This document shows positions 1 through 51,964 of a stretch of 51,964 nt of DNA, piece after piece. Under the pieces are notes generated by a model, which saw nothing but the letters and a program-made list of their open reading frames with translations, was not told the origin of the DNA and ran no database searches. How positions within the stretch are numbered: position 1 is the stretch's first letter; the number at the start of each line of letters is the position of its first letter. The translations under genes and the position numbers were made by a program. Source of the DNA: an uncultured Mycoplasmatota bacterium (GTDB lineage Bacteria; Bacillota_I; Bacilli_A; RF39; UBA660); NCBI GenBank assembly GCA_947576095.1, contig CANPPW010000007.1, positions 1 through 51,964 on the forward strand, given 5' to 3'.

Positions 1-243
1 TGATTCACTTTTTTTATATAGAAATGTTTCACATCTATTGTAACTCTACATTTTTTAAGATATTCCAAGCATAAATTTGTACAATATCATTTTCCATATA
101 AATTTTTCCACCTACTAATCATATATTTAAAAAAATACAAGGTACTCCATATATCATAGTATATCATATTTGATTAATGTTGGGTGTAAAATTTGATATA
201 CTTTTATGAACAAAAAAATATATTTCTAATTTAAAATCTATTT
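1..243. other. AT-rich stretch with no recognisable gene
   Basis: Very AT-rich sequence with frequent stops on both strands. I see no ORF with a ribosome binding site, no clear hairpin terminator and no RNA gene. It lies next to gene remnants and is probably decayed island DNA. Confidence 0.5.
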
Positions 244-483
244 TTATTTATTCCTAAACTGATATTTTTTATCAATTGACACATCTATCATTTTACTATT
301 TTGGGAACTCCTATCATTACCTTCTACTTCATAAATTTCAGAAATCCCAAAACTATAATTATTTTTTTGAATATTATAAAAATCTCTTAACATTTTTAAT
401 TCTTTTACTGTTAAATCATTTCTATGATAATAGGTCTTATAAAAAAAAGTATCTGCACCTTCCAGTGCAGATTTAAGGGGCGG
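244..483 (-). pseudogene. C-terminal remnant of an unrecognised gene
   Basis: A minus-strand frame stays open for 79 codons, from just after an in-frame TAA (484-486) to a TAA at 244-246. It reads like real protein (internal segments VKELKMLRDFYN and GISEIYEVEG) but has no convincing start or ribosome binding site. I infer the 3' end of a gene whose 5' part is gone. A plus-strand ORF over the same bases (276-476) is only its shadow. The family was not recognised. Confidence 0.4.
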
Positions 484-664
484 TTAGAGTATCTTTTATA
501 CCACTAATTAATATGACTGTTATCTCTCTACTAAAGTAATTCCTAAATTGTTATTTTGCCAAATCTTATTTATAATCCAAAATAGTAAAACCTAATTAAT
601 ATAAATTACATGAAAATGAATAATTACATTTTAGAATTTACTTTTTCTTTAACTTGTTCTATCA
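484..664. other. Intergenic region without a recognisable gene
   Basis: AT-rich. It includes a 14-codon minus-strand mini-ORF (624-668, MMIEQVKEK...) whose ATG overlaps the TGA of the 116-aa gene and follows an AAGGAG within that gene. This may be the coupled start of a further gene that was lost by truncation. Nothing else is supported. Confidence 0.3.
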
Positions 665-1015
665 TCATCTAATCTCCTTAAAGCCATTTGGACTCCATAA
701 CCAAAGTGGTGTATGAATATCAATAGGTTTGTATTTTGTATTTTTCAACAATTGTTGCCACTTATCTATAACGATTTGTTGTACATTGCTCGAATTAAAC
801 TCATTATCTGTAATTAAACCCAATTTGTGTGTTGCTTTGCACACATGAGTATCCGAAGCAACGGTTAAATTTTCAATATCCTTATACGATTGTGCTTTTA
901 AAATACTTTTAGGAGTATATTTTTTGTCCAGCCAGCACTGAAAACTTACTCCCGCAAGGTTTTCTATTATGGGAAAACCCATGCCCTGTTTATTTTTAAG
1001 TAAGTCTAGTAGCAT
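665..1015 (-). CDS. HhH-GPD / endonuclease III-like fragment, probably truncated
   Basis: A 116-aa product. The only recognisable motif is SDTHVCKATHKLGLI (about residues 54-68), which matches the D-T-H-V...LGL stretch holding the catalytic Asp in HhH-GPD base-excision glycosylases. The helix-hairpin-helix that normally comes before it is missing, and the protein is about half the usual length. The ATG directly follows an in-frame TAA and has no clear Shine-Dalgarno sequence, so I infer loss of the N-terminal half. It lies 20 bp downstream of a two-TM protein gene in the decayed island. The family call is moderate; an unrelated small protein is possible. Confidence 0.4.
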   Translation of the reverse strand: MLLDLLKNKQGMGFPIIENLAGVSFQCWLDKKYTPKSILKAQSYKDIENLTVASDTHVCKATHKLGLITDNEFNSSNVQQIVIDKWQQLLKNTKYKPIDIHTPLWLWSPNGFKEIR

Positions 1016-1035
1016 TTATTTTTATTTCTAACTCT

Positions 1036-1719
1036 TTAATTTTTTTTTAAAACTTTTGAATTTAACTCCATAATAGAATTATCCATTTGCTTAAATTGTT
1101 CTCTAATTTTTTTACCTGACAAAGTAGAAATATCTATTTTTATTACTTGATCTCTTAATTCTGAATTTATTTTTTCACGTTCAATCGAATCATAGTTAAA
1201 CTCTTTTTTAAAAAATTTATAGGCATTAAAAGGTAGAATTTCATTAAATTGGCTTTGACTAATAGAAACACTTATATCATTTCCTAAACATAGCAAATCA
1301 TAAACTCGATTATATAATTCTTCTTCAGATGAAAAATCACTATTCCTAAAAAAATAAAGTCTTTTACTATCTTCAAAAAATTTTAAACATTGATTATGAA
1401 TATCATAAAGCCATACTTTTTTACTATTTGTTATATATAATGATATTTCTTTGATTGTAGATATTAGTGAAATAACTAAACCTGTTATCAATCCAGCAAA
1501 CACATTAGAACATATAGAAAAAATTAAATTATCATTTTTATAATAAATTGATACTATCAAAAATATAAAAGAAAGAATTAATATGATAAATAAAATCCAA
1601 ATATGAGGAAGTTTAAAATAAATTCGTAAAAATCTTCCAATTTTCTTTTTCATAGAATCGAATATTAGTTTATTATATTTAACAACTTTTGCTTTTTTCT
1701 TATCTTCTAAATAAGTCAT
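1036..1719 (-). CDS. Hypothetical protein with two N-terminal membrane helices
   Basis: 227 aa. A basic N-terminus (residues 1-36) is followed by two hydrophobic helices at about 38-59 and 65-88, then a soluble, charged C-terminal domain of about 140 residues that I do not recognise. The start is supported by AAGGAG eight bases before the ATG. Upstream lie a possible minus-strand promoter (TTGTCA at 1778-1783, weak -10) and a perfect inverted repeat at 1756-1770. The -35 region overlaps that of a plus-strand small-RNA promoter pointing the other way. The general layout (two TM plus cytosolic domain) occurs in several island-borne effector families, but no function can be assigned. Confidence 0.6.
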   Translation of the reverse strand: MTYLEDKKKAKVVKYNKLIFDSMKKKIGRFLRIYFKLPHIWILFIILILSFIFLIVSIYYKNDNLIFSICSNVFAGLITGLVISLISTIKEISLYITNSKKVWLYDIHNQCLKFFEDSKRLYFFRNSDFSSEEELYNRVYDLLCLGNDISVSISQSQFNEILPFNAYKFFKKEFNYDSIEREKINSELRDQVIKIDISTLSGKKIREQFKQMDNSIMELNSKVLKKN

Positions 1720-1755
1720 TATTTCACTCCTTGCTTTTGGTATTTTAAATTTTTA

Positions 1756-1770
1756 TGTATTGTTAATACA
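1756..1770. promoter_or_regulatory. Inverted repeat, candidate operator
   Basis: Perfect repeat TGTATT-GTT-AATACA between the divergent promoters of the 227-aa gene (minus) and the candidate small RNA (plus). Its position just upstream of the plus-strand -35 fits a repressor site, but no regulator is visible. Confidence 0.35.
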
Positions 1771-1776
1771 CTGTTA

Positions 1777-1805
1777 TTGACAAACATTAATTTATTTACT
1801 ATATT
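1777..1805 (+). promoter_or_regulatory. Sigma-A promoter for the small RNA at 1811
   Basis: Perfect -35 TTGACA (1777-1782), 17-bp spacer, -10 TATATT (1800-1805). No plus-strand coding gene follows. A terminator ends about 85 bases downstream, so the product is probably a short RNA. Confidence 0.6.
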
Positions 1806-1810
1806 AAATA

Positions 1811-1890
1811 TGTAAAAGCAATTAGGTTTGCTTGGGATTCGTGGTATCACGGATGGTAGAAACTGAGAATAATCTCAGTTTTTATTTTTT
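1811..1890 (+). ncRNA. Candidate small RNA with three hairpins
   Basis: A consensus promoter is followed by about 75-80 bases that fold into three hairpins. The first is AAGCAA/TTGCTT (1816-1821/1828-1833), the second TTCGTG/CACGGA (1838-1843/1848-1853), and the third an intrinsic terminator AAACTGAGA/TCTCAGTTT (1860-1868/1873-1881) with a T-rich tail. There is no start codon with a ribosome binding site. The 3' end is antisense to the last codons of the ORF6N gene. It matches no RNA family I know. Confidence 0.45.
1860..1890 (+). terminator. Rho-independent terminator
   Basis: 9-bp stem, 4-base loop, then TTTTTATTTTTT on the plus strand. The minus strand has no T-tract after the hairpin, so it acts in the plus direction. 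Confidence 0.7.
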
Positions 1891-2700
1891 ACTTATTATT
1901 TTATCAACTTTATTTTTAAGTGCATCACATACTTCTTTATCTTCTAGAATATTAATACTAAAAGTTCTATTACCAGCATGATTTATGGATGCTCCACAAT
2001 GATAAATCTCGTTATTATCAATTATAAAATAACGATCATGAAATGCGTTACTATATTTAATAGTTAAATTATTATACTGATTATTATATTTTTTAATATC
2101 CATATTCGTAAGTAATCCATTTTGTTTTGTGATAACTATAACATTTACACTTAATTTCTTTATCATATCTAAAGTGGTAGTATCTGCATAACCATCAACA
2201 ATTATTAACTCTTTTTTTGCTTTTCTAAATATTTCACTTATTTTAGAATAAGCATCATATATTTGACCTTCAAAAAATAAATGATTACTTTTTTCTTTGA
2301 ATTTTGATAATGTTTCTTCTAGTAAATCTATTCTTTTTGAATCTTTTAATACTAATTCATTTATATATGTTTGCTCTAATAAAGTTTTAGATATATACCT
2401 CTTCATTATTACAAAGGCACGCATAATATCTATACTAACTGAAGATGCAACACCTGTTCTAAGAACACTTGCAAGCATAGCAACACCTTGTTCAGTGAAA
2501 ACATATGGCAATTTTCTAACACCACCATATTCATTTAAACTTGAAGTCCCAAATTGGGACTTCAAGTTTAAATATTCTTCTTTTGTTAATTGAAAATAAA
2601 AATCTTCTGGAAATCTATCTAAATGGCGATTAACTGCTTGATTTATGGTTTTAGTCCCATTAGCACATTCATAAAGTCTTGCTAAATCAGAATCAAGCAT
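1882..2700 (-). CDS. ORF6N-domain protein with PLD-like C-terminus; normal 5' end lost
   Basis: 272 aa from the first ATG. Residues 1-105 are an ORF6N (phage KilA/Ant-type DNA-binding) domain: MLDSDLARLY, RFPEDFYFQLT and FTEQGVAML. The C-terminal part holds an HKD-like stretch (FHDRYFIIDNNEIY, then GASINHAG) as in phospholipase D-like nucleases. Family members usually begin about 20 residues earlier, and that coding sequence is present in frame upstream (TERVENLIYEVRGVQV, to about 2755). It runs into a TAG at 2770-2772 with no start codon, and the ATG at 2700 lacks a good ribosome binding site. I infer a 5'-truncated, probably inactive gene joined to a 2-hydroxyacid dehydrogenase remnant. A 41-bp palindrome lies inside it. 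Confidence 0.7.
   Translation of the reverse strand: MLDSDLARLYECANGTKTINQAVNRHLDRFPEDFYFQLTKEEYLNLKSQFGTSSLNEYGGVRKLPYVFTEQGVAMLASVLRTGVASSVSIDIMRAFVIMKRYISKTLLEQTYINELVLKDSKRIDLLEETLSKFKEKSNHLFFEGQIYDAYSKISEIFRKAKKELIIVDGYADTTTLDMIKKLSVNVIVITKQNGLLTNMDIKKYNNQYNNLTIKYSNAFHDRYFIIDNNEIYHCGASINHAGNRTFSINILEDKEVCDALKNKVDKIISKK
2533..2573. repeat. Perfect 41-bp palindrome inside the ORF6N gene
   Basis: Two 20-base arms (2533-2552 and 2554-2573) are exact reverse complements around a single central base at 2553. They encode LNLKSQFGTSSLN of the ORF6N domain. The length is far above chance for coding DNA. It could form a cruciform or mRNA hairpin, or mark a recombination or regulatory site. Confidence 0.85.
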
Positions 2701-2756
2701 AACTTGTACACCACGAACTTCATAAATTAAATTTTCTACCCTTTCAGTTTTATTTT

Positions 2757-3024
2757 CTTTTACAATAATCTAAATCAATCCAATCGAATGCTGTTGTGGA
2801 TAAACACCCTTTATATTCTTAATTTTACTTAAATGATTAGCATTAATATCCCAATTATACCAATCTGGATCTACTACTAATATTTTCTCTTCTTCATCTG
2901 TTAAATATGGTGCTTTATCTAAATCAAAAGTATCTTCTAAAAAGATAATCTCTCCAACTTGACTTAATTATTGAATTTGTTTTTCTGTAAAACTATTTTT
3001 TGTATATGTTATATATAATTTCAT
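2757..3024 (-). pseudogene. Broken D-2-hydroxyacid dehydrogenase (N-terminal part only)
   Basis: From an ATG overlapping the TGA of the PTPS-like gene, the minus strand reads MKLYITYTKNSFTEKQIQ, then TAA (2968-2970) where homologues typically have Lys. The same frame then continues as LSQVGEIIFLEDTFDLD...SKIKNIKGV. After a -1-type frameshift near 2800 the next frame gives CLSTTAFDWIDLDYCK, a typical N-terminal stretch of NAD-dependent 2-hydroxyacid dehydrogenases. Homology stops near 2757, where ORF6N sequence begins; the NAD-binding and catalytic parts are absent. So there is a nonsense mutation, a frameshift and a deletion. It was the last gene of the ATGA-coupled operon upstream. Confidence 0.7.
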
Positions 3025-3353
3025 TTTATTTCCGCCATCAATATTTCAGCATATTTATCTGAACCTTCCCAAACTATAACTGAATATAGATTATTTATAT
3101 CTTTTAATTCATTAATAATATAGATTGCTATGTTTTCTACTGTAGCTCTAGTTCCAATTACATCATCTATATAAGTTTTATCCAATTTACTTATGACAGA
3201 ATCAATTTTAGGATTAATTTCATGAAAATCTAAATTACCAACCATATTGTTAATTAATTTATCCATAAAATTAATTTCAATTTTAAATGTATGCCCATGA
3301 ATATGTTTTCCGTGAGCAGAATCAATATTTCTAATTACGCAAAGTCTTGCCAT
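3021..3353 (-). CDS. 6-pyruvoyl-tetrahydropterin synthase / QueD-like protein
   Basis: 110 aa, slightly short for the T-fold PTPS/QueD family (about 120). The zinc ligands are visible: SAH (residues 12-14) and HIHGH (18-22). The later family features GNLDFHEINPKIDSVISKLD and ATVENIAIYIINEL, then a WEGS near the end where Glu is typical, are also present. The catalytic Cys usually placed a few residues before HGH is missing (GKHIHGH), so the usual QueD or PTPS chemistry may be altered. The gene is 2 bp after the alpha/beta hydrolase and overlaps the next (broken) dehydrogenase as ATGA. No queC/queE/queF neighbours are present, so a role in queuosine synthesis is not supported. Confidence 0.75.
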   Translation of the reverse strand: MARLCVIRNIDSAHGKHIHGHTFKIEINFMDKLINNMVGNLDFHEINPKIDSVISKLDKTYIDDVIGTRATVENIAIYIINELKDINNLYSVIVWEGSDKYAEILMAEIK

Positions 3354-3355
3354 CC

Positions 3356-3943
3356 TTATTCTCCCCTCATTTTTAACATTTCCAATGTTTTTACATATAT
3401 TTCAGATAACTCATTTACTCCATCTTCATCACTTATATGTCCTTTATTACTTACTATAATAGTTTTTGCATTTAATAATTCTTCAAATCTTTCTTTTTGT
3501 TCTAAAGATACAAAATAATCATTATCTGAAAAAATACAGTTAATATTATCAGTAATACTTTTAATTTTATCAAAATTTATTTCTGTATGAATCCATGGGT
3601 AAGCTGTATTATATGAATCTTCATCTTCTATTGCTTTAGGAAGTAAATCTAACCATGGAGCAACAAATAGAATACCACCTATTTTATCAATATTTTTTGT
3701 TTCTAAATATCTTAATATTGTTTGACATCCAATACTATGTCCAACGAAATAAGTACTTTCATCTAAAATATCTACTTGTTTATCCAATTCAGATACCCAT
3801 TCTTCTATCTTAGGATTTTCAATATTAGGCATATTAAATCTTATTACTTTATTATTCTCATCACTGATTTTTTCATCTAACCATGGATACCATCCATCAT
3901 CTTTTGTTCCATCCCAACAATGAACCATAAAAATTTTATTCAT
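3356..3943 (-). CDS. RBBP9/YdeN-family alpha/beta hydrolase
   Basis: 195 aa, the usual size for the RBBP9/YdeN serine-hydrolase family. The N-terminus MNKIFMVHCWDGTKDDGWYP is typical. The nucleophile elbow is GHSIGC (Ser about residue 70), with an acid near SDNDYFV and a His in NKGHIS, so the triad looks intact. The gene overlaps the upstream oxidoreductase by 8 bases and is 2 bases from the PTPS-like gene, so translation is probably coupled. The substrate is unknown; the context suggests hydrolysis of an ester or lactone intermediate made by neighbouring oxidoreductases (inference). Confidence 0.8.
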   Translation of the reverse strand: MNKIFMVHCWDGTKDDGWYPWLDEKISDENNKVIRFNMPNIENPKIEEWVSELDKQVDILDESTYFVGHSIGCQTILRYLETKNIDKIGGILFVAPWLDLLPKAIEDEDSYNTAYPWIHTEINFDKIKSITDNINCIFSDNDYFVSLEQKERFEELLNAKTIIVSNKGHISDEDGVNELSEIYVKTLEMLKMRGE

Positions 3944-4898
3944 GAGTATCCTCCTTTAAAATCGTATCAATTAATTCCATAGTTGCAACATTTTCCGAAT
4001 CATAATTATCATTATTAACAAATTCATCCATTTCACCAATGTAACCATGTAAGTATAAATCTTGTAATCCACCTGATGCACTTGTTAAATAAGGTTTTAT
4101 TACATTTTCTTCTTCATCTATTGTTTGCCAACGATTGCTTATTGTAATATTTTGATCTAAGTGATAATGGATTTCTCTTACACTATCATTATAAACATAT
4201 CCATTTTCACCAGTTATTGTAATTCTTTCCCTTTTGCCTTTCCATGAAGTTAATCCTACAAAATTAATATTTCCAATAACACCATTTTTAAATTTTATCA
4301 GTGACATTAAACTAACATTATTATCAATAGAATTAGAGTAAGTTTTCACTTCTTCTACTTCACCAAATAACCATAGCAAAATATTAATAAAATGAATTCC
4401 GCCTTTTTTAAGAAAAATTTCATTTGTCCATCCTGCTCTACCAGATGTAATATAAAACTCTGCATTAAATTGTTTTACTTTACCAAATTCAGGCTTATTT
4501 ATTATTTCTTTCATTTTTTGATAACAAGGACTATATCTTTTCATGAACCCAACCATAACTTTACAATTATTTTTTTCAGCAAGTTCTTCAAGTTCTTTAG
4601 CTTCGTTTACATTCATCCCCATTGGCTTTTCAACAAAAAGTTTTTCTATACCAAAGCTTAGACAATACTTTGCTATTTCATATTGCTTTTCTGCTGTCTT
4701 GCATAATACTACTATTTCAGGCTTTTCACTTTCCAACATACTTTTATAATTAGAATAACTTTTTATTCCATCAAAAGTATCTTCATCTTTTAAATATTCA
4801 CTAGCAATTGCAGATATCGATACACCTATCTCTTTTAAAGAAGGAATAATATTCTGAGTTGTATGAACTCCATTACCAATTACACATATTTTTTTCAT
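3936..4898 (-). CDS. Gfo/Idh/MocA-family NAD(P)-dependent oxidoreductase
   Basis: 320 aa, normal for the family. An N-terminal Rossmann fold begins KKICVIGNGVHTTQN, and the signature EKPMG lies near residue 90. The C-terminal alpha/beta domain carries the substrate-site region GRAGWTN and GGIHFINILLWLFGEV, where the His is likely catalytic. Family members oxidise or reduce sugars, inositols, biliverdin and similar compounds, so the substrate cannot be told from sequence. The ATG overlaps the stop of the 309-aa gene (ATGA), and the end overlaps the hydrolase by 8 bases: a compact cassette. Confidence 0.82.
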   Translation of the reverse strand: MKKICVIGNGVHTTQNIIPSLKEIGVSISAIASEYLKDEDTFDGIKSYSNYKSMLESEKPEIVVLCKTAEKQYEIAKYCLSFGIEKLFVEKPMGMNVNEAKELEELAEKNNCKVMVGFMKRYSPCYQKMKEIINKPEFGKVKQFNAEFYITSGRAGWTNEIFLKKGGIHFINILLWLFGEVEEVKTYSNSIDNNVSLMSLIKFKNGVIGNINFVGLTSWKGKRERITITGENGYVYNDSVREIHYHLDQNITISNRWQTIDEEENVIKPYLTSASGGLQDLYLHGYIGEMDEFVNNDNYDSENVATMELIDTILKEDTHE

Positions 4899-5824
4899 TC
4901 TTTATCATCTCTCTTTCTTATATTTTGTAATTGTTTTTCTAAATCTTTTATTCTATTTTTTTCTTCATCCATCTCCATTTTTTTAGTTAGTATCTCTTCA
5001 ATTCCCATTTTAAGTACTAAAAACATGTTACTACATTCTTCTTCTGTTAAATTATGCACTCCGTCACTTATTTTAGTATAAATAGTGTTAAAACCCTGAT
5101 TAAACATTATAGAAGGTAAATATGGTTTTAAAATTTTAATTTTATCTTCCATTCTTTCTTTTTTGAAAGTATCAAAATCTATTTGTATATTTTCAATATT
5201 TTCTTTAAATACATCTATTAAAGTTTTTTCAAATATTCGTCGTAAATAAATTAACGCACCTATATAAGTACTAAAACTATATAAAGAACAAGCACTTTTG
5301 TAATATTCAGCATACTCTTTTCCAAGTATCTTTAAAAATTTCTTGTTATTAATGTTTTCATTCAAGTCATAAATGGAGGGATTTTGTCCTATCTTCATTA
5401 TTGTTTCATTATCTATTTTCATAAAGTGAATAATCATTTTATGTTGGCAGTCTGCCATTGCATGAAAAGTAAAGAAATCAATCGTTAGAAATACACTTTC
5501 CAAACTGTCATGTGGTATATATGTAGAACTAGTTGTTAAAGATCCTGGAGAACATTCTGCAAGCAAACTATTCATTGCTATAGCCGAATTATTGAAGGAA
5601 AATATTCTACGTGAATTACATTCTTTACAATAGCATTCTATTCTAATATCATTACATGGAAAAAAATTATACGCTTTCATTTTTTTATCTATATGTATCT
5701 TTTTATATAAAGGTTCTAACAACATTTTTTCCGTTATAAAATCATTTTTAGCAATACTAGGGTCAAAATCATGTTTCTTTTTAAATTCCATTTCACTATA
5801 ATTATAACTTTCTTTTAAATTCAT
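4895..5824 (-). CDS. Unknown protein: Cys-rich N-terminal domain, HEPN-like C-terminal domain
   Basis: 309 aa. The N-terminal half contains CYCKEC (about residues 65-70) and a later DCQHKM, possibly a zinc-ribbon-like fold. The C-terminal half is helical and includes SDGVHNLTEEEC followed by a helix, a pattern I associate with HEPN/DUF4145-like C-termini, and then a charged coiled coil (about residues 283-305). I do not recognise a named family. AAGGAG lies five bases before the ATG. The stop overlaps the ATG of the oxidoreductase (ATGA), which ties an apparently non-metabolic protein to the metabolic cassette. A truncated reading frame precedes it. Confidence 0.6.
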   Translation of the reverse strand: MNLKESYNYSEMEFKKKHDFDPSIAKNDFITEKMLLEPLYKKIHIDKKMKAYNFFPCNDIRIECYCKECNSRRIFSFNNSAIAMNSLLAECSPGSLTTSSTYIPHDSLESVFLTIDFFTFHAMADCQHKMIIHFMKIDNETIMKIGQNPSIYDLNENINNKKFLKILGKEYAEYYKSACSLYSFSTYIGALIYLRRIFEKTLIDVFKENIENIQIDFDTFKKERMEDKIKILKPYLPSIMFNQGFNTIYTKISDGVHNLTEEECSNMFLVLKMGIEEILTKKMEMDEEKNRIKDLEKQLQNIRKRDDKE

Positions 5825-5840
5825 TATTTTTCATCTCCTT

Positions 5841-6182
5841 CTATAAGTCCTTTGGTAATTTACCATAATCATATTTTTTAGCAACATCTTCTAAATCTTT
5901 TAACGATTCTTTAATATCCTCTATTGCTTGATCTAATGTATAATTTAACCCTCTATTATCTCTTATCAGTTCTAATTTATATGCTACTCTATCTAAGTTT
6001 TCCATTACATGTCTAGTTATTTCCCTTTTATTACTATCCCAATCTAAAATATCGTATTTAAAAACTCTTGCTTCTTTAATAATATTTTTTAAATCTCTAG
6101 AAGATTTATTTTTAAATTCATCATTGGAAAACCAATTTGTTAAAGCATCATATCCTGCTGCTTTTAATAATTGCTCTAAAGA
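5841..6182 (-). pseudogene. 5'-truncated remnant of the first gene of the cassette
   Basis: The minus-strand frame is open for about 113 codons, from just after an in-frame TAA near 6183 to a TAG at 5841-5843. It contains convincing protein (LLKAAGYDALTNWFSNDEF, ITRHVMENLDRVAYKLELI, KKYDYGKLPKDL). The only internal ATG is deep in the frame (about 6009) without a clear ribosome binding site. Homology appears cut at about 6180, where plus-strand mobile-element sequence begins. I infer that an insertion or deletion removed the 5' end and probably the operon promoter. The family is unknown. Confidence 0.5.
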
Positions 6183-6316
6183 TTAAAAGAAACATTAGAG
6201 AGAAACTAACCAAACAAGGCTATATGGTTCCAAAGCATGTAGTACCTATGAAAGAAGTTGTAGATTATTTAGATATTAATATTAATTATTTAGAATCTAG
6301 AATTAAGAAAGGATAG
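6182..6316 (+). pseudogene. 3' end of a small DNA-binding-type mobile-element gene
   Basis: The plus-strand frame reads IKRNIREKLTKQGYMVPKHV, then a helical MKEVVDYLDININ...ESRIKKG and TAG at 6314-6316, four bases before the ATG of the chimeric recombinase. It looks like the C-terminus of a small gene normally placed just upstream of a RepA-like ATPase in integrative elements. The 5' part is missing. The identification is an inference from position and composition. Confidence 0.4.
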
Positions 6317-6320
6317 CGAT

Positions 6321-7526
6321 ATGAAACTAATTGAAGAATTAGATACAAGCACAAAAAAAGACATCATAATCAAAGGATTAATCAGGTCTAAAGGTGTTTA
6401 TTTACTTGTATCAAAACCTAAAGTAGGAAAGTCTATGTTGGCACTGCAACTTTCCTACTGTATAACCAATGGATTACCATTTCTAGGACACAAAGTAATT
6501 CCATCACCTGTCTTATATATTAGCACAGAATCCGATTTTGGTCAATTACAGGACCGCTATAGAACACTAGGTCTAACTCCAAAAAAGGATTCTTTATTTA
6601 TAATAGATAGAGATGGAAAACCTAATATAAGCATACTTGATCATAAAGAGGAAATTGCTGATTTTGCTAGTGATAAAACAACAAACAAATTAGTAATTAT
6701 TGATATGCTTAAAGATATGGATGCTATTCATTATCAAAAATGGAGAACTGAAATGATGAAAGCAAATATTTCAAATAGTTATAAAAATGAAATTCAAAAA
6801 TTTTTAAAGATAGTTATCAATTGGGCTGTTAAAACTTATGGATTCAATATGAATAAGTTTTATGGTCGAATGGAACCTTTTTCTTCAGCAAGTGATATAA
6901 AGAAAGAAATGGATTTTTATACTTTAGAAGAGTTTAATCAATTTATATCTTCTGCACCAAATTTACAAATTAAATGTCTGTATGAAACTCTGTATTATTG
7001 TGGACTTCGTAGAGGTGAAGCAAGAGGATTACAATGGAAAGATGTTAATTGGATTGATAAGAGATTATCAGTTACCAAACAAGCTGTAACAAATGGCTCT
7101 GAATCCTCTACTATCTATGAACTTACAAAACCTAAAACTGAAAAAAGTAACAGGATTTTACCCATTGCTGAAATACTCTTTATAGATTTAAAACAATTAT
7201 ATGAAGAACAAAAACAGTTTGCTGATTTTAATGATAATTGGTTTATCTTTGGAGGATTTATTCCTATTACTTTTTATCAGATGAGACACAAAAATATAGA
7301 AATAGCAAAAGATGCAAATATAAAAAGAATAAGGCTACATGACTTTAGGCACAGTTGTGCATCCTTACTCATAAACAATAATGCAAACATTGCAGTTGTA
7401 TCACAATTTTTAGGACATGCTTCTATCGAAGAAACACTTGATACTTATACGCATATGTTCAAAGATAAACTTTATGATGCGGTAAATACTATAAATAAAC
7501 TAACTTATCCTGCACCTTCAATATAG
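6321..7526 (+). CDS. Chimera: RepA-like (AAA_25) ATPase N-terminus fused to tyrosine recombinase C-terminus
   Basis: 401 aa made of two unrelated halves. Residues 1 to about 131 are the start of a RepA/DnaB-type ATPase: Walker A KPKVGKS (32-38), LQLSYCITNGLPFLG and Walker B KLVIIDML. From about residue 132 the sequence is a phage-type integrase. A core-binding helix (HYQKWRTEMM) is followed by the catalytic residues CGLRRGEA (Arg), KPKTEKS (Lys), HDFRHS (His-x-x-Arg), FLGHAS (His) and DTYTHM (Tyr). The arm-binding N-terminus is absent. I infer an in-frame deletion between a replication gene and int of one integrative element. The catalytic domain could still be active. The start has a weak GAAAGG, and the remnant of an upstream gene ends four bases earlier. 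Confidence 0.8.
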   Translation: MKLIEELDTSTKKDIIIKGLIRSKGVYLLVSKPKVGKSMLALQLSYCITNGLPFLGHKVIPSPVLYISTESDFGQLQDRYRTLGLTPKKDSLFIIDRDGKPNISILDHKEEIADFASDKTTNKLVIIDMLKDMDAIHYQKWRTEMMKANISNSYKNEIQKFLKIVINWAVKTYGFNMNKFYGRMEPFSSASDIKKEMDFYTLEEFNQFISSAPNLQIKCLYETLYYCGLRRGEARGLQWKDVNWIDKRLSVTKQAVTNGSESSTIYELTKPKTEKSNRILPIAEILFIDLKQLYEEQKQFADFNDNWFIFGGFIPITFYQMRHKNIEIAKDANIKRIRLHDFRHSCASLLINNNANIAVVSQFLGHASIEETLDTYTHMFKDKLYDAVNTINKLTYPAPSI

Positions 7527-7530
7527 GATT

Positions 7531-7552
7531 TTGGTAGTTGATTGGTAGTTGA
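7531..7552 (+). repeat. Tandem 11-bp repeat after the recombinase gene
   Basis: Two perfect adjacent copies of TTGGTAGTTGA start five bases after the recombinase stop. The position fits arm-type binding repeats or the end of an integrative element near its attachment site. The core site itself was not identified. Confidence 0.5.
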
Positions 7553-7583
7553 AAGCAATAGTTTATAAAATAATAATTTTAGA

Positions 7584-7635
7584 AACCCCTGTAAATTCAA
7601 GCAAAAACAAAAAGTGAGCCAGCTTTCGCTGACTC
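7584..7635 (-). terminator. Terminator on the minus strand beyond recG
   Basis: An 8-bp stem with one mismatch (7616-7623/7628-7635). On the minus strand it is followed by ACTTTTTGTTTTT. An outer pairing AACCCCTG (7584-7591) with CAGGGGGTT (7638-7646) encloses it. It probably ends recG transcripts and shields them from the island. Confidence 0.55.
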
Positions 7636-7657
7636 TTCAGGGGGTTTTGGTTGAGTT

Positions 7658-7702
7658 CTCTTAAATTAATCATTAAGAGCCTCTGCGTGATATCTATCAC
7701 GC
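7658..7702. repeat. Two consecutive inverted repeats between the island and recG
   Basis: CTCTTAA/TTAAGAG (7658-7664/7673-7679), then an 18-bp perfect palindrome (7685-7702, arms GCGTGATA and TATCACGC with a 2-base centre). Together with the terminator they form a hairpin-rich boundary. Possible roles are a recombinase site, a protein-binding site or a 3'-UTR structure. Confidence 0.5.
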
Positions 7703-7751
7703 TATTATAAGTATAGGTGATTTCTTTATAAAAGTCAACCTATTATAATAG

Positions 7752-9740
7752 CTAACTTTCTATGTTTAGAACAGGTTCCAATATTTTTTTTACACATTCA
7801 TGGTCTTCATTATCCTTTAAAAATAATGCACTATCTTCTTTAGCCTTTAATAAAATTGAAAAATCCCTTTTAATATCTGCTATCATAAATTTCATATCAC
7901 CACTTTGTTTAGTTCCAAATAAATCCCCACTACCTCTTAAACGAAAATCCTCTTCACTAATCTTAAAACCATCATCTTCTCTTTCCATAACTTCTAATCT
8001 TTCAATTTCACTATTACTAATTAAAAAACAATAAGACTGTAAATCATTTCGCCCTACTCTGCCGCGCAATTGATGAAGTGTCGAAAGTCCAAAACGAAAT
8101 GCATCAAAAATAACAATCATTGTAGCATTTGGAACATCTATACCAACTTCTATCACTGTTGTACTAATCAAAATTTGTATATTATTTTCGGAGAACCTCT
8201 TCATTACCTCTCCTTTTTCTTCCTTTTTCAACTTACCATGTAATACCGAAATATTATACTGTTTTCCAAATGCTCGATTCATCTTTTCATAAAGTTGCTT
8301 TACATTTTCTAAATCCATATTTTCACTTTCTTCAATTAAGGGAGCAATAACATAAATTTGATGCCCACTTTGAAGTTGTTCATACATACTTTGCAACACA
8401 TCTTTTATTTGTGAATCTTTTTTCACCTTAGTAATAATTTTTTTTCTGCCATGAGGTCTCGTTTTAATATTGGAAATATCCATATCCCCATAAAGCGCTA
8501 AAGCATAAGTTCTCGGAATGGGTGTAGCACTCATATATAAAATATCTGGAAGATATCCTTTATTTTTCAAATTGCTTCTTTGTCTTACCCCAAATCTATG
8601 CTGCTCATCGGTAACGACCAATCCTAAATTATTATATACCAGTTTTTCACTAATCAAGGCATGCGTTCCTATAACTATATCAATTTTACCAGTTCTAATT
8701 CCATCATAGATTTCCCTTTTTTCTTTCATACACGTCTTTCCTGTTAACAAAGAAATTGATATATTAAATTCTTTCATAAGAGAAAGTAAATTTGTATAAT
8801 GTTGCTCTGCAAGTATTTCAGTAGGAGCCATTAAAGCACTTTGGTATCCTCCTAAATAATTCATATACATAGAAACAATTGCAACAATTGTTTTTCCACT
8901 ACCAACATCCCCTTGCAAAAGGCGATTCATTCTTTTAGAACAACTTAAATCATTATAAATAGTTTGTATACTCTGATATTGATCTTCTGTAAGTCTAAAT
9001 GGCAAACTATCAATAAATTGTTTAACCTTAAATTCCTCGATTTTTCTCTCCAATCCTTCTTTCATAGTTTGATTGTTTTTTAAATATTCCATACGTATCA
9101 TAAAAATAAATAATTCTTCATACTTTGTTCGAAGTCTGGCTCTCTTTAAATTAGAAAGTGATGAAGGTCTGTGCAACTCTAAAATTGATTCCCTCTTTGA
9201 TAAAAATTTATATTTTTCCCGATATTCTAAAGGAATATAATCTTCAACAGTACTATCTAAAAGTAAAGATTTATGAATAACTGACTCAAGCTTCTTACTA
9301 CTCAACCCATAAACAGTATGATAAACAGCCTCAATTTTTACTTCATCAGATAACTTAGAAAATCGTATATCATTTGCTGTAATAGTATTATGTCTTTTAT
9401 CATATTTACCAAAAATAGTAATTTCTGTCCCTACCGATAATCTTGACTTTAGAAAAGCCCTATTGAAGATAATAATATGAACAAGACTATTATTCGTTCT
9501 TAAAATAAAATTCATTTTATTAAGTTTCTTATGAATAAAAAAAACATTAGGAAGTGATTCCACTACTCCATCTACAATAACTTTACCATCAGATTCTACA
9601 TCTAATAAATTTGTTCTTTGCAAAATATTATACCGAAAAGGATAAAAAGTTACTAAATCTTCTATAGTGAAAATCCCCAACTTTTCAAGTAATTCTGTAG
9701 TATGGGTTCCAACTCCTTTTAAATTTTCTAAATGATTCAA
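7752..9740 (-). CDS. recG: ATP-dependent DNA helicase RecG
   Basis: 662 aa, close to the usual 680. RecG remodels stalled replication forks and branch-migrates Holliday junctions. The N-terminal wedge/OB region (about 50-150) starts with KGVGTHTTELLEKLGI. Helicase motifs are GDVGSGKT (about 277-284), DEQHRFG, MSATPIPRT, VIEVGIDVPNA and QLRGRVGR, ending in the RecG C-terminal region (LRGSGDLFGTKQSG). AAGGTG precedes the ATG. It has its own consensus promoter, which carries an SOS box, and is the only gene between that promoter and the terminator at 7584-7635. Confidence 0.95.
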   Translation of the reverse strand: MNHLENLKGVGTHTTELLEKLGIFTIEDLVTFYPFRYNILQRTNLLDVESDGKVIVDGVVESLPNVFFIHKKLNKMNFILRTNNSLVHIIIFNRAFLKSRLSVGTEITIFGKYDKRHNTITANDIRFSKLSDEVKIEAVYHTVYGLSSKKLESVIHKSLLLDSTVEDYIPLEYREKYKFLSKRESILELHRPSSLSNLKRARLRTKYEELFIFMIRMEYLKNNQTMKEGLERKIEEFKVKQFIDSLPFRLTEDQYQSIQTIYNDLSCSKRMNRLLQGDVGSGKTIVAIVSMYMNYLGGYQSALMAPTEILAEQHYTNLLSLMKEFNISISLLTGKTCMKEKREIYDGIRTGKIDIVIGTHALISEKLVYNNLGLVVTDEQHRFGVRQRSNLKNKGYLPDILYMSATPIPRTYALALYGDMDISNIKTRPHGRKKIITKVKKDSQIKDVLQSMYEQLQSGHQIYVIAPLIEESENMDLENVKQLYEKMNRAFGKQYNISVLHGKLKKEEKGEVMKRFSENNIQILISTTVIEVGIDVPNATMIVIFDAFRFGLSTLHQLRGRVGRNDLQSYCFLISNSEIERLEVMEREDDGFKISEEDFRLRGSGDLFGTKQSGDMKFMIADIKRDFSILLKAKEDSALFLKDNEDHECVKKILEPVLNIES

Positions 9741-9766
9741 TTAGTCACCTTCTATCTAATTATTCC

Positions 9767-9795
9767 ATTATAACGAACTTTAGTTCGTCTGTCAA
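9767..9795 (-). promoter_or_regulatory. recG promoter (consensus sigma-A)
   Basis: On the minus strand: TTGACA (9790-9795), exactly 17 bp, TATAAT (9767-9772). A LexA-type box fills the spacer. Confidence 0.8.
9774..9787. promoter_or_regulatory. LexA/DinR SOS box in the recG promoter
   Basis: CGAAC-TTTA-GTTCG fits the Gram-positive SOS consensus CGAACN4GTTCG exactly, and the palindrome extends one more base each side. It lies between -35 and -10, where LexA binding would block RNA polymerase. This implies recG is induced by DNA damage here. Confidence 0.8.
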
Positions 9796-9828
9796 TACAG
9801 TAAATATTTTTTATAAAAATTTAAAAAA

Positions 9829-9850
9829 AGCTTGACAAAACAAGCTTCTT
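9829..9850 (-). terminator. Terminator of the PFOR transcript
   Basis: On the minus strand AAGCTTG-TTTTG-TCAAGCTT is followed by a run of T. It lies about 130 bases after the PFOR stop, so that mRNA has a long 3' UTR antisense to the plus-strand small RNA. The hairpin overlaps the -35 of that small RNA. Confidence 0.7.
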
Positions 9851-9860
9851 AGGTTAGTAT
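9832..9860 (+). promoter_or_regulatory. Promoter for the candidate small RNA at 9867
   Basis: -35 TTGACA (9832-9837), 17-bp spacer, -10 TAGTAT (9855-9860, 4 of 6). No plus-strand ORF follows before the terminator. Confidence 0.55.
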
Positions 9861-9866
9861 ATACAG

Positions 9867-9966
9867 TACCAATTCGGAATTAGGCGAATTGGTGCTAGTA
9901 TCACACTAGCCAACCCCTTTTTATTCTTTTATTGAACAGTTTCTCAGGGGGACTGTTCTTTTTGTT
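9867..9966 (+). ncRNA. Candidate C-rich small regulatory RNA antisense to the PFOR 3' UTR
   Basis: About 100 bases between a promoter and an intrinsic terminator. It has a 9-bp hairpin (9868-9876/9885-9893), a 6-bp hairpin (9894-9899/9905-9910), a single-stranded CAACCCCTTTTT segment (9911-9922), an AU linker, and a terminator hairpin (9934-9940/9952-9958) with a T-tract. CCCC runs flanked by U are the Shine-Dalgarno-pairing seeds of Firmicute sRNAs such as RoxS/RsaE. Here the terminator loop holds GGGGG (9947-9951), which could pair with the CCCC as a pseudoknot or lock. There is no ORF with a ribosome binding site. Function is an inference. Confidence 0.55.
9934..9966 (+). terminator. Terminator of the candidate small RNA
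   Basis: GAACAGT/ACTGTTC stem followed by TTTTTGTTT on the plus strand. On the minus strand the hairpin has no T-tract, so it does not end PFOR mRNA. Confidence 0.65.
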
Positions 9967-9978
9967 TACAAAAAACTA

Positions 9979-12900
9979 TTAGAAAGTAATTTCAACATTT
10001 TTATCATTGATTTCTTCTGTTTCTTTATTTTCCAAGCTTTGATAATATCGATATTTTTTAATAGCTTGCTCCTTGTTTTCTTTTAATAATCGCTTAGCCT
10101 CTTCTGGGTTTACTTTTTTTAAATTAGAATACCTTGTCTCACCACTTAGAAATTCGTCATATAAATCAAAATTTATATTTTTACTATAAAGAGTAAATTT
10201 TTTCGTTTCAGGATGATAACTAAAAGTAGGAAAATAACCACATTTTGTTGCTAATTTTTCTTCTTCTATAGTATAGGACATTCCCTTTTTGATTCCATGT
10301 GAAATACAAGGTGAATATGCTATTAAGATAGATGGCCCATGATAAGATGCTGCCTCTTTCATAATTTTTATCGTTTGTACAAAATTAGATCCCAAACAGA
10401 TTTGTCCTACATATACATGGGGATAACACATAGCAATGCGGGCTAGATCTTTCTTTTGTGTTACCTTCCCATTTGATGCAAAAGATGCAAGTGAACCAGT
10501 ATGAGTAGCTTTTGATGCTTGGCCTCCTGTATTAGAATATACTTCTGAATCTAAAACCAAAATATTTATATCCTCTTTAGAAGATAAAATCTGATCAATT
10601 CCACTAAATCCAATATCGTATGCCCATCCATCTCCACCAACAACATATATCATTCGTGCCACAATATAATCTTTTATCTCATTTAACTGCTTAGGTGCGG
10701 TTTGATAATCTATATTTTCATAAACTTCTTTTGTAATGGTATAATCTTGTCTATTTTTCAGCCACTTTTCAAATAAAACATGATTGGGGTTATCCATATT
10801 CTGTCTCATAATTTTCTCTATGCGATCTCTCATAACTAAATTTCCTATAAGAATACCATACCCATACTCTGCATTATCTTCAAACAGAGAACTTGCCCAA
10901 GGAATACTATAAGGAAGTGAAGAAGCACTTCCACCATAAATAGAAGAACAACCTGTAGCATTCGCAATCATTAATTTTTCTCCATGAAGTTGTGTTAAAA
11001 GTTTAATATAAGGTGTCTCCCCACAGCCTGCACAAGCTCCACAAAACTCAAAATGACAAGGTTCAAACTGACTTCCCTTAACTGTATCGCTTGGAAATAA
11101 ATGTTTGTTTTTGATATTTTTATTTAAATAATCAAATCTTTTTTGTTCATTTTCTCTTATTTGCTCAGATATCTTAGCTGAGGTAAGTGCCTTTATCATT
11201 CTAAGTCCTGGACACGTATTTATACATAATCCACATCCTGTACAATCTAATATAGAAATACCCATTGTAAAATAATACCCTTCTTTTCCAATCGCTTTTT
11301 TACATGAGTCTTTTACATATGAAGGAGCTTTTTGATATTCAGCTTCTGTTAACAAATAAGGCCTGATTACTCCATGTGGACATACAAGGGAACACTGATT
11401 ACATTCTATACAATTTTCTTTAATATACTTAGGAACAATCTGACTCATTCCTTTTTTTTCTAAACGACTTGTAGCAGGTTCAAATCTTCCATCTATATAT
11501 TTAGCAAAAGCAGATACAGGTAACTCTCCACCTTTGCGTACCATCAACGCTTTTGGAACATTTATCACCTTAGGTTCCTCTTCAACTAAAAGAACACTAT
11601 CAGATAATCGAATCTGATTTAAATATTGTGGTGCAGCCTCGATAGCTAAAAGATTTGCATTTACAATATCTTCCCCTTTTTTTTCAAACCTTTTTGTAAC
11701 TACTTTCTTTAATTTTTCTTTGGCAAGTGTATAATCTATTAACTGTGTTATTTTTAAAATAGCACTCTCCATAATCGTACTCATTCGATTTCCTAATCCC
11801 ACTTTACGGGCCAGTTCATAAGCATTAATGATATAAAACTGTATATTTTTACTTTTTAATATAAACTTGGTATTATCATTCAAATCTCTTTCAATTTCCT
11901 CTTTTGTTTTCGCTGTATTTAAAATAAAAATTCCGTTTTCTTGAATACCTTTTAATACATTAAATTCATGCATATAACTATCTTTTGTAACAACAACCAC
12001 CCTAGGTGTATCTACATAGTATGTTTTTCGAATTGGCGTATTAGAAAAACGTAAGTGAGAAACTGTCACTCCACCCGATTTTTTAGAATCATATTCAAAA
12101 TATCCTTGTACATATTGATTGGTATAATCCCCTATTAATTGAATAATCGATTTAGATGCAGAAACCATTCCATCACTACCATATCCATAAAATAGAAAAT
12201 CGTCAGTACCTCCTATTTTAAAGCCTTTGTCAATAGAAAGACTATAATGTGTTACATCATCTTCAATACCAATTGTAAAATTATGAAAAGGTTTATCTAA
12301 CATATCATACACAGCTTTTATCATAGCAGGAGTTGTATTTTTAGAAGAAAGTCCATACCTTCCTCCTACTACCTTTATTTTTTTTGAAGAAAGAATACTT
12401 ACCACATCTAAATAAAGGGGCTCTCCTACACTACCATGTTCTTTTGTACGATCTAAAACTGCTATTTTTTGCACGGTGCTAGGTAATTCTTTTAAAAAGT
12501 ATTTACTACTAAATGGTCGATATAAATGAACTTCAATAAGGCCTAATTTTTCCCCGCTTTTACTTAATGTATCGATAGTCTCTTTAATGGTCTCACAAAT
12601 AGAACCCATTGCTACAATTACTTTTTTGGCGGCTTTATGACCATAATAATTAAAAGGTCTATAATCCAGTCTACTTCTTGTATTTATTTTTTTCATATAA
12701 CGATTTACTAAATCAGGAATTTTCTCATAATATGGATTTTTTGCTTCCATTGCCTGAAAATAGATATCATCATTTTGTGCGGTTCCTCTAATATCTGGCT
12801 TTAATGGATTCATAGCTTTATTTCGAAACTTTTGCAACGCCTTTTTATCAATCAATTTTTCATAATCTTCCTTTTCTAATACTTTAATTTTATTAATTTC

Positions 12901-13431
12901 ATGACTTGTACGAAATCCATCAAAAAAATGTAGAAATGGGATAGAGGATTGAATCGCTACTAAGTGTGCTACCGCTGAAAGATAAGCTGCATCCTGAACA
13001 GAAGAGGAACATAACATAGCAAAACCTGTACTCCTTGCAGCATAAATATCCTGATGATCTCCCAAAATACTTAAAGCATGTGTCGATAATGATCTAGCCG
13101 CAACATGCATTGTAAGTGGAAGCATCTCACCTGCGATTTTGTACATGTTAGGAATCATTAGCAAAAGTCCTTGACTTGCGGTATATGTACTTGTTAAAAG
13201 GCCAGCTACTAAAGAACCATGTACCATACCTGCAGCACCTGCTTCGCTTTGCATCTCTACAACCTTTACTGCATCTCCAAAAATATTTTCCCTTTTTTGC
13301 TGACTCCATTCATCAATATGTTCTGCCATAGGACTTGATGGAGTAATAGGATAAATGCCTGCAACTTCTGTAAAAAAGTAAGAAGTATAACTACAAGCTT
13401 CATTTCCATCCACAGTTATTGTTTTTCTCAT
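9979..13431 (-). CDS. nifJ: Pyruvate:ferredoxin (flavodoxin) oxidoreductase, single chain
   Basis: 1150 aa from the chosen start. It oxidatively decarboxylates pyruvate with CoA to acetyl-CoA, CO2 and reduced ferredoxin, the central step of anaerobic glycolysis. It begins MRKTITVDGNEACSY...GIYPITPSSPMAEHIDEW. Two 4Fe-4S ferredoxin motifs (CIECNQCSLVCPHG and CTGCGLCINTCPG) and a C-terminal TPP domain (GCGETPY, GGDGWAYDIGFSG) follow. An upstream in-frame ATG (13533) would add 34 residues with no homology; AGAGG lies six bases before the ATG at 13431. It is oxygen-sensitive, which points to an anaerobe. It is monocistronic, with promoter at 13459-13489 and terminator at 9829-9850. Confidence 0.95.
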   Translation of the reverse strand: MRKTITVDGNEACSYTSYFFTEVAGIYPITPSSPMAEHIDEWSQQKRENIFGDAVKVVEMQSEAGAAGMVHGSLVAGLLTSTYTASQGLLLMIPNMYKIAGEMLPLTMHVAARSLSTHALSILGDHQDIYAARSTGFAMLCSSSVQDAAYLSAVAHLVAIQSSIPFLHFFDGFRTSHEINKIKVLEKEDYEKLIDKKALQKFRNKAMNPLKPDIRGTAQNDDIYFQAMEAKNPYYEKIPDLVNRYMKKINTRSRLDYRPFNYYGHKAAKKVIVAMGSICETIKETIDTLSKSGEKLGLIEVHLYRPFSSKYFLKELPSTVQKIAVLDRTKEHGSVGEPLYLDVVSILSSKKIKVVGGRYGLSSKNTTPAMIKAVYDMLDKPFHNFTIGIEDDVTHYSLSIDKGFKIGGTDDFLFYGYGSDGMVSASKSIIQLIGDYTNQYVQGYFEYDSKKSGGVTVSHLRFSNTPIRKTYYVDTPRVVVVTKDSYMHEFNVLKGIQENGIFILNTAKTKEEIERDLNDNTKFILKSKNIQFYIINAYELARKVGLGNRMSTIMESAILKITQLIDYTLAKEKLKKVVTKRFEKKGEDIVNANLLAIEAAPQYLNQIRLSDSVLLVEEEPKVINVPKALMVRKGGELPVSAFAKYIDGRFEPATSRLEKKGMSQIVPKYIKENCIECNQCSLVCPHGVIRPYLLTEAEYQKAPSYVKDSCKKAIGKEGYYFTMGISILDCTGCGLCINTCPGLRMIKALTSAKISEQIRENEQKRFDYLNKNIKNKHLFPSDTVKGSQFEPCHFEFCGACAGCGETPYIKLLTQLHGEKLMIANATGCSSIYGGSASSLPYSIPWASSLFEDNAEYGYGILIGNLVMRDRIEKIMRQNMDNPNHVLFEKWLKNRQDYTITKEVYENIDYQTAPKQLNEIKDYIVARMIYVVGGDGWAYDIGFSGIDQILSSKEDINILVLDSEVYSNTGGQASKATHTGSLASFASNGKVTQKKDLARIAMCYPHVYVGQICLGSNFVQTIKIMKEAASYHGPSILIAYSPCISHGIKKGMSYTIEEEKLATKCGYFPTFSYHPETKKFTLYSKNINFDLYDEFLSGETRYSNLKKVNPEEAKRLLKENKEQAIKKYRYYQSLENKETEEINDKNVEITF

Positions 13432-13458
13432 ACACATCCTCTTTTCTACTCTTATTTT

Positions 13459-13489
13459 ATTATAACATAGGTAAAAATATTTCTGACAA
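13459..13489 (-). promoter_or_regulatory. Probable PFOR promoter
   Basis: Minus strand: TTGTCA (13484-13489), a 19-bp spacer and TATAAT (13459-13464). The spacer is longer than ideal. It lies inside the reading frame of the longer start, which further argues against that start. Confidence 0.5.
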
Positions 13490-13658
13490 AAAATTAATTG
13501 AACTTTAGGTATTTTCTTTTTATTCATAATCAATATTTTTTATGAAAAGTTTCTATAGATGCTTAATTTCTTATAGTTAAAATTGTAATATAAATAATTC
13601 ATATATATAGTTTATATTGAAAAAAATGATATAATTAAAATAGAAAGGAAAAGATTGT

Positions 13659-14006
13659 ATGAAAAAAGAAATTAAAAATTTTGAAAAAATTATAGGAATT
13701 GTTTTAATAATTTTAACTGCTATTAGTTTAATTATCAATACATTACAATTTACAAACCAAATTTATAGTTGGAATTATAACACAGAAAGACTAAATAATT
13801 TATTAATTAGTAACCCTTTTGGAATTTTGTTATGGTTCGATAATATTTTAATATATATTTGTAGTATATTATATATTGTAAGTGCTATTAAATCTAAAAA
13901 GGATATATTAATTAAAATAAGCTTTTCTCTATTTTCCATTTTAACAACAATAGTTGTAACAACACTTTTAATAAATGTTGTTGCTAGTATATTTGGTATA
14001 TTTTAA
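13659..14006 (+). CDS. Small hypothetical membrane protein (three TM)
   Basis: 115 aa with hydrophobic helices at about 10-28, 54-76 and 85-112 and few charged residues between them. GAAAGGA precedes the ATG, and a terminator follows at 14027-14057, so it is a free-standing plus-strand gene between two minus-strand operons. A TATAAT-like -10 lies about 30 bases upstream. No family was recognised. The base composition is more AT-rich than its neighbours. Confidence 0.6.
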   Translation: MKKEIKNFEKIIGIVLIILTAISLIINTLQFTNQIYSWNYNTERLNNLLISNPFGILLWFDNILIYICSILYIVSAIKSKKDILIKISFSLFSILTTIVVTTLLINVVASIFGIF

Positions 14007-14026
14007 AATCTAGAATATAAAGTATT

Positions 14027-14057
14027 GACAAATAAATTACGTTATTTGTCTTTTTTT
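14027..14057 (+). terminator. Rho-independent terminator
   Basis: GACAAATAA/TTATTTGTC, 9-bp stem with 6-base loop, then TTTTTTT on the plus strand after the small membrane protein gene. Confidence 0.8.
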
Positions 14058-14112
14058 AATAAACATGTATGATAGCATATTTTCTATTCAAAAAATACAT
14101 ATAAATTTCTAT

Positions 14113-14138
14113 ACAAAAAAAGATAATTTTACTTATCT
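14113..14138 (-). terminator. Terminator of the pheST operon
   Basis: AGATAA/TTATCT stem on the minus strand followed by a T run; the pheT stop codon lies in the loop. Confidence 0.6.
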
Positions 14139-16498
14139 CTTAATTTGACATTACATTTTTCTTTAACTCCATCTATAATTTTATAAAATATTTCAGTTAC
14201 TTCCTTTTCTTCTAATGTTCGATTTTGACCATTAAAAGTTAAGGCATAGGCTATAGACTTTTCATCTTTTCCTATTTTATCTCCTTCATAAATATCAAAT
14301 ACCTGTATATCCATAAGAAGCCTTCCACCAATTTTACCAATCACCATCTCTATCTGTTTACTTGGCATATTCCTAGGCATAATAAATGCTACATCCTTAT
14401 GTACCGATGGATATTTTGAAACTTCCTTATATTTTAATAATTTCGTCTTTGACATAAGTGCATTCATTGAAATTTCAAACATATATACATCTTCTTTATT
14501 TGTTTTAGGATGAATACGTCCTAAAATTCCAATCGGTTTACGATCTAATAAAATAGACGCACACATCCCAGGATGAAAATCAGTTGCCTCACTTCTTTCA
14601 AAACTATATCGATTTTTAAATCCCATATAATCTAAAAGATTTTCTAAAATACCTTTAACAAGATAAAAATCTACAGAAACTCCTTCTGTCCATCCATTTG
14701 TCATATAAGTACCTGAAAGTAAACCACATATTTTACTTTCTTCTTGATACTCTTTATCATAGGTTTTACTAATTTCATACAAAAATATATCTTTTACTTT
14801 TCTAGATTTATTATACTGATATACCTGATAAATAGATGGCAGTAGGGATGTTCTTACAACTGATTTATCTAAACTCATTGGGTTGGGTAATACTACATTT
14901 TGTTTGTTCTCATATGAAAATGTATGACTCATTTCTTCAGAAATGAGTGTATATGTTTTTGTTTCTGTAAGGCCTAAACTTCGTAATCGTTTAGAAATAA
15001 TCTTTCTATATTTTACATCTCCTATATATCTTCCTTCACGAACGTTCGTTTTAGGTAAAGTCGAGATTAAATTATGATACCCATATAATCTTGCAATCTC
15101 TTCTGCAATGTCATTGATATAAGGTTCAATATCAAGTCTTCTTGGAGGAATTGTTACAATAAATTTATCACCATTTCGCTTATACGGAAAATCTAATCTT
15201 TCAAGTTCCACTTCCATATCTTCTTCACAAATCGTAATTCCTAACATCTTGTTTATCTCTTGTGGTGTAAATTCTACTATTTTTTGTGTTTTATCAATTT
15301 TATCATAACGAATAATTCCTGTTAATACCTTAGCATTAGCATACTTTTTTAATAGATAACAAGCCCTTTTCATAGCTTTTTCTGTATATTCATAACTAAG
15401 ACCTTTCCCATATCGGATAGAAGCCTCACTTTTAAGTCCTAATCTAGAAGCTGTATAGCGAATACTAGTAGGAGCAAATATTGCACTTTCAATTAAAATT
15501 GTCTTGGTATGCTCATCTACTTCTGTATTCGCTCCCCCCATAACACCTGCTACACAAACAGGATTCTTTCCATCCGTAATAACAATATCCTCTTTTGTAA
15601 GCTTTCTTTCTTTCCCATCTAATGTAATGATATTTTCTCCTTCTTTAGCATCTCTTACCAAAATATGATCTCCTAATTTATCTTTATCAAAAAAATGAAG
15701 AGGTTGACCATACTCTAACATTACATAATTAGAAATATCCACAACATTATTAATAGAACGAATTCCTACACTCTTTAGTCTTTTCTGAATAAATTGTGGC
15801 GAAGGTCCAATTTCTATATCTGTAACCATTTTAGCTAAATAATAAGGACATTTATCTGTTTCAATATCCAAATGAATATGGGAATCTACTTTTTCATCTA
15901 TTTCATCAAATAAGTCTTCAGGTAAAGTAACCTTTCGATTCAAAATTGCCGCAAGTTCATAGGCAAATCCAATATGATAATAACAATCATTATTCCTATG
16001 TTTATGTACATCTAATTCATATAAAGTATCATCTAATCCTAAATATCTAATAGGATCTTCTCCCACTTTAGCATCTTTACCTAATTCATGAATCCCTTTA
16101 TGATAGGTTTCCTCTGTTTTTTCTTCCAATCCAAGTTCAAATAAAGCACATAACATCCCTTCTGACTCTACATTTCTGATCTTGCTTTTTTTGATAGTAA
16201 AATCATCTTGTAAAACAGCACCTTCCAAAGCAACAATTACTTTCATGCCTTCTCTTACATTAGAGGCACCACAAACAATTTGTTTGATTTGACTTCCAAT
16301 ATCAACTTTACAAACATGTAAATGATCACTATCTGGATGATCTGCTACATGTGTAATTTGTCCAATTATCAAATTTGATATATGATTGGTAATTACACTT
16401 TCAACATTAATACCTGCCTTAGTAACCTTTACAGCTAATTCTTTTAAATCTTGATCATTTATATCAATATATTCTCTAACCCATTCTAAATTAATCAT
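14129..16498 (-). CDS. pheT: Phenylalanyl-tRNA synthetase beta subunit
   Basis: 789 aa, the usual bacterial length. It begins with the EMAP/YtpR-type tRNA-binding domain (IIGQITHVADHPDSDHLHVC, about 44-63). The B3/B4 region, B5 (INKMLGITI), a catalytic-like core (RTSLLPSIYQVYQYN) and a C-terminal FDX anticodon-binding domain (YKEVSKYPSVHKDVAF) follow. It forms the alpha2-beta2 PheRS that charges tRNA-Phe and edits Tyr. The start overlaps the pheS end by 8 bases. Regulated through the Phe T-box upstream of the operon. Confidence 0.95.
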   Translation of the reverse strand: MINLEWVREYIDINDQDLKELAVKVTKAGINVESVITNHISNLIIGQITHVADHPDSDHLHVCKVDIGSQIKQIVCGASNVREGMKVIVALEGAVLQDDFTIKKSKIRNVESEGMLCALFELGLEEKTEETYHKGIHELGKDAKVGEDPIRYLGLDDTLYELDVHKHRNNDCYYHIGFAYELAAILNRKVTLPEDLFDEIDEKVDSHIHLDIETDKCPYYLAKMVTDIEIGPSPQFIQKRLKSVGIRSINNVVDISNYVMLEYGQPLHFFDKDKLGDHILVRDAKEGENIITLDGKERKLTKEDIVITDGKNPVCVAGVMGGANTEVDEHTKTILIESAIFAPTSIRYTASRLGLKSEASIRYGKGLSYEYTEKAMKRACYLLKKYANAKVLTGIIRYDKIDKTQKIVEFTPQEINKMLGITICEEDMEVELERLDFPYKRNGDKFIVTIPPRRLDIEPYINDIAEEIARLYGYHNLISTLPKTNVREGRYIGDVKYRKIISKRLRSLGLTETKTYTLISEEMSHTFSYENKQNVVLPNPMSLDKSVVRTSLLPSIYQVYQYNKSRKVKDIFLYEISKTYDKEYQEESKICGLLSGTYMTNGWTEGVSVDFYLVKGILENLLDYMGFKNRYSFERSEATDFHPGMCASILLDRKPIGILGRIHPKTNKEDVYMFEISMNALMSKTKLLKYKEVSKYPSVHKDVAFIMPRNMPSKQIEMVIGKIGGRLLMDIQVFDIYEGDKIGKDEKSIAYALTFNGQNRTLEEKEVTEIFYKIIDGVKEKCNVKLRDK

Positions 16499-17546
16499 TT
16501 AAAAAATCCTCCCTTCTATCAAATGTATTGCTTTCCCTTAAATCTGTATTATAAAAGACGCGTAAATCTTTAATATCATATTTAAGCATTGCCATTCTTT
16601 CAGCACCAAAACCAAAGGCAAACCCACTCCATTGTTTTGGATCATACCCACTCATTTTTAAAACATTAGGATGCACAATTCCAGCACCAGCGATTGTTAT
16701 CCAACCTGTATGTTTACAAATATTACATCCATCTTGTTTACAATTAAAACAACTGATATCAACCTCTACAGATGGTTCTGTAAATTGATAATAACTGGGA
16801 CGAAATCTAGTTTCGATACTAGAACCAAACAGTTTCTTTACAATGACATCTATCGTTCCCTTTAAATCTGATAAACTAATATCATGATCAACAACTAAAC
16901 CTTCTATTTGCATAAATTGATGAGAATGAGTAGCATCATCATCATCTCTTCGATATGTTTTTCCAGGACAAATCATTCTAATAGGAGTTTTTCCTCCCCC
17001 TTTTAACATAGTACGAACTTGTACAGGAGATGTTTGACTACGAAGTAAAATTTCTTCTCCTTCTATATAAAATGTATCTTGTGCATCCCTTGCTGGGTGT
17101 CCTTTAGGAATATTTAACATTTCAAAATTATACTTATCTTCTTCTATTTCTGGACCATCTACTACATCATATCCCATAGAGAGAAAAACTTCTTCCACTT
17201 CTTCAATTAATTTTTCTAAAATATTTGGGGATCCTATACGAATTTTTGTAGCGGGAAGTGTAATATCAACCTGTTCCTGTTCTAATTTTTGATTTAAAGT
17301 TTCCATTTCTAATTGAATACAAAGAGATTCAATTCTATTTTTCATCTCTGTTTTTAAATCATTTATCAATTTTCCAAAGACTTTCTTTTCATCTACGCTT
17401 AATTCTTTCATATAATTCATAAGCTCTACTATAGGACCTTTTTTTCCTAAATACATAATCTTTATATCATTTAATTCTTGCAAAGTTTCTACGTTTTCTA
17501 ATTTTTGATTCATCTCTTCTCTTAATTTTTCTATTTTTTCTTTCAT
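16491..17546 (-). CDS. pheS: Phenylalanyl-tRNA synthetase alpha subunit
   Basis: 351 aa. An N-terminal coiled coil (about 1-90) precedes the class II catalytic core. Visible elements are motif 2-like RTMLKGGGKTPIRMICPGKT with RRDDDDATHSHQFMQIEGL, and motif 3-like GFAFGFGAERMAML. A Cys cluster CFNCKQDGCNICKHTGW lies near residue 270. AGGAGG lies close before the ATG. It follows an alpha/beta hydrolase gene by 9 bases and is under the same T-box. Confidence 0.96.
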   Translation of the reverse strand: MKEKIEKLREEMNQKLENVETLQELNDIKIMYLGKKGPIVELMNYMKELSVDEKKVFGKLINDLKTEMKNRIESLCIQLEMETLNQKLEQEQVDITLPATKIRIGSPNILEKLIEEVEEVFLSMGYDVVDGPEIEEDKYNFEMLNIPKGHPARDAQDTFYIEGEEILLRSQTSPVQVRTMLKGGGKTPIRMICPGKTYRRDDDDATHSHQFMQIEGLVVDHDISLSDLKGTIDVIVKKLFGSSIETRFRPSYYQFTEPSVEVDISCFNCKQDGCNICKHTGWITIAGAGIVHPNVLKMSGYDPKQWSGFAFGFGAERMAMLKYDIKDLRVFYNTDLRESNTFDRREDFLND

Positions 17547-17555
17547 ACTATCCTC

Positions 17556-18212
17556 CTATAACTCTTTATAATTATACTTCTTTTTATATCTTTTTTTATT
17601 AAAAAAGTCTACCATATATTCTTCTATTTTGTTTTTTTCCTTACTCTTTAATAATTGATGATCTCCATCTTTTATGATTATAAAGTATTTGGGGCTTTCA
17701 ACAGTATCAAGCACTACAAAACTGTCAGACACACAGGCAAATAAATCCTTCTGTCCATGAATTAAAAGAAGTGGACACCTGATTTGTGTCAATACATATT
17801 TTTTTTCTTTTATCATCTTATAAACCTCACACATTGTACATAAATTCGCTTTTTGTATCATCTTTATCACGCTCTTTTTTCTAGTTGTAAATAAGGTAAT
17901 AAAAAGTGGTGATAAAAGAACTAACTTTCGAACCATGTTATATTTACTACTCAAATAACATCCTATAATGGCTCCCACACCATGACCTATAATAAAAATT
18001 TCATCATAAGATAAACATAAATTTACCAGAAATGTTTCTGATTGTTTTAACCAATCTTTATAACGAATTTTTCGAATGCCCTTTTTTTCATGATCGTTTA
18101 ATGAAAAGTAATGAACATCAATTTTATAAATATGGTTGATATCCTCTATAAATTCTTTATAATCTGTATAAGAACATCCTAAATCACAAATCAGTAAAAT
18201 AGCTCTTTTCAT
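17556..18212 (-). CDS. Alpha/beta-hydrolase-fold protein lacking the nucleophile Ser
   Basis: 218 aa from the chosen start (MKRAILLICDLG). Hydrolase-fold landmarks are an elbow at IIGHGVGAIIGC, an acid strand LLLIHGQKDLF, and a His in KDGDHQLL. The elbow reads G-H-G-V-G, so the usual Ser is Gly, and hydrolysis by the normal mechanism is unlikely. An upstream in-frame GTG at 18239 lies inside the T-box terminator; GGAG nine bases before the ATG at 18212 supports the later start. It is the first gene of the T-box-controlled pheS-pheT transcript. That placement hints at a link to Phe supply or translation, but no role is known to me. Confidence 0.75.
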   Translation of the reverse strand: MKRAILLICDLGCSYTDYKEFIEDINHIYKIDVHYFSLNDHEKKGIRKIRYKDWLKQSETFLVNLCLSYDEIFIIGHGVGAIIGCYLSSKYNMVRKLVLLSPLFITLFTTRKKSVIKMIQKANLCTMCEVYKMIKEKKYVLTQIRCPLLLIHGQKDLFACVSDSFVVLDTVESPKYFIIIKDGDHQLLKSKEKNKIEEYMVDFFNKKRYKKKYNYKEL

Positions 18213-18225
18213 AATCATCTTCTCC

Positions 18226-18443
18226 AATAAAAAAAGCACCCCTATAAGGACGTGCTAAACGTGGTACCACCTTAATTTATAGAAAAATCTATCTCTATAC
18301 TATAACGCGTTACCGATATATATTTTGTATATACTGCTTAAAAGGTGAATTCATAAATTCTTTTTTATTAGGATCCCACCTACCCTAACTCTCTTTAAAA
18401 AAAGATTTTTTATTACTACTCCTTTATAATCGCTTTAAATTTA
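18226..18443 (-). promoter_or_regulatory. T-box riboswitch, Phe specifier
   Basis: The minus-strand leader has the T-box motif AAGGTGGTACCACGTT (18258-18273), followed by a terminator AGCAC...GTGCT with a T run (18229-18256). In the specifier loop GAA is followed by TTC (18347-18349) and A, i.e. a Phe codon. Uncharged tRNA-Phe would stabilise the antiterminator and allow transcription of the hydrolase-like gene, pheS and pheT. Confidence 0.9.
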
Positions 18444-18448
18444 CTATT

Positions 18449-18477
18449 ATTATACGTTTGTTTTTTTGAATTGTCAA
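18449..18477 (-). promoter_or_regulatory. Promoter of the Phe T-box operon
   Basis: Minus strand: perfect TTGACA (18472-18477), 17-bp spacer, perfect TATAAT (18449-18454). Confidence 0.85.
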
Positions 18478-18520
18478 TTGCTATCATCATCTTGTATTAA
18501 CCATTAAATTTTCACTTACA

Positions 18521-19285
18521 CTACTTCTTTATTTGGTATATTTTACTTGGAAACGCACTTTCTTGTTTTATGAGTTTTTCAATTTCATTGCAAGATAAAA
18601 GCTTACCAGCATTCATAAAATTCATACCATGCTCATTTATCTTATATATATCAGTAGTTAACAAAGAAAAATCATCTACAAATAAGAAGAAAGATTCCAG
18701 ATGATTACACTTACGATAATCTCCCATAATTTCTAACATTTCTGCTATTTCATATGGATGCATTGCTGTTTGCATCAAACGAATATGACTCCATGCCACA
18801 TGATTTTGTCTTCTAAAATTTGTAAAAGCAGCTCTTGATAAATCTGATAAAGATGTTTCTATCATAAAATCCCTTTTTATCCTATCGAAATCAATTTTTT
18901 GAGTTTCATAAATTCCTTTTATTATTTCCCAATCTTCCATATTATAATTCAAATGTACTTTACAATATCCTGCTAAAAGAGCAAGTTTTGCATCATCATC
19001 ATCAAATTGTTCTTGATATTTTTGGTAAACAGAAAGAGAAAAACTTCGTTTAGGATTAACTTCTAAAGAAGAAATGTGGCTCTTTTCTAAAGTTTCCATG
19101 TAATAATAAGGATCTAAATTATATTGACGACATAAATCCACTAAAAAATCTTCTAAAAACATTACAGGAAGTACCAATTTTATATTATTTCCCTTTTGAA
19201 TATTCGCTTTTTCAAATAAATATCCTCCTATGATAGTATCTAAATCAACTTGCTCTGGATTTAAACTTACAATAATCTGTTCCAT
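18521..19285 (-). CDS. Hypothetical protein, family not recognised
   Basis: 254 aa, soluble, no signal peptide or membrane helix, mostly helical in appearance. Recurrent features are an acidic stretch EQFDDDDAKLALLAGY (about 92-107) and SLSDLSRAAFTNFRRQNH. AGAGGTG precedes the ATG. It lies between RNase J and the PheRS operon on the same strand, about 140 bases after the RNase J stop and its terminator, so it is probably transcribed alone. I cannot assign a function. Confidence 0.6.
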   Translation of the reverse strand: MEQIIVSLNPEQVDLDTIIGGYLFEKANIQKGNNIKLVLPVMFLEDFLVDLCRQYNLDPYYYMETLEKSHISSLEVNPKRSFSLSVYQKYQEQFDDDDAKLALLAGYCKVHLNYNMEDWEIIKGIYETQKIDFDRIKRDFMIETSLSDLSRAAFTNFRRQNHVAWSHIRLMQTAMHPYEIAEMLEIMGDYRKCNHLESFFLFVDDFSLLTTDIYKINEHGMNFMNAGKLLSCNEIEKLIKQESAFPSKIYQIKK

Positions 19286-19360
19286 TTTTTAATACACCTC
19301 TTTTTTTCATTCTATTATAACAAAAAAAAATGCAAATTAGTATCAAAAATATGAATTTTA

Positions 19361-19424
19361 TAAAAAAAGTTATATAGAAATGAATGAATGAATAATCATA
19401 CAATTCATATTCTTTATAACTTTC
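19361..19424 (-). terminator. Terminator of the RNase J gene
   Basis: AGTTATA/TATAACT outer stem (19368-19374/19415-19421) with inner ATGAAT/ATTCAT pairing, then a run of seven T on the minus strand. The loop contains a tandem TGAA repeat. Confidence 0.6.
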
Positions 19425-21071
19425 TTATACTTCTTGTATAACAATCAAAATCATAGGTTTGCATTCGGTTTCTTTATACAAATATTTTCCTAATTTATCT
19501 CTAACACTTGATTTTATTTTTCCAAAATCTACATAATTAGGTTTTATATTTTCATGAATAATATCTAAAGATATTTTTTCAGATTCTTTAATCAGTTCTG
19601 CACTATCCTTTACATAAATGAATCCTCGTGTCAAAATTTCTGGTCCCGCTAATACTTTTTTTGTTGCCCTATCAATCGTTGCACTTACAATAACAATACC
19701 ACTTTCTGATAAAAGTTCCCTATCTTTAATAACAAGTTCACCTACATCACCAATGGTTTTCCCGTCAATTAAAACATCATCCACTTTTACCTTATCATTG
19801 TTTAAAACAAGTTCACTATTTTCAAAAGTAACAACTTCACCATTGAGTCGAAGCAGAATATGATCTTCATCCATACCAAGTCGTAAAGCATTTCTTGCAT
19901 TTTCAACTTGATGCCTATACTCTCCCATAACAGGGAAATAATATTTGGGTTGCATAAGATCAATCATCATCATTAAATCTTCTCTTGATGCATGATGTCC
20001 TAAATATTTTTTTGTTGGAATAATAACTAAATTACAACCAATTTGAGCAATTCGATCAAATATTTTGGTTGCACTTTTCTCCATTCCATCGTAAATAGGA
20101 GATGCGAAAACAACAGTATCCCTATCAGAAAGTTTGATAAATTTATCATAACCTTTCATAATTCTTGAAATATTATTAAATAGTTTTTCCCTTTCATCCG
20201 AAACAAGTACAATAATTCCTTCATCGTTTACATGATGAATTCCTAGAATACGTGTTTTATCAAAGGCAACATAATGCATATCAATCGCTTTTATAATAAT
20301 CGTTTCTAATCTTTTTCCCATAATCACAACTTTACGGTCAGTCATCATAATTTCATTAAAAATTTCCTGGATCCTAGCCAGTTGTGCATTAAATACATTA
20401 AATAAAATACGTCCCTCATTTTTTAAAATGGTTTCTCTTATAATAGGGGTAATTCGATGTTTAGGGGATGTAAAGCCTGCTTTTTCAGCATATAAAGATT
20501 CACTCATCAGACAAAGAACACCTTGTTTTCCAATATATCCTAATTTACCAATATCCGTTTTATAAGCACCAATCATGGTAGGATCAAATACAAAATTTCC
20601 TGTATATACAATAGATCCTTGATCAGTATTTAAAACATAAGCAACGGCATCTGGCACAGAATGTGTAACAGATACAGGAAATATACTAGTTGTTTTAAAA
20701 TTTATTTTTTTATGAGCCTTTATTTCTACTAATTGACTTGTTTTAATATTTTCATCCATCAACTCTGTCTTTATCACTTCCATGGTAAAGGAAGTCCCAT
20801 ATATTTTTACATTTGGTAAATCACGAATCAAATCAGGAATAGCACCCATTTGTCCATCATGTCCATGTGTAATAAAAATTCCCTGAATTCGATTTTGATT
20901 TTCCTTTAAATAGTCATAATTAGGTAAAATATAATCAACCCCTAAAAGACCTTCGTCTGCACTTTTTAATCCTGCATCGAATACAAAAATATCCTGATCC
21001 ACTTCAATAATATACATGTTTTTACCGACTTCATTTAATCCACCTAAACTAAAAATTCTAATTTTACTCAT
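19425..21071 (-). CDS. rnjB: RNase J family protein with degenerate active site (RNase J2-like)
   Basis: 548 aa, the normal RNase J length, with metallo-beta-lactamase, beta-CASP and C-terminal domains. Start MSKIRIFSLGGLNEVGKNMY is typical. RNase J motif H-x-H-x-D-H reads HGHDGQ (69-74), so the Asp and last His are Gly and Gln. TGDF reads TGNF (157-160), and the HGEY motif reads MGEY (382-385). GHHAS (358-362) remains. Loss of several metal ligands matches RNase J2, the weak or inactive partner of RNase J1 in Bacilli, so I infer a structural or regulatory subunit, with an active J1 expected elsewhere. The 5' region carries a weak ribosome binding site, AAGGAG about six bases upstream. Confidence 0.85.
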   Translation of the reverse strand: MSKIRIFSLGGLNEVGKNMYIIEVDQDIFVFDAGLKSADEGLLGVDYILPNYDYLKENQNRIQGIFITHGHDGQMGAIPDLIRDLPNVKIYGTSFTMEVIKTELMDENIKTSQLVEIKAHKKINFKTTSIFPVSVTHSVPDAVAYVLNTDQGSIVYTGNFVFDPTMIGAYKTDIGKLGYIGKQGVLCLMSESLYAEKAGFTSPKHRITPIIRETILKNEGRILFNVFNAQLARIQEIFNEIMMTDRKVVIMGKRLETIIIKAIDMHYVAFDKTRILGIHHVNDEGIIVLVSDEREKLFNNISRIMKGYDKFIKLSDRDTVVFASPIYDGMEKSATKIFDRIAQIGCNLVIIPTKKYLGHHASREDLMMMIDLMQPKYYFPVMGEYRHQVENARNALRLGMDEDHILLRLNGEVVTFENSELVLNNDKVKVDDVLIDGKTIGDVGELVIKDRELLSESGIVIVSATIDRATKKVLAGPEILTRGFIYVKDSAELIKESEKISLDIIHENIKPNYVDFGKIKSSVRDKLGKYLYKETECKPMILIVIQEV

Positions 21072-21172
21072 ATTTACTCCTTTCTCCTTGTATAAAAACC
21101 TTATTCATTATAACAAAAAAAAAGAAAGTCGTCTACTTATAAGAATTTTATCCTATATTCTCACTAAAATAT

Positions 21173-21201
21173 CAAAAAAATAGGTAATTTTTTACCTATT
21201 T
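21173..21201 (-). terminator. Terminator of htpG
   Basis: AATAGGTAA/TTACCTATT stem with 4-base loop, then a run of T on the minus strand; it overlaps the htpG stop. Confidence 0.8.
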
Positions 21202-23073
21202 TGCAATCATATCACAGATTAAATTACTAATTTCAGTTGGATTTTCTAAAGATAAACCTTCAATTAATCTAGCTTGTGCATATAAAATCTTTGTATAAGA
21301 TGCTAACAAATCCTTATTTCCCTGCACTTCCTTTAATTTTTTAGCAATTGGATGTTCTTCATTAATTTCCATAATTTTTTTAGATTGTACACCTTGGTTA
21401 TTTGGCATTGCATTCAGTACCTTTGCCATTTGATTAGAAATTTCTCCTTCTGTTGTTAAACATACTGGATGCTTTTTCAATCGATGTGTAAACCGAACTG
21501 ATTCCACTTCCCCACTTAGTATCTCTTTCATAGAGGTAAACATATCTTTATAATTTTCATTTTCTTTTTGTAAAGCTTCTTTTTCTTCCTCTGTATCTAA
21601 ATCAAAATCTTTATCACAAACATTTACAAATTTTTTACCATCATATTCCATTAACATTTGTACTACAAATTCATCCACATAATCTGTTAAATACAAAATT
21701 TCAAAATCTTTATCTTTTACCATTTCTACCTGTGGGAGTAAATCTACCTTATCAATACTTTCTCCTGATGCATAATAAATAGAATCTTGATTTTCTTTCA
21801 TATTTTTAATATATTCTTTTAAAGTAACCATTTTCTTTTCTTTAGAAGAGTAAAAAATTAATAAATCCTTAAGTTCTTCTTTATGCATACCATAATCATT
21901 ATAAACACCATATTTTATTTGTATACCAAAATTTTTAAAGAATTCAATGTATTTTTCTCTATCTTTTTCTAACATTTTTGAAAGTTCACTTTTTATTTTC
22001 TTTTCAATATTTTTAGCAATCATTTGTAAAAAACGATCTTGCTGCAACATCTCTCTTGAAATATTTAAAGAAAGGTCACTACTATCAACTAATCCCTTTA
22101 CAAAACTAAAATAGTCGGGAAGCAAATCCGCACATTTTTCCATAATCATAACACCATTGGAATAAAGTTCTAATCCTTTTTCATATTCCTTAGAATAAAA
22201 ATCATATGGAGCATGAGATGGAATATAAAGTAAGGCATTATAACTACACTGACCTTCTACAGCTGTATGAATTGTTTGAAGGGGTTTTTCATAATCGAAA
22301 AATTTAGATTTATAAAAATCATCATATTCTTCCTGTTTAATTTTACTTTTATTTTTTTTCCAGATAGGAATCATACTATTTAGAACTTTTTCTTCTATAA
22401 TTGTTTCATATTCATCTTTACTGCCCTCTTTTAATTTTTCTTCTTCTACATTCATCTTAATAGGATATTTAATATAATCAGAGTATTTTTTTACCATTCT
22501 CTCAATTTTATAAGTATCCAAAAATTCCTTATAAGATTCATCTTCATCATCTTCTTTTAAATATAAAATAATACTCGTTCCAATACTTTCTTTTTCACAA
22601 GGAGTAATAATATACCCTTCGGCTCCTTCGCTTTCCCATTTGTAAGCTTTCTCTTCACCATAAGCCCTACTTATCACTTCTACTTTATCACTTACCATAA
22701 AAGCCGAATAAAATCCTACACCAAACTGGCCAATGATATCAATTTCCTTTTGTTTTCCTGCCTCATTTTTAAAATCAAATGAACCACTTTTTGCAATTGT
22801 ACCCAGATTATTTTCTAATTCCTTTTCAGTCATACCAATTCCATTATCTGTAATTGTAATTGTTCGCTCATCTTTATTTAAATCAATCTGAATAAAAAAG
22901 TCCTTACGATCTTTTTCTCCACCATCTGTAAGAGATTTATAATATAATTTATCTAGAGCATCACTTGCATTGGAAATAATCTCTCTTAAAAAAATTTCTT
23001 TATTTGTATAAATAGAATTTACCATTAAGTCTAATAATTTTTTAGATTCTGCTTTAAATTCTTTTTTTCTCAT
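21196..23073 (-). CDS. htpG: Hsp90-family chaperone HtpG
   Basis: About 625 aa from the chosen start MRKKEFKAESKKLLDLM. The GHKL ATPase N-domain shows LREIISNASDALDKLY, the Asp loop TDNGIGMT and the lid/loop GQFGVGFYSAFMVSD. The middle domain holds the catalytic-loop Arg stretch NISREMLQQDR. An in-frame ATG at 23124 adds 17 residues and lies between the promoter and the ribosome binding site (AGGA nine bases before 23073), so it is rejected. It is a single-gene unit controlled by a CIRCE operator, implying HrcA regulation and heat induction. Confidence 0.95.
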   Translation of the reverse strand: MRKKEFKAESKKLLDLMVNSIYTNKEIFLREIISNASDALDKLYYKSLTDGGEKDRKDFFIQIDLNKDERTITITDNGIGMTEKELENNLGTIAKSGSFDFKNEAGKQKEIDIIGQFGVGFYSAFMVSDKVEVISRAYGEEKAYKWESEGAEGYIITPCEKESIGTSIILYLKEDDEDESYKEFLDTYKIERMVKKYSDYIKYPIKMNVEEEKLKEGSKDEYETIIEEKVLNSMIPIWKKNKSKIKQEEYDDFYKSKFFDYEKPLQTIHTAVEGQCSYNALLYIPSHAPYDFYSKEYEKGLELYSNGVMIMEKCADLLPDYFSFVKGLVDSSDLSLNISREMLQQDRFLQMIAKNIEKKIKSELSKMLEKDREKYIEFFKNFGIQIKYGVYNDYGMHKEELKDLLIFYSSKEKKMVTLKEYIKNMKENQDSIYYASGESIDKVDLLPQVEMVKDKDFEILYLTDYVDEFVVQMLMEYDGKKFVNVCDKDFDLDTEEEKEALQKENENYKDMFTSMKEILSGEVESVRFTHRLKKHPVCLTTEGEISNQMAKVLNAMPNNQGVQSKKIMEINEEHPIAKKLKEVQGNKDLLASYTKILYAQARLIEGLSLENPTEISNLICDMIAK

Positions 23074-23103
23074 ATTTATCATTCCTTTCTCGTTATAGTA
23101 ATC

Positions 23104-23131
23104 ATTATACGCTTTTTTTAGCACTTGTCAA
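23104..23131 (-). promoter_or_regulatory. htpG promoter
   Basis: Minus strand: TTGACA (23126-23131), 16-bp spacer, TATAAT (23104-23109). It overlaps the CIRCE element. Confidence 0.8.
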
Positions 23132-23144
23132 CAAAGAATGCTAA
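23118..23144. promoter_or_regulatory. CIRCE operator (HrcA binding site)
   Basis: On the minus strand TTAGCATTC-N9-AAGTGCTAA, compared with consensus TTAGCACTC-N9-GAGTGCTAA: 16 of 18 positions and the exact 9-base spacer. It covers the -35 of htpG. Confidence 0.88.
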
Positions 23145-23176
23145 CAAAAGAATAGAATATAAATAAAGAAAAATAT

Positions 23177-23207
23177 AAAAAAAGAAATTTTCTTTATAGA
23201 AAATTTC
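23177..23207 (-). terminator. Terminator after the tiny membrane protein genes
   Basis: Perfect 9-bp stem GAAATTTTC/GAAAATTTC (23184-23192/23199-23207), 6-base loop, then TTTTTTTAT on the minus strand. Confidence 0.8.
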
Positions 23208-23218
23208 CCCTTTATGTT

Positions 23219-23374
23219 CTAAAATAACACAGAACCAAGTATAATAGCTAATAATATATAAAGTACAATAATGATAATATAGCTACTACCATGACTACCG
23301 CCATGACTACAAGAACAAGTATTCCCTTGTGTTGTAGTTGTTGTTTGTGTTGAACAATTGCTATTACAAGCCAT
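23219..23374 (-). CDS. Tiny Cys-rich membrane protein (YjcZ/tiny-TM-like)
   Basis: 51 aa. An N-terminal segment rich in Cys, Thr, Ser, Gly and His (MACNSNCSTQ...CSCSHGGSHGSS) is followed by one hydrophobic helix (YIIIIVLYILLAIILGSVLF, about 32-51). AGGAGGT stands six bases before the ATG, among the best ribosome binding sites in the window. The architecture resembles the very short YjcZ-type sporulation-associated membrane proteins of Bacilli. It sits in tandem with a second such gene and ends at its own terminator. Function is unknown. Confidence 0.65.
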   Translation of the reverse strand: MACNSNCSTQTTTTTQGNTCSCSHGGSHGSSYIIIIVLYILLAIILGSVLF

Positions 23375-23396
23375 AGTTTACCTCCTATCTAAGGGC

Positions 23397-23480
23397 TTAG
23401 ATATATGCCCCAAGTATTATGATTAAAAGTATGAATAATACTAAAACAATAGCTGCACCTGAAACACCAGTATTACACAT
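23397..23480 (-). CDS. YjcZ-family tiny transmembrane protein (27 aa)
   Basis: Complete 27-residue product MCNTGVSGAA followed by IVLVLFILLIIILGAYI. The LFILLIII core is the hallmark of the YjcZ/tiny-TM family, known in spore-forming Bacilli. AAGGAGG lies seven bases before the ATG. It is 22 bases upstream of a 51-aa relative on the same strand, so the two probably share a transcript. It is easily missed by gene finders because of its size. Confidence 0.7.
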   Translation of the reverse strand: MCNTGVSGAAIVLVLFILLIIILGAYI

Positions 23481-23559
23481 AAAAATCATCCTCCTTTTTG
23501 TCTTTTCACATTATTCTATGGAAATTTTGAAAAGGTGTGCATGCTTTTTCGGAAAATTA

Positions 23560-23608
23560 TTGTATTTTTACCTTTTTTTTGTTATGATAATAATTGTACA
23601 AAGGTACA
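23560..23608 (+). promoter_or_regulatory. prsA promoter with inverted repeat at the start site
   Basis: TTGTAT (23560-23565), 17-bp spacer, TATGAT (23583-23588). A perfect repeat TGTAC-AAAG-GTACA (23595-23608) lies at the expected transcription start and could be an operator. Confidence 0.5.
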
Positions 23609-23623
23609 TGAAAGGAGATAAAA

Positions 23624-24583
23624 ATGAAGAAAAAAGGAATCATTGTTATGTTAAGTATTTGTCTATTCTTAACTGTAGGATGTGGAAAAGTAGCAGAATT
23701 AAAAAATGGAGAACAAGTTGTGGGTAAAATCAATGGAAAAACTGTCACTGCTAACGATTTATATGAAGAATTAAAAAATAAAGGTGGTACTTCCGTTTTC
23801 ATTAATATGATAGATGATTTTATCGCAAATAAAGAGATAAAAGATTCCGATTCAATCAAAACAGAAGCAAAATCACAACTTGATCAATTAAAAGCACAAT
23901 ATGAAAATGCTGGTCAAGATTTTAAAGAAGTTTTAAAAAATGCTGGATATGCAAATGAAGATGCACTTTTAAAAGTACTCATTTTAGATATTAAGAAAAA
24001 CAAAGTAGTTGAAAACTTTTTAAAAGATCATATAACAGATGATGAAATAAATGATTATTATGACACAAATATTGAAGGAGAGCTTACTGCTAGACATATT
24101 CTAATTACACCTGAAGTAAAAGAGGATATGACAGAAGAAGAAACATCAAAAGCAAAAGAGAATGCAAAAAAGAAAGCTGAAAACATTCTAAAAAAATTAG
24201 AAAAAGGTGAAAAGTTTGAAGATTTAGCTAAAAAGAACTCTGATGACGAGGGAAGTAAAAAAAATGGTGGACTTATAGAAAATATTACAAAAGATACCGT
24301 TGTAGAACCATTTTATAATGCAACAAAAAAATTAAAGGATGGAGAATATACAAAAGAAGTTGTAGAAAGTAGCTATGGCTATCATATTATCTTAAGAGTA
24401 AGTCAGAAAGAAAAACCTAAATTAAAAGATGTGAAAGAAGATATTTTAGAAGATATTGTATCAGATAAATTAAGTAGTGACTCTACACTTACAACTACAA
24501 CATGGGTAGATATTCGTAAAAAATATAAACTAAATATTGAAGATTCAAAGATCAAAAAAGAATATAATGAATTGAATAGTTAA
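23624..24583 (+). CDS. prsA: PrsA-type foldase lipoprotein (parvulin peptidyl-prolyl isomerase)
   Basis: 319 aa. The signal peptide MKKKGIIVMLSICLFLTVGC ends in a lipobox (Cys20). An SurA/PrsA-like N-terminal helical region follows, then a parvulin domain (about residues 158-265): LTARHILITPE, FEDLAKKNSDD, KKNGGLIENI and SSYGYHIILRV. It is anchored outside the membrane and assists folding of secreted proteins. AAGGAG precedes the ATG. It is a single-gene plus-strand unit, promoter at 23560-23588 and terminator at 24587-24616. Confidence 0.92.
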   Translation: MKKKGIIVMLSICLFLTVGCGKVAELKNGEQVVGKINGKTVTANDLYEELKNKGGTSVFINMIDDFIANKEIKDSDSIKTEAKSQLDQLKAQYENAGQDFKEVLKNAGYANEDALLKVLILDIKKNKVVENFLKDHITDDEINDYYDTNIEGELTARHILITPEVKEDMTEEETSKAKENAKKKAENILKKLEKGEKFEDLAKKNSDDEGSKKNGGLIENITKDTVVEPFYNATKKLKDGEYTKEVVESSYGYHIILRVSQKEKPKLKDVKEDILEDIVSDKLSSDSTLTTTTWVDIRKKYKLNIEDSKIKKEYNELNS

Positions 24584-24586
24584 AAG

Positions 24587-24616
24587 GCTATCGAAAAATT
24601 TCGATAGCTTTTTTTT
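24587..24616 (+). terminator. Terminator of prsA
   Basis: GCTATCGAAA/TTTCGATAGC stem followed by TTTTTTTT on the plus strand. Confidence 0.85.
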
Positions 24617-24657
24617 CAAAATAACATAATTTTAAACATAACTCTGAAAATTCTATA

Positions 24658-25272
24658 TTACTTTTTAATAAGATATTGGGAATCAGCTGTTTTTTCATAA
24701 AAACAAGCATCATTTTTTACCCAAGATTCTTCTAAACTCCTTAAAAAAATAGAAGTATTTTCAAAAGCCTGGGAAAATAACTCATTTCTAGAAAGATATA
24801 ATGCTTTTGTATATTGCCACACTTGTTTATCATTTAAGGTAAAACAATAAGCTATATCATAACTACTATATGTATCACTTTCCTCTCCTACTCTAAATAC
24901 ATTTGCAACTTCATGAATCAAATATATTTTAGAAAGGTCTCTAGCAAGAATAACAATAGATGGGGCATCATAAATAGGTCCACGATAACAATCTAATTCA
25001 TAATAAGAAAATACTAAATAAAGATCTTGTAAAGATATATTTAATTCCATTTTAGTTTTTCTACGAAATCGATTCAAACCGATATTAGAAATAATATTAT
25101 TTAAAAAGAACATTAGACATTCCTTGGCATGACTCATTTGATAACTCTCTATCATATATTGTATCCTTCTAAAGTCCTTTTTGATAACATCCTGCATCTC
25201 AAAAAATAAGCCTGCACTCTGCATTTCTGATGATGTATTCCCTCCCATATAACTCAACTCTTTATTTTTCAT
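24658..25272 (-). CDS. Hypothetical protein downstream of dnaE
   Basis: 204 aa, soluble, no recognised motif. Helical regions surround a central Cys/Tyr-rich part (LVFSYYELDCYRGPIYDAPS). GGAGGAG precedes the ATG, and it lies 14 bases after the dnaE stop, so it is co-transcribed with dnaE. No paralogue appears in the window. I do not recognise the family. Confidence 0.6.
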   Translation of the reverse strand: MKNKELSYMGGNTSSEMQSAGLFFEMQDVIKKDFRRIQYMIESYQMSHAKECLMFFLNNIISNIGLNRFRRKTKMELNISLQDLYLVFSYYELDCYRGPIYDAPSIVILARDLSKIYLIHEVANVFRVGEESDTYSSYDIAYCFTLNDKQVWQYTKALYLSRNELFSQAFENTSIFLRSLEESWVKNDACFYEKTADSQYLIKK

Positions 25273-25286
25273 ATTCTCCTCCTACT

Positions 25287-28196
25287 TCATTCTAAAGCTT
25301 CGCATGTATCCACAACAATTTGATATTTATCTAATCTTCTTTCTACTTTTCCTACTATATATATAATGTTGCTTTTTTCTACATTTACTTTTCTATATAC
25401 ATTTGGAAATAACACAAGATCTATATTCATAATTTCATCACTACCTGATATAAAACACATCTCTTCCCCTTTTTTGGTCAAAATTTTTTTTACAAAATCT
25501 ACATATACAATAGTAGAAATTCTCTTATCAAAAGAAGATGCAACCTCAGAAAGAGGAATCGACGATGGATATTTTAGACGATATTCGGTAACAGGGTGCT
25601 CACTTAAATAAAAACCAAATACTTCTAATTCTTTTTGCATCAACTCTCTACGTTCAAATTCCTCCTTCAATACCATTTCTGGTTTTAAGGCATATTCATA
25701 TGTTAAATCTTTAGCAATCTCAGCATAATTGATTAATGCATCCATATTATAAATTAAAGTCTTCTTATTATAAGAAAATGAAGCAAATACATTAGCATAA
25801 ATCAAAGCTTCCAATACCTTTCTATTCATACTTTTAGAATAACATCTAGCCATAAAAGAATATATATCTAAAAATGATTGTTCTCTACGTTCTTTTAAAA
25901 TCGATTTTACAGCCATTAAACCAACATTTTTAATTCCAGTTAAAGGATATAAAAGTTTCCCACTTTTAATTTCATAAGAGTCAGTACTTTCCATAATATT
26001 AGGCATTAAAATAGATAGATTAAGATTCTTACATTCATATAAATATTCCTTTGTTTTATACTCATTTCCGATAGTAGTATTTAATAAATGCTTCATAAAA
26101 TATTCTTTATAATATGCTTTTAAATAAGCAAGTTTATAAGCAATCATAGAATAGGATACTGAGTGAGCCCTATTAAAACCATAAGACGCAAATTTTAAAA
26201 TTAATTTGTAAACTTTCTCTGCTATCTCTTTTGTATACCCTTTTTTAATACTCCCCTCAATAAAGCGATCTTGTTCTTTTAAGAGTATATCTTCTTGCTT
26301 CTTGCTCATCGCTTTTCTTAAAATATCTGCCTGTCCATAAGAATACCCCGCCATCATAGATGCGATTTGCATAATTTGTTCTTGATATACAATAATTCCA
26401 TAAGTTGGCTTTAAAATAGATTTTAAATCGGGATGAATATAGTCTACTTTTTCCATATTTCTTTTTCTTTTTATATAAGAGTCTATATTTTCCATTGGTC
26501 CTGGTCTATAAAGTGCGATAGCAGATACAATTTCTTCAAAGGTGTTGGGTTTGTATTTTCTTAAAAAATTTTTCATACCAGCTGATTCAAACTGAAAAAT
26601 ACCAATCGTATGAACAGAAGAAAAGATTTGCAGAGCAAGTCTATCATTTTCTGGAATAGAATCAAATGTTATCTTCTTCTCCTTCCCCTTATTAATATCA
26701 TTAATAATTTCATGAAGCATAGAAAGTGTAGTGATTGCTAAAAAGTCCATTTTTAGAAGACCAAGCTCTTCTAAGTACTCCATCGAATAGCCAGTTATAT
26801 AAAAGTGATCATGATTTTTTACAAGTGGAATAATGGTATCTAAAGGCTCTCTTGACATCACAATACCAGCCGCATGAATGGAAGTATGTCTTTTCAATCC
26901 CTCTATTTTACTAGCAACTTTATATAATTGCATCAAAGACTCTTCTTTTATATAATTTCTAAGAGATGCATTTTTTTTATAATTTTCGGATAACGAAATT
27001 TTAGAATCTAAAAGTTTACAAAGAGAATCTATTTTGTTTAAATTTTCATCCAAACATCTACCAACATCACGAATAGCTTGTTTTGCTCCAAGAGTACCAA
27101 ATGTAATAATAGGTGCTACTTTCTTTTCCCCATATTTTTGAATACAATAAGAAACAACTTGCTCTCTTTTGGTATCTTCAAAATCAACATCGATATCAGG
27201 CATAGTAATTCTTTCTGGATTCAAAAATCTTTCAAATAAAAGATTATATTTGATAGGATCTATATCTGTAATATAAAGTACATAAGAAACAAGAGATCCA
27301 GCAGCACTTCCTCTACCTGGTCCAACTAAAATATCATGTGTTTTGGCATAATGAATATAGTCCCATACAATCAAAAAATAGTTACAGAAGTCCATTTTTT
27401 TTATAATAGATAATTCATATTTTAATCTCTCTTGATATATACTAGGAACACTAACTCCAAATCTCTTTTTCATACCATCTACACATAACTTTTTTAAATA
27501 ATTATACGCATCTAAATGGTCTTTACAGGGATAAACTGGCAATAAATTATCATGTTTAGAAATTTTCAAATCACATAGATCATAAATTTGATAATTATTT
27601 TCATTAAAAAGAGAATGATCTAAATGAAGATAATAAGAAGCAAATTGTTTTTTTTCAAGGATAGCTAGTGTTCCTTCACGAATTGCTTCTAGATATGGTA
27701 AATATATAGTATCTTCTTTTTCCAGACATAAAGTTTCCTGCATATAAATAGGATGATTTTTTATATTTTCTTTTTCTTCTAAGGTAGAATATCCTACAAA
27801 TAAATAGAGAAAAATAGATTCATATTCTTCATATAAATATCTATATAAATATGGTATAATGAGTATTAAATCTTCTGCACAGAATATTATATCCTCTTTT
27901 CTTAATTCTCTTTCAGTAGATAAAGTGGATAAGTTCAAAAGTGCTTTATATCCTCTTTCATTTCTAGCATATACTATCAAAATATAATTTTCTATTTTTA
28001 TTTCAAGTCCTATAATAGGTTTAATTCCATTTTTTTTACATTTTTCATAAAATTCCATTCCATTATACATAACCGAATCAGTCATAGTAAGAGAATGCAA
28101 CCCCTGTTTTTTCGCAAATACAATCAATTCATCTATTTTGATCATACTTGTAAGTAGAGATCCATCTGTTTTAATATAAAGTGGTGTATAATGCAT
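25287..28196 (-). CDS. dnaE: DNA polymerase III alpha subunit (DnaE type)
   Basis: 969 aa from the chosen start (MHYTPLYIKTDG; GAGGTG is six bases upstream, while the GTG at 28205 overlaps that site). It replicates DNA as a C-family polymerase. The PHP domain is at about 1-200. The palm has the Asp signature PDIDVDFEDTKR and GPGRGSAAGSLVSY, the fingers contain QEQIMQIASMMAGYS and SYGFNRAHSVSYSMIAY, and a C-terminal OB region follows. The PHP metal site is degraded: the usual H-x-H reads LYIKT and TDH reads TDS, so proofreading by PHP is not expected. It is shorter than E. coli DnaE (1160). Confidence 0.93.
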   Translation of the reverse strand: MHYTPLYIKTDGSLLTSMIKIDELIVFAKKQGLHSLTMTDSVMYNGMEFYEKCKKNGIKPIIGLEIKIENYILIVYARNERGYKALLNLSTLSTERELRKEDIIFCAEDLILIIPYLYRYLYEEYESIFLYLFVGYSTLEEKENIKNHPIYMQETLCLEKEDTIYLPYLEAIREGTLAILEKKQFASYYLHLDHSLFNENNYQIYDLCDLKISKHDNLLPVYPCKDHLDAYNYLKKLCVDGMKKRFGVSVPSIYQERLKYELSIIKKMDFCNYFLIVWDYIHYAKTHDILVGPGRGSAAGSLVSYVLYITDIDPIKYNLLFERFLNPERITMPDIDVDFEDTKREQVVSYCIQKYGEKKVAPIITFGTLGAKQAIRDVGRCLDENLNKIDSLCKLLDSKISLSENYKKNASLRNYIKEESLMQLYKVASKIEGLKRHTSIHAAGIVMSREPLDTIIPLVKNHDHFYITGYSMEYLEELGLLKMDFLAITTLSMLHEIINDINKGKEKKITFDSIPENDRLALQIFSSVHTIGIFQFESAGMKNFLRKYKPNTFEEIVSAIALYRPGPMENIDSYIKRKRNMEKVDYIHPDLKSILKPTYGIIVYQEQIMQIASMMAGYSYGQADILRKAMSKKQEDILLKEQDRFIEGSIKKGYTKEIAEKVYKLILKFASYGFNRAHSVSYSMIAYKLAYLKAYYKEYFMKHLLNTTIGNEYKTKEYLYECKNLNLSILMPNIMESTDSYEIKSGKLLYPLTGIKNVGLMAVKSILKERREQSFLDIYSFMARCYSKSMNRKVLEALIYANVFASFSYNKKTLIYNMDALINYAEIAKDLTYEYALKPEMVLKEEFERRELMQKELEVFGFYLSEHPVTEYRLKYPSSIPLSEVASSFDKRISTIVYVDFVKKILTKKGEEMCFISGSDEIMNIDLVLFPNVYRKVNVEKSNIIYIVGKVERRLDKYQIVVDTCEALE

Positions 28197-28328
28197 AACT
28201 CTCACCTCTTATTTTATTTTACTACAAAAACATATGTTTGAAAAGAAAAAGAACTCATAAATAATCATTATATGATGCTATATTCACTACTTTAAGCATA
28301 AAATATTTGACTTCTACATAAATATATG

Positions 28329-28363
28329 TTAAAGTTATAAAGCAAGGAAATTTTTAACTTTAA
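28329..28363 (+). promoter_or_regulatory. Leader hairpin directly before the rpmB ribosome binding site
   Basis: TTAAAGTT (28329-28336) is the exact complement of AACTTTAA (28356-28363); the following base begins GGAGGG. A stem ending at the Shine-Dalgarno could regulate L28 synthesis. A possible promoter (TTGACT at 28307-28312) lies upstream. Confidence 0.4.
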
Positions 28364-28374
28364 GGAGGGATAAT

Positions 28375-28578
28375 ATGGCAGTTAAAGTAACAAATAAAAA
28401 ACCCCTTTTTGGGAATCGTAGATCTCATGCTTGTAATGCAACCAGACATATGCAAAAACCAAACTTACAAAAAGTTACACTTGAGAATGGTTTAAAAGTG
28501 AGAATCAGTGCCAGGGAATTAAGAAGTCTTAAAAAGAATTCTAAAGTTACTGAGGTAGTAGAAGAAATAGCTGCATAA
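28375..28578 (+). CDS. rpmB: 50S ribosomal protein L28
   Basis: 67 aa, typical length. Landmarks are [25 protein letters not shown] and [18 protein letters not shown]. It is the zinc-free form: the CxxC pairs found in some L28 proteins are absent. GGAGGG precedes the ATG, and it is transcribed alone from a plus-strand unit that ends at 28578-28603. Confidence 0.95.
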
Positions 28579-28603
28579 ATAGATTAAAAAATCTATTTTT
28601 TTT
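28578..28603 (+). terminator. Terminator of rpmB
   Basis: AATAGATT/AATCTATT with 4-base loop, then TTTTTTT on the plus strand. Confidence 0.8.
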
Positions 28604-28604
28604 A

Positions 28605-28635
28605 TACTTAAAAGATCTAAGCTTTGCTTAGATCA
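28605..28635 (-). terminator. Probable terminator of the two-component operon
   Basis: Perfect 9-bp stem GATCTAAGC/GCTTAGATC (28614-28622/28626-28634) overlapping the kinase stop. On the minus strand it is followed by TTTTAAG, a short T-tract. Confidence 0.5.
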
Positions 28636-29898
28636 CTTTATAATAAAACTAATTCCTTTTTTTTCATTTCTAACAGTTATTTCGTATCCTAACAAAGAAA
28701 CTGACTTTTTAGCAATCGATAAACCTAAACCAAATTGACCTTTGATTCCTTTTTTATAAGGAGTAAAGATATCATCTAATATATTTTCATCAATATTAGG
28801 TCCATCATTAAATAATATAATTCTATTATTCTTAATGGTTACATGAATACATGTATCCGCATAACGTATAAAATTATTTAAAATATTATCAATAATTGCT
28901 TCCCACATATCAAAAGTTCCAGAAAAAATAGTTTTTTTATCCCCTATTGTAATTTTCCATTTGATATCTGGTCTTTGTACTTTAAATTTTTCCATAGATG
29001 ATTTCAGCACTTCTACAATATCAATCTTTTCCAAAGAAGACTGTTTTAAATCTTGCATATAATTTAATTTATTTAAGTATAGTAAGGAGTGTACTTTGGT
29101 TTCTAATTTTTGAATTTGTTCTTTTATAATTTCAATCGCTTCTTTTTCATCTTGAATGCCATCATCTACCGCTTCAATGTATGATTTCATCACAGTGAGA
29201 GGAGTTTTAAAATCATGTGATATATTTTGATACATTTGGCTTTTATATTTTTCATTTTCTCTTAAATAATTCTTCATATTATCAATGGCTGTAGAAAGTG
29301 CTTGTATTTCATCATCTGTCTCATATTTATAGGTATCTATATAGTTATCATTATCAATATTGACAATCTTATTTTTCAAATGACTAATTTTCATAACAAT
29401 CTTTCTTGACCATAAAAGAATAAGTCCCAATACTAAAATAAGTGTAACCAATAGGATTGGTAGGATTGCAAAGAGAATGTCATTTTTTATTTGCTTGATA
29501 TATGCATCTCCTGTAATAGCAACTTTTATAACAGAATCATCATAAGAGGTATTATAATAATACTCTTTTCCCAAATATTTAATTTTCCCATAAGAGTTAT
29601 CTATTTTCTTTAAAATGGTTCGGGGAGATGCTTTTATCACTTTATTTAAATTATCAGAGTGAATAATTTGTTCGTTTTTAATAATGTACAAATAGGCAAT
29701 ATCAGTTTCTAAAGTGTCTCTATCTAAATTATTTTGTATAAGAATAAGTGGCTCTTTTAAATATCTATAGATATTTTTTTCATAAATTGGAACAAGAGCT
29801 TTAGGCAGCAATATACCAAGACTGATAAAAATAACAGAGAATATAATAATAGCAATAGATAATAGTTGTCTAGATAAGGGTTTATTATAAGTTTTCAT
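28633..29898 (-). CDS. Sensor histidine kinase
   Basis: 421 aa, membrane-bound. TM helices at about 12-34 and 140-163 flank an extracytoplasmic sensor region of about 105 residues. HAMP-like region (about 165-215) follows, then the H-box ISHDFKTPLTVMKSYIE with the phosphorylated His. HATPase elements are an N-box DNILNNFIRYAD, a G1-like LFNDGPNI and a G2 FGLGLSIAKK. It overlaps the response regulator by four bases (ATGA), so the pair is coupled. The signal is unknown; no transporter or resistance gene adjoins. Confidence 0.9.
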   Translation of the reverse strand: MKTYNKPLSRQLLSIAIIIFSVIFISLGILLPKALVPIYEKNIYRYLKEPLILIQNNLDRDTLETDIAYLYIIKNEQIIHSDNLNKVIKASPRTILKKIDNSYGKIKYLGKEYYYNTSYDDSVIKVAITGDAYIKQIKNDILFAILPILLVTLILVLGLILLWSRKIVMKISHLKNKIVNIDNDNYIDTYKYETDDEIQALSTAIDNMKNYLRENEKYKSQMYQNISHDFKTPLTVMKSYIEAVDDGIQDEKEAIEIIKEQIQKLETKVHSLLYLNKLNYMQDLKQSSLEKIDIVEVLKSSMEKFKVQRPDIKWKITIGDKKTIFSGTFDMWEAIIDNILNNFIRYADTCIHVTIKNNRIILFNDGPNIDENILDDIFTPYKKGIKGQFGLGLSIAKKSVSLLGYEITVRNEKKGISFIIK

Positions 29899-30551
29899 GT
29901 AAGTCTATATCCAAACCCATAGATGGTATTAATATAAAGTTTAGGCATTTTACGTCTAAGTCTCCGTACGAGATCATCTACTACTCTATCACTTCCAAAA
30001 TAATCAGTTCCCCATACATACTTCAAAATATCGTCTCGGCTAAAAGATTTATTCTTATTCTCAATGAAAAGAAGTAATAAATCAAACTCTAAAGTGGTAA
30101 GATTAATTTCCTTGTCACTTTCTGTAACCATGCGTTTATCCATATCAATCACATAGGATTCATATTGTTTTACATCTGCAACATTTTTATATACTCTCTC
30201 AATAATCTTCTGTGTTCTAAGAACTAATTCTTTCGAAGAATAAGGTTTCGTTATATAATCGTCACTTCCAAGTTCCAAGCCAATAATCTTATCAATATCC
30301 TGATCACGGGCAGATGTAAATATAACAGGTACCTTCATATCAGATTCTCTGATTTTCTTTATAATATCATACCCTGTTATACCATCTCCTAGCATAATAT
30401 CTAAAATCCATAAATGAACTTCATTTCCTATATAGTCTAAAGCGTCTTTTCCATTATAGAAGTTTACTACTTCATAGTTTTCGCGTTCTAAATAGGATTT
30501 AATCAAATCATTTAAACTCTGTTCATCTTCCACTAAGCAAATCTTATACAT
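29895..30551 (-). CDS. OmpR/PhoB-family response regulator
   Basis: 218 aa. Receiver domain (1-115) with acidic pair EDE, phospho-acceptor Asp in LWILDIMLGDG, and Thr and Lys switch residues in FTSARD and YITKPYSSKEL. The C-terminal winged helix (about 130-218) has TLEFDLLLLFIENKNKSFSRDDILKYVWG and the ending TIYGFGYRL. It is the partner of the coupled histidine kinase. Targets are unknown. Confidence 0.92.
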   Translation of the reverse strand: MYKICLVEDEQSLNDLIKSYLERENYEVVNFYNGKDALDYIGNEVHLWILDIMLGDGITGYDIIKKIRESDMKVPVIFTSARDQDIDKIIGLELGSDDYITKPYSSKELVLRTQKIIERVYKNVADVKQYESYVIDMDKRMVTESDKEINLTTLEFDLLLLFIENKNKSFSRDDILKYVWGTDYFGSDRVVDDLVRRLRRKMPKLYINTIYGFGYRLT

Positions 30552-30784
30552 TTATTACACCTCGTTAGTAGTATAGCATTATTTGTTTTTTTTTTCTACT
30601 CATTATCACAACCTTTCTTTTTCAGTATTTGTGTTTAGGAGTGTATCTTATATCTATTTTGTTTTGTATCTATTTATGATTTTATTTTTTGAATGGTATC
30701 ACCTCTTTTCTGATTTCATTATACTTTTCAATTGTGTTAATATTATGCGATCATTATGGGAAATTATGGAATTTTATTTTTATA
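30552..30784. other. Intergenic region upstream of the two-component system
   Basis: AT-rich, about 230 bases. A TATACT-like -10 preceded by TG lies about 25 bases before the regulator ATG, so the promoter is probably here. A plus-strand ORF (30583-30900) has no ribosome binding site and overlaps the MBL gene, so it is not accepted. Confidence 0.4.
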
Positions 30785-30807
30785 GAAAAAAAGAGACAAG
30801 CTCTTTT
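30785..30807 (-). terminator. Terminator at the end of the MBL hydrolase gene
   Basis: AAAGAG/CTCTTT stem with 5-base loop, followed by TTTTTC on the minus strand. Confidence 0.55.
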
Positions 30808-31342
30808 AAAAATATTCTATATAATTTAAATATATATTATTTTTTAATTCATGATTTAAAGTGGTTGAATCTCCATGTCCTGGGTAAATATCCACATTAG
30901 GATAATTTTTGATTTTCATAAGACTTTTTTTCATTTCTTCTATATTTCCTGTTTCTAAATCACATCTACCAATCGTTCCTGCAAATAAGAAATCTCCAAC
31001 AAACATACAATTTTCATTTTCAAAATAATAGGTAACAGAATCATCACTATGTCCCTTTGTATCTATAATAGAAAATTGAAACGGGCCTATCTGATACTGT
31101 TTCTTTTGTAAATTCTTTTTTTGATATAAAGGACAATGATAAGTAGATAATACTTCCTCTAAAGCACCTATATGATCAAAATGACTATGTGTAACCAATA
31201 CGCCTAAAACTTGTTTATCTAAAATTTTATTTTTTATAGTGGAAAAATCAGATCCTGGATCAATAATTAAAATTTGTTTTTCCTTTTCCAATATATAACA
31301 ATTTTCTGCTAGGTCCCCTACTATCAATTTAGTTATTTTCAT
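30806..31342 (-). CDS. MBL-fold hydrolase (glyoxalase II-like)
   Basis: 178 aa. Metal-site motifs are THSHFDHIG (about 51-59), GHSDDSV, VGDFLFAGTIGR and PGHGDST, complete for a di-metal glyoxalase II-type enzyme. The short form without the long C-terminal helical domain is common in Firmicutes (YqgX-like). It overlaps the DHH phosphoesterase gene by 14 bases, with AAGGGGG before the ATG. Probable role is thioester or similar hydrolysis; the substrate is unproven. Confidence 0.85.
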   Translation of the reverse strand: MKITKLIVGDLAENCYILEKEKQILIIDPGSDFSTIKNKILDKQVLGVLVTHSHFDHIGALEEVLSTYHCPLYQKKNLQKKQYQIGPFQFSIIDTKGHSDDSVTYYFENENCMFVGDFLFAGTIGRCDLETGNIEEMKKSLMKIKNYPNVDIYPGHGDSTTLNHELKNNIYLNYIEYF

Positions 31343-32237
31343 CTAAGATAGCCCCCTTAAAAATATTCTGAATAATAAAAGATCTCATTTCATCAGAAAA
31401 TGAAAATCCCGATGCAGCTTTATGCCCACCACCACCAAATTTTTTTGCAATCAAAGATACATCCATATCATTTTTAATGGTTCTTAAGCTGATACCTCCT
31501 GAAGAATTTATCATAACAATAAAATCTAAATGAGGATATTTGGTTGCCAAAACATTTCCCATCTCACTTCGATAAAGTTCAGAAAAAACGCATCCTACAT
31601 GATAATTCTCATATTGAAATGTTATCATCATTTTTTCTTTTTTTTCGATATATCTTTCAATTCTCTCTTTTTCCAATTGTAAAATCTTTTGTTCAAATGT
31701 ATTTAAAGAAACTCTTATATTACTATTTAATTTTTGATATATAGTATCTATATATTGTTCACACCCATAAATAGTAAATAAATCTCCTAGATTCTTTGCT
31801 AATATATTTTGTTTTTCTTGCCACAGCCATAAATCTAAATCTCTTACATGACCCACATAATTTTTTACATTTTCTTCAAAGTTATACTTTGTATTTAAAT
31901 ATTGATAAAATAAAGATGTACCACATTCTTTCAGGTTTATTGTAACAAAATCGTACTGACTAGCCTCTACTCTAGACACATGATGATCAAATATCCTAAA
32001 TTTTTCTTTGTAACAACTTTTATCTATTTTAGATAGTAAATCCATACTAGGACATAAATCGGTTATATAAATATGATCATAAACCGATAAATCTTCTACT
32101 AATATTTTATTGATATAATCATCTAACTCATGATTCTCTAACAATTGATAATGAAATTCTATGGGACATAACTTTAATAAAATTATAGGACTTACGCCAT
32201 CAATATCTCCAATATGAGATACTAGTAACTCTTTCAT
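31329..32237 (-). CDS. DHH/DHHA1-family phosphoesterase, NrnB-like
   Basis: 302 aa. N-terminal metal site SHIGDIDGVSP (about 7-17), YITDLCPS, the DHH triad in RIFDHHVSRV, and the C-terminal DHHA1 signature FGGGGHKAASGF near residue 275. Members degrade short oligoribonucleotides or cyclic-dinucleotide products. The layout is closest to B. subtilis NrnB-type nanoRNases, although the first motif diverges slightly from H-x-D-x-D-G. It overlaps rnhB by four bases (ATGA), consistent with a nucleic-acid-turnover operon. Confidence 0.82.
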   Translation of the reverse strand: MKELLVSHIGDIDGVSPIILLKLCPIEFHYQLLENHELDDYINKILVEDLSVYDHIYITDLCPSMDLLSKIDKSCYKEKFRIFDHHVSRVEASQYDFVTINLKECGTSLFYQYLNTKYNFEENVKNYVGHVRDLDLWLWQEKQNILAKNLGDLFTIYGCEQYIDTIYQKLNSNIRVSLNTFEQKILQLEKERIERYIEKKEKMMITFQYENYHVGCVFSELYRSEMGNVLATKYPHLDFIVMINSSGGISLRTIKNDMDVSLIAKKFGGGGHKAASGFSFSDEMRSFIIQNIFKGAILDENN

Positions 32238-32866
32238 ACAAACTCCTTTTCTACAATTTTTTGAACAGGCTTATAACTCTTTCTATATCCTGGTATTAAA
32301 CCATACTTTTGAATTGCCTCTAAATGCTTTTTAGTAGGATAGCCTTTATGAGAAGCAAAGCCATATTGTGGATATTTCTCGTCTAGTTCATACATCATTT
32401 GATCTCTCGTTACTTTAGCTATAACTGAAGAAGCTGCAATACTAATACTTTTCGCATCACCCTTGATAATAGAAGTAGAACCTATATCTAATTCTAAAGG
32501 CATAGCATCTATTAAAACATGTTGCAAAGGAACCTTTTTTTGAACCTTTTCAATTGCTCTTTTCATAGCTACTTGTGTCGCTTTATAAATATTCATTTCA
32601 TCAATTTCTTCTGCTGTACACATACCCACCGCATAAGCGATTGCATGTTCTTTTATATAATCAAAAAAAAGATTTCTCTTTTTCTCTGATAATTTTTTCG
32701 AATCTGTAAGTCCTTCTAATACAAAATCTTTAGGCAAAACAACACAAGCTGTTACAACAGGCCCTAAAAGAGGTCCTCTCCCCACCTCATCTACACCACC
32801 AATATATGAAAGACCTTGCTGATAAAGTTCTCTTTCATATTTATATAAATCATGCTTCATTTCCAT
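32234..32866 (-). CDS. rnhB: Ribonuclease HII
   Basis: 210 aa, usual length. Removes RNA from RNA/DNA hybrids, including single ribonucleotides. Signature GGVDEVGRGPLLGPVV (first catalytic Asp-Glu), LTDSKKLSEKKR, HVLIDAM (Asp), KGDAKSISIAASSVIAKVTRD and the ending HKGYPTKKH. It sits between the ytaF-like gene and the NrnB-like gene in a minus-strand series downstream of leuS. Confidence 0.95.
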   Translation of the reverse strand: MEMKHDLYKYERELYQQGLSYIGGVDEVGRGPLLGPVVTACVVLPKDFVLEGLTDSKKLSEKKRNLFFDYIKEHAIAYAVGMCTAEEIDEMNIYKATQVAMKRAIEKVQKKVPLQHVLIDAMPLELDIGSTSIIKGDAKSISIAASSVIAKVTRDQMMYELDEKYPQYGFASHKGYPTKKHLEAIQKYGLIPGYRKSYKPVQKIVEKEFV

Positions 32867-32922
32867 ATATTCTCTTCTCTCTATATGATTATTATAAATG
32901 AATTCATAAAAATCAGCAAGAC

Positions 32923-33543
32923 TTATAATCTAGATAAAGCTAATATAATAAGGAAAATACCGCCTAAATAGGCAAGATCCATTTTTATTCTTTTTTGAAC
33001 ACTTTCACCAATCCAAAGGCCCATAATTAACAAAATAAATCCTAAAAGAAAAGTCATCACAATAGTTTCTATCACTTTTACTTCAGCAAGAGCAGCTCCA
33101 AATCCAATTAAAAGTCCATCTAAAGATAATGCAATTCCTAAAGAAATAGATTCCTTCAATGATAAATGTTTCGAAAAATCTAAATCAGCTGATTCAGGCT
33201 TTGTATAAACATGTAAGATAAATTTAAAGTTTAAAAATGAAAATTGAACTTGATTTTCAAGAGGACCTTTTCTTTTTATATAATTTTTAATCAACCCATC
33301 ACTAAGTCTTACAATTCCTAATATAAATAACAGTATAAAACTACATATTGGTAAAATTTCTACTGGCAAATAGGCCTTTAAAATATTGCCTAGACATAAG
33401 GATATTCCAATCATTAAACTACAAATAAGATTCATCATTGTTGCTGATAAAATAGGAATTCTGATCTTACTAACTCCATAAGAAAATCCTGTTATAAAAG
33501 TATCTATACAAACAGTCAATGTAAAAAGAAAGGTTTGTAACAT
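32923..33543 (-). CDS. YtaF/MntP-type membrane protein (sporulation membrane protein YtaF-like)
   Basis: 206 aa from the ATG with GAGGTG seven bases upstream; the longer frame from 33576 lacks a site. About six TM helices in two related halves, each with an acidic residue in a helix start: LTVCIDTFITGFSYG and GIALSLDGLLIGFGAALA. This repeat is shared by YtaF, needed in B. subtilis sporulation, and by MntP manganese exporters. Which of the two functions applies cannot be decided from sequence. Confidence 0.75.
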   Translation of the reverse strand: MLQTFLFTLTVCIDTFITGFSYGVSKIRIPILSATMMNLICSLMIGISLCLGNILKAYLPVEILPICSFILLFILGIVRLSDGLIKNYIKRKGPLENQVQFSFLNFKFILHVYTKPESADLDFSKHLSLKESISLGIALSLDGLLIGFGAALAEVKVIETIVMTFLLGFILLIMGLWIGESVQKRIKMDLAYLGGIFLIILALSRL

Positions 33544-33576
33544 ATTTCTCACCTCTATGTTAGTATATGTATTCAT

Positions 33577-33602
33577 GAAAAAAAAGCAGATATTTCTGCT
33601 TA
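33577..33602 (-). terminator. Terminator overlapping the leuS stop
   Basis: AAGCAGA/TCTGCTT with 4-base loop, then a run of T on the minus strand. Downstream ytaF-rnhB may therefore rely partly on read-through or a separate promoter. Confidence 0.75.
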
Positions 33603-36425
33603 TTTCACAACAATATTCACAATTTTAGAAGGAATGACAATTACCTTTACAATCTCTTTATTTTCTATATGTGCCCTTACGTTAGGAATCTCTTTAGCAA
33701 GCATTTCCATTTTTTCACGATTTGCACCTGATTCTACTATGATTTTTCCTCTAACTTTGCCATTTACTTGAACAACCATTTGATAAGTATCTTCTACCAT
33801 CTTATCTTTATCATATTGAGGCCAATTACTCTTACAAAGCATTTCTCCTAAATGAGACTGTTCATTGATCTCTTCTGTAATATGAGGAGCAATAGGATTG
33901 AGTAAATGAATTAAAGTACGTAATTCATCTTTACTTACTGATTTTTGTTTTTCGTATTCATTTAATAAAATCATTAAAGCTGATACTGCTGTATTATATT
34001 TCATATTTTGTAAATCTTCTGTTACTTTTTTTATAGTTCTATGTACAAGAGCTTCTTTTGTATAGCCTTTACCATCATTGATACAATTTTGCAAACGCCA
34101 AATTCGGTCTAGAAACTTTTTGCATCCCTTAAGTCCATTGGTAGACCAAGAAGCATCTTTTTCATAATCCCCAATAAACATCTCATACGTTCTAAGAGCA
34201 TCTGTTCCAAATTCCTTAATAATATCATCAGGATTGATTACATTTCCTTTTGATTTACTCATTTTTTCTCCACCATCACCCAAAATCATTCCATGAGCAA
34301 CCCTGATATTAAATGGTTCTTTATTGGGTACCAAACCTATATTATAAAGAAATTGATTCCAAAATCTAGCATATAACAAATGTCTTGTTGCATGTTCCAT
34401 TCCACCATTATACCAGTCAACTTTTCCCCAATACTTTAATTTATCCATATTTACAAATTCTTTATCATTTTTAGGATCCATGTATCTTAAAAAATACCAA
34501 GAAGATCCAGCCCAGTTTGGCATAGTATCAGTCTCTCTCTTTGCGTCTTTTCCACACTTTGGACATTTACAGTTTACAAAGCTGGCAATTTTAGCAAGTG
34601 GACTTTCTCCATCATCAGTAGGTTCATATTCTGTAACATCAGGTAATAATACTGGCAAATCTTCATAAGGGACAGGTACCCATCCACAAGTATCACAATG
34701 AATGAGTGGAATGGGTTCTCCCCAAAATCGTTGCCTTGAAAAAATCCAATCTTGCAAGCGATAATTTACTTTTCTTTTAGCAAGACCTCTTTCTTCAAGA
34801 TACTGAATCATCTTATCAATACATTCATGTTTATCTGTAAGTCCATTCAAAAATTCAGAATGAATCATTTTTCCATCGCCAGTATAGACACCAGGATTTA
34901 AGATGTTATTAAAAGTTGTTATGTGCAACTCGTCTTTTACTTCGTTTAAAATCGTTTTTTTATCCACCCATTCTAGCGTAAAGTTTCCCTTTTCGTCTTC
35001 GTCTAGTTGTTGTTCTATTTTGGTGTCATCTATAAGTTTAAATAAAAGTCCTATAGAGTCTATTTCATATGCTACATTTTTGTTATAAGCATAATAGTGA
35101 TGATTTATAGGTAAAATTTCAGTTACAAATTCAATATTTGTATAACCTGTCTCTTCTATGATTTCTCTTTTCGCACATGCAAGATGTGTTTCCTTCTCAT
35201 TTCTTGTTCCACCGATAAATAGTCTTCCACCTTTTTCTCCCCAATTTATTGTTAGATATTTATCCGTTTTTTCATCATATAAAACTGCAACAATACTACT
35301 TTTCTTTTGTTCATTTTCTCTAGGTGTACCTGTGATTTGTTCAATTACAGGAATCACTTCAATACCAAATTTTTTTGAAAATGCATAATCTCTTTCATCA
35401 TGAGCAGGAACCGCCATAATAGAACCTGTTCCATATCCCATCATCACATAATCCGAAATATAAATCGGAATTTCTCTTTGAGTTAGTGGATGAATGGCTG
35501 TAAGCCCTTCTATTTTTACTCCTGTTTTATCTTTAACGAGCTGAGTTCTTTCAAATTCCGTTTTCTTTTTCGTTTGTTCACGATACTGCAAAATCGCATC
35601 CATATTAGAAATCTGTTTTTGATAGAGATCTATATAAGGGTGTTCTGGAGCAATAACCATAAATGTAACACCAAATAATGTATCAGCACGAGTTGTATAT
35701 ACGGTGAGAGCATTGTCCACTTCTTTTAATGGAAATGTAACTTCAGCACCAGTTGATTTTCCAATCCAATTGATTTGGGCTGTTTTAATTCTATCTTGGA
35801 ATTCTGTGTCATCTAAACCTTCCAGTAATTGCTCCGAATACTCACTCATTTTAAGCATCCACTGTTCTTTTTCTTTTTGAATCACACTAGATCCACATCT
35901 TTCACAAATACCACCTGATGAATCTTCATTTGATAATCCTGTTTTACAATTCGGACACCAATTAATATTTTTCTTTGCTTTATAAGCCATACCATGTTCA
36001 AAGAATTTTAAAAATTGCCACTGTGTCCACTTATAATATTCAGGATCTGTTGTAGAAAATTCTCTACTCCAATCAAATGAAATTCCCAAATCCTGTATCT
36101 GTTTTTTAAATGTTTTTATATTTTCTAAAACAGCGTCTTTGGGATGAATATGATTTTTAATCGCATATTGTTCTGCAGGTGCTCCAAAAGCATCCCATCC
36201 CATTGGAAATAAAACATTTTTTCCATTCATTCTCTCCATTCTAGCATATGCATCTAAAGCTGTATAGCTACGAACATGTCCCACATGAAGTCCCGCTCCA
36301 GAAGGATAAGGAAACTCTACTAATATATAGTATTTTTCCTTGTTACTTTTATCCTGAGCTTCAAATATTTTATTTTCACTCCAATAATCTTGCCATTTTT
36401 TCTCTATTTTTTTAAAATTATACAT
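33600..36425 (-). CDS. leuS: Leucyl-tRNA synthetase with a Nudix domain inserted in the editing domain
   Basis: 941 aa, about 130-140 longer than usual. Class I signatures are HVGH (47-50) and KMSKS, with a zinc knuckle CPNC...CERC (157-177). The CP1 editing domain contains GYGTGSIMAVPAHDERDYAFS (330-350). After VIPVIE the sequence departs from other LeuRS and gives a Nudix fold (about 364-510) with a perfect box G-x5-E-x7-REIIEETGY (406-428). LeuRS sequence resumes at YTGDGKMIHSEFLNGL. The extra domain is in frame with no sign of interruption. Translation starts at TAATG, one base overlapping the upstream small membrane gene; expression is under a Leu T-box. Confidence 0.93.
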   Translation of the reverse strand: MYNFKKIEKKWQDYWSENKIFEAQDKSNKEKYYILVEFPYPSGAGLHVGHVRSYTALDAYARMERMNGKNVLFPMGWDAFGAPAEQYAIKNHIHPKDAVLENIKTFKKQIQDLGISFDWSREFSTTDPEYYKWTQWQFLKFFEHGMAYKAKKNINWCPNCKTGLSNEDSSGGICERCGSSVIQKEKEQWMLKMSEYSEQLLEGLDDTEFQDRIKTAQINWIGKSTGAEVTFPLKEVDNALTVYTTRADTLFGVTFMVIAPEHPYIDLYQKQISNMDAILQYREQTKKKTEFERTQLVKDKTGVKIEGLTAIHPLTQREIPIYISDYVMMGYGTGSIMAVPAHDERDYAFSKKFGIEVIPVIEQITGTPRENEQKKSSIVAVLYDEKTDKYLTINWGEKGGRLFIGGTRNEKETHLACAKREIIEETGYTNIEFVTEILPINHHYYAYNKNVAYEIDSIGLLFKLIDDTKIEQQLDEDEKGNFTLEWVDKKTILNEVKDELHITTFNNILNPGVYTGDGKMIHSEFLNGLTDKHECIDKMIQYLEERGLAKRKVNYRLQDWIFSRQRFWGEPIPLIHCDTCGWVPVPYEDLPVLLPDVTEYEPTDDGESPLAKIASFVNCKCPKCGKDAKRETDTMPNWAGSSWYFLRYMDPKNDKEFVNMDKLKYWGKVDWYNGGMEHATRHLLYARFWNQFLYNIGLVPNKEPFNIRVAHGMILGDGGEKMSKSKGNVINPDDIIKEFGTDALRTYEMFIGDYEKDASWSTNGLKGCKKFLDRIWRLQNCINDGKGYTKEALVHRTIKKVTEDLQNMKYNTAVSALMILLNEYEKQKSVSKDELRTLIHLLNPIAPHITEEINEQSHLGEMLCKSNWPQYDKDKMVEDTYQMVVQVNGKVRGKIIVESGANREKMEMLAKEIPNVRAHIENKEIVKVIVIPSKIVNIVVK

Positions 36426-36769
36426 TATTTTATCTCCTTCTTTTTATAATATAATCCAATTGCATGATACGTGATGAGGATGAGAGAAATCATAATCAGT
36501 GCTGATATAACAATCTGAAGAATAATATTCTCAAACCAAAGAACAAAGAACACAGTTATAGATAATACTAATGCATTTGCACATGCAATGATGTTTGCTA
36601 AAGCTTTCATATCTATCTTTTGAATCTCTAATTTATATTTTTTTACTAGGTAAGCAACTTCTCTACTTTTTTCAAATTTCACAAGTGCTCCTTTTCTGTT
36701 TATAATTAAAAAAAAGTACAGAAAATAAATACATATAAATGTAATTATAAAATAAACAAATTCTCTCAT
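36425..36769 (-). CDS. Small membrane protein co-controlled with leuS
   Basis: 114 aa with three hydrophobic helices (about 4-24, 58-80, 84-104) and a basic cytosolic loop between the first two. It is the first gene after the Leu T-box, and its stop overlaps the leuS ATG (TAATG), with the leuS ribosome binding site inside its last codons. So it is made whenever LeuRS is induced. No family was recognised. It could simply be a hitchhiker or could serve leucine-limitation stress. Confidence 0.6.
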   Translation of the reverse strand: MREFVYFIITFICIYFLYFFLIINRKGALVKFEKSREVAYLVKKYKLEIQKIDMKALANIIACANALVLSITVFFVLWFENIILQIVISALIMISLILITYHAIGLYYKKKEIK

Positions 36770-36787
36770 ATATCACCTCATATACAA

Positions 36788-36998
36788 AAAAAGTATTATA
36801 GGAAGGACGAGCTAGGCCCGCGGTACCACCTTCATTCATAATACTTTATGCTCTCTACTTTTTAACGCAAAGGTACGCTATAGGTTTTACTATAGAGCTC
36901 CAAAGTAAGTTCATAAAATCTATCTAAAAACTTGCACCTACCGTTTTTTCTCTTGAAAATAGATGGTTTACTACTACTCTTTTTCATCGCTTCATACT
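36788..36998 (-). promoter_or_regulatory. T-box riboswitch, Leu specifier
   Basis: Minus-strand T-box motif AAGGTGGTACCGCGGG (about 36817-36833). A terminator pairing CCTTCCTATAATAC with its upstream complement, then a T run, closes it. In the specifier loop GAA is followed by CTT (36907-36909) and A, a Leu codon. Confidence 0.88.
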
Positions 36999-37004
36999 AT
37001 ATTT

Positions 37005-37033
37005 ATTATATTATACTCCGCTCACATATTCAA
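37005..37033 (-). promoter_or_regulatory. Promoter of the Leu T-box operon
   Basis: Minus strand TTGAAT (37028-37033), 17-bp spacer, TATAAT (37005-37010). The -35 lies within the last codons of the GH31 gene. Confidence 0.7.
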
Positions 37034-39419
37034 GTAATTTTAAGAATAATTTGACAAATTTTTGTTCCAATCCTTTATTTTTTAATTTTCTAATTTCAAT
37101 TCTTTTCTTTCCAACACTCAAATTACCAAAGAATATCTTATCTATTTTCTCTTTTAATTCTGTTTCAATCTGTAAATCTGATAAAATAGATTCAATTTCT
37201 TCATTAATAATACGAACCGCATCAATTTCTATATCCTTGCCTCTACAATTAATTGTTAACTGTCCAATTGTATTCACATCATTTACTTCCACAATAAAAT
37301 CTTGATCTTCAGCATAGCTTTTAAAAGGAATTTGCTGATCTTGATAGTAAACAGAAACACTTTTAGATTCTTTGGTATTTCGAAAACGAAAAGTATACTT
37401 TCTTTTTTCTGGAATAATACCACTTTTACCCTCTATTGCTCTTACAATAACAGTATAATTATTAGGCAAATAATTATAATCAATATGTGTTTTTATATAA
37501 AATCCTTTTTTATATAAATCAGAAAGTCCATCATCTTCATACAAAGTATAAGCGTTATTCTTTCCAGGGAAAATCTGAATTTCTAAATGTTTAGGTGGCG
37601 TTGTATCATTTAAAATTTCATTGTTACCTAACACAAGAATTGATCCTTCTTTGGCATATACAGGATATTCATCATCTTTAAAAAAGGCAACATATTTTTT
37701 TCCACCTAAAAACTTTTTACCTGTTACAAAATCATACCAAACACCTTCTGGCATAAAAATTCTGTGAATAACACGATCCATAATATAATCTTTTTTAGAT
37801 ACAATTGGTGCAACAAAAAGCTCTCTTCCAAAATAATATTCATTTTTATAAAGTTCATCATCATATAAGTCTGGAAATTTATAATATAATGGTGTAATTA
37901 AAGGTTTACTATTTTGATAATACTCATAAGCCTCTGTATAAAGGTAAGGAATCAAACGATGTCTTAACAGTAAATAATCTTTAACAATTTGATGCGTTTT
38001 TACCCCCCACTTCCATGGTTCTCTTTTATAATACTTTCCTCCATCAGAGCCAAATTTTAAAATTGGACTGAATGTCCCTAATTGAACAAATCTTGTATAT
38101 AATTCATTATCTTCAGTTCCCTTATAATATCCACCAATATCATGACTCACAAAACTAACACCTATATTAGTGGCAGAGGCATTAAAAAAAGGAATTTGTC
38201 TTAAAGTATTCCAGCTGACTACTGTTTTTCCTGAATACTGAACTGGGTACCTATGAGCAGCTACAAGAGAGTTTTTACTTAGAATCATAGGTCTTCTTTT
38301 ATAATCTCTACTCATATCATAAAAATGATAATGATTTAAAAGCCAAAGATTTTTACTATTATTTGTATTTTCTATATCAAGAGAATAAAAATCAATTCCC
38401 ATATTATCTAAAGGATGAATACATAATTTTAAATATATATCTAATAGTTTAGGATCCAATACTTGAAAAGGAATCACACCTCTTTCATCTGTTACTATAT
38501 ACGTTTTAGCCGTTTGATAATATGTATCATATGGATACAATCCCTCACTCGGATTTACTGAAAGCCCCAAACGAATTCCTTTACTATGAAAGTTTTGAAT
38601 AAGTGTTGTAGGCTCTTTAAAATAATTAGGATTAAATGTAAAACCTGTTTGTAAATTTTTCTCTTTTTCATATTCCCTAATATGCCAATCATGATTTAAC
38701 AAAACGATTGATAAGGGAATTTCATTTCGATCAAATTGTTCTACTAACTGGTTTAACATCTCATCTGTATAAGCTGTATTACGACTCCACCAATTTCCAA
38801 GGGCATATCTTGGCAGTAATGATGGCTTTCCTGTTAAGGAAAAATAATCTCGCAAACAAGTATTAAAATCTTTTCCATATAGAAAAACATAGGTATCAAT
38901 CCCATTTTCATTTCTATTTTTAAATGTTCCACCTTCTTCTATTAAAAGGCTTTTACTATCATCTATACTAACAAAACCATCTAAAGAATATAGACTTTTT
39001 AAATATTTGGCTTTCCCATGTAAATCTATAGAAAATCCTGGTGCAGCAAGAGTTCTCGCTTCTGGATGATGATAATACCAAATCTGATTGGTACCCTTTA
39101 ACTCAATTCTCAAATTTGCCATCGGATTCATTTTTGTTCCCTCAAATGATTTCTCCTTTATATAGGATAATTTAAAACGGGAAGTAGAAATTTCTATTGA
39201 TGTAGGACTTTCTTTCACTTCAAATTTAGGAACAGGCATATTCCTTTGCAAAATAAATTCTGTAGGATGATTTTCAAAAATACCTTCTTCATTATACTCG
39301 AGACGAACCAAACTCTCCGTTAAAATGGTAATTCGATATTTTTGACCTTGAATAATTGATTTTGAATCTGCTGTTGCCTTTTCTTCACTAAATTTAAATT
39401 GTTGTCCCAAATTATACAT
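37011..39419 (-). CDS. Glycoside hydrolase family 31 protein without the usual acid/base Asp
   Basis: 802 aa. N-terminal beta-sandwich (about 1-200), a TIM barrel, C-terminal beta domains including EDDGLSDLYKKG, and a helical tail. The likely nucleophile is Asp348 (GIDFYSLDIEN). The acid/base motif, normally S/W-G-D, reads QYSGKTVVSW: Lys398 replaces Asp, confirmed in the nucleotides as AAA. Other subsite residues such as SHDIGGYY remain. So ordinary alpha-glucosidase activity is doubtful; a transferase, non-catalytic binding role or altered mechanism is possible. There is no signal peptide. It follows pyk by 18 bases and probably shares its transcript. Confidence 0.85.
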   Translation of the reverse strand: MYNLGQQFKFSEEKATADSKSIIQGQKYRITILTESLVRLEYNEEGIFENHPTEFILQRNMPVPKFEVKESPTSIEISTSRFKLSYIKEKSFEGTKMNPMANLRIELKGTNQIWYYHHPEARTLAAPGFSIDLHGKAKYLKSLYSLDGFVSIDDSKSLLIEEGGTFKNRNENGIDTYVFLYGKDFNTCLRDYFSLTGKPSLLPRYALGNWWSRNTAYTDEMLNQLVEQFDRNEIPLSIVLLNHDWHIREYEKEKNLQTGFTFNPNYFKEPTTLIQNFHSKGIRLGLSVNPSEGLYPYDTYYQTAKTYIVTDERGVIPFQVLDPKLLDIYLKLCIHPLDNMGIDFYSLDIENTNNSKNLWLLNHYHFYDMSRDYKRRPMILSKNSLVAAHRYPVQYSGKTVVSWNTLRQIPFFNASATNIGVSFVSHDIGGYYKGTEDNELYTRFVQLGTFSPILKFGSDGGKYYKREPWKWGVKTHQIVKDYLLLRHRLIPYLYTEAYEYYQNSKPLITPLYYKFPDLYDDELYKNEYYFGRELFVAPIVSKKDYIMDRVIHRIFMPEGVWYDFVTGKKFLGGKKYVAFFKDDEYPVYAKEGSILVLGNNEILNDTTPPKHLEIQIFPGKNNAYTLYEDDGLSDLYKKGFYIKTHIDYNYLPNNYTVIVRAIEGKSGIIPEKRKYTFRFRNTKESKSVSVYYQDQQIPFKSYAEDQDFIVEVNDVNTIGQLTINCRGKDIEIDAVRIINEEIESILSDLQIETELKEKIDKIFFGNLSVGKKRIEIRKLKNKGLEQKFVKLFLKLLEYVSGV

Positions 39420-39437
39420 TTTATCACCCTTTATTTT

Positions 39438-40853
39438 TTATAGCTCTTCAATTTTCATAAAATTTGTATGTTTCACTTCTTTAAATGGATATCCACCTGT
39501 AATAATTAATTTATCTCCATTTTCTGTATGAATCATTTCTTTTGTAACCTTTTTTGATATATTAATAATTTTATCAAAGCTTCCTAACTCTGGAATTACT
39601 ACAGGACGTATTGCAAAATGTAGAGCAAGAGAGCGTGCTGTATCTTCATCTGGCGAAACAGCAATAATAGGACAGCTTGGACGAAAACGACTCATTTTTC
39701 TTGCTGTATAACCACTCATTGTAGGTGTAATAATAGCCTTACATTTTAAACGATTGGCACATTCCGTTACACTATAAACAAGTGAACCTGTTATATCTTG
39801 TTTTTCACTTCGCATAGATCTATCTAATAAATCATAATAGTTGATATCTTCTTCCGCAGAAGCAATAATTTTACTCATCATAATAACGGTTTCTACTGGA
39901 TATTTACCAATCGTAGTCTCGCCTGAAAGTAACACAGCATCAACACTATCTAACACAGCATTGGCCACATCAGATACCTCAGCACGACTTGGCCTTGTCT
40001 CTGTTTCCATAGAAGATAAAAATTCAGTAGAAACGATGCTTACCTTTCCTGCTAAATGACACTTATTAATAATCATTTTTTGAACACTCGGGATTCTTTC
40101 CATAGGAATTTCTACACCTAAATCTCCACGTCCTATTAAAATTCCATCACTCACTCTAATAATATTATCAATATCTTCTAAAGCTCTTTCCTTTTCTATT
40201 TTAGCAATAATGCCTAAATGATCATTCCCCATTTCAATCAAATAATCATTTACTTCTAATACATCGTCACTACTTCCTACAAAAGAAAGTGCTAAAAAGT
40301 CTGCATTTACTGAATCTGCAAACATAATATCATCTTTATCTTTCGTACTCAAAAAAGGCATATTCAGTTTTACTTCAGGTACATTAATACCACATCCTTC
40401 TACAATTTGCCCTTCGCTGATTACTTCACATAATAAATAATTTAAATCTTTTTGAATGACCTTTAACTCAACTCTTCCATCTTGTAAAAGAATATTAGTA
40501 TTATATTTGATATCATCAATTAATTTTGGATAATTTATCGAAAATTTTGTGTCATCACCCATAATAGAATCCATATAAATACGAATCTTATCACCTTGGT
40601 GTAAAAACGCTTTCCCATCTTTTAGTTTTCCGACCCTTATATCTGGACCATTCGTATCAATCATAATTGATACATTCGTTTTACACTCCTTACTTAATTC
40701 CCGAATTAACTGAATGGTTTCCATACAAAATTCATATGTAGCATATGTTAAATTAAATCTTGCCACATCCATTCCTGCCAAAATAAGATTTTTAAGTGTT
40801 TCTCGATCTTGACTTGCAGGACCAATACTCACAATTATCTTTGTTTTATTCAT
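39438..40853 (-). CDS. pyk: Pyruvate kinase (divergent)
   Basis: 471 aa, normal without the extra C-terminal domain. Converts PEP and ADP to pyruvate and ATP. Core residues are recognisable: KIIVSIGPAS, AKIEKE (catalytic Lys and Glu), GRGDLGVEIPMERI (metal-binding Asp), RPSRAEVSDVANAVLDSVDAVLLSGETTIGKYP. Several usually constant positions differ: R-x-N-F-S-H reads RFNLTY, DTKGPEIR reads DTNGPDIR, and TATQMLESM reads VSTEFLSSM. It may be a lineage-specific form or a second isozyme. It heads a two-gene unit with a GH31 gene and has a TATAAT-like -10 upstream. Confidence 0.88.
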   Translation of the reverse strand: MNKTKIIVSIGPASQDRETLKNLILAGMDVARFNLTYATYEFCMETIQLIRELSKECKTNVSIMIDTNGPDIRVGKLKDGKAFLHQGDKIRIYMDSIMGDDTKFSINYPKLIDDIKYNTNILLQDGRVELKVIQKDLNYLLCEVISEGQIVEGCGINVPEVKLNMPFLSTKDKDDIMFADSVNADFLALSFVGSSDDVLEVNDYLIEMGNDHLGIIAKIEKERALEDIDNIIRVSDGILIGRGDLGVEIPMERIPSVQKMIINKCHLAGKVSIVSTEFLSSMETETRPSRAEVSDVANAVLDSVDAVLLSGETTIGKYPVETVIMMSKIIASAEEDINYYDLLDRSMRSEKQDITGSLVYSVTECANRLKCKAIITPTMSGYTARKMSRFRPSCPIIAVSPDEDTARSLALHFAIRPVVIPELGSFDKIINISKKVTKEMIHTENGDKLIITGGYPFKEVKHTNFMKIEEL

Positions 40854-40926
40854 GTACTATCACCTAGTATATATTATAACAAGATTTAAGAAAAATAAAA
40901 AGCTTGTTTTTATCTTTTTTTATAAA

Positions 40927-40952
40927 TTAAAAAGATAACCACATGGTTATCT
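40927..40952 (-). terminator. Terminator of greA
   Basis: AGATAACC/GGTTATCT on the minus strand followed by TTTTTAATTT; it overlaps the greA stop. Confidence 0.75.
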
Positions 40953-41421
40953 ACGCAATATTTAATATTTCAACATCATATTTGCCATTTGGGCTATCAA
41001 CTGTTACAATAGTTCCTACTGATAGTCCCATAATTGCTTTAGCAATTGGTGATTCATTAGAAATCTTATTAGCAAATGGGTCAGCTTCTTTCACGCCTAC
41101 AATCGAATATTTTTCTGTATCTCCATCATCTACATATTTCAAGGTAACTACATTTCCAATTGATACCTTATCTGTAGATACTTCTTTAATAACAATTGCA
41201 TGATCTAACATTGCCTCTAATTCAGCAATTCTTCCCTCTACCTCAGCTTGCTCTGTTCGAGCAGCATCATATTCTGCATTTTCACTTAAATCCCCAAGAG
41301 CTCTTGCATCTTTAAGGGCATTAATTACAGCAGGTCTTCTTTCTAGCTTTAATATATTTAGCTCTTCTTCAAGTTCTTCAAGACCTTTCTGTGTTATATA
41401 TACTTCTTTTATATTAGACAT
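40951..41421 (-). CDS. greA: Transcript cleavage factor GreA
   Basis: 156 aa. N-terminal coiled coil with the acidic tip LGDLSENAEYDAARTEQAEVEGRI (Asp and Glu that reach the polymerase active site), and a C-terminal FKBP-like domain (IAKAIMGLSVGTIVTV, then NGKYDVEIL). Rescues backtracked RNA polymerase. GAGGTG precedes the ATG. Last gene of the ireB-greA series, as in B. subtilis apart from the missing udk. Confidence 0.96.
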   Translation of the reverse strand: MSNIKEVYITQKGLEELEEELNILKLERRPAVINALKDARALGDLSENAEYDAARTEQAEVEGRIAELEAMLDHAIVIKEVSTDKVSIGNVVTLKYVDDGDTEKYSIVGVKEADPFANKISNESPIAKAIMGLSVGTIVTVDSPNGKYDVEILNIA

Positions 41422-41488
41422 TTTCTCACCTCAATTTTTGTATTTTCATTTAAAACAAATAAGATATTACTACACTTTAAACTTTTTG

Positions 41489-42682
41489 TCAATATCTTTT
41501 TATACGCATCAAATAATAAGCACAAATAGGCTCTTTTACTTTTATTTGAACAACCTGTTTTGGATGATTGACAACTTCTATCATACACATATTTTCATCA
41601 TAAATCTCATCTAATGTATAGGAAATCATTTTATCATCAAAACCAAAAAATTCAACAAAATCTCCTTTTTTAAAATAATTTCTTTGTTCAATTGTTGCGA
41701 TTTTCGTCTCTTTATTATAGTCCAAAACAACCCCCAAAAAATCTTGATTTGAAACTTCCATGCGTCCATTATAATACTGACATGTTTCATCATAAATGTC
41801 ATGAAAGAATTGGGGTGTACTTTCTCGATTGGCACAGTTCACAAGAATTCTTTCATAATTCTTATTATATTGATAATTTTCTAAATTATGCAAATAAGAA
41901 TCAATAACTTTTCTATAAATTCCAACAACAGTTGCAATATAATAAACAGAACGCATTCTACCTTCTATTTTAAAAGACGTAATCCCCATATCAATCATTT
42001 CTGGAATATATTTTAATAAAGACAAATCTTTCGTACAAAAAGTAAAAGGTTTATCTCCTTTTATATATCTTCCTTTATAGTTTTCAAGAGCAAAATCCCA
42101 TCTGCAAATTTGTGCACATCCTCCACGATTAGCATCTCTACCAGTAAAAAAATTGGAAAGAACACAGCGACCACTATAACTTGCACACATCGAACCATGA
42201 ATAAATGTTTCAATTTCAATATTGGTATGCTTAATAATATCTTCTATATTCTCTTTAGATAATTCTCTTCCTAAAACAATGCGAGATACACCTTTATCCG
42301 CAAAATATTGAACAGCTTCTTTATTGAGTGTCGATTGTTGTGTAGAAATATGGACATGCAATTTTGTTGTTTTTAAAGCAACATCCATAATAGCGGGATC
42401 ACTTACAATAATGGCATCTACACCAATTTCTTCTAAACTTTTTAAATAAGATTCTAATGTATCAATTCCTTCATTATGTAAAACCACATTGACAGTTACA
42501 TATACTTTTTTTCCTCTCTGATGAGAAAACAAAACGCCTTCTTTTAATTCTTCCAAAGTAAAATTTGTTGTATTAGCTCTCATTCCCAAAGTAGGACCAC
42601 CACAATAAACAGCATCTGCCCCATATAAAATAGCCCATTTTAATCTTTCCAAATCGCCTGCAGGCGCTAATAATTCAACCAT
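41489..42682 (-). CDS. trhP2: U32-family tRNA hydroxylation protein TrhP2 (YrrO-like)
   Basis: 397 aa. Begins MVELLAPAGDLERLKWAILYGADAVYCGG. U32 features are TFIHGSMCASYSGRCVLSNF and the Cys pattern in RGGCAQICRWDF, likely ligands of an iron-sulphur cluster. TrhP proteins form 5-hydroxyuridine at tRNA position 34 using prephenate. Position between trhP1 and greA and downstream of trmR matches the B. subtilis order, which supports the assignment over a protease reading of U32. Confidence 0.9.
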   Translation of the reverse strand: MVELLAPAGDLERLKWAILYGADAVYCGGPTLGMRANTTNFTLEELKEGVLFSHQRGKKVYVTVNVVLHNEGIDTLESYLKSLEEIGVDAIIVSDPAIMDVALKTTKLHVHISTQQSTLNKEAVQYFADKGVSRIVLGRELSKENIEDIIKHTNIEIETFIHGSMCASYSGRCVLSNFFTGRDANRGGCAQICRWDFALENYKGRYIKGDKPFTFCTKDLSLLKYIPEMIDMGITSFKIEGRMRSVYYIATVVGIYRKVIDSYLHNLENYQYNKNYERILVNCANRESTPQFFHDIYDETCQYYNGRMEVSNQDFLGVVLDYNKETKIATIEQRNYFKKGDFVEFFGFDDKMISYTLDEIYDENMCMIEVVNHPKQVVQIKVKEPICAYYLMRIKRY

Positions 42683-42696
42683 TCCTATCTTGTCAC

Positions 42697-43563
42697 CTAC
42701 TTCTTTATTTTATAGATTGTATCTCTAAACAAAAAACCTGTATCTGTATTTTCTAAACAAAGTTCTTCGATTTTATTTTCTACCTCACTACTATCTTTTT
42801 CATCTAATATTTTAAAAAGATCAATAATCTTCATAAATACATTCTCGTCTATAAAAGAACCATTCAATAAGGCATATTCAACTTTTTCCTGTTTCAATTG
42901 AGAATAAATAGAAGCTGCATTTAGTATATGTGCAGAAAATACATTTGTTCCATGTTCATTTTCTATAATAGGGTATCTTTTATTCTCTTTCCTTAAAAAA
43001 TATACATCATCTTTTTCTTTTATATCGAATGTTTTCTGATAATTTTGAATCAATCTTCTTCTTGATACAAATATAGGTAAATATCCAAATACAGGCACAA
43101 TCATTTTCATTGTTGTATTCTTCCTGATTTCATCAATTTCTTGTTTCATGATATCAGCTGATATCAAAATGCCTTCTACTCCCTCATTTTGATAATAATT
43201 GGCTGTTAAATAATTGGTTGTAAAATGTTCTTGAGCCCAATAAAGTGGGATATCCAAATGATATTTTTTTGATATTTGCAAAACAGCTAGGTCATAGTAA
43301 AGAATAGCCTTTATTGGAAATGTTTTTAGTTTTTGTAATGTATCTTTTAAAAGTGGTAATTCGTGATTTAGTATATTTTTATTGAGAGCCACAAAAAATT
43401 CAATTTGTGGATTTTTTTGTAATAATATACAAAGTTCATCTAAAGAATATGTATATGGAAAACAACTACTTAAATTATGAATACCAATTAAAATACCATC
43501 CACATTCTCTAATATTTTTCCTTGTTTTTTTTGTGAAAAAATAACTATATTTTTCATTTCCAC
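42697..43563 (-). CDS. trhP1: U32-family protein TrhP1 (YrrN-like)
   Basis: 288 aa, shorter and more divergent than TrhP2, lacking the Cys-rich region, as is typical for YrrN. Recognisable parts are a barrel with LYWAQEHFTTNYLTANYY, VPVFGYLPIF, and a terminal GFLFRDTIYKIK, the usual C-terminal signature of the family. It lies 14 bases upstream of trhP2. Together they are expected to hydroxylate U34 of several tRNAs. A weak hairpin terminator lies just upstream (43573-43596). Confidence 0.8.
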   Translation of the reverse strand: MEMKNIVIFSQKKQGKILENVDGILIGIHNLSSCFPYTYSLDELCILLQKNPQIEFFVALNKNILNHELPLLKDTLQKLKTFPIKAILYYDLAVLQISKKYHLDIPLYWAQEHFTTNYLTANYYQNEGVEGILISADIMKQEIDEIRKNTTMKMIVPVFGYLPIFVSRRRLIQNYQKTFDIKEKDDVYFLRKENKRYPIIENEHGTNVFSAHILNAASIYSQLKQEKVEYALLNGSFIDENVFMKIIDLFKILDEKDSSEVENKIEELCLENTDTGFLFRDTIYKIKK

Positions 43564-43572
43564 TCCTCCTTA

Positions 43573-43596
43573 AGAAAAAAAGACTCTAGTGTCTTA
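43573..43596 (-). terminator. Weak terminator or attenuator before trhP1
   Basis: AAGAC/GTCTT, 5-bp stem with 6-base loop, and TTTTTTT on the minus strand, overlapping the stop of the 191-aa gene. It probably gives only partial termination. Confidence 0.45.
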
Positions 43597-44169
43597 CGCT
43601 ACTTGTTCCTCTGAATAAGCACTAGGATACACCATTGTCTTTGTCTTTTCTATTTCTGGGTTTACTTTTCTTATACTTTGCAGTTGCTTTTCTTTATATT
43701 CTTGTAATTCTTCTATAGAAACCTCTGATATTCCCGTTTTTTCTAAAATATGTTTTACCATATACCAAATATCTGATTTTTGATAATACTCTTTATAAAC
43801 CTCAAATTCTGCAAGTTTCAAATAATAAATTGTATCAGGAATAAGATAGTTTTGTAAATTCAAATATCCTACGATATCTTCTGGTTTAACACACATAGAT
43901 AAAGCTTCTTCTACATGATTTGCAAAATCAGCATCATCATATACATATATATTTGCTAAAAAAAGATTTAATGTGTGCACACCTTCAATATGTTCAAATG
44001 AATCCCATGCTCTTTTTACAATATCTTTTTGTTTTTTTGCTTTTCGATTTTGTAAATATAGTTTAGCTCCCATTTTCTGACATGATTTTTTAAATTCTTC
44101 ATATATATAGAGATTTAATTTTTCATTTCTAAGGCGTCTTACACATTGTTTTTGTGATAATGTTTTCAT
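43594..44169 (-). CDS. Hypothetical protein between trmR and trhP1
   Basis: 191 aa, soluble, strongly helical, rich in Lys, Glu and Tyr; no motif recognised. The N-terminus is basic (KQCVRRLRNEKLNLY, QNRKAKKQKDIVKR), which could suit RNA contact (inference). It lies within the tRNA mo5U cluster where B. subtilis has no extra gene. A CACCTCC-complementary GGAGGTG precedes the ATG. Confidence 0.6.
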   Translation of the reverse strand: MKTLSQKQCVRRLRNEKLNLYIYEEFKKSCQKMGAKLYLQNRKAKKQKDIVKRAWDSFEHIEGVHTLNLFLANIYVYDDADFANHVEEALSMCVKPEDIVGYLNLQNYLIPDTIYYLKLAEFEVYKEYYQKSDIWYMVKHILEKTGISEVSIEELQEYKEKQLQSIRKVNPEIEKTKTMVYPSAYSEEQVA

Positions 44170-44230
44170 GTAATTCCACCTCCACTTGGTATTCTATTAT
44201 ATCATAATCGTTATAAAAAGCAAGAAAAAT

Positions 44231-44815
44231 TCAGCAAATTTTAAGGCTGATAGAAATCCCATCACCAATATCAAAGAATTGTGTTTCGAAACGATCATTA
44301 TTTTTTAGAAATTCTATATACTTTCTAAGTTTCCTTACAATTCCTCGTACATTGCGGCTGAGACCATCATCTTCTTTTTCAACCAAACCATGAAATTTTA
44401 AATTATCGGATATAATAACACCTTGAACAACTAAATTTTTCTCAAATTTTTCGAAAAAAGGAATATACTGTCCTTTAGCTGCATCAATAAAAATGAAATC
44501 AAATTGCTCACCTAATTCTACATCTAAAGCATCCTTGTGTAACACCTCAATTTGATTTTCTAAGTGACACCTTTTGATATTTTTTAAAGCCATATGATAC
44601 CTTTCTTCATCTCTTTCAATTGTCGTAATTTGAATATTAGGATCTATCAAAGCCATTTTAATAGCGGAATATCCTATGGCACATCCTATTTCCAGAATCC
44701 TTTTAAAGTGGTGCTTTTTTATATAGGTTGTCATAAATTCAATGCCATCTTTTTGCATAATAGGAATTTTATTTTCCTTGGCATACATTTCTATTTCTTC
44801 TAATATGTAAACCAT
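44231..44815 (-). CDS. trmR: tRNA 5-hydroxyuridine methyltransferase TrmR (YrrM-like O-methyltransferase)
   Basis: 194 aa SAM-dependent O-methyltransferase. SAM site ILEIGCAIGYSAIKMAL (about 38-54), acidic TTIERDEERY, FIFIDAAKGQYIPFF, and VIISDNLKFHG. Family members range from catechol methyltransferases to TrmR; the context (mltG, trhP1, trhP2, greA) points to TrmR, which methylates ho5U34 to mo5U34 in tRNA. It overlaps the mltG end by 16 bases. Confidence 0.88.
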   Translation of the reverse strand: MVYILEEIEMYAKENKIPIMQKDGIEFMTTYIKKHHFKRILEIGCAIGYSAIKMALIDPNIQITTIERDEERYHMALKNIKRCHLENQIEVLHKDALDVELGEQFDFIFIDAAKGQYIPFFEKFEKNLVVQGVIISDNLKFHGLVEKEDDGLSRNVRGIVRKLRKYIEFLKNNDRFETQFFDIGDGISISLKIC

Positions 44816-45858
44816 AAACCCTCTTTTTTCAATTGATTAATGATTTGGTTATGTTCCTTATTATTTCTAGTAAAATATACTTTCTTATTCTTATCGGCTA
44901 CAAAATAATAAAACGAGCTACTTGTAGGGGAAATTGCAGATACAATTGAGGTAATACTAGGATTACAAATCGGACCAACAGGAAGTTTGCCAGCCATATT
45001 AGCGTTTCTTGTATTATAAGCATTATAATCATTAATTTCAGATTTATATAAATCTCTCTCTCCCATATCTACCTTCGCCGCATAATAAGTAGTTACATCG
45101 GATCCCAAGCTCATATTTGCTTGCAAACGATTATAAAACACACCAGCAACACCCTTTCGATCTGATTCTGTCATTGCCTCTAACTCAACCATAGATGCTA
45201 AAGTTATCATCTGATGTATTGTATAAGAAGACTGTTTCATCATTTCTTTATAAGGTGCTAATTTTTTCGCTGTATTATCTAACATTTTTTCAAAAACATT
45301 TTCTATTTTAGCATGACTAACAAATTCATATGTGTCTGGATATAAATACCCTTCTAGAGAATAATAAATATTTCCATCTAATATTGCTTCTGTTAGAAAC
45401 CAATATTTCCCAATCAATTGTTTTAAATATTCTGTATCCTTTAACTTTTGATAAATTTCCTGTTCCGTAATATCCATATTCTTTGTAATATTGGAAACTA
45501 TATATCGCATATTTCGCCCCTCTTTAAAGGTAATACTAACAACTTTATGTGTTGGATTTTTAGATAGATTTTCTATAATTTTTAAAGTGGACATATTAGA
45601 GTTTAATGTATAAATTCCTGACTTTAATGTAGATACACCTTTAATTTTAAGCATAATTTTATAACCAAGTTCATTTTTAATAAGATTTTTTTCTTTTAAT
45701 TTTTGTGTAATACTGGTAAAAGTACTCCCCTCTTCAATTTCAAAAGTTACATTACGGTTTCCGCCTACTGGACCTGCTAAATAAAAATAAATCCCCACTG
45801 AAAATACTGCACAAACTATCAATGCAAGTAAAGTTAAAAATAGAACTAACTTCTTCAT
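44800..45858 (-). CDS. mltG: Endolytic murein transglycosylase MltG
   Basis: 352 aa. One N-terminal TM helix (about 4-28), a LysM-like region, then the YceG catalytic domain. The catalytic Glu is in TLASMVELEAMTESDRKGVAGVFYNR, followed by LGSDVTTYYA, NTRNANMAGKLPVGPICNPS and a final YYFVADKN. It cuts nascent peptidoglycan and sets glycan length. The first residue context of the catalytic motif (VELEA in place of the common VEKE) is mildly unusual. Corresponds to B. subtilis yrrL in the conserved cluster. Confidence 0.94.
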   Translation of the reverse strand: MKKLVLFLTLLALIVCAVFSVGIYFYLAGPVGGNRNVTFEIEEGSTFTSITQKLKEKNLIKNELGYKIMLKIKGVSTLKSGIYTLNSNMSTLKIIENLSKNPTHKVVSITFKEGRNMRYIVSNITKNMDITEQEIYQKLKDTEYLKQLIGKYWFLTEAILDGNIYYSLEGYLYPDTYEFVSHAKIENVFEKMLDNTAKKLAPYKEMMKQSSYTIHQMITLASMVELEAMTESDRKGVAGVFYNRLQANMSLGSDVTTYYAAKVDMGERDLYKSEINDYNAYNTRNANMAGKLPVGPICNPSITSIVSAISPTSSSFYYFVADKNKKVYFTRNNKEHNQIINQLKKEGLWFTY

Positions 45859-45862
45859 AAAC

Positions 45863-45890
45863 CTAAAAAGCGAGTATTTCTACTCGGCAT
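45863..45890 (-). terminator. Hairpin between yrzB and mltG
   Basis: CGAGTA/TACTCG with TTTC loop, then CTTTTTAG on the minus strand; the yrzB stop is in it. Likely tunes the ratio of upstream to downstream genes. Confidence 0.55.
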
Positions 45891-46179
45891 TTCCTCCTTC
45901 TTCACTCACTTGTTTATTGGCCTCTTGTTGTAACTCATCTAAAATGGTTTCAATAATTTTCCATTCTTTTTCTGTTTCAATTGGCTTTAATGTCGTATTT
46001 TCTTCTTCTGGATTATAAATAGCTGCATATACCTTTGTATTTCCCTCTTCATCTGTTGTATTATCTGTATATACAATATAATTTTTTCCTGTTTCATCTG
46101 ATTCAAATGTAAATAAAGCTTCACATTCTATATTTTTCCCTTCTTCATCTGTTACTGTAAATATCATTTTTTCTTCCAT
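45880..46179 (-). CDS. yrzB: DUF1292 protein (YrzB family)
   Basis: 99 aa, very acidic. Typical DUF1292 pattern: a FTVTDEEGKNIECEALFTFES opening, then NYIVYTDNTTDEEGN and YAAIYNPEEE. Function unknown, but conserved between ruvX and mltG in Bacilli, exactly as here. It starts 3 bases after the ruvX stop. Confidence 0.9.
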   Translation of the reverse strand: MEEKMIFTVTDEEGKNIECEALFTFESDETGKNYIVYTDNTTDEEGNTKVYAAIYNPEEENTTLKPIETEKEWKIIETILDELQQEANKQVSEEGGNAE

Positions 46180-46182
46180 ATT

Positions 46183-46617
46183 CTATTTTCCTTTCTCTTT
46201 ATCTAAATAAGACTGTAAAATTATATTAGCCGCTAAACTATCAATCTTATTTTTTCTTTTTTTTCTTGAAATATCAGCTTCTAACATATATCTATTAGCT
46301 TCTATGGTAGTAAGGCGTTCATCCTGCAGCATCACCTGTATTGATAACTGCTTTTCTAGTTTTTCTTTAAAAGAAATCGTAACATTACACCTTTCTCCCA
46401 TCGTGTTATTCATATTTTTAGGCAATCCTAAAACAAATGTTGAAATATTTTCCTTTGTTTGGATATCTTTTAATATAGGAATGAGACTATCAAAATCATT
46501 TTCCGCAAATCGAATGGTTTGATAGGTTTGAGCTATGGTACCTGTTGGATCACTAATAGCAAGCCCAAGTGTTCTGGTTCCAAGATCAAGACCTAAAATT
46601 CTTTCATGATTGATCAT
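46183..46617 (-). CDS. ruvX: Holliday-junction resolvase-like YqgF/RuvX
   Basis: 144 aa RNase H-fold nuclease. First catalytic Asp in [17 protein letters not shown], Glu in LQDERLTT, last Asp in [15 protein letters not shown]. Family role is pre-16S rRNA 5' processing and possibly junction resolution. It overlaps ireB by 14 bases; AAT-rich ribosome binding region lies within ireB. Confidence 0.93.
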
Positions 46618-46849
46618 AATTTTTACTCAACAAATACTCTAATATTTTTGCACGATCCAGTTTTTTTATTTTATTTCTCGCTTCTTTATGACTAGAAATA
46701 TATCCTGGATCACCACTCATTAAATATCCTACGAGTTGAGCAATAGGCTCATATCCTTTTTCAATCAATGACTCAGCTACCTCTTTAAGTGTTTCCTGAA
46801 TCATGCCATATTCGAAATCTTCTATTTGATATATTTCAGTATTTTTCAT
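46604..46849 (-). CDS. ireB: IreB family regulatory protein (YrzL, DUF965)
   Basis: 81 aa. Recognised by [32 protein letters not shown]. In enterococci IreB is a target of the PASTA kinase IreK and affects cephalosporin resistance. First gene of the ireB-greA series, with its own promoter at 46879-46907 and GGTGATGG before the ATG. Confidence 0.94.
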
Positions 46850-46878
46850 ACCATCACCTACTTTATGAATACATTATC

Positions 46879-46907
46879 ATTGTAACATGTATCAACCCAT
46901 TTTTCAA
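46879..46907 (-). promoter_or_regulatory. Promoter of the ireB-ruvX-yrzB-mltG series
   Basis: Minus strand TTGAAA (46902-46907), 17-bp spacer, TACAAT (46879-46884). Confidence 0.7.
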
Positions 46908-46931
46908 CTCTATCTTCTATTTTGATTCTAG

Positions 46932-46965
46932 AAAAAAATCTCTCCTTTTTTAGGGAAAGATTTTC
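46932..46965 (-). terminator. Terminator after the lipoprotein gene
   Basis: AAAATCT/AGATTTT stem with inner CC/GG pairs, then a run of T on the minus strand. It separates the Ala T-box operon from the ireB operon. Confidence 0.6.
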
Positions 46966-46982
46966 TTTTTCAAATATATAAA

Positions 46983-47579
46983 TTATTCATAAAGATAAAG
47001 ATCCATCATTGAAACTTTATTACTAGTAAAACTAATTTCTAGTCTATACTCTTTATCTTCTATATTAATAAAACTCCTTAGCTTATCGCCACTTTGGTTT
47101 TTTTCTCCAAGAATTTGAAGAACTTCTTCCTTTGTAGAATCAAAAGAAATTCCATTGATGCTAAAATCTATTTTCGCGTCTTTTTCACTATTAATGATTT
47201 TTACTTGTCTCGTTTGTTCTTCCTTTGTAAACACTCCATCAAATGCATTTTCCCGACAAAGTCTAAGTTCTAAAAGACTATTAGGATATTGATCATTGGA
47301 AAAATCAACTGTATGAGCAACTGAACCTGAAACTTTCCAGCCATCATTCAAAAAAAAATTAACATCCATTGGAAGCGAATAAGATGAACCTTTATAAGAT
47401 ACTATAATATCTTTATCTTTTTTTGGACTTTCCTGTTTTATACTTTCATCAGATGATGAAGGTTTATTAACACTATTATCTCCTTTATTATCTATTTTTT
47501 TGCTACAACCTAGCAAACTCAATATTGAAATACTGCATATACATACTAATAAAATTTTTTTCTTTTTCTTTCCTCCCAT
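46983..47579 (-). CDS. Putative lipoprotein of unknown function
   Basis: 198 aa. Signal peptide with lipobox LSLLGC (Cys about 25), then a Ser/Lys/Asp-rich linker (about 26-58) and a globular domain. The C-terminal part (SINGISFDSTKEEVLQILGEKN, then LEISFTSNKVSMMDLYLYE) resembles small surface domains in which a GISFDMTKEEV-type motif precedes a beta sheet. Third gene after the Ala T-box. Function unknown. Confidence 0.7.
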   Translation of the reverse strand: MGGKKKKKILLVCICSISILSLLGCSKKIDNKGDNSVNKPSSSDESIKQESPKKDKDIIVSYKGSSYSLPMDVNFFLNDGWKVSGSVAHTVDFSNDQYPNSLLELRLCRENAFDGVFTKEEQTRQVKIINSEKDAKIDFSINGISFDSTKEEVLQILGEKNQSGDKLRSFINIEDKEYRLEISFTSNKVSMMDLYLYE

Positions 47580-47598
47580 ATAAAAATATCATTACCAT

Positions 47599-48162
47599 CT
47601 ATCCTACTTCTATACCTATATTTTTAAGAATTTGTAATACTTTTTCTTTCATATCCTCTATCTTTTTATTATTATAAATATAATAGTCTGCCATAGCAAT
47701 AGGACCACCTTTTTCTAAAGTTTCAATTTCTGTCTCATCCCGCATCAATGCCTTTATTTCTGTCAAAGGTCTAATAGGTCTCGTCTTTAATCTTTGATAT
47801 CTCACGCTTTTATCAGATATGACAGATACAACAATTAAATCTTCACCTAATTTTTCCTTTAAGAATTTATATTCACTCCATGAATATAAACCATCTATAA
47901 CTACATTCCCTTTTTCTAGTAATGATTCAATTTGTGGATACGATACAATGGCAATGGCTGCCATTCCATATTTTTTACGTAAATCCTCTCTTATTGGCCG
48001 TTCATTTTCTTGTGTAAGAGCAAGTCCTTTTTCTCTTACTTTTTCGGTTACAACACCACCAAAATATAAAACAGAAAATCCCCATTGTACAAGCATTTTT
48101 GTAACTTCTGATTTACCTGTACCACACATACCTACAATAGCAACTACCTTATTCTTTTTCAA
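47599..48162 (-). CDS. P-loop nucleotide kinase, UPF0200/dephospho-CoA-kinase-like
   Basis: 187 aa. Walker A GMCGTGKSEV (about 11-20), a lid region REKGLALTQENERPIREDLRKKYGMAA, then VIDGLYSWSEY and VSVISDKSVRYQRLKTR. The pattern matches the small kinases best known from archaea (UPF0200) more than CoaE. It lies 13 bases downstream of the kinase-AlaRS fusion and before the lipoprotein. Possible substrate is a nucleoside monophosphate or precursor; unproven. Confidence 0.7.
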   Translation of the reverse strand: MKKNKVVAIVGMCGTGKSEVTKMLVQWGFSVLYFGGVVTEKVREKGLALTQENERPIREDLRKKYGMAAIAIVSYPQIESLLEKGNVVIDGLYSWSEYKFLKEKLGEDLIVVSVISDKSVRYQRLKTRPIRPLTEIKALMRDETEIETLEKGGPIAMADYYIYNNKKIEDMKEKVLQILKNIGIEVG

Positions 48163-48175
48163 ATTCCTATCTCCT

Positions 48176-50479
48176 TTATAATAAAACAGCTTTGATTCTC
48201 CTTACACCAGCCGATGATGCTTCTTCTTTTTTAATTTTAAAAATTCCTAATTCACTGGTATTTTTTACATGTGGTCCACCACACAATTCTTTAGAAACAT
48301 CTCCAATTGAATAGACAGTAACAACATCTCCATACTTCTCAATAAACATGGCTTCTGCACCTGTTTGTAACGCTTCTTCTTTTGTCATTTCCTCTTTTAC
48401 AACAGGAAGAGAAGCCTGAATCCATTCATTAACCTGTTCTTCTACCTTTGTTTTTTCTTCCTCTGTCAATTTATGATCACAAGAAAAGTCAAAACGCATT
48501 CTCTCATCTGTAATATTACTTCCTCTTTGATGAACATCATTTCCTAAAATTTTTCTTAAGGCAGCGTTTAAAAGATGTGTTGCTGTATGATATTTGATAT
48601 TCATCTCACTATCACTAGAAAGGCCCCCCTTGAATTTTTCTTTAGAGCCCATTCTTGATTTTTCTTGATGTTCTCTAAATTTTTGATAAAATCCTTCTAA
48701 ATTTACAATAAGTCCCTTCTCATTTGCCAGTTCTATTGTAAGTTCAATTGGAAATCCATAAGTATCATAAAGTTTAAAAGCAATTTCATCTTTGATTTCT
48801 TTTTCTTTGATATCAACCAATTTATCAAATTCTCTAAGTCCTTTTTCTAAAGTACTATTAAATTTACTTTTTTCACTTTGTAAAACATCTAAAATAATTT
48901 CTTGATTACATTCTAATTCCTTATAATAATTTTTATATTTTTGAATTATTAATAAAGCTAAATCCTTATCCCAATCACTATTAATATCAATTTCTAATTT
49001 TTTTGCATAACGAATCATTCTTCGAATCAATCTTCTTAAAATATATCCTTGATCAGTATTAGAAGGTTTAATCTGTGCGTTATCTCCTGCAATCATAACA
49101 ACCGCACGAATATGATCCGCAACAATTCTCATACTTTTTTTGTAAACTTCATCAGTATAATTTTTATGTGAAATCAATTCTATTTTTTCGATGACATCTT
49201 TCCAAATAGATGATGTATAGTTATCGTTTACGCCTTCTAATGCAGAGGTAATACGTTCTACTCCCATACCTGTATCTACATTCTTTTTCGAAAGTTCTGT
49301 AATAGTACCATCACTATGTTTATAGTATTGCATAAATACATTATTCCATATTTCCACCCATCTCTCATCTTCTGGGTCATGTTTTTCTGGAACAGGTTCT
49401 TTACTTCGCCAATAAAAAATTTCTGTATCAGGACCACAAGGACCTGCATCTCCTGCAATCCAAAAATTATCATGCAAATAACTGATTCTATCTTCTTTCA
49501 CACCTAATTCTTTCCAAATTGTAGCAGACTCTTCATCCCTCGGAATCGTTTCATCTCCTGCAAAAACAGTTACTGCAAGTTTCTCTATTGGAATCTGCAT
49601 TTTTTCCGTTAACAACTCAAAACTCCAAGAAATCGATTCCTCTTTAAAATAATCCCCTAAACTCCAGTTCCCAAGCATTTCAAAAAATGTATGATGTGTG
49701 GCATCTCCAACCTCATCCAAATCAATTGTTCTAAAACATTTTTGTACATCTACAAGTCTAGATCCCGCAGGATGCTCTTCTACTGTTAAATAAGGAACCA
49801 AAGGCTGCATTCCAGCTGTATTAAAAAGACTTGTTGGATCATTTTCTGGAACCACTGGTGCACTTGGAATCACCACATGTCCCTTTTCTTTAAAAAAATT
49901 TAAATATATATCTTTAATATTCATTTTATCTACCTCCTCTATCATTTTTTTTATCTTTTGTTCAAGCTCTAAAATTGTTTGGCTATTATGAATTACATAA
50001 TCATACTGATGATACCCTTCTAAACCATGATTCGTCCGATGCTTTTTTTGTTTTTCAGTAAGATATTTTCCACTATAAGGACTTTCTATATAAATCGTAA
50101 TTACTTTCGGAAAAACCTTTTTTAAATCTTCTATTTCTTCTATAAATCTTGTATCTGATATAGTTATACAGGAAAAAAAATAAGAATAAATTTTTGCATC
50201 TTCAATCAATCTTCGAATAAGCATCCGTTCATCTATCTGGTCCTTAATGAGTTCTACTCCCACATTATTTAAAAAATCTCTTGGTTTGGTTTGTTCACTT
50301 CCATCCCAGTTTAATATGTGCTTTGCGTATTGCTTGACATAATAGCTATATTGTAAATTTAAACATTTTTTACCTTTTTCTTTATAAATTTTTTCAATAA
50401 TTTTAGCTACCTCTGATTTTCCAGAACCGCTTTTTCCACAAATATTATAGAATATGGGATTTTTATTTGTAAAATTCAT
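48176..50479 (-). CDS. alaS: P-loop kinase domain fused to a short alanyl-tRNA synthetase
   Basis: 767 aa. Residues 1 to about 183 are a dNMP-kinase-like P-loop domain: GKSGSGKSEVAK, WDGSEQTKPRDFLNNVGVELI, ISDTRFIEEIEDL and LTEKQKKHRTNH. From Met186 the AlaRS proper begins (IYLNFFKEKGHVVIPSA). Catalytic GMQPLVPYL, ATHHTFFEMLGNWSLGDYF and the editing domain HTATHLLNAAL, CGGPHVKNTSELG follow. It stops there: the DHHA1/C-Ala domain is absent, so AlaRS is about 582 residues against about 875 normally. GAGGAGGT lies eight bases before Met186 (49924), so free AlaRS can also be made. Both the fusion start and the internal start look usable. Controlled by the Ala T-box. Confidence 0.9.
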   Translation of the reverse strand: MNFTNKNPIFYNICGKSGSGKSEVAKIIEKIYKEKGKKCLNLQYSYYVKQYAKHILNWDGSEQTKPRDFLNNVGVELIKDQIDERMLIRRLIEDAKIYSYFFSCITISDTRFIEEIEDLKKVFPKVITIYIESPYSGKYLTEKQKKHRTNHGLEGYHQYDYVIHNSQTILELEQKIKKMIEEVDKMNIKDIYLNFFKEKGHVVIPSAPVVPENDPTSLFNTAGMQPLVPYLTVEEHPAGSRLVDVQKCFRTIDLDEVGDATHHTFFEMLGNWSLGDYFKEESISWSFELLTEKMQIPIEKLAVTVFAGDETIPRDEESATIWKELGVKEDRISYLHDNFWIAGDAGPCGPDTEIFYWRSKEPVPEKHDPEDERWVEIWNNVFMQYYKHSDGTITELSKKNVDTGMGVERITSALEGVNDNYTSSIWKDVIEKIELISHKNYTDEVYKKSMRIVADHIRAVVMIAGDNAQIKPSNTDQGYILRRLIRRMIRYAKKLEIDINSDWDKDLALLIIQKYKNYYKELECNQEIILDVLQSEKSKFNSTLEKGLREFDKLVDIKEKEIKDEIAFKLYDTYGFPIELTIELANEKGLIVNLEGFYQKFREHQEKSRMGSKEKFKGGLSSDSEMNIKYHTATHLLNAALRKILGNDVHQRGSNITDERMRFDFSCDHKLTEEEKTKVEEQVNEWIQASLPVVKEEMTKEEALQTGAEAMFIEKYGDVVTVYSIGDVSKELCGGPHVKNTSELGIFKIKKEEASSAGVRRIKAVLL

Positions 50480-50496
50480 ACCTCTTTCCTTTCTAA

Positions 50497-50690
50497 AAAA
50501 AATACCCCAGTCTTTTCTAGGAACGAAAAAAACCGTGGTACCATCCTAATAATTTCTTAATTTTCATAACGGCTTAGAACCGGCAAATTTTATTTGCACT
50601 CAAAAGGAGCTTTCAAATACATTCTTTTATTCATTCGCACCAGCCATGAACTCTCTTTAAAAAGAAAATATTCTACTTTTCTTTTTCATC
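50497..50690 (-). promoter_or_regulatory. T-box riboswitch, Ala specifier
   Basis: Minus-strand T-box motif AGGATGGTACCACGG (50533-50547). Upstream stem I shows GGCTGGTGCGAATG, and a weak CCTAG/CTGGG terminator with a T run follows. In the specifier loop GAA-A is followed by GCT (50608-50610), an Ala codon. The 5' part overlaps the end of the permease gene. Confidence 0.88.
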
Positions 50691-51839
50691 GATTTCTACA
50701 TTTAAATCTAATATATGATATTTTTCATCTATAAATACAAGTACAACTTTCACAATTGCAATAATTGGAGTAGATACAACCATACCAATAATACCAAAAA
50801 AATGACCAAAAAGCAAGAGTCCAAGCATAATTGTTACAGGATGTAACTTAGTAGTTTTACTCATAATAAGTGGTTGAAAGAAGTTCCCTTCAATAAACTG
50901 TATAATAAAAATCGAAATAAGTGTCAAAATACCAACTGTTGAATTTTGAGAAAATCCCACAATCACTGCAGGTGCTCCTCCTATATAAGGTCCTGCATAT
51001 GGAATGACATTCGTAATTCCACAAAATAGTCCAAAAAGCATAGGTGCCTTTAATCCTACAAGCCAAAGTGCTAGCGAAGAAACTACAAAAATAAGCGTAG
51101 AATCTAAAATGGTTCCTTCAACCCATTTTCTAAGAGAACTATTAGAAGCATCCATCAATTCTCTTGTTGTCTTTTGAAACTTTAGTGGAATAAAGGAAAA
51201 AATTGTATCATTCGCACTATCAAAACTCATTAAAAGATAAAAGCCTATCACAAGCCCTACTAAAATCGTTCCAAGTCCAGATATAGCGCCTTTTATAAGA
51301 TTCACTGTCATCAGTGGCAAATCATTGGTAAGACCCATTCCTATTTTACTGATTTGATCAAAAATATCTGCTTTAAATGATTTTACATCAAATCCTTCGA
51401 TTTTAGAAAAAGAATCCAAAAATTGTGTAATCCAAACCTTTACATCTTCAATAATACTAGGTACACTACTTGCAAATTCATTGATCTGATCCATTAAAAT
51501 GGGCACAATAGAACCAATCATGACTGCTAATATTCCTATGAAAAGAACATATGTAATAAAAGTTCCAAAACCTCGCCTAATTCCCTTTTTCTGAAGCCAT
51601 TTTACAAACGGATCAAACAGCCAAGCAATGCCAATTCCAATAAAAAGAGGAAATACAATCCTCAAAATAGTCAATAAAAATTCTTTTACTTTCCATTCTT
51701 TACAAACCATTGTAATTACATAAACACAGATAATTAGTATTAATATATATAAGATGTGTAGTAGCTTCTTACTCGTTGATATTACATCATTTAATTCATT
51801 TTTATTAATTTCAGTAGGTTGATATTTTTTTTTAAGCAT
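50673..51839 (-). CDS. AI-2E family transporter / permease (YrrI-like)
   Basis: 388 aa with about seven to eight TM helices. After a polar N-terminus come helices at about 28-48 and 60-80, then a cytosolic or periplasmic stretch (about 125-175) and the family signature GLKAPMLFGLFCGITNVIPYAGPYIGG. PLIMSKTTKLHPVTIMLGLLLFG follows. Substrate unknown; family names come from one AI-2 exporter claim and should not be taken literally. As in B. subtilis yrrI, it stands upstream of alaS. Confidence 0.88.
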   Translation of the reverse strand: MLKKKYQPTEINKNELNDVISTSKKLLHILYILILIICVYVITMVCKEWKVKEFLLTILRIVFPLFIGIGIAWLFDPFVKWLQKKGIRRGFGTFITYVLFIGILAVMIGSIVPILMDQINEFASSVPSIIEDVKVWITQFLDSFSKIEGFDVKSFKADIFDQISKIGMGLTNDLPLMTVNLIKGAISGLGTILVGLVIGFYLLMSFDSANDTIFSFIPLKFQKTTRELMDASNSSLRKWVEGTILDSTLIFVVSSLALWLVGLKAPMLFGLFCGITNVIPYAGPYIGGAPAVIVGFSQNSTVGILTLISIFIIQFIEGNFFQPLIMSKTTKLHPVTIMLGLLLFGHFFGIIGMVVSTPIIAIVKVVLVFIDEKYHILDLNVEIDEKEK

Positions 51840-51855
51840 ATGTCACCTCTATTTC

Positions 51856-51884
51856 ATTATAGCATCTCCATTATAGAAAGTAAA
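51856..51884 (-). promoter_or_regulatory. Promoter of the AI-2E permease gene
   Basis: Minus strand TTTACT (51879-51884), 17-bp spacer, TATAAT (51856-51861), and AGAGGTG before the ATG. Confidence 0.6.
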
Positions 51885-51964
51885 TAAACTAATTCTCACT
51901 ATTATTTTTCGTAAATTTTAATTTGAAAGTCCGTTTTAATAAAATAACGGAATTAAGTCTGATT

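Follow-up and report, generated by a model that had tools for sequence, protein, structure and literature searches.

The region at 9832–9966 of the window, by which is meant the whole stretch of 51,964 nucleotides analysed here, raises the question of whether it is a small RNA (sRNA) gene and, if so, on which mRNAs the product would act. The original prediction was of an independent C-rich sRNA of the RoxS/RsaE type, involved in the control of redox metabolism and antisense to the 3' UTR of the adjoining pyruvate:ferredoxin oxidoreductase (PFOR) gene. The reading favoured here, with a probability of about 0.74, is that of a trans-acting antisense sRNA which would couple the division operon with the assembly of pili and which appears to have been copied by phages.

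Structure of the sRNA gene

All of the parts originally described, these being a promoter, two hairpins, a free C/U-rich linker and an intrinsic terminator, are present and are listed in Table 1. For the 100-nt strand the folding energy is −31.4 kcal/mol, while shuffled sequences give −18.1 ± 2.7 (z −5.0; 0 of 200 as stable). In relatives both promoter hexamers, the linker and all three of the hairpins are found again at the aligned position, and the promoter has the form TTGACA...TTAGTATA. Promoter-like matches are common in the window, with 10 observed and 11.5 expected, but terminator matches are not, with 2 observed and 0.6 expected. The stem of the terminator is at 9934–9958 and is followed by TTTTT. 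The region has a promoter and a terminator of its own, contains no ORF and is found in varied gene neighbourhoods, as would be the case for the gene of a trans-acting antisense sRNA. Judged by its sequence, 9832–9966 is a genuine small-RNA gene, which would be transcribed as the RNA given in Table 1.

Directly 5' of the −10 box in relatives there is often a TCGRTTAGTATA sequence (window 9842–9860), which suggests an extended promoter or a regulator site. On the minus strand, 9825–9850 has a terminator-like hairpin within the sRNA promoter. PFOR read-through stopping at this hairpin would, in this genome, be antisense to the entire sRNA.

Table 1. Features of the sRNA locus, its neighbours and the seed sites of phages and prophages
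Feature	Coordinates	Strand	Remarks
Promoter TTGACA-17-TAGTAT	9832–9860	+	TTGACA 9832–9837, TAGTAT 9855–9860; aligned in 30 family loci
Predicted sRNA transcript	9867–9966	+	Putative 5' end from promoter spacing, putative 3' end from terminator
Hairpin 1	9868–9893	+	AGGCGAAU (9882–9889) in loop and 3' arm; complements rsmH AUUCGCCU
Hairpin 2 GCTAGTATCACACTAGC	9894–9910	+	Invariant except basal pair
Unpaired seed (linker) CAACCCCTTTTTATTCTTTT	9911–9930	+	Same seed in phage RNAs
Intrinsic terminator	9934–9963	+	Stem sequence turns over with covariation
AGGGGG, terminator apex	9946–9951	+	Kept as AGGGG in 105 of 128 copies (82%)
recG	7752–9740	−	Divergent upstream neighbour in most loci
PFOR ORF	9979–13533	−	Convergent neighbour here; neither conserved neighbour nor target
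Phage and prophage seed sites	L347:4311 (−), L348:8132, L271:~9206, L351:6922 (−), L352:5310, L370:7074 (−), L350:967 (−), others

Distribution and conservation

A covariance search in related genomes places the sRNA in 256 of 291 genomes and 143 of 150 genera of a family of uncultured Bacilli/Mycoplasmatota, with the CCCC segment and the hairpins kept; the genomes of this family are metagenome-assembled (MAGs) and incomplete. The same model finds the sRNA in none of approximately 258 genomes from the other families of the class, and in a class-wide draw all 35 of the genomes with a match belong to the host family. By DNA search the element is present in the window's own genome and 31 of 36 others of the family, and in 0 of 23 genomes from other families of the class. 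In named genomes a pattern scan found 117 stretches, nearly all from uncultured gut or rumen MAGs labelled as Bacilli, Tenericutes, Erysipelotrichaceae or Mycoplasmatota, Candidatus Pelethosoma being among them. The lineage is probably the order RF39 of GTDB. The sRNA matches no Rfam family at the gathering threshold or at E ≤ 10, and is classed here as a new family. A second covariance-model match is found in at least 16 genomes, and in one stretch (L052) there are two tandem sRNA copies, at 5089 and 5244, 155 nt apart.

The linker, CAACCCCUUUUUAUUCUUUU, is near-invariant across the family. Hairpin 2 (CTAGTATCACACTAG) is identical in 128 of 128 distinct copies, most of which were found by a search pattern that excludes the 5' half of this hairpin. 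The three stems are recovered by RNAalifold, with hairpin 2 nearly invariant, compensatory double-sided changes at two pairs of hairpin 1, and a strongly covarying terminator stem. It had also been proposed that GGGGG in the terminator loop pairs with the CCCC of the linker. The GGGGG is present and, because AGGGG is conserved in 82% of the members, it probably matters; in the predicted fold, however, part of it is paired within the terminator stem. A CCCC/AGGGG self-lock is possible, and is beyond the reach of covariation because the CCCC never varies.

Pilus genes as predicted targets

A set of 58 family genomes was searched for the complement of the linker, 3 mismatches at most being allowed, and the contexts of the matches were read. 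Sites recur at the ribosome-binding site of pilB and at that of a cpaF-like ATPase gene, at pilin starts, and in the coding sequence of rsmH. In the 20-nt search about half of the matches outside the sRNA are chance-like, in A-rich coding sequence, and targets were therefore assessed by orthologue groups.

At the pilB starts of 28 genera the mean energy of the linker duplex is −16.1 kcal/mol, compared to −8.0 for 565 background starts; these, like the other energies of pairing given here, are plain duplex energies without accessibility. The complementarity of pilB to the linker, taken from −40 to +15, is in the 2nd percentile (p 5e-18), against the 28th for the reversed linker and the 54th for the anti-SD sequence. 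GGGG is present in 16 of the 28 pilB sites and in 26 of the 565 background starts, whereas GGAGG is depleted (1 of 28 versus 128 of 565). When 27 orthologue clusters were ranked without choosing targets, pilB (PF00437) was first, pilC (PF00482) second, a prepilin-like gene third and a second prepilin sixth, with recG neutral. Since the clusters were drawn from the neighbourhoods of recG and pilB, the ranking is not genome-wide. When windows of 20 nt were slid along the sRNA, each of the four pilus groups peaked once only, at the linker, and hairpin 1 gave no signal against pilB. Samples of 400 kb were taken from two genomes. The top gene by score in the first sample, and a seven-gene run among the 28 best of the second, are in or beside a Tad/Flp-like pilus cluster containing cpaB-like, cpaF-like and T4SS-pilin-like genes. 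The earlier description of an independent C-rich sRNA, with a CCCC/U segment complementary to ribosome-binding sites, is supported by this predicted pairing with pilB and pilC.

In families without the sRNA, pilB-type genes are at the background level (mean −8.6). The pilB sites are weak (−10.0 to −11.1) in three genera whose sampled members are all without the sRNA. Two further sRNA-less genera do not fit, with pilB at −16.2 and −17.3, perhaps due to assembly gaps. Most of the genomes that individually do not have the sRNA retain strong pilB sites. In the window's own genome the sites of pilB (−12.4) and pilC (−11.6) are both moderate and that of rsmH (CUAAAAAGAAUAAAAAAGGGGUUUUUAUUCGCC, −21.2) is strong; no complementary site was found at the start of its comEA-like gene.

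The pilB gene lies divergent to a prepilin gene, and the promoter shared by the two is palindromic, TTATCCTAAA..TATTATATAATA..TTTAGGATAA (for example at L242 ~13575–13690); CTAGTCC is conserved in the pilB leader. The palindrome and CTAGTCC are probably the site of a pilus regulator.

An XRE-like gene with an anti-sRNA leader (L149/L150) was considered as a core target and rejected, the gene being present in 7 of the 58 genomes and G067 being without the site. This accessory gene follows ppdK, at L272:5516–5989 (−) and L273:7768–8235 (+). Its leader contains a full antisense of the sRNA linker and a CUAG hairpin, after which there is a U run in G013, and looks like a sponge or an attenuator.

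The division operon

The site in rsmH consists of the codons for EILKRIKRGFLFAFD, approximately codons 38–48. Against synonymous recoding, using pooled codon usage, the mean z over 33 genomes is −1.94 and the Stouffer score is −11.1, with other rsmH windows between −2.4 and +1.6. The first test was of genomes with FAFD only, and the score of −11.1 comes from its repetition without this selection. A Stouffer score of −6.9 is obtained at this site with the reversed linker, therefore part of the signal is composition. In G032 the nucleotides of the site are retained in a different codon register, and the full site is absent from nearly half of the genera tested. At the start region of ftsL, the gene after rsmH, the energy is −13.2 compared to −8.5 (z −8.5), and in two genomes the ftsL ribosome-binding site has perfect linker matches of 17–18 nt.

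A few nucleotides past the GGGG in rsmH, AUUCGCCU is complementary to AGGCGAAU of hairpin 1 over 8 bp (−11.8). GGCGAA in hairpin 1 and TTCGCC in rsmH were scored in 46 genomes, with both found in 25, the sRNA motif alone in 6, the rsmH motif alone in 0 and neither in 15 (Fisher 1e-7, the genera being related). The linker site is stronger when TTCGCC is present (−18.7 versus −10.6). In an rsmH tree from which the site was left out, there are 15 changes of state for rsmH and 13 for the sRNA. A sign test on the supported branches has approximately three informative pairs, all concordant, which is too few (p 0.25). Read by eye, the tree has eight concordant near-neighbour comparisons (G015/G011, G074/G076, G079/G024, G008/G000, G067/G031, G012/G073, G016/G062, and G007/G006) and none opposed. 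Conserved complementarity to distant mRNAs, together with covariation, is as expected of a trans-acting antisense sRNA.

It is conceivable, although rather unlikely, that the coding site in rsmH is mainly a sponge, with the mRNA of the division operon, whole or as a fragment, titrating the sRNA and relieving the pilus targets when this operon is transcribed. In this case rsmH would be the regulator, and the regulated targets would be the pilus genes. No other site is as strong as that of rsmH, which is internal to a coding sequence and under selection at its synonymous positions. In this it is like FtsO of E. coli, a sponge inside ftsI that is conserved at wobble positions (PMC7815308), and both are in the division cluster. 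FtsO is itself a coding-derived RNA; in the present case the sRNA comes from a separate gene, with rsmH holding the coding site. A pure sponge would have no need of the site at the ftsL starts, which is present in this operon as well.

Copies of the linker in phages and prophages

In viral contigs the linker was found as a 20-mer in 6 contigs and as an 18-mer in 30. In 19 of these 30, which have a GC content of 26–36%, there is a 3' hairpin far better than those of shuffled sequences, accompanied in most of the 19 by a 5' hairpin and a TATAAT-like box. The other 11, without strong flanking hairpins and often coding or of higher GC, were set aside. The reversed 18-mer, used as a control, was found in 8 contigs, with such hairpins in 0. 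A search of the sRNA against annotated phage and plasmid collections gave no match.

The phage RNAs have at least five unrelated architectures around the seed. These include a separate small gene (L351 and L352), a type with a hairpin like hairpin 2 (L350), and a copy directly 3' of a tRNA (L347/L348; Rfam RF00005 at L348:7960–8108). Several of the phage and prophage seed RNAs are just upstream of terminase genes, including the prophage copies in the family genomes G009, G027, G030, and G268. Because they are in the same sense as the sRNA, the phage RNAs would be mimics, not sponges. The phages with the seed probably infect the family that bears the sRNA, and would most simply carry it to switch the targets of the host sRNA. 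The unusual second arm and the phage-borne copies of the seed are the features that set this predicted sRNA family apart. Phage inhibitors of PilB are known and pili serve as phage receptors (PMC11656802). Lowered DNA uptake has been proposed as a gain to the phage or element in the cases of altered csRNA3 and RocRp (PMC9764711, PMC9977716).

Proposed mode of action

In the mechanism proposed here, the free 20-nt linker would pair with the ribosome-binding and start regions of pilB, pilC, the prepilins and ftsL, with some Tad/Flp-like pilus genes (cpaB/cpaF-like), and with the rsmH coding site of the division/cell-wall operon. The pairing with rsmH would be bipartite, the linker with AGAAUAAAAAGGGGUU and hairpin 1 with its complement a few nucleotides downstream, and hairpin 2 would be a looped-out spacer. 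The sRNA is probably a repressor. Pairing at start sites would block translation, such that pilus assembly, and hence any pilus-dependent DNA uptake, would be repressed and the division operon would be tuned. Pairing within the rsmH coding sequence may lead to decay or interference, or to titration of the sRNA. The gain to the phage would be fewer pili, as receptors, or less DNA uptake.

A broader proposal, for and against which the balance is about even, is that a family-wide sRNA with one seed and a co-evolving rsmH arm links pili to division, and that phages took the seed, in their several unrelated architectures, to seize the regulon, for example by hiding pilus receptors or blocking DNA uptake. 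If true, pili and division in a large uncultured gut lineage would be under a conserved control at the post-transcriptional level, and there would be phage RNA mimicry at a scale that exceeds the known mobile-element case, RocRp. The motive of the phages would also become testable, be it receptor hiding, superinfection exclusion or blocked DNA uptake.

Activation of the targets, through stabilisation or an anti-antisense effect, is improbable. The direction of control is not given by the sequence and pairing in coding sequence can protect an mRNA; however, the pairing covers the ribosome-binding sites of pilB, pilC and ftsL, which is usually inhibitory. Still less probable is that an RNA-binding protein or an RNase recognises the linker, or that the linker is part of a general sRNA scaffold, with complementarity that is a by-product of A-rich/GGGG ribosome-binding sites. 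The phage RNAs have the linker alone in common, always beside a 3' hairpin, and ribosome-binding sites are A/G-rich, both of which would suit this explanation. It does not account for the extreme complementarity of pilB to the linker where the anti-SD is ordinary and GGAGG is depleted, nor for a coding site in rsmH that is selected synonymously and covaries with hairpin 1.

Known sRNA families and gene neighbourhood

RocR of Legionella pneumophila is a trans sRNA that pairs with DNA-uptake and type IV pilus mRNAs, and RocRp is a mobile-element copy with the same targets (PMC9977716). The antisense sRNA proposed here would work alike, having pilus mRNAs (pilB, pilC and prepilins) as predicted targets, although a sequence relation is not expected. 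It differs in that rsmH and ftsL are also predicted targets and in that the mobile copies are phage-borne and keep little beyond the seed. RocR depends upon the ProQ/FinO protein RocC. The csRNAs of Streptococcus pneumoniae are sRNAs that repress the competence gene comC by pairing, and transformation is reduced where a prophage insertion alters csRNA3 (PMC4507080, PMC9764711); the sRNA here would work in a similar way but differs from these in seed, structure and target genes. Membership of the csRNA family (RF02379) was rejected, with a score of 20 bits against a gathering threshold of 57 and in the upstream region 9769–9852 only. RoxS/RsaE (RF01820) likewise has a C-rich unpaired seed aimed at ribosome-binding sites, but has other targets and another structure.

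Over 146 loci recG is the usual divergent upstream gene and the downstream gene is highly variable, PFOR being the adjacent gene in 34 and one gene further away in 16. The sRNA gene is independent of PFOR. That it is a redox sRNA of the RoxS/RsaE type which is also antisense to the PFOR 3' UTR, as first proposed, is highly improbable, for although the seed is C-rich and PFOR is convergent in this window, the score against RF01820 is 15.8 bits where the gathering threshold is 79, PFOR adjoins only about a third of the loci and is not a conserved antisense partner, and PFOR start regions, on which alone redox and central-metabolism targets were judged, complement the linker less than the average gene (z +3.4).

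Elsewhere in the window, a single ORF at 6321–7526 has an N-terminal RecA/AAA-like ATPase region and a C-terminal tyrosine-recombinase (phage integrase) region and, judged by eye, is possibly a fusion. Three T-box leaders exceed the Rfam thresholds, all on the minus strand, at 18243–18439, 36800–36996, and 50516–50698.
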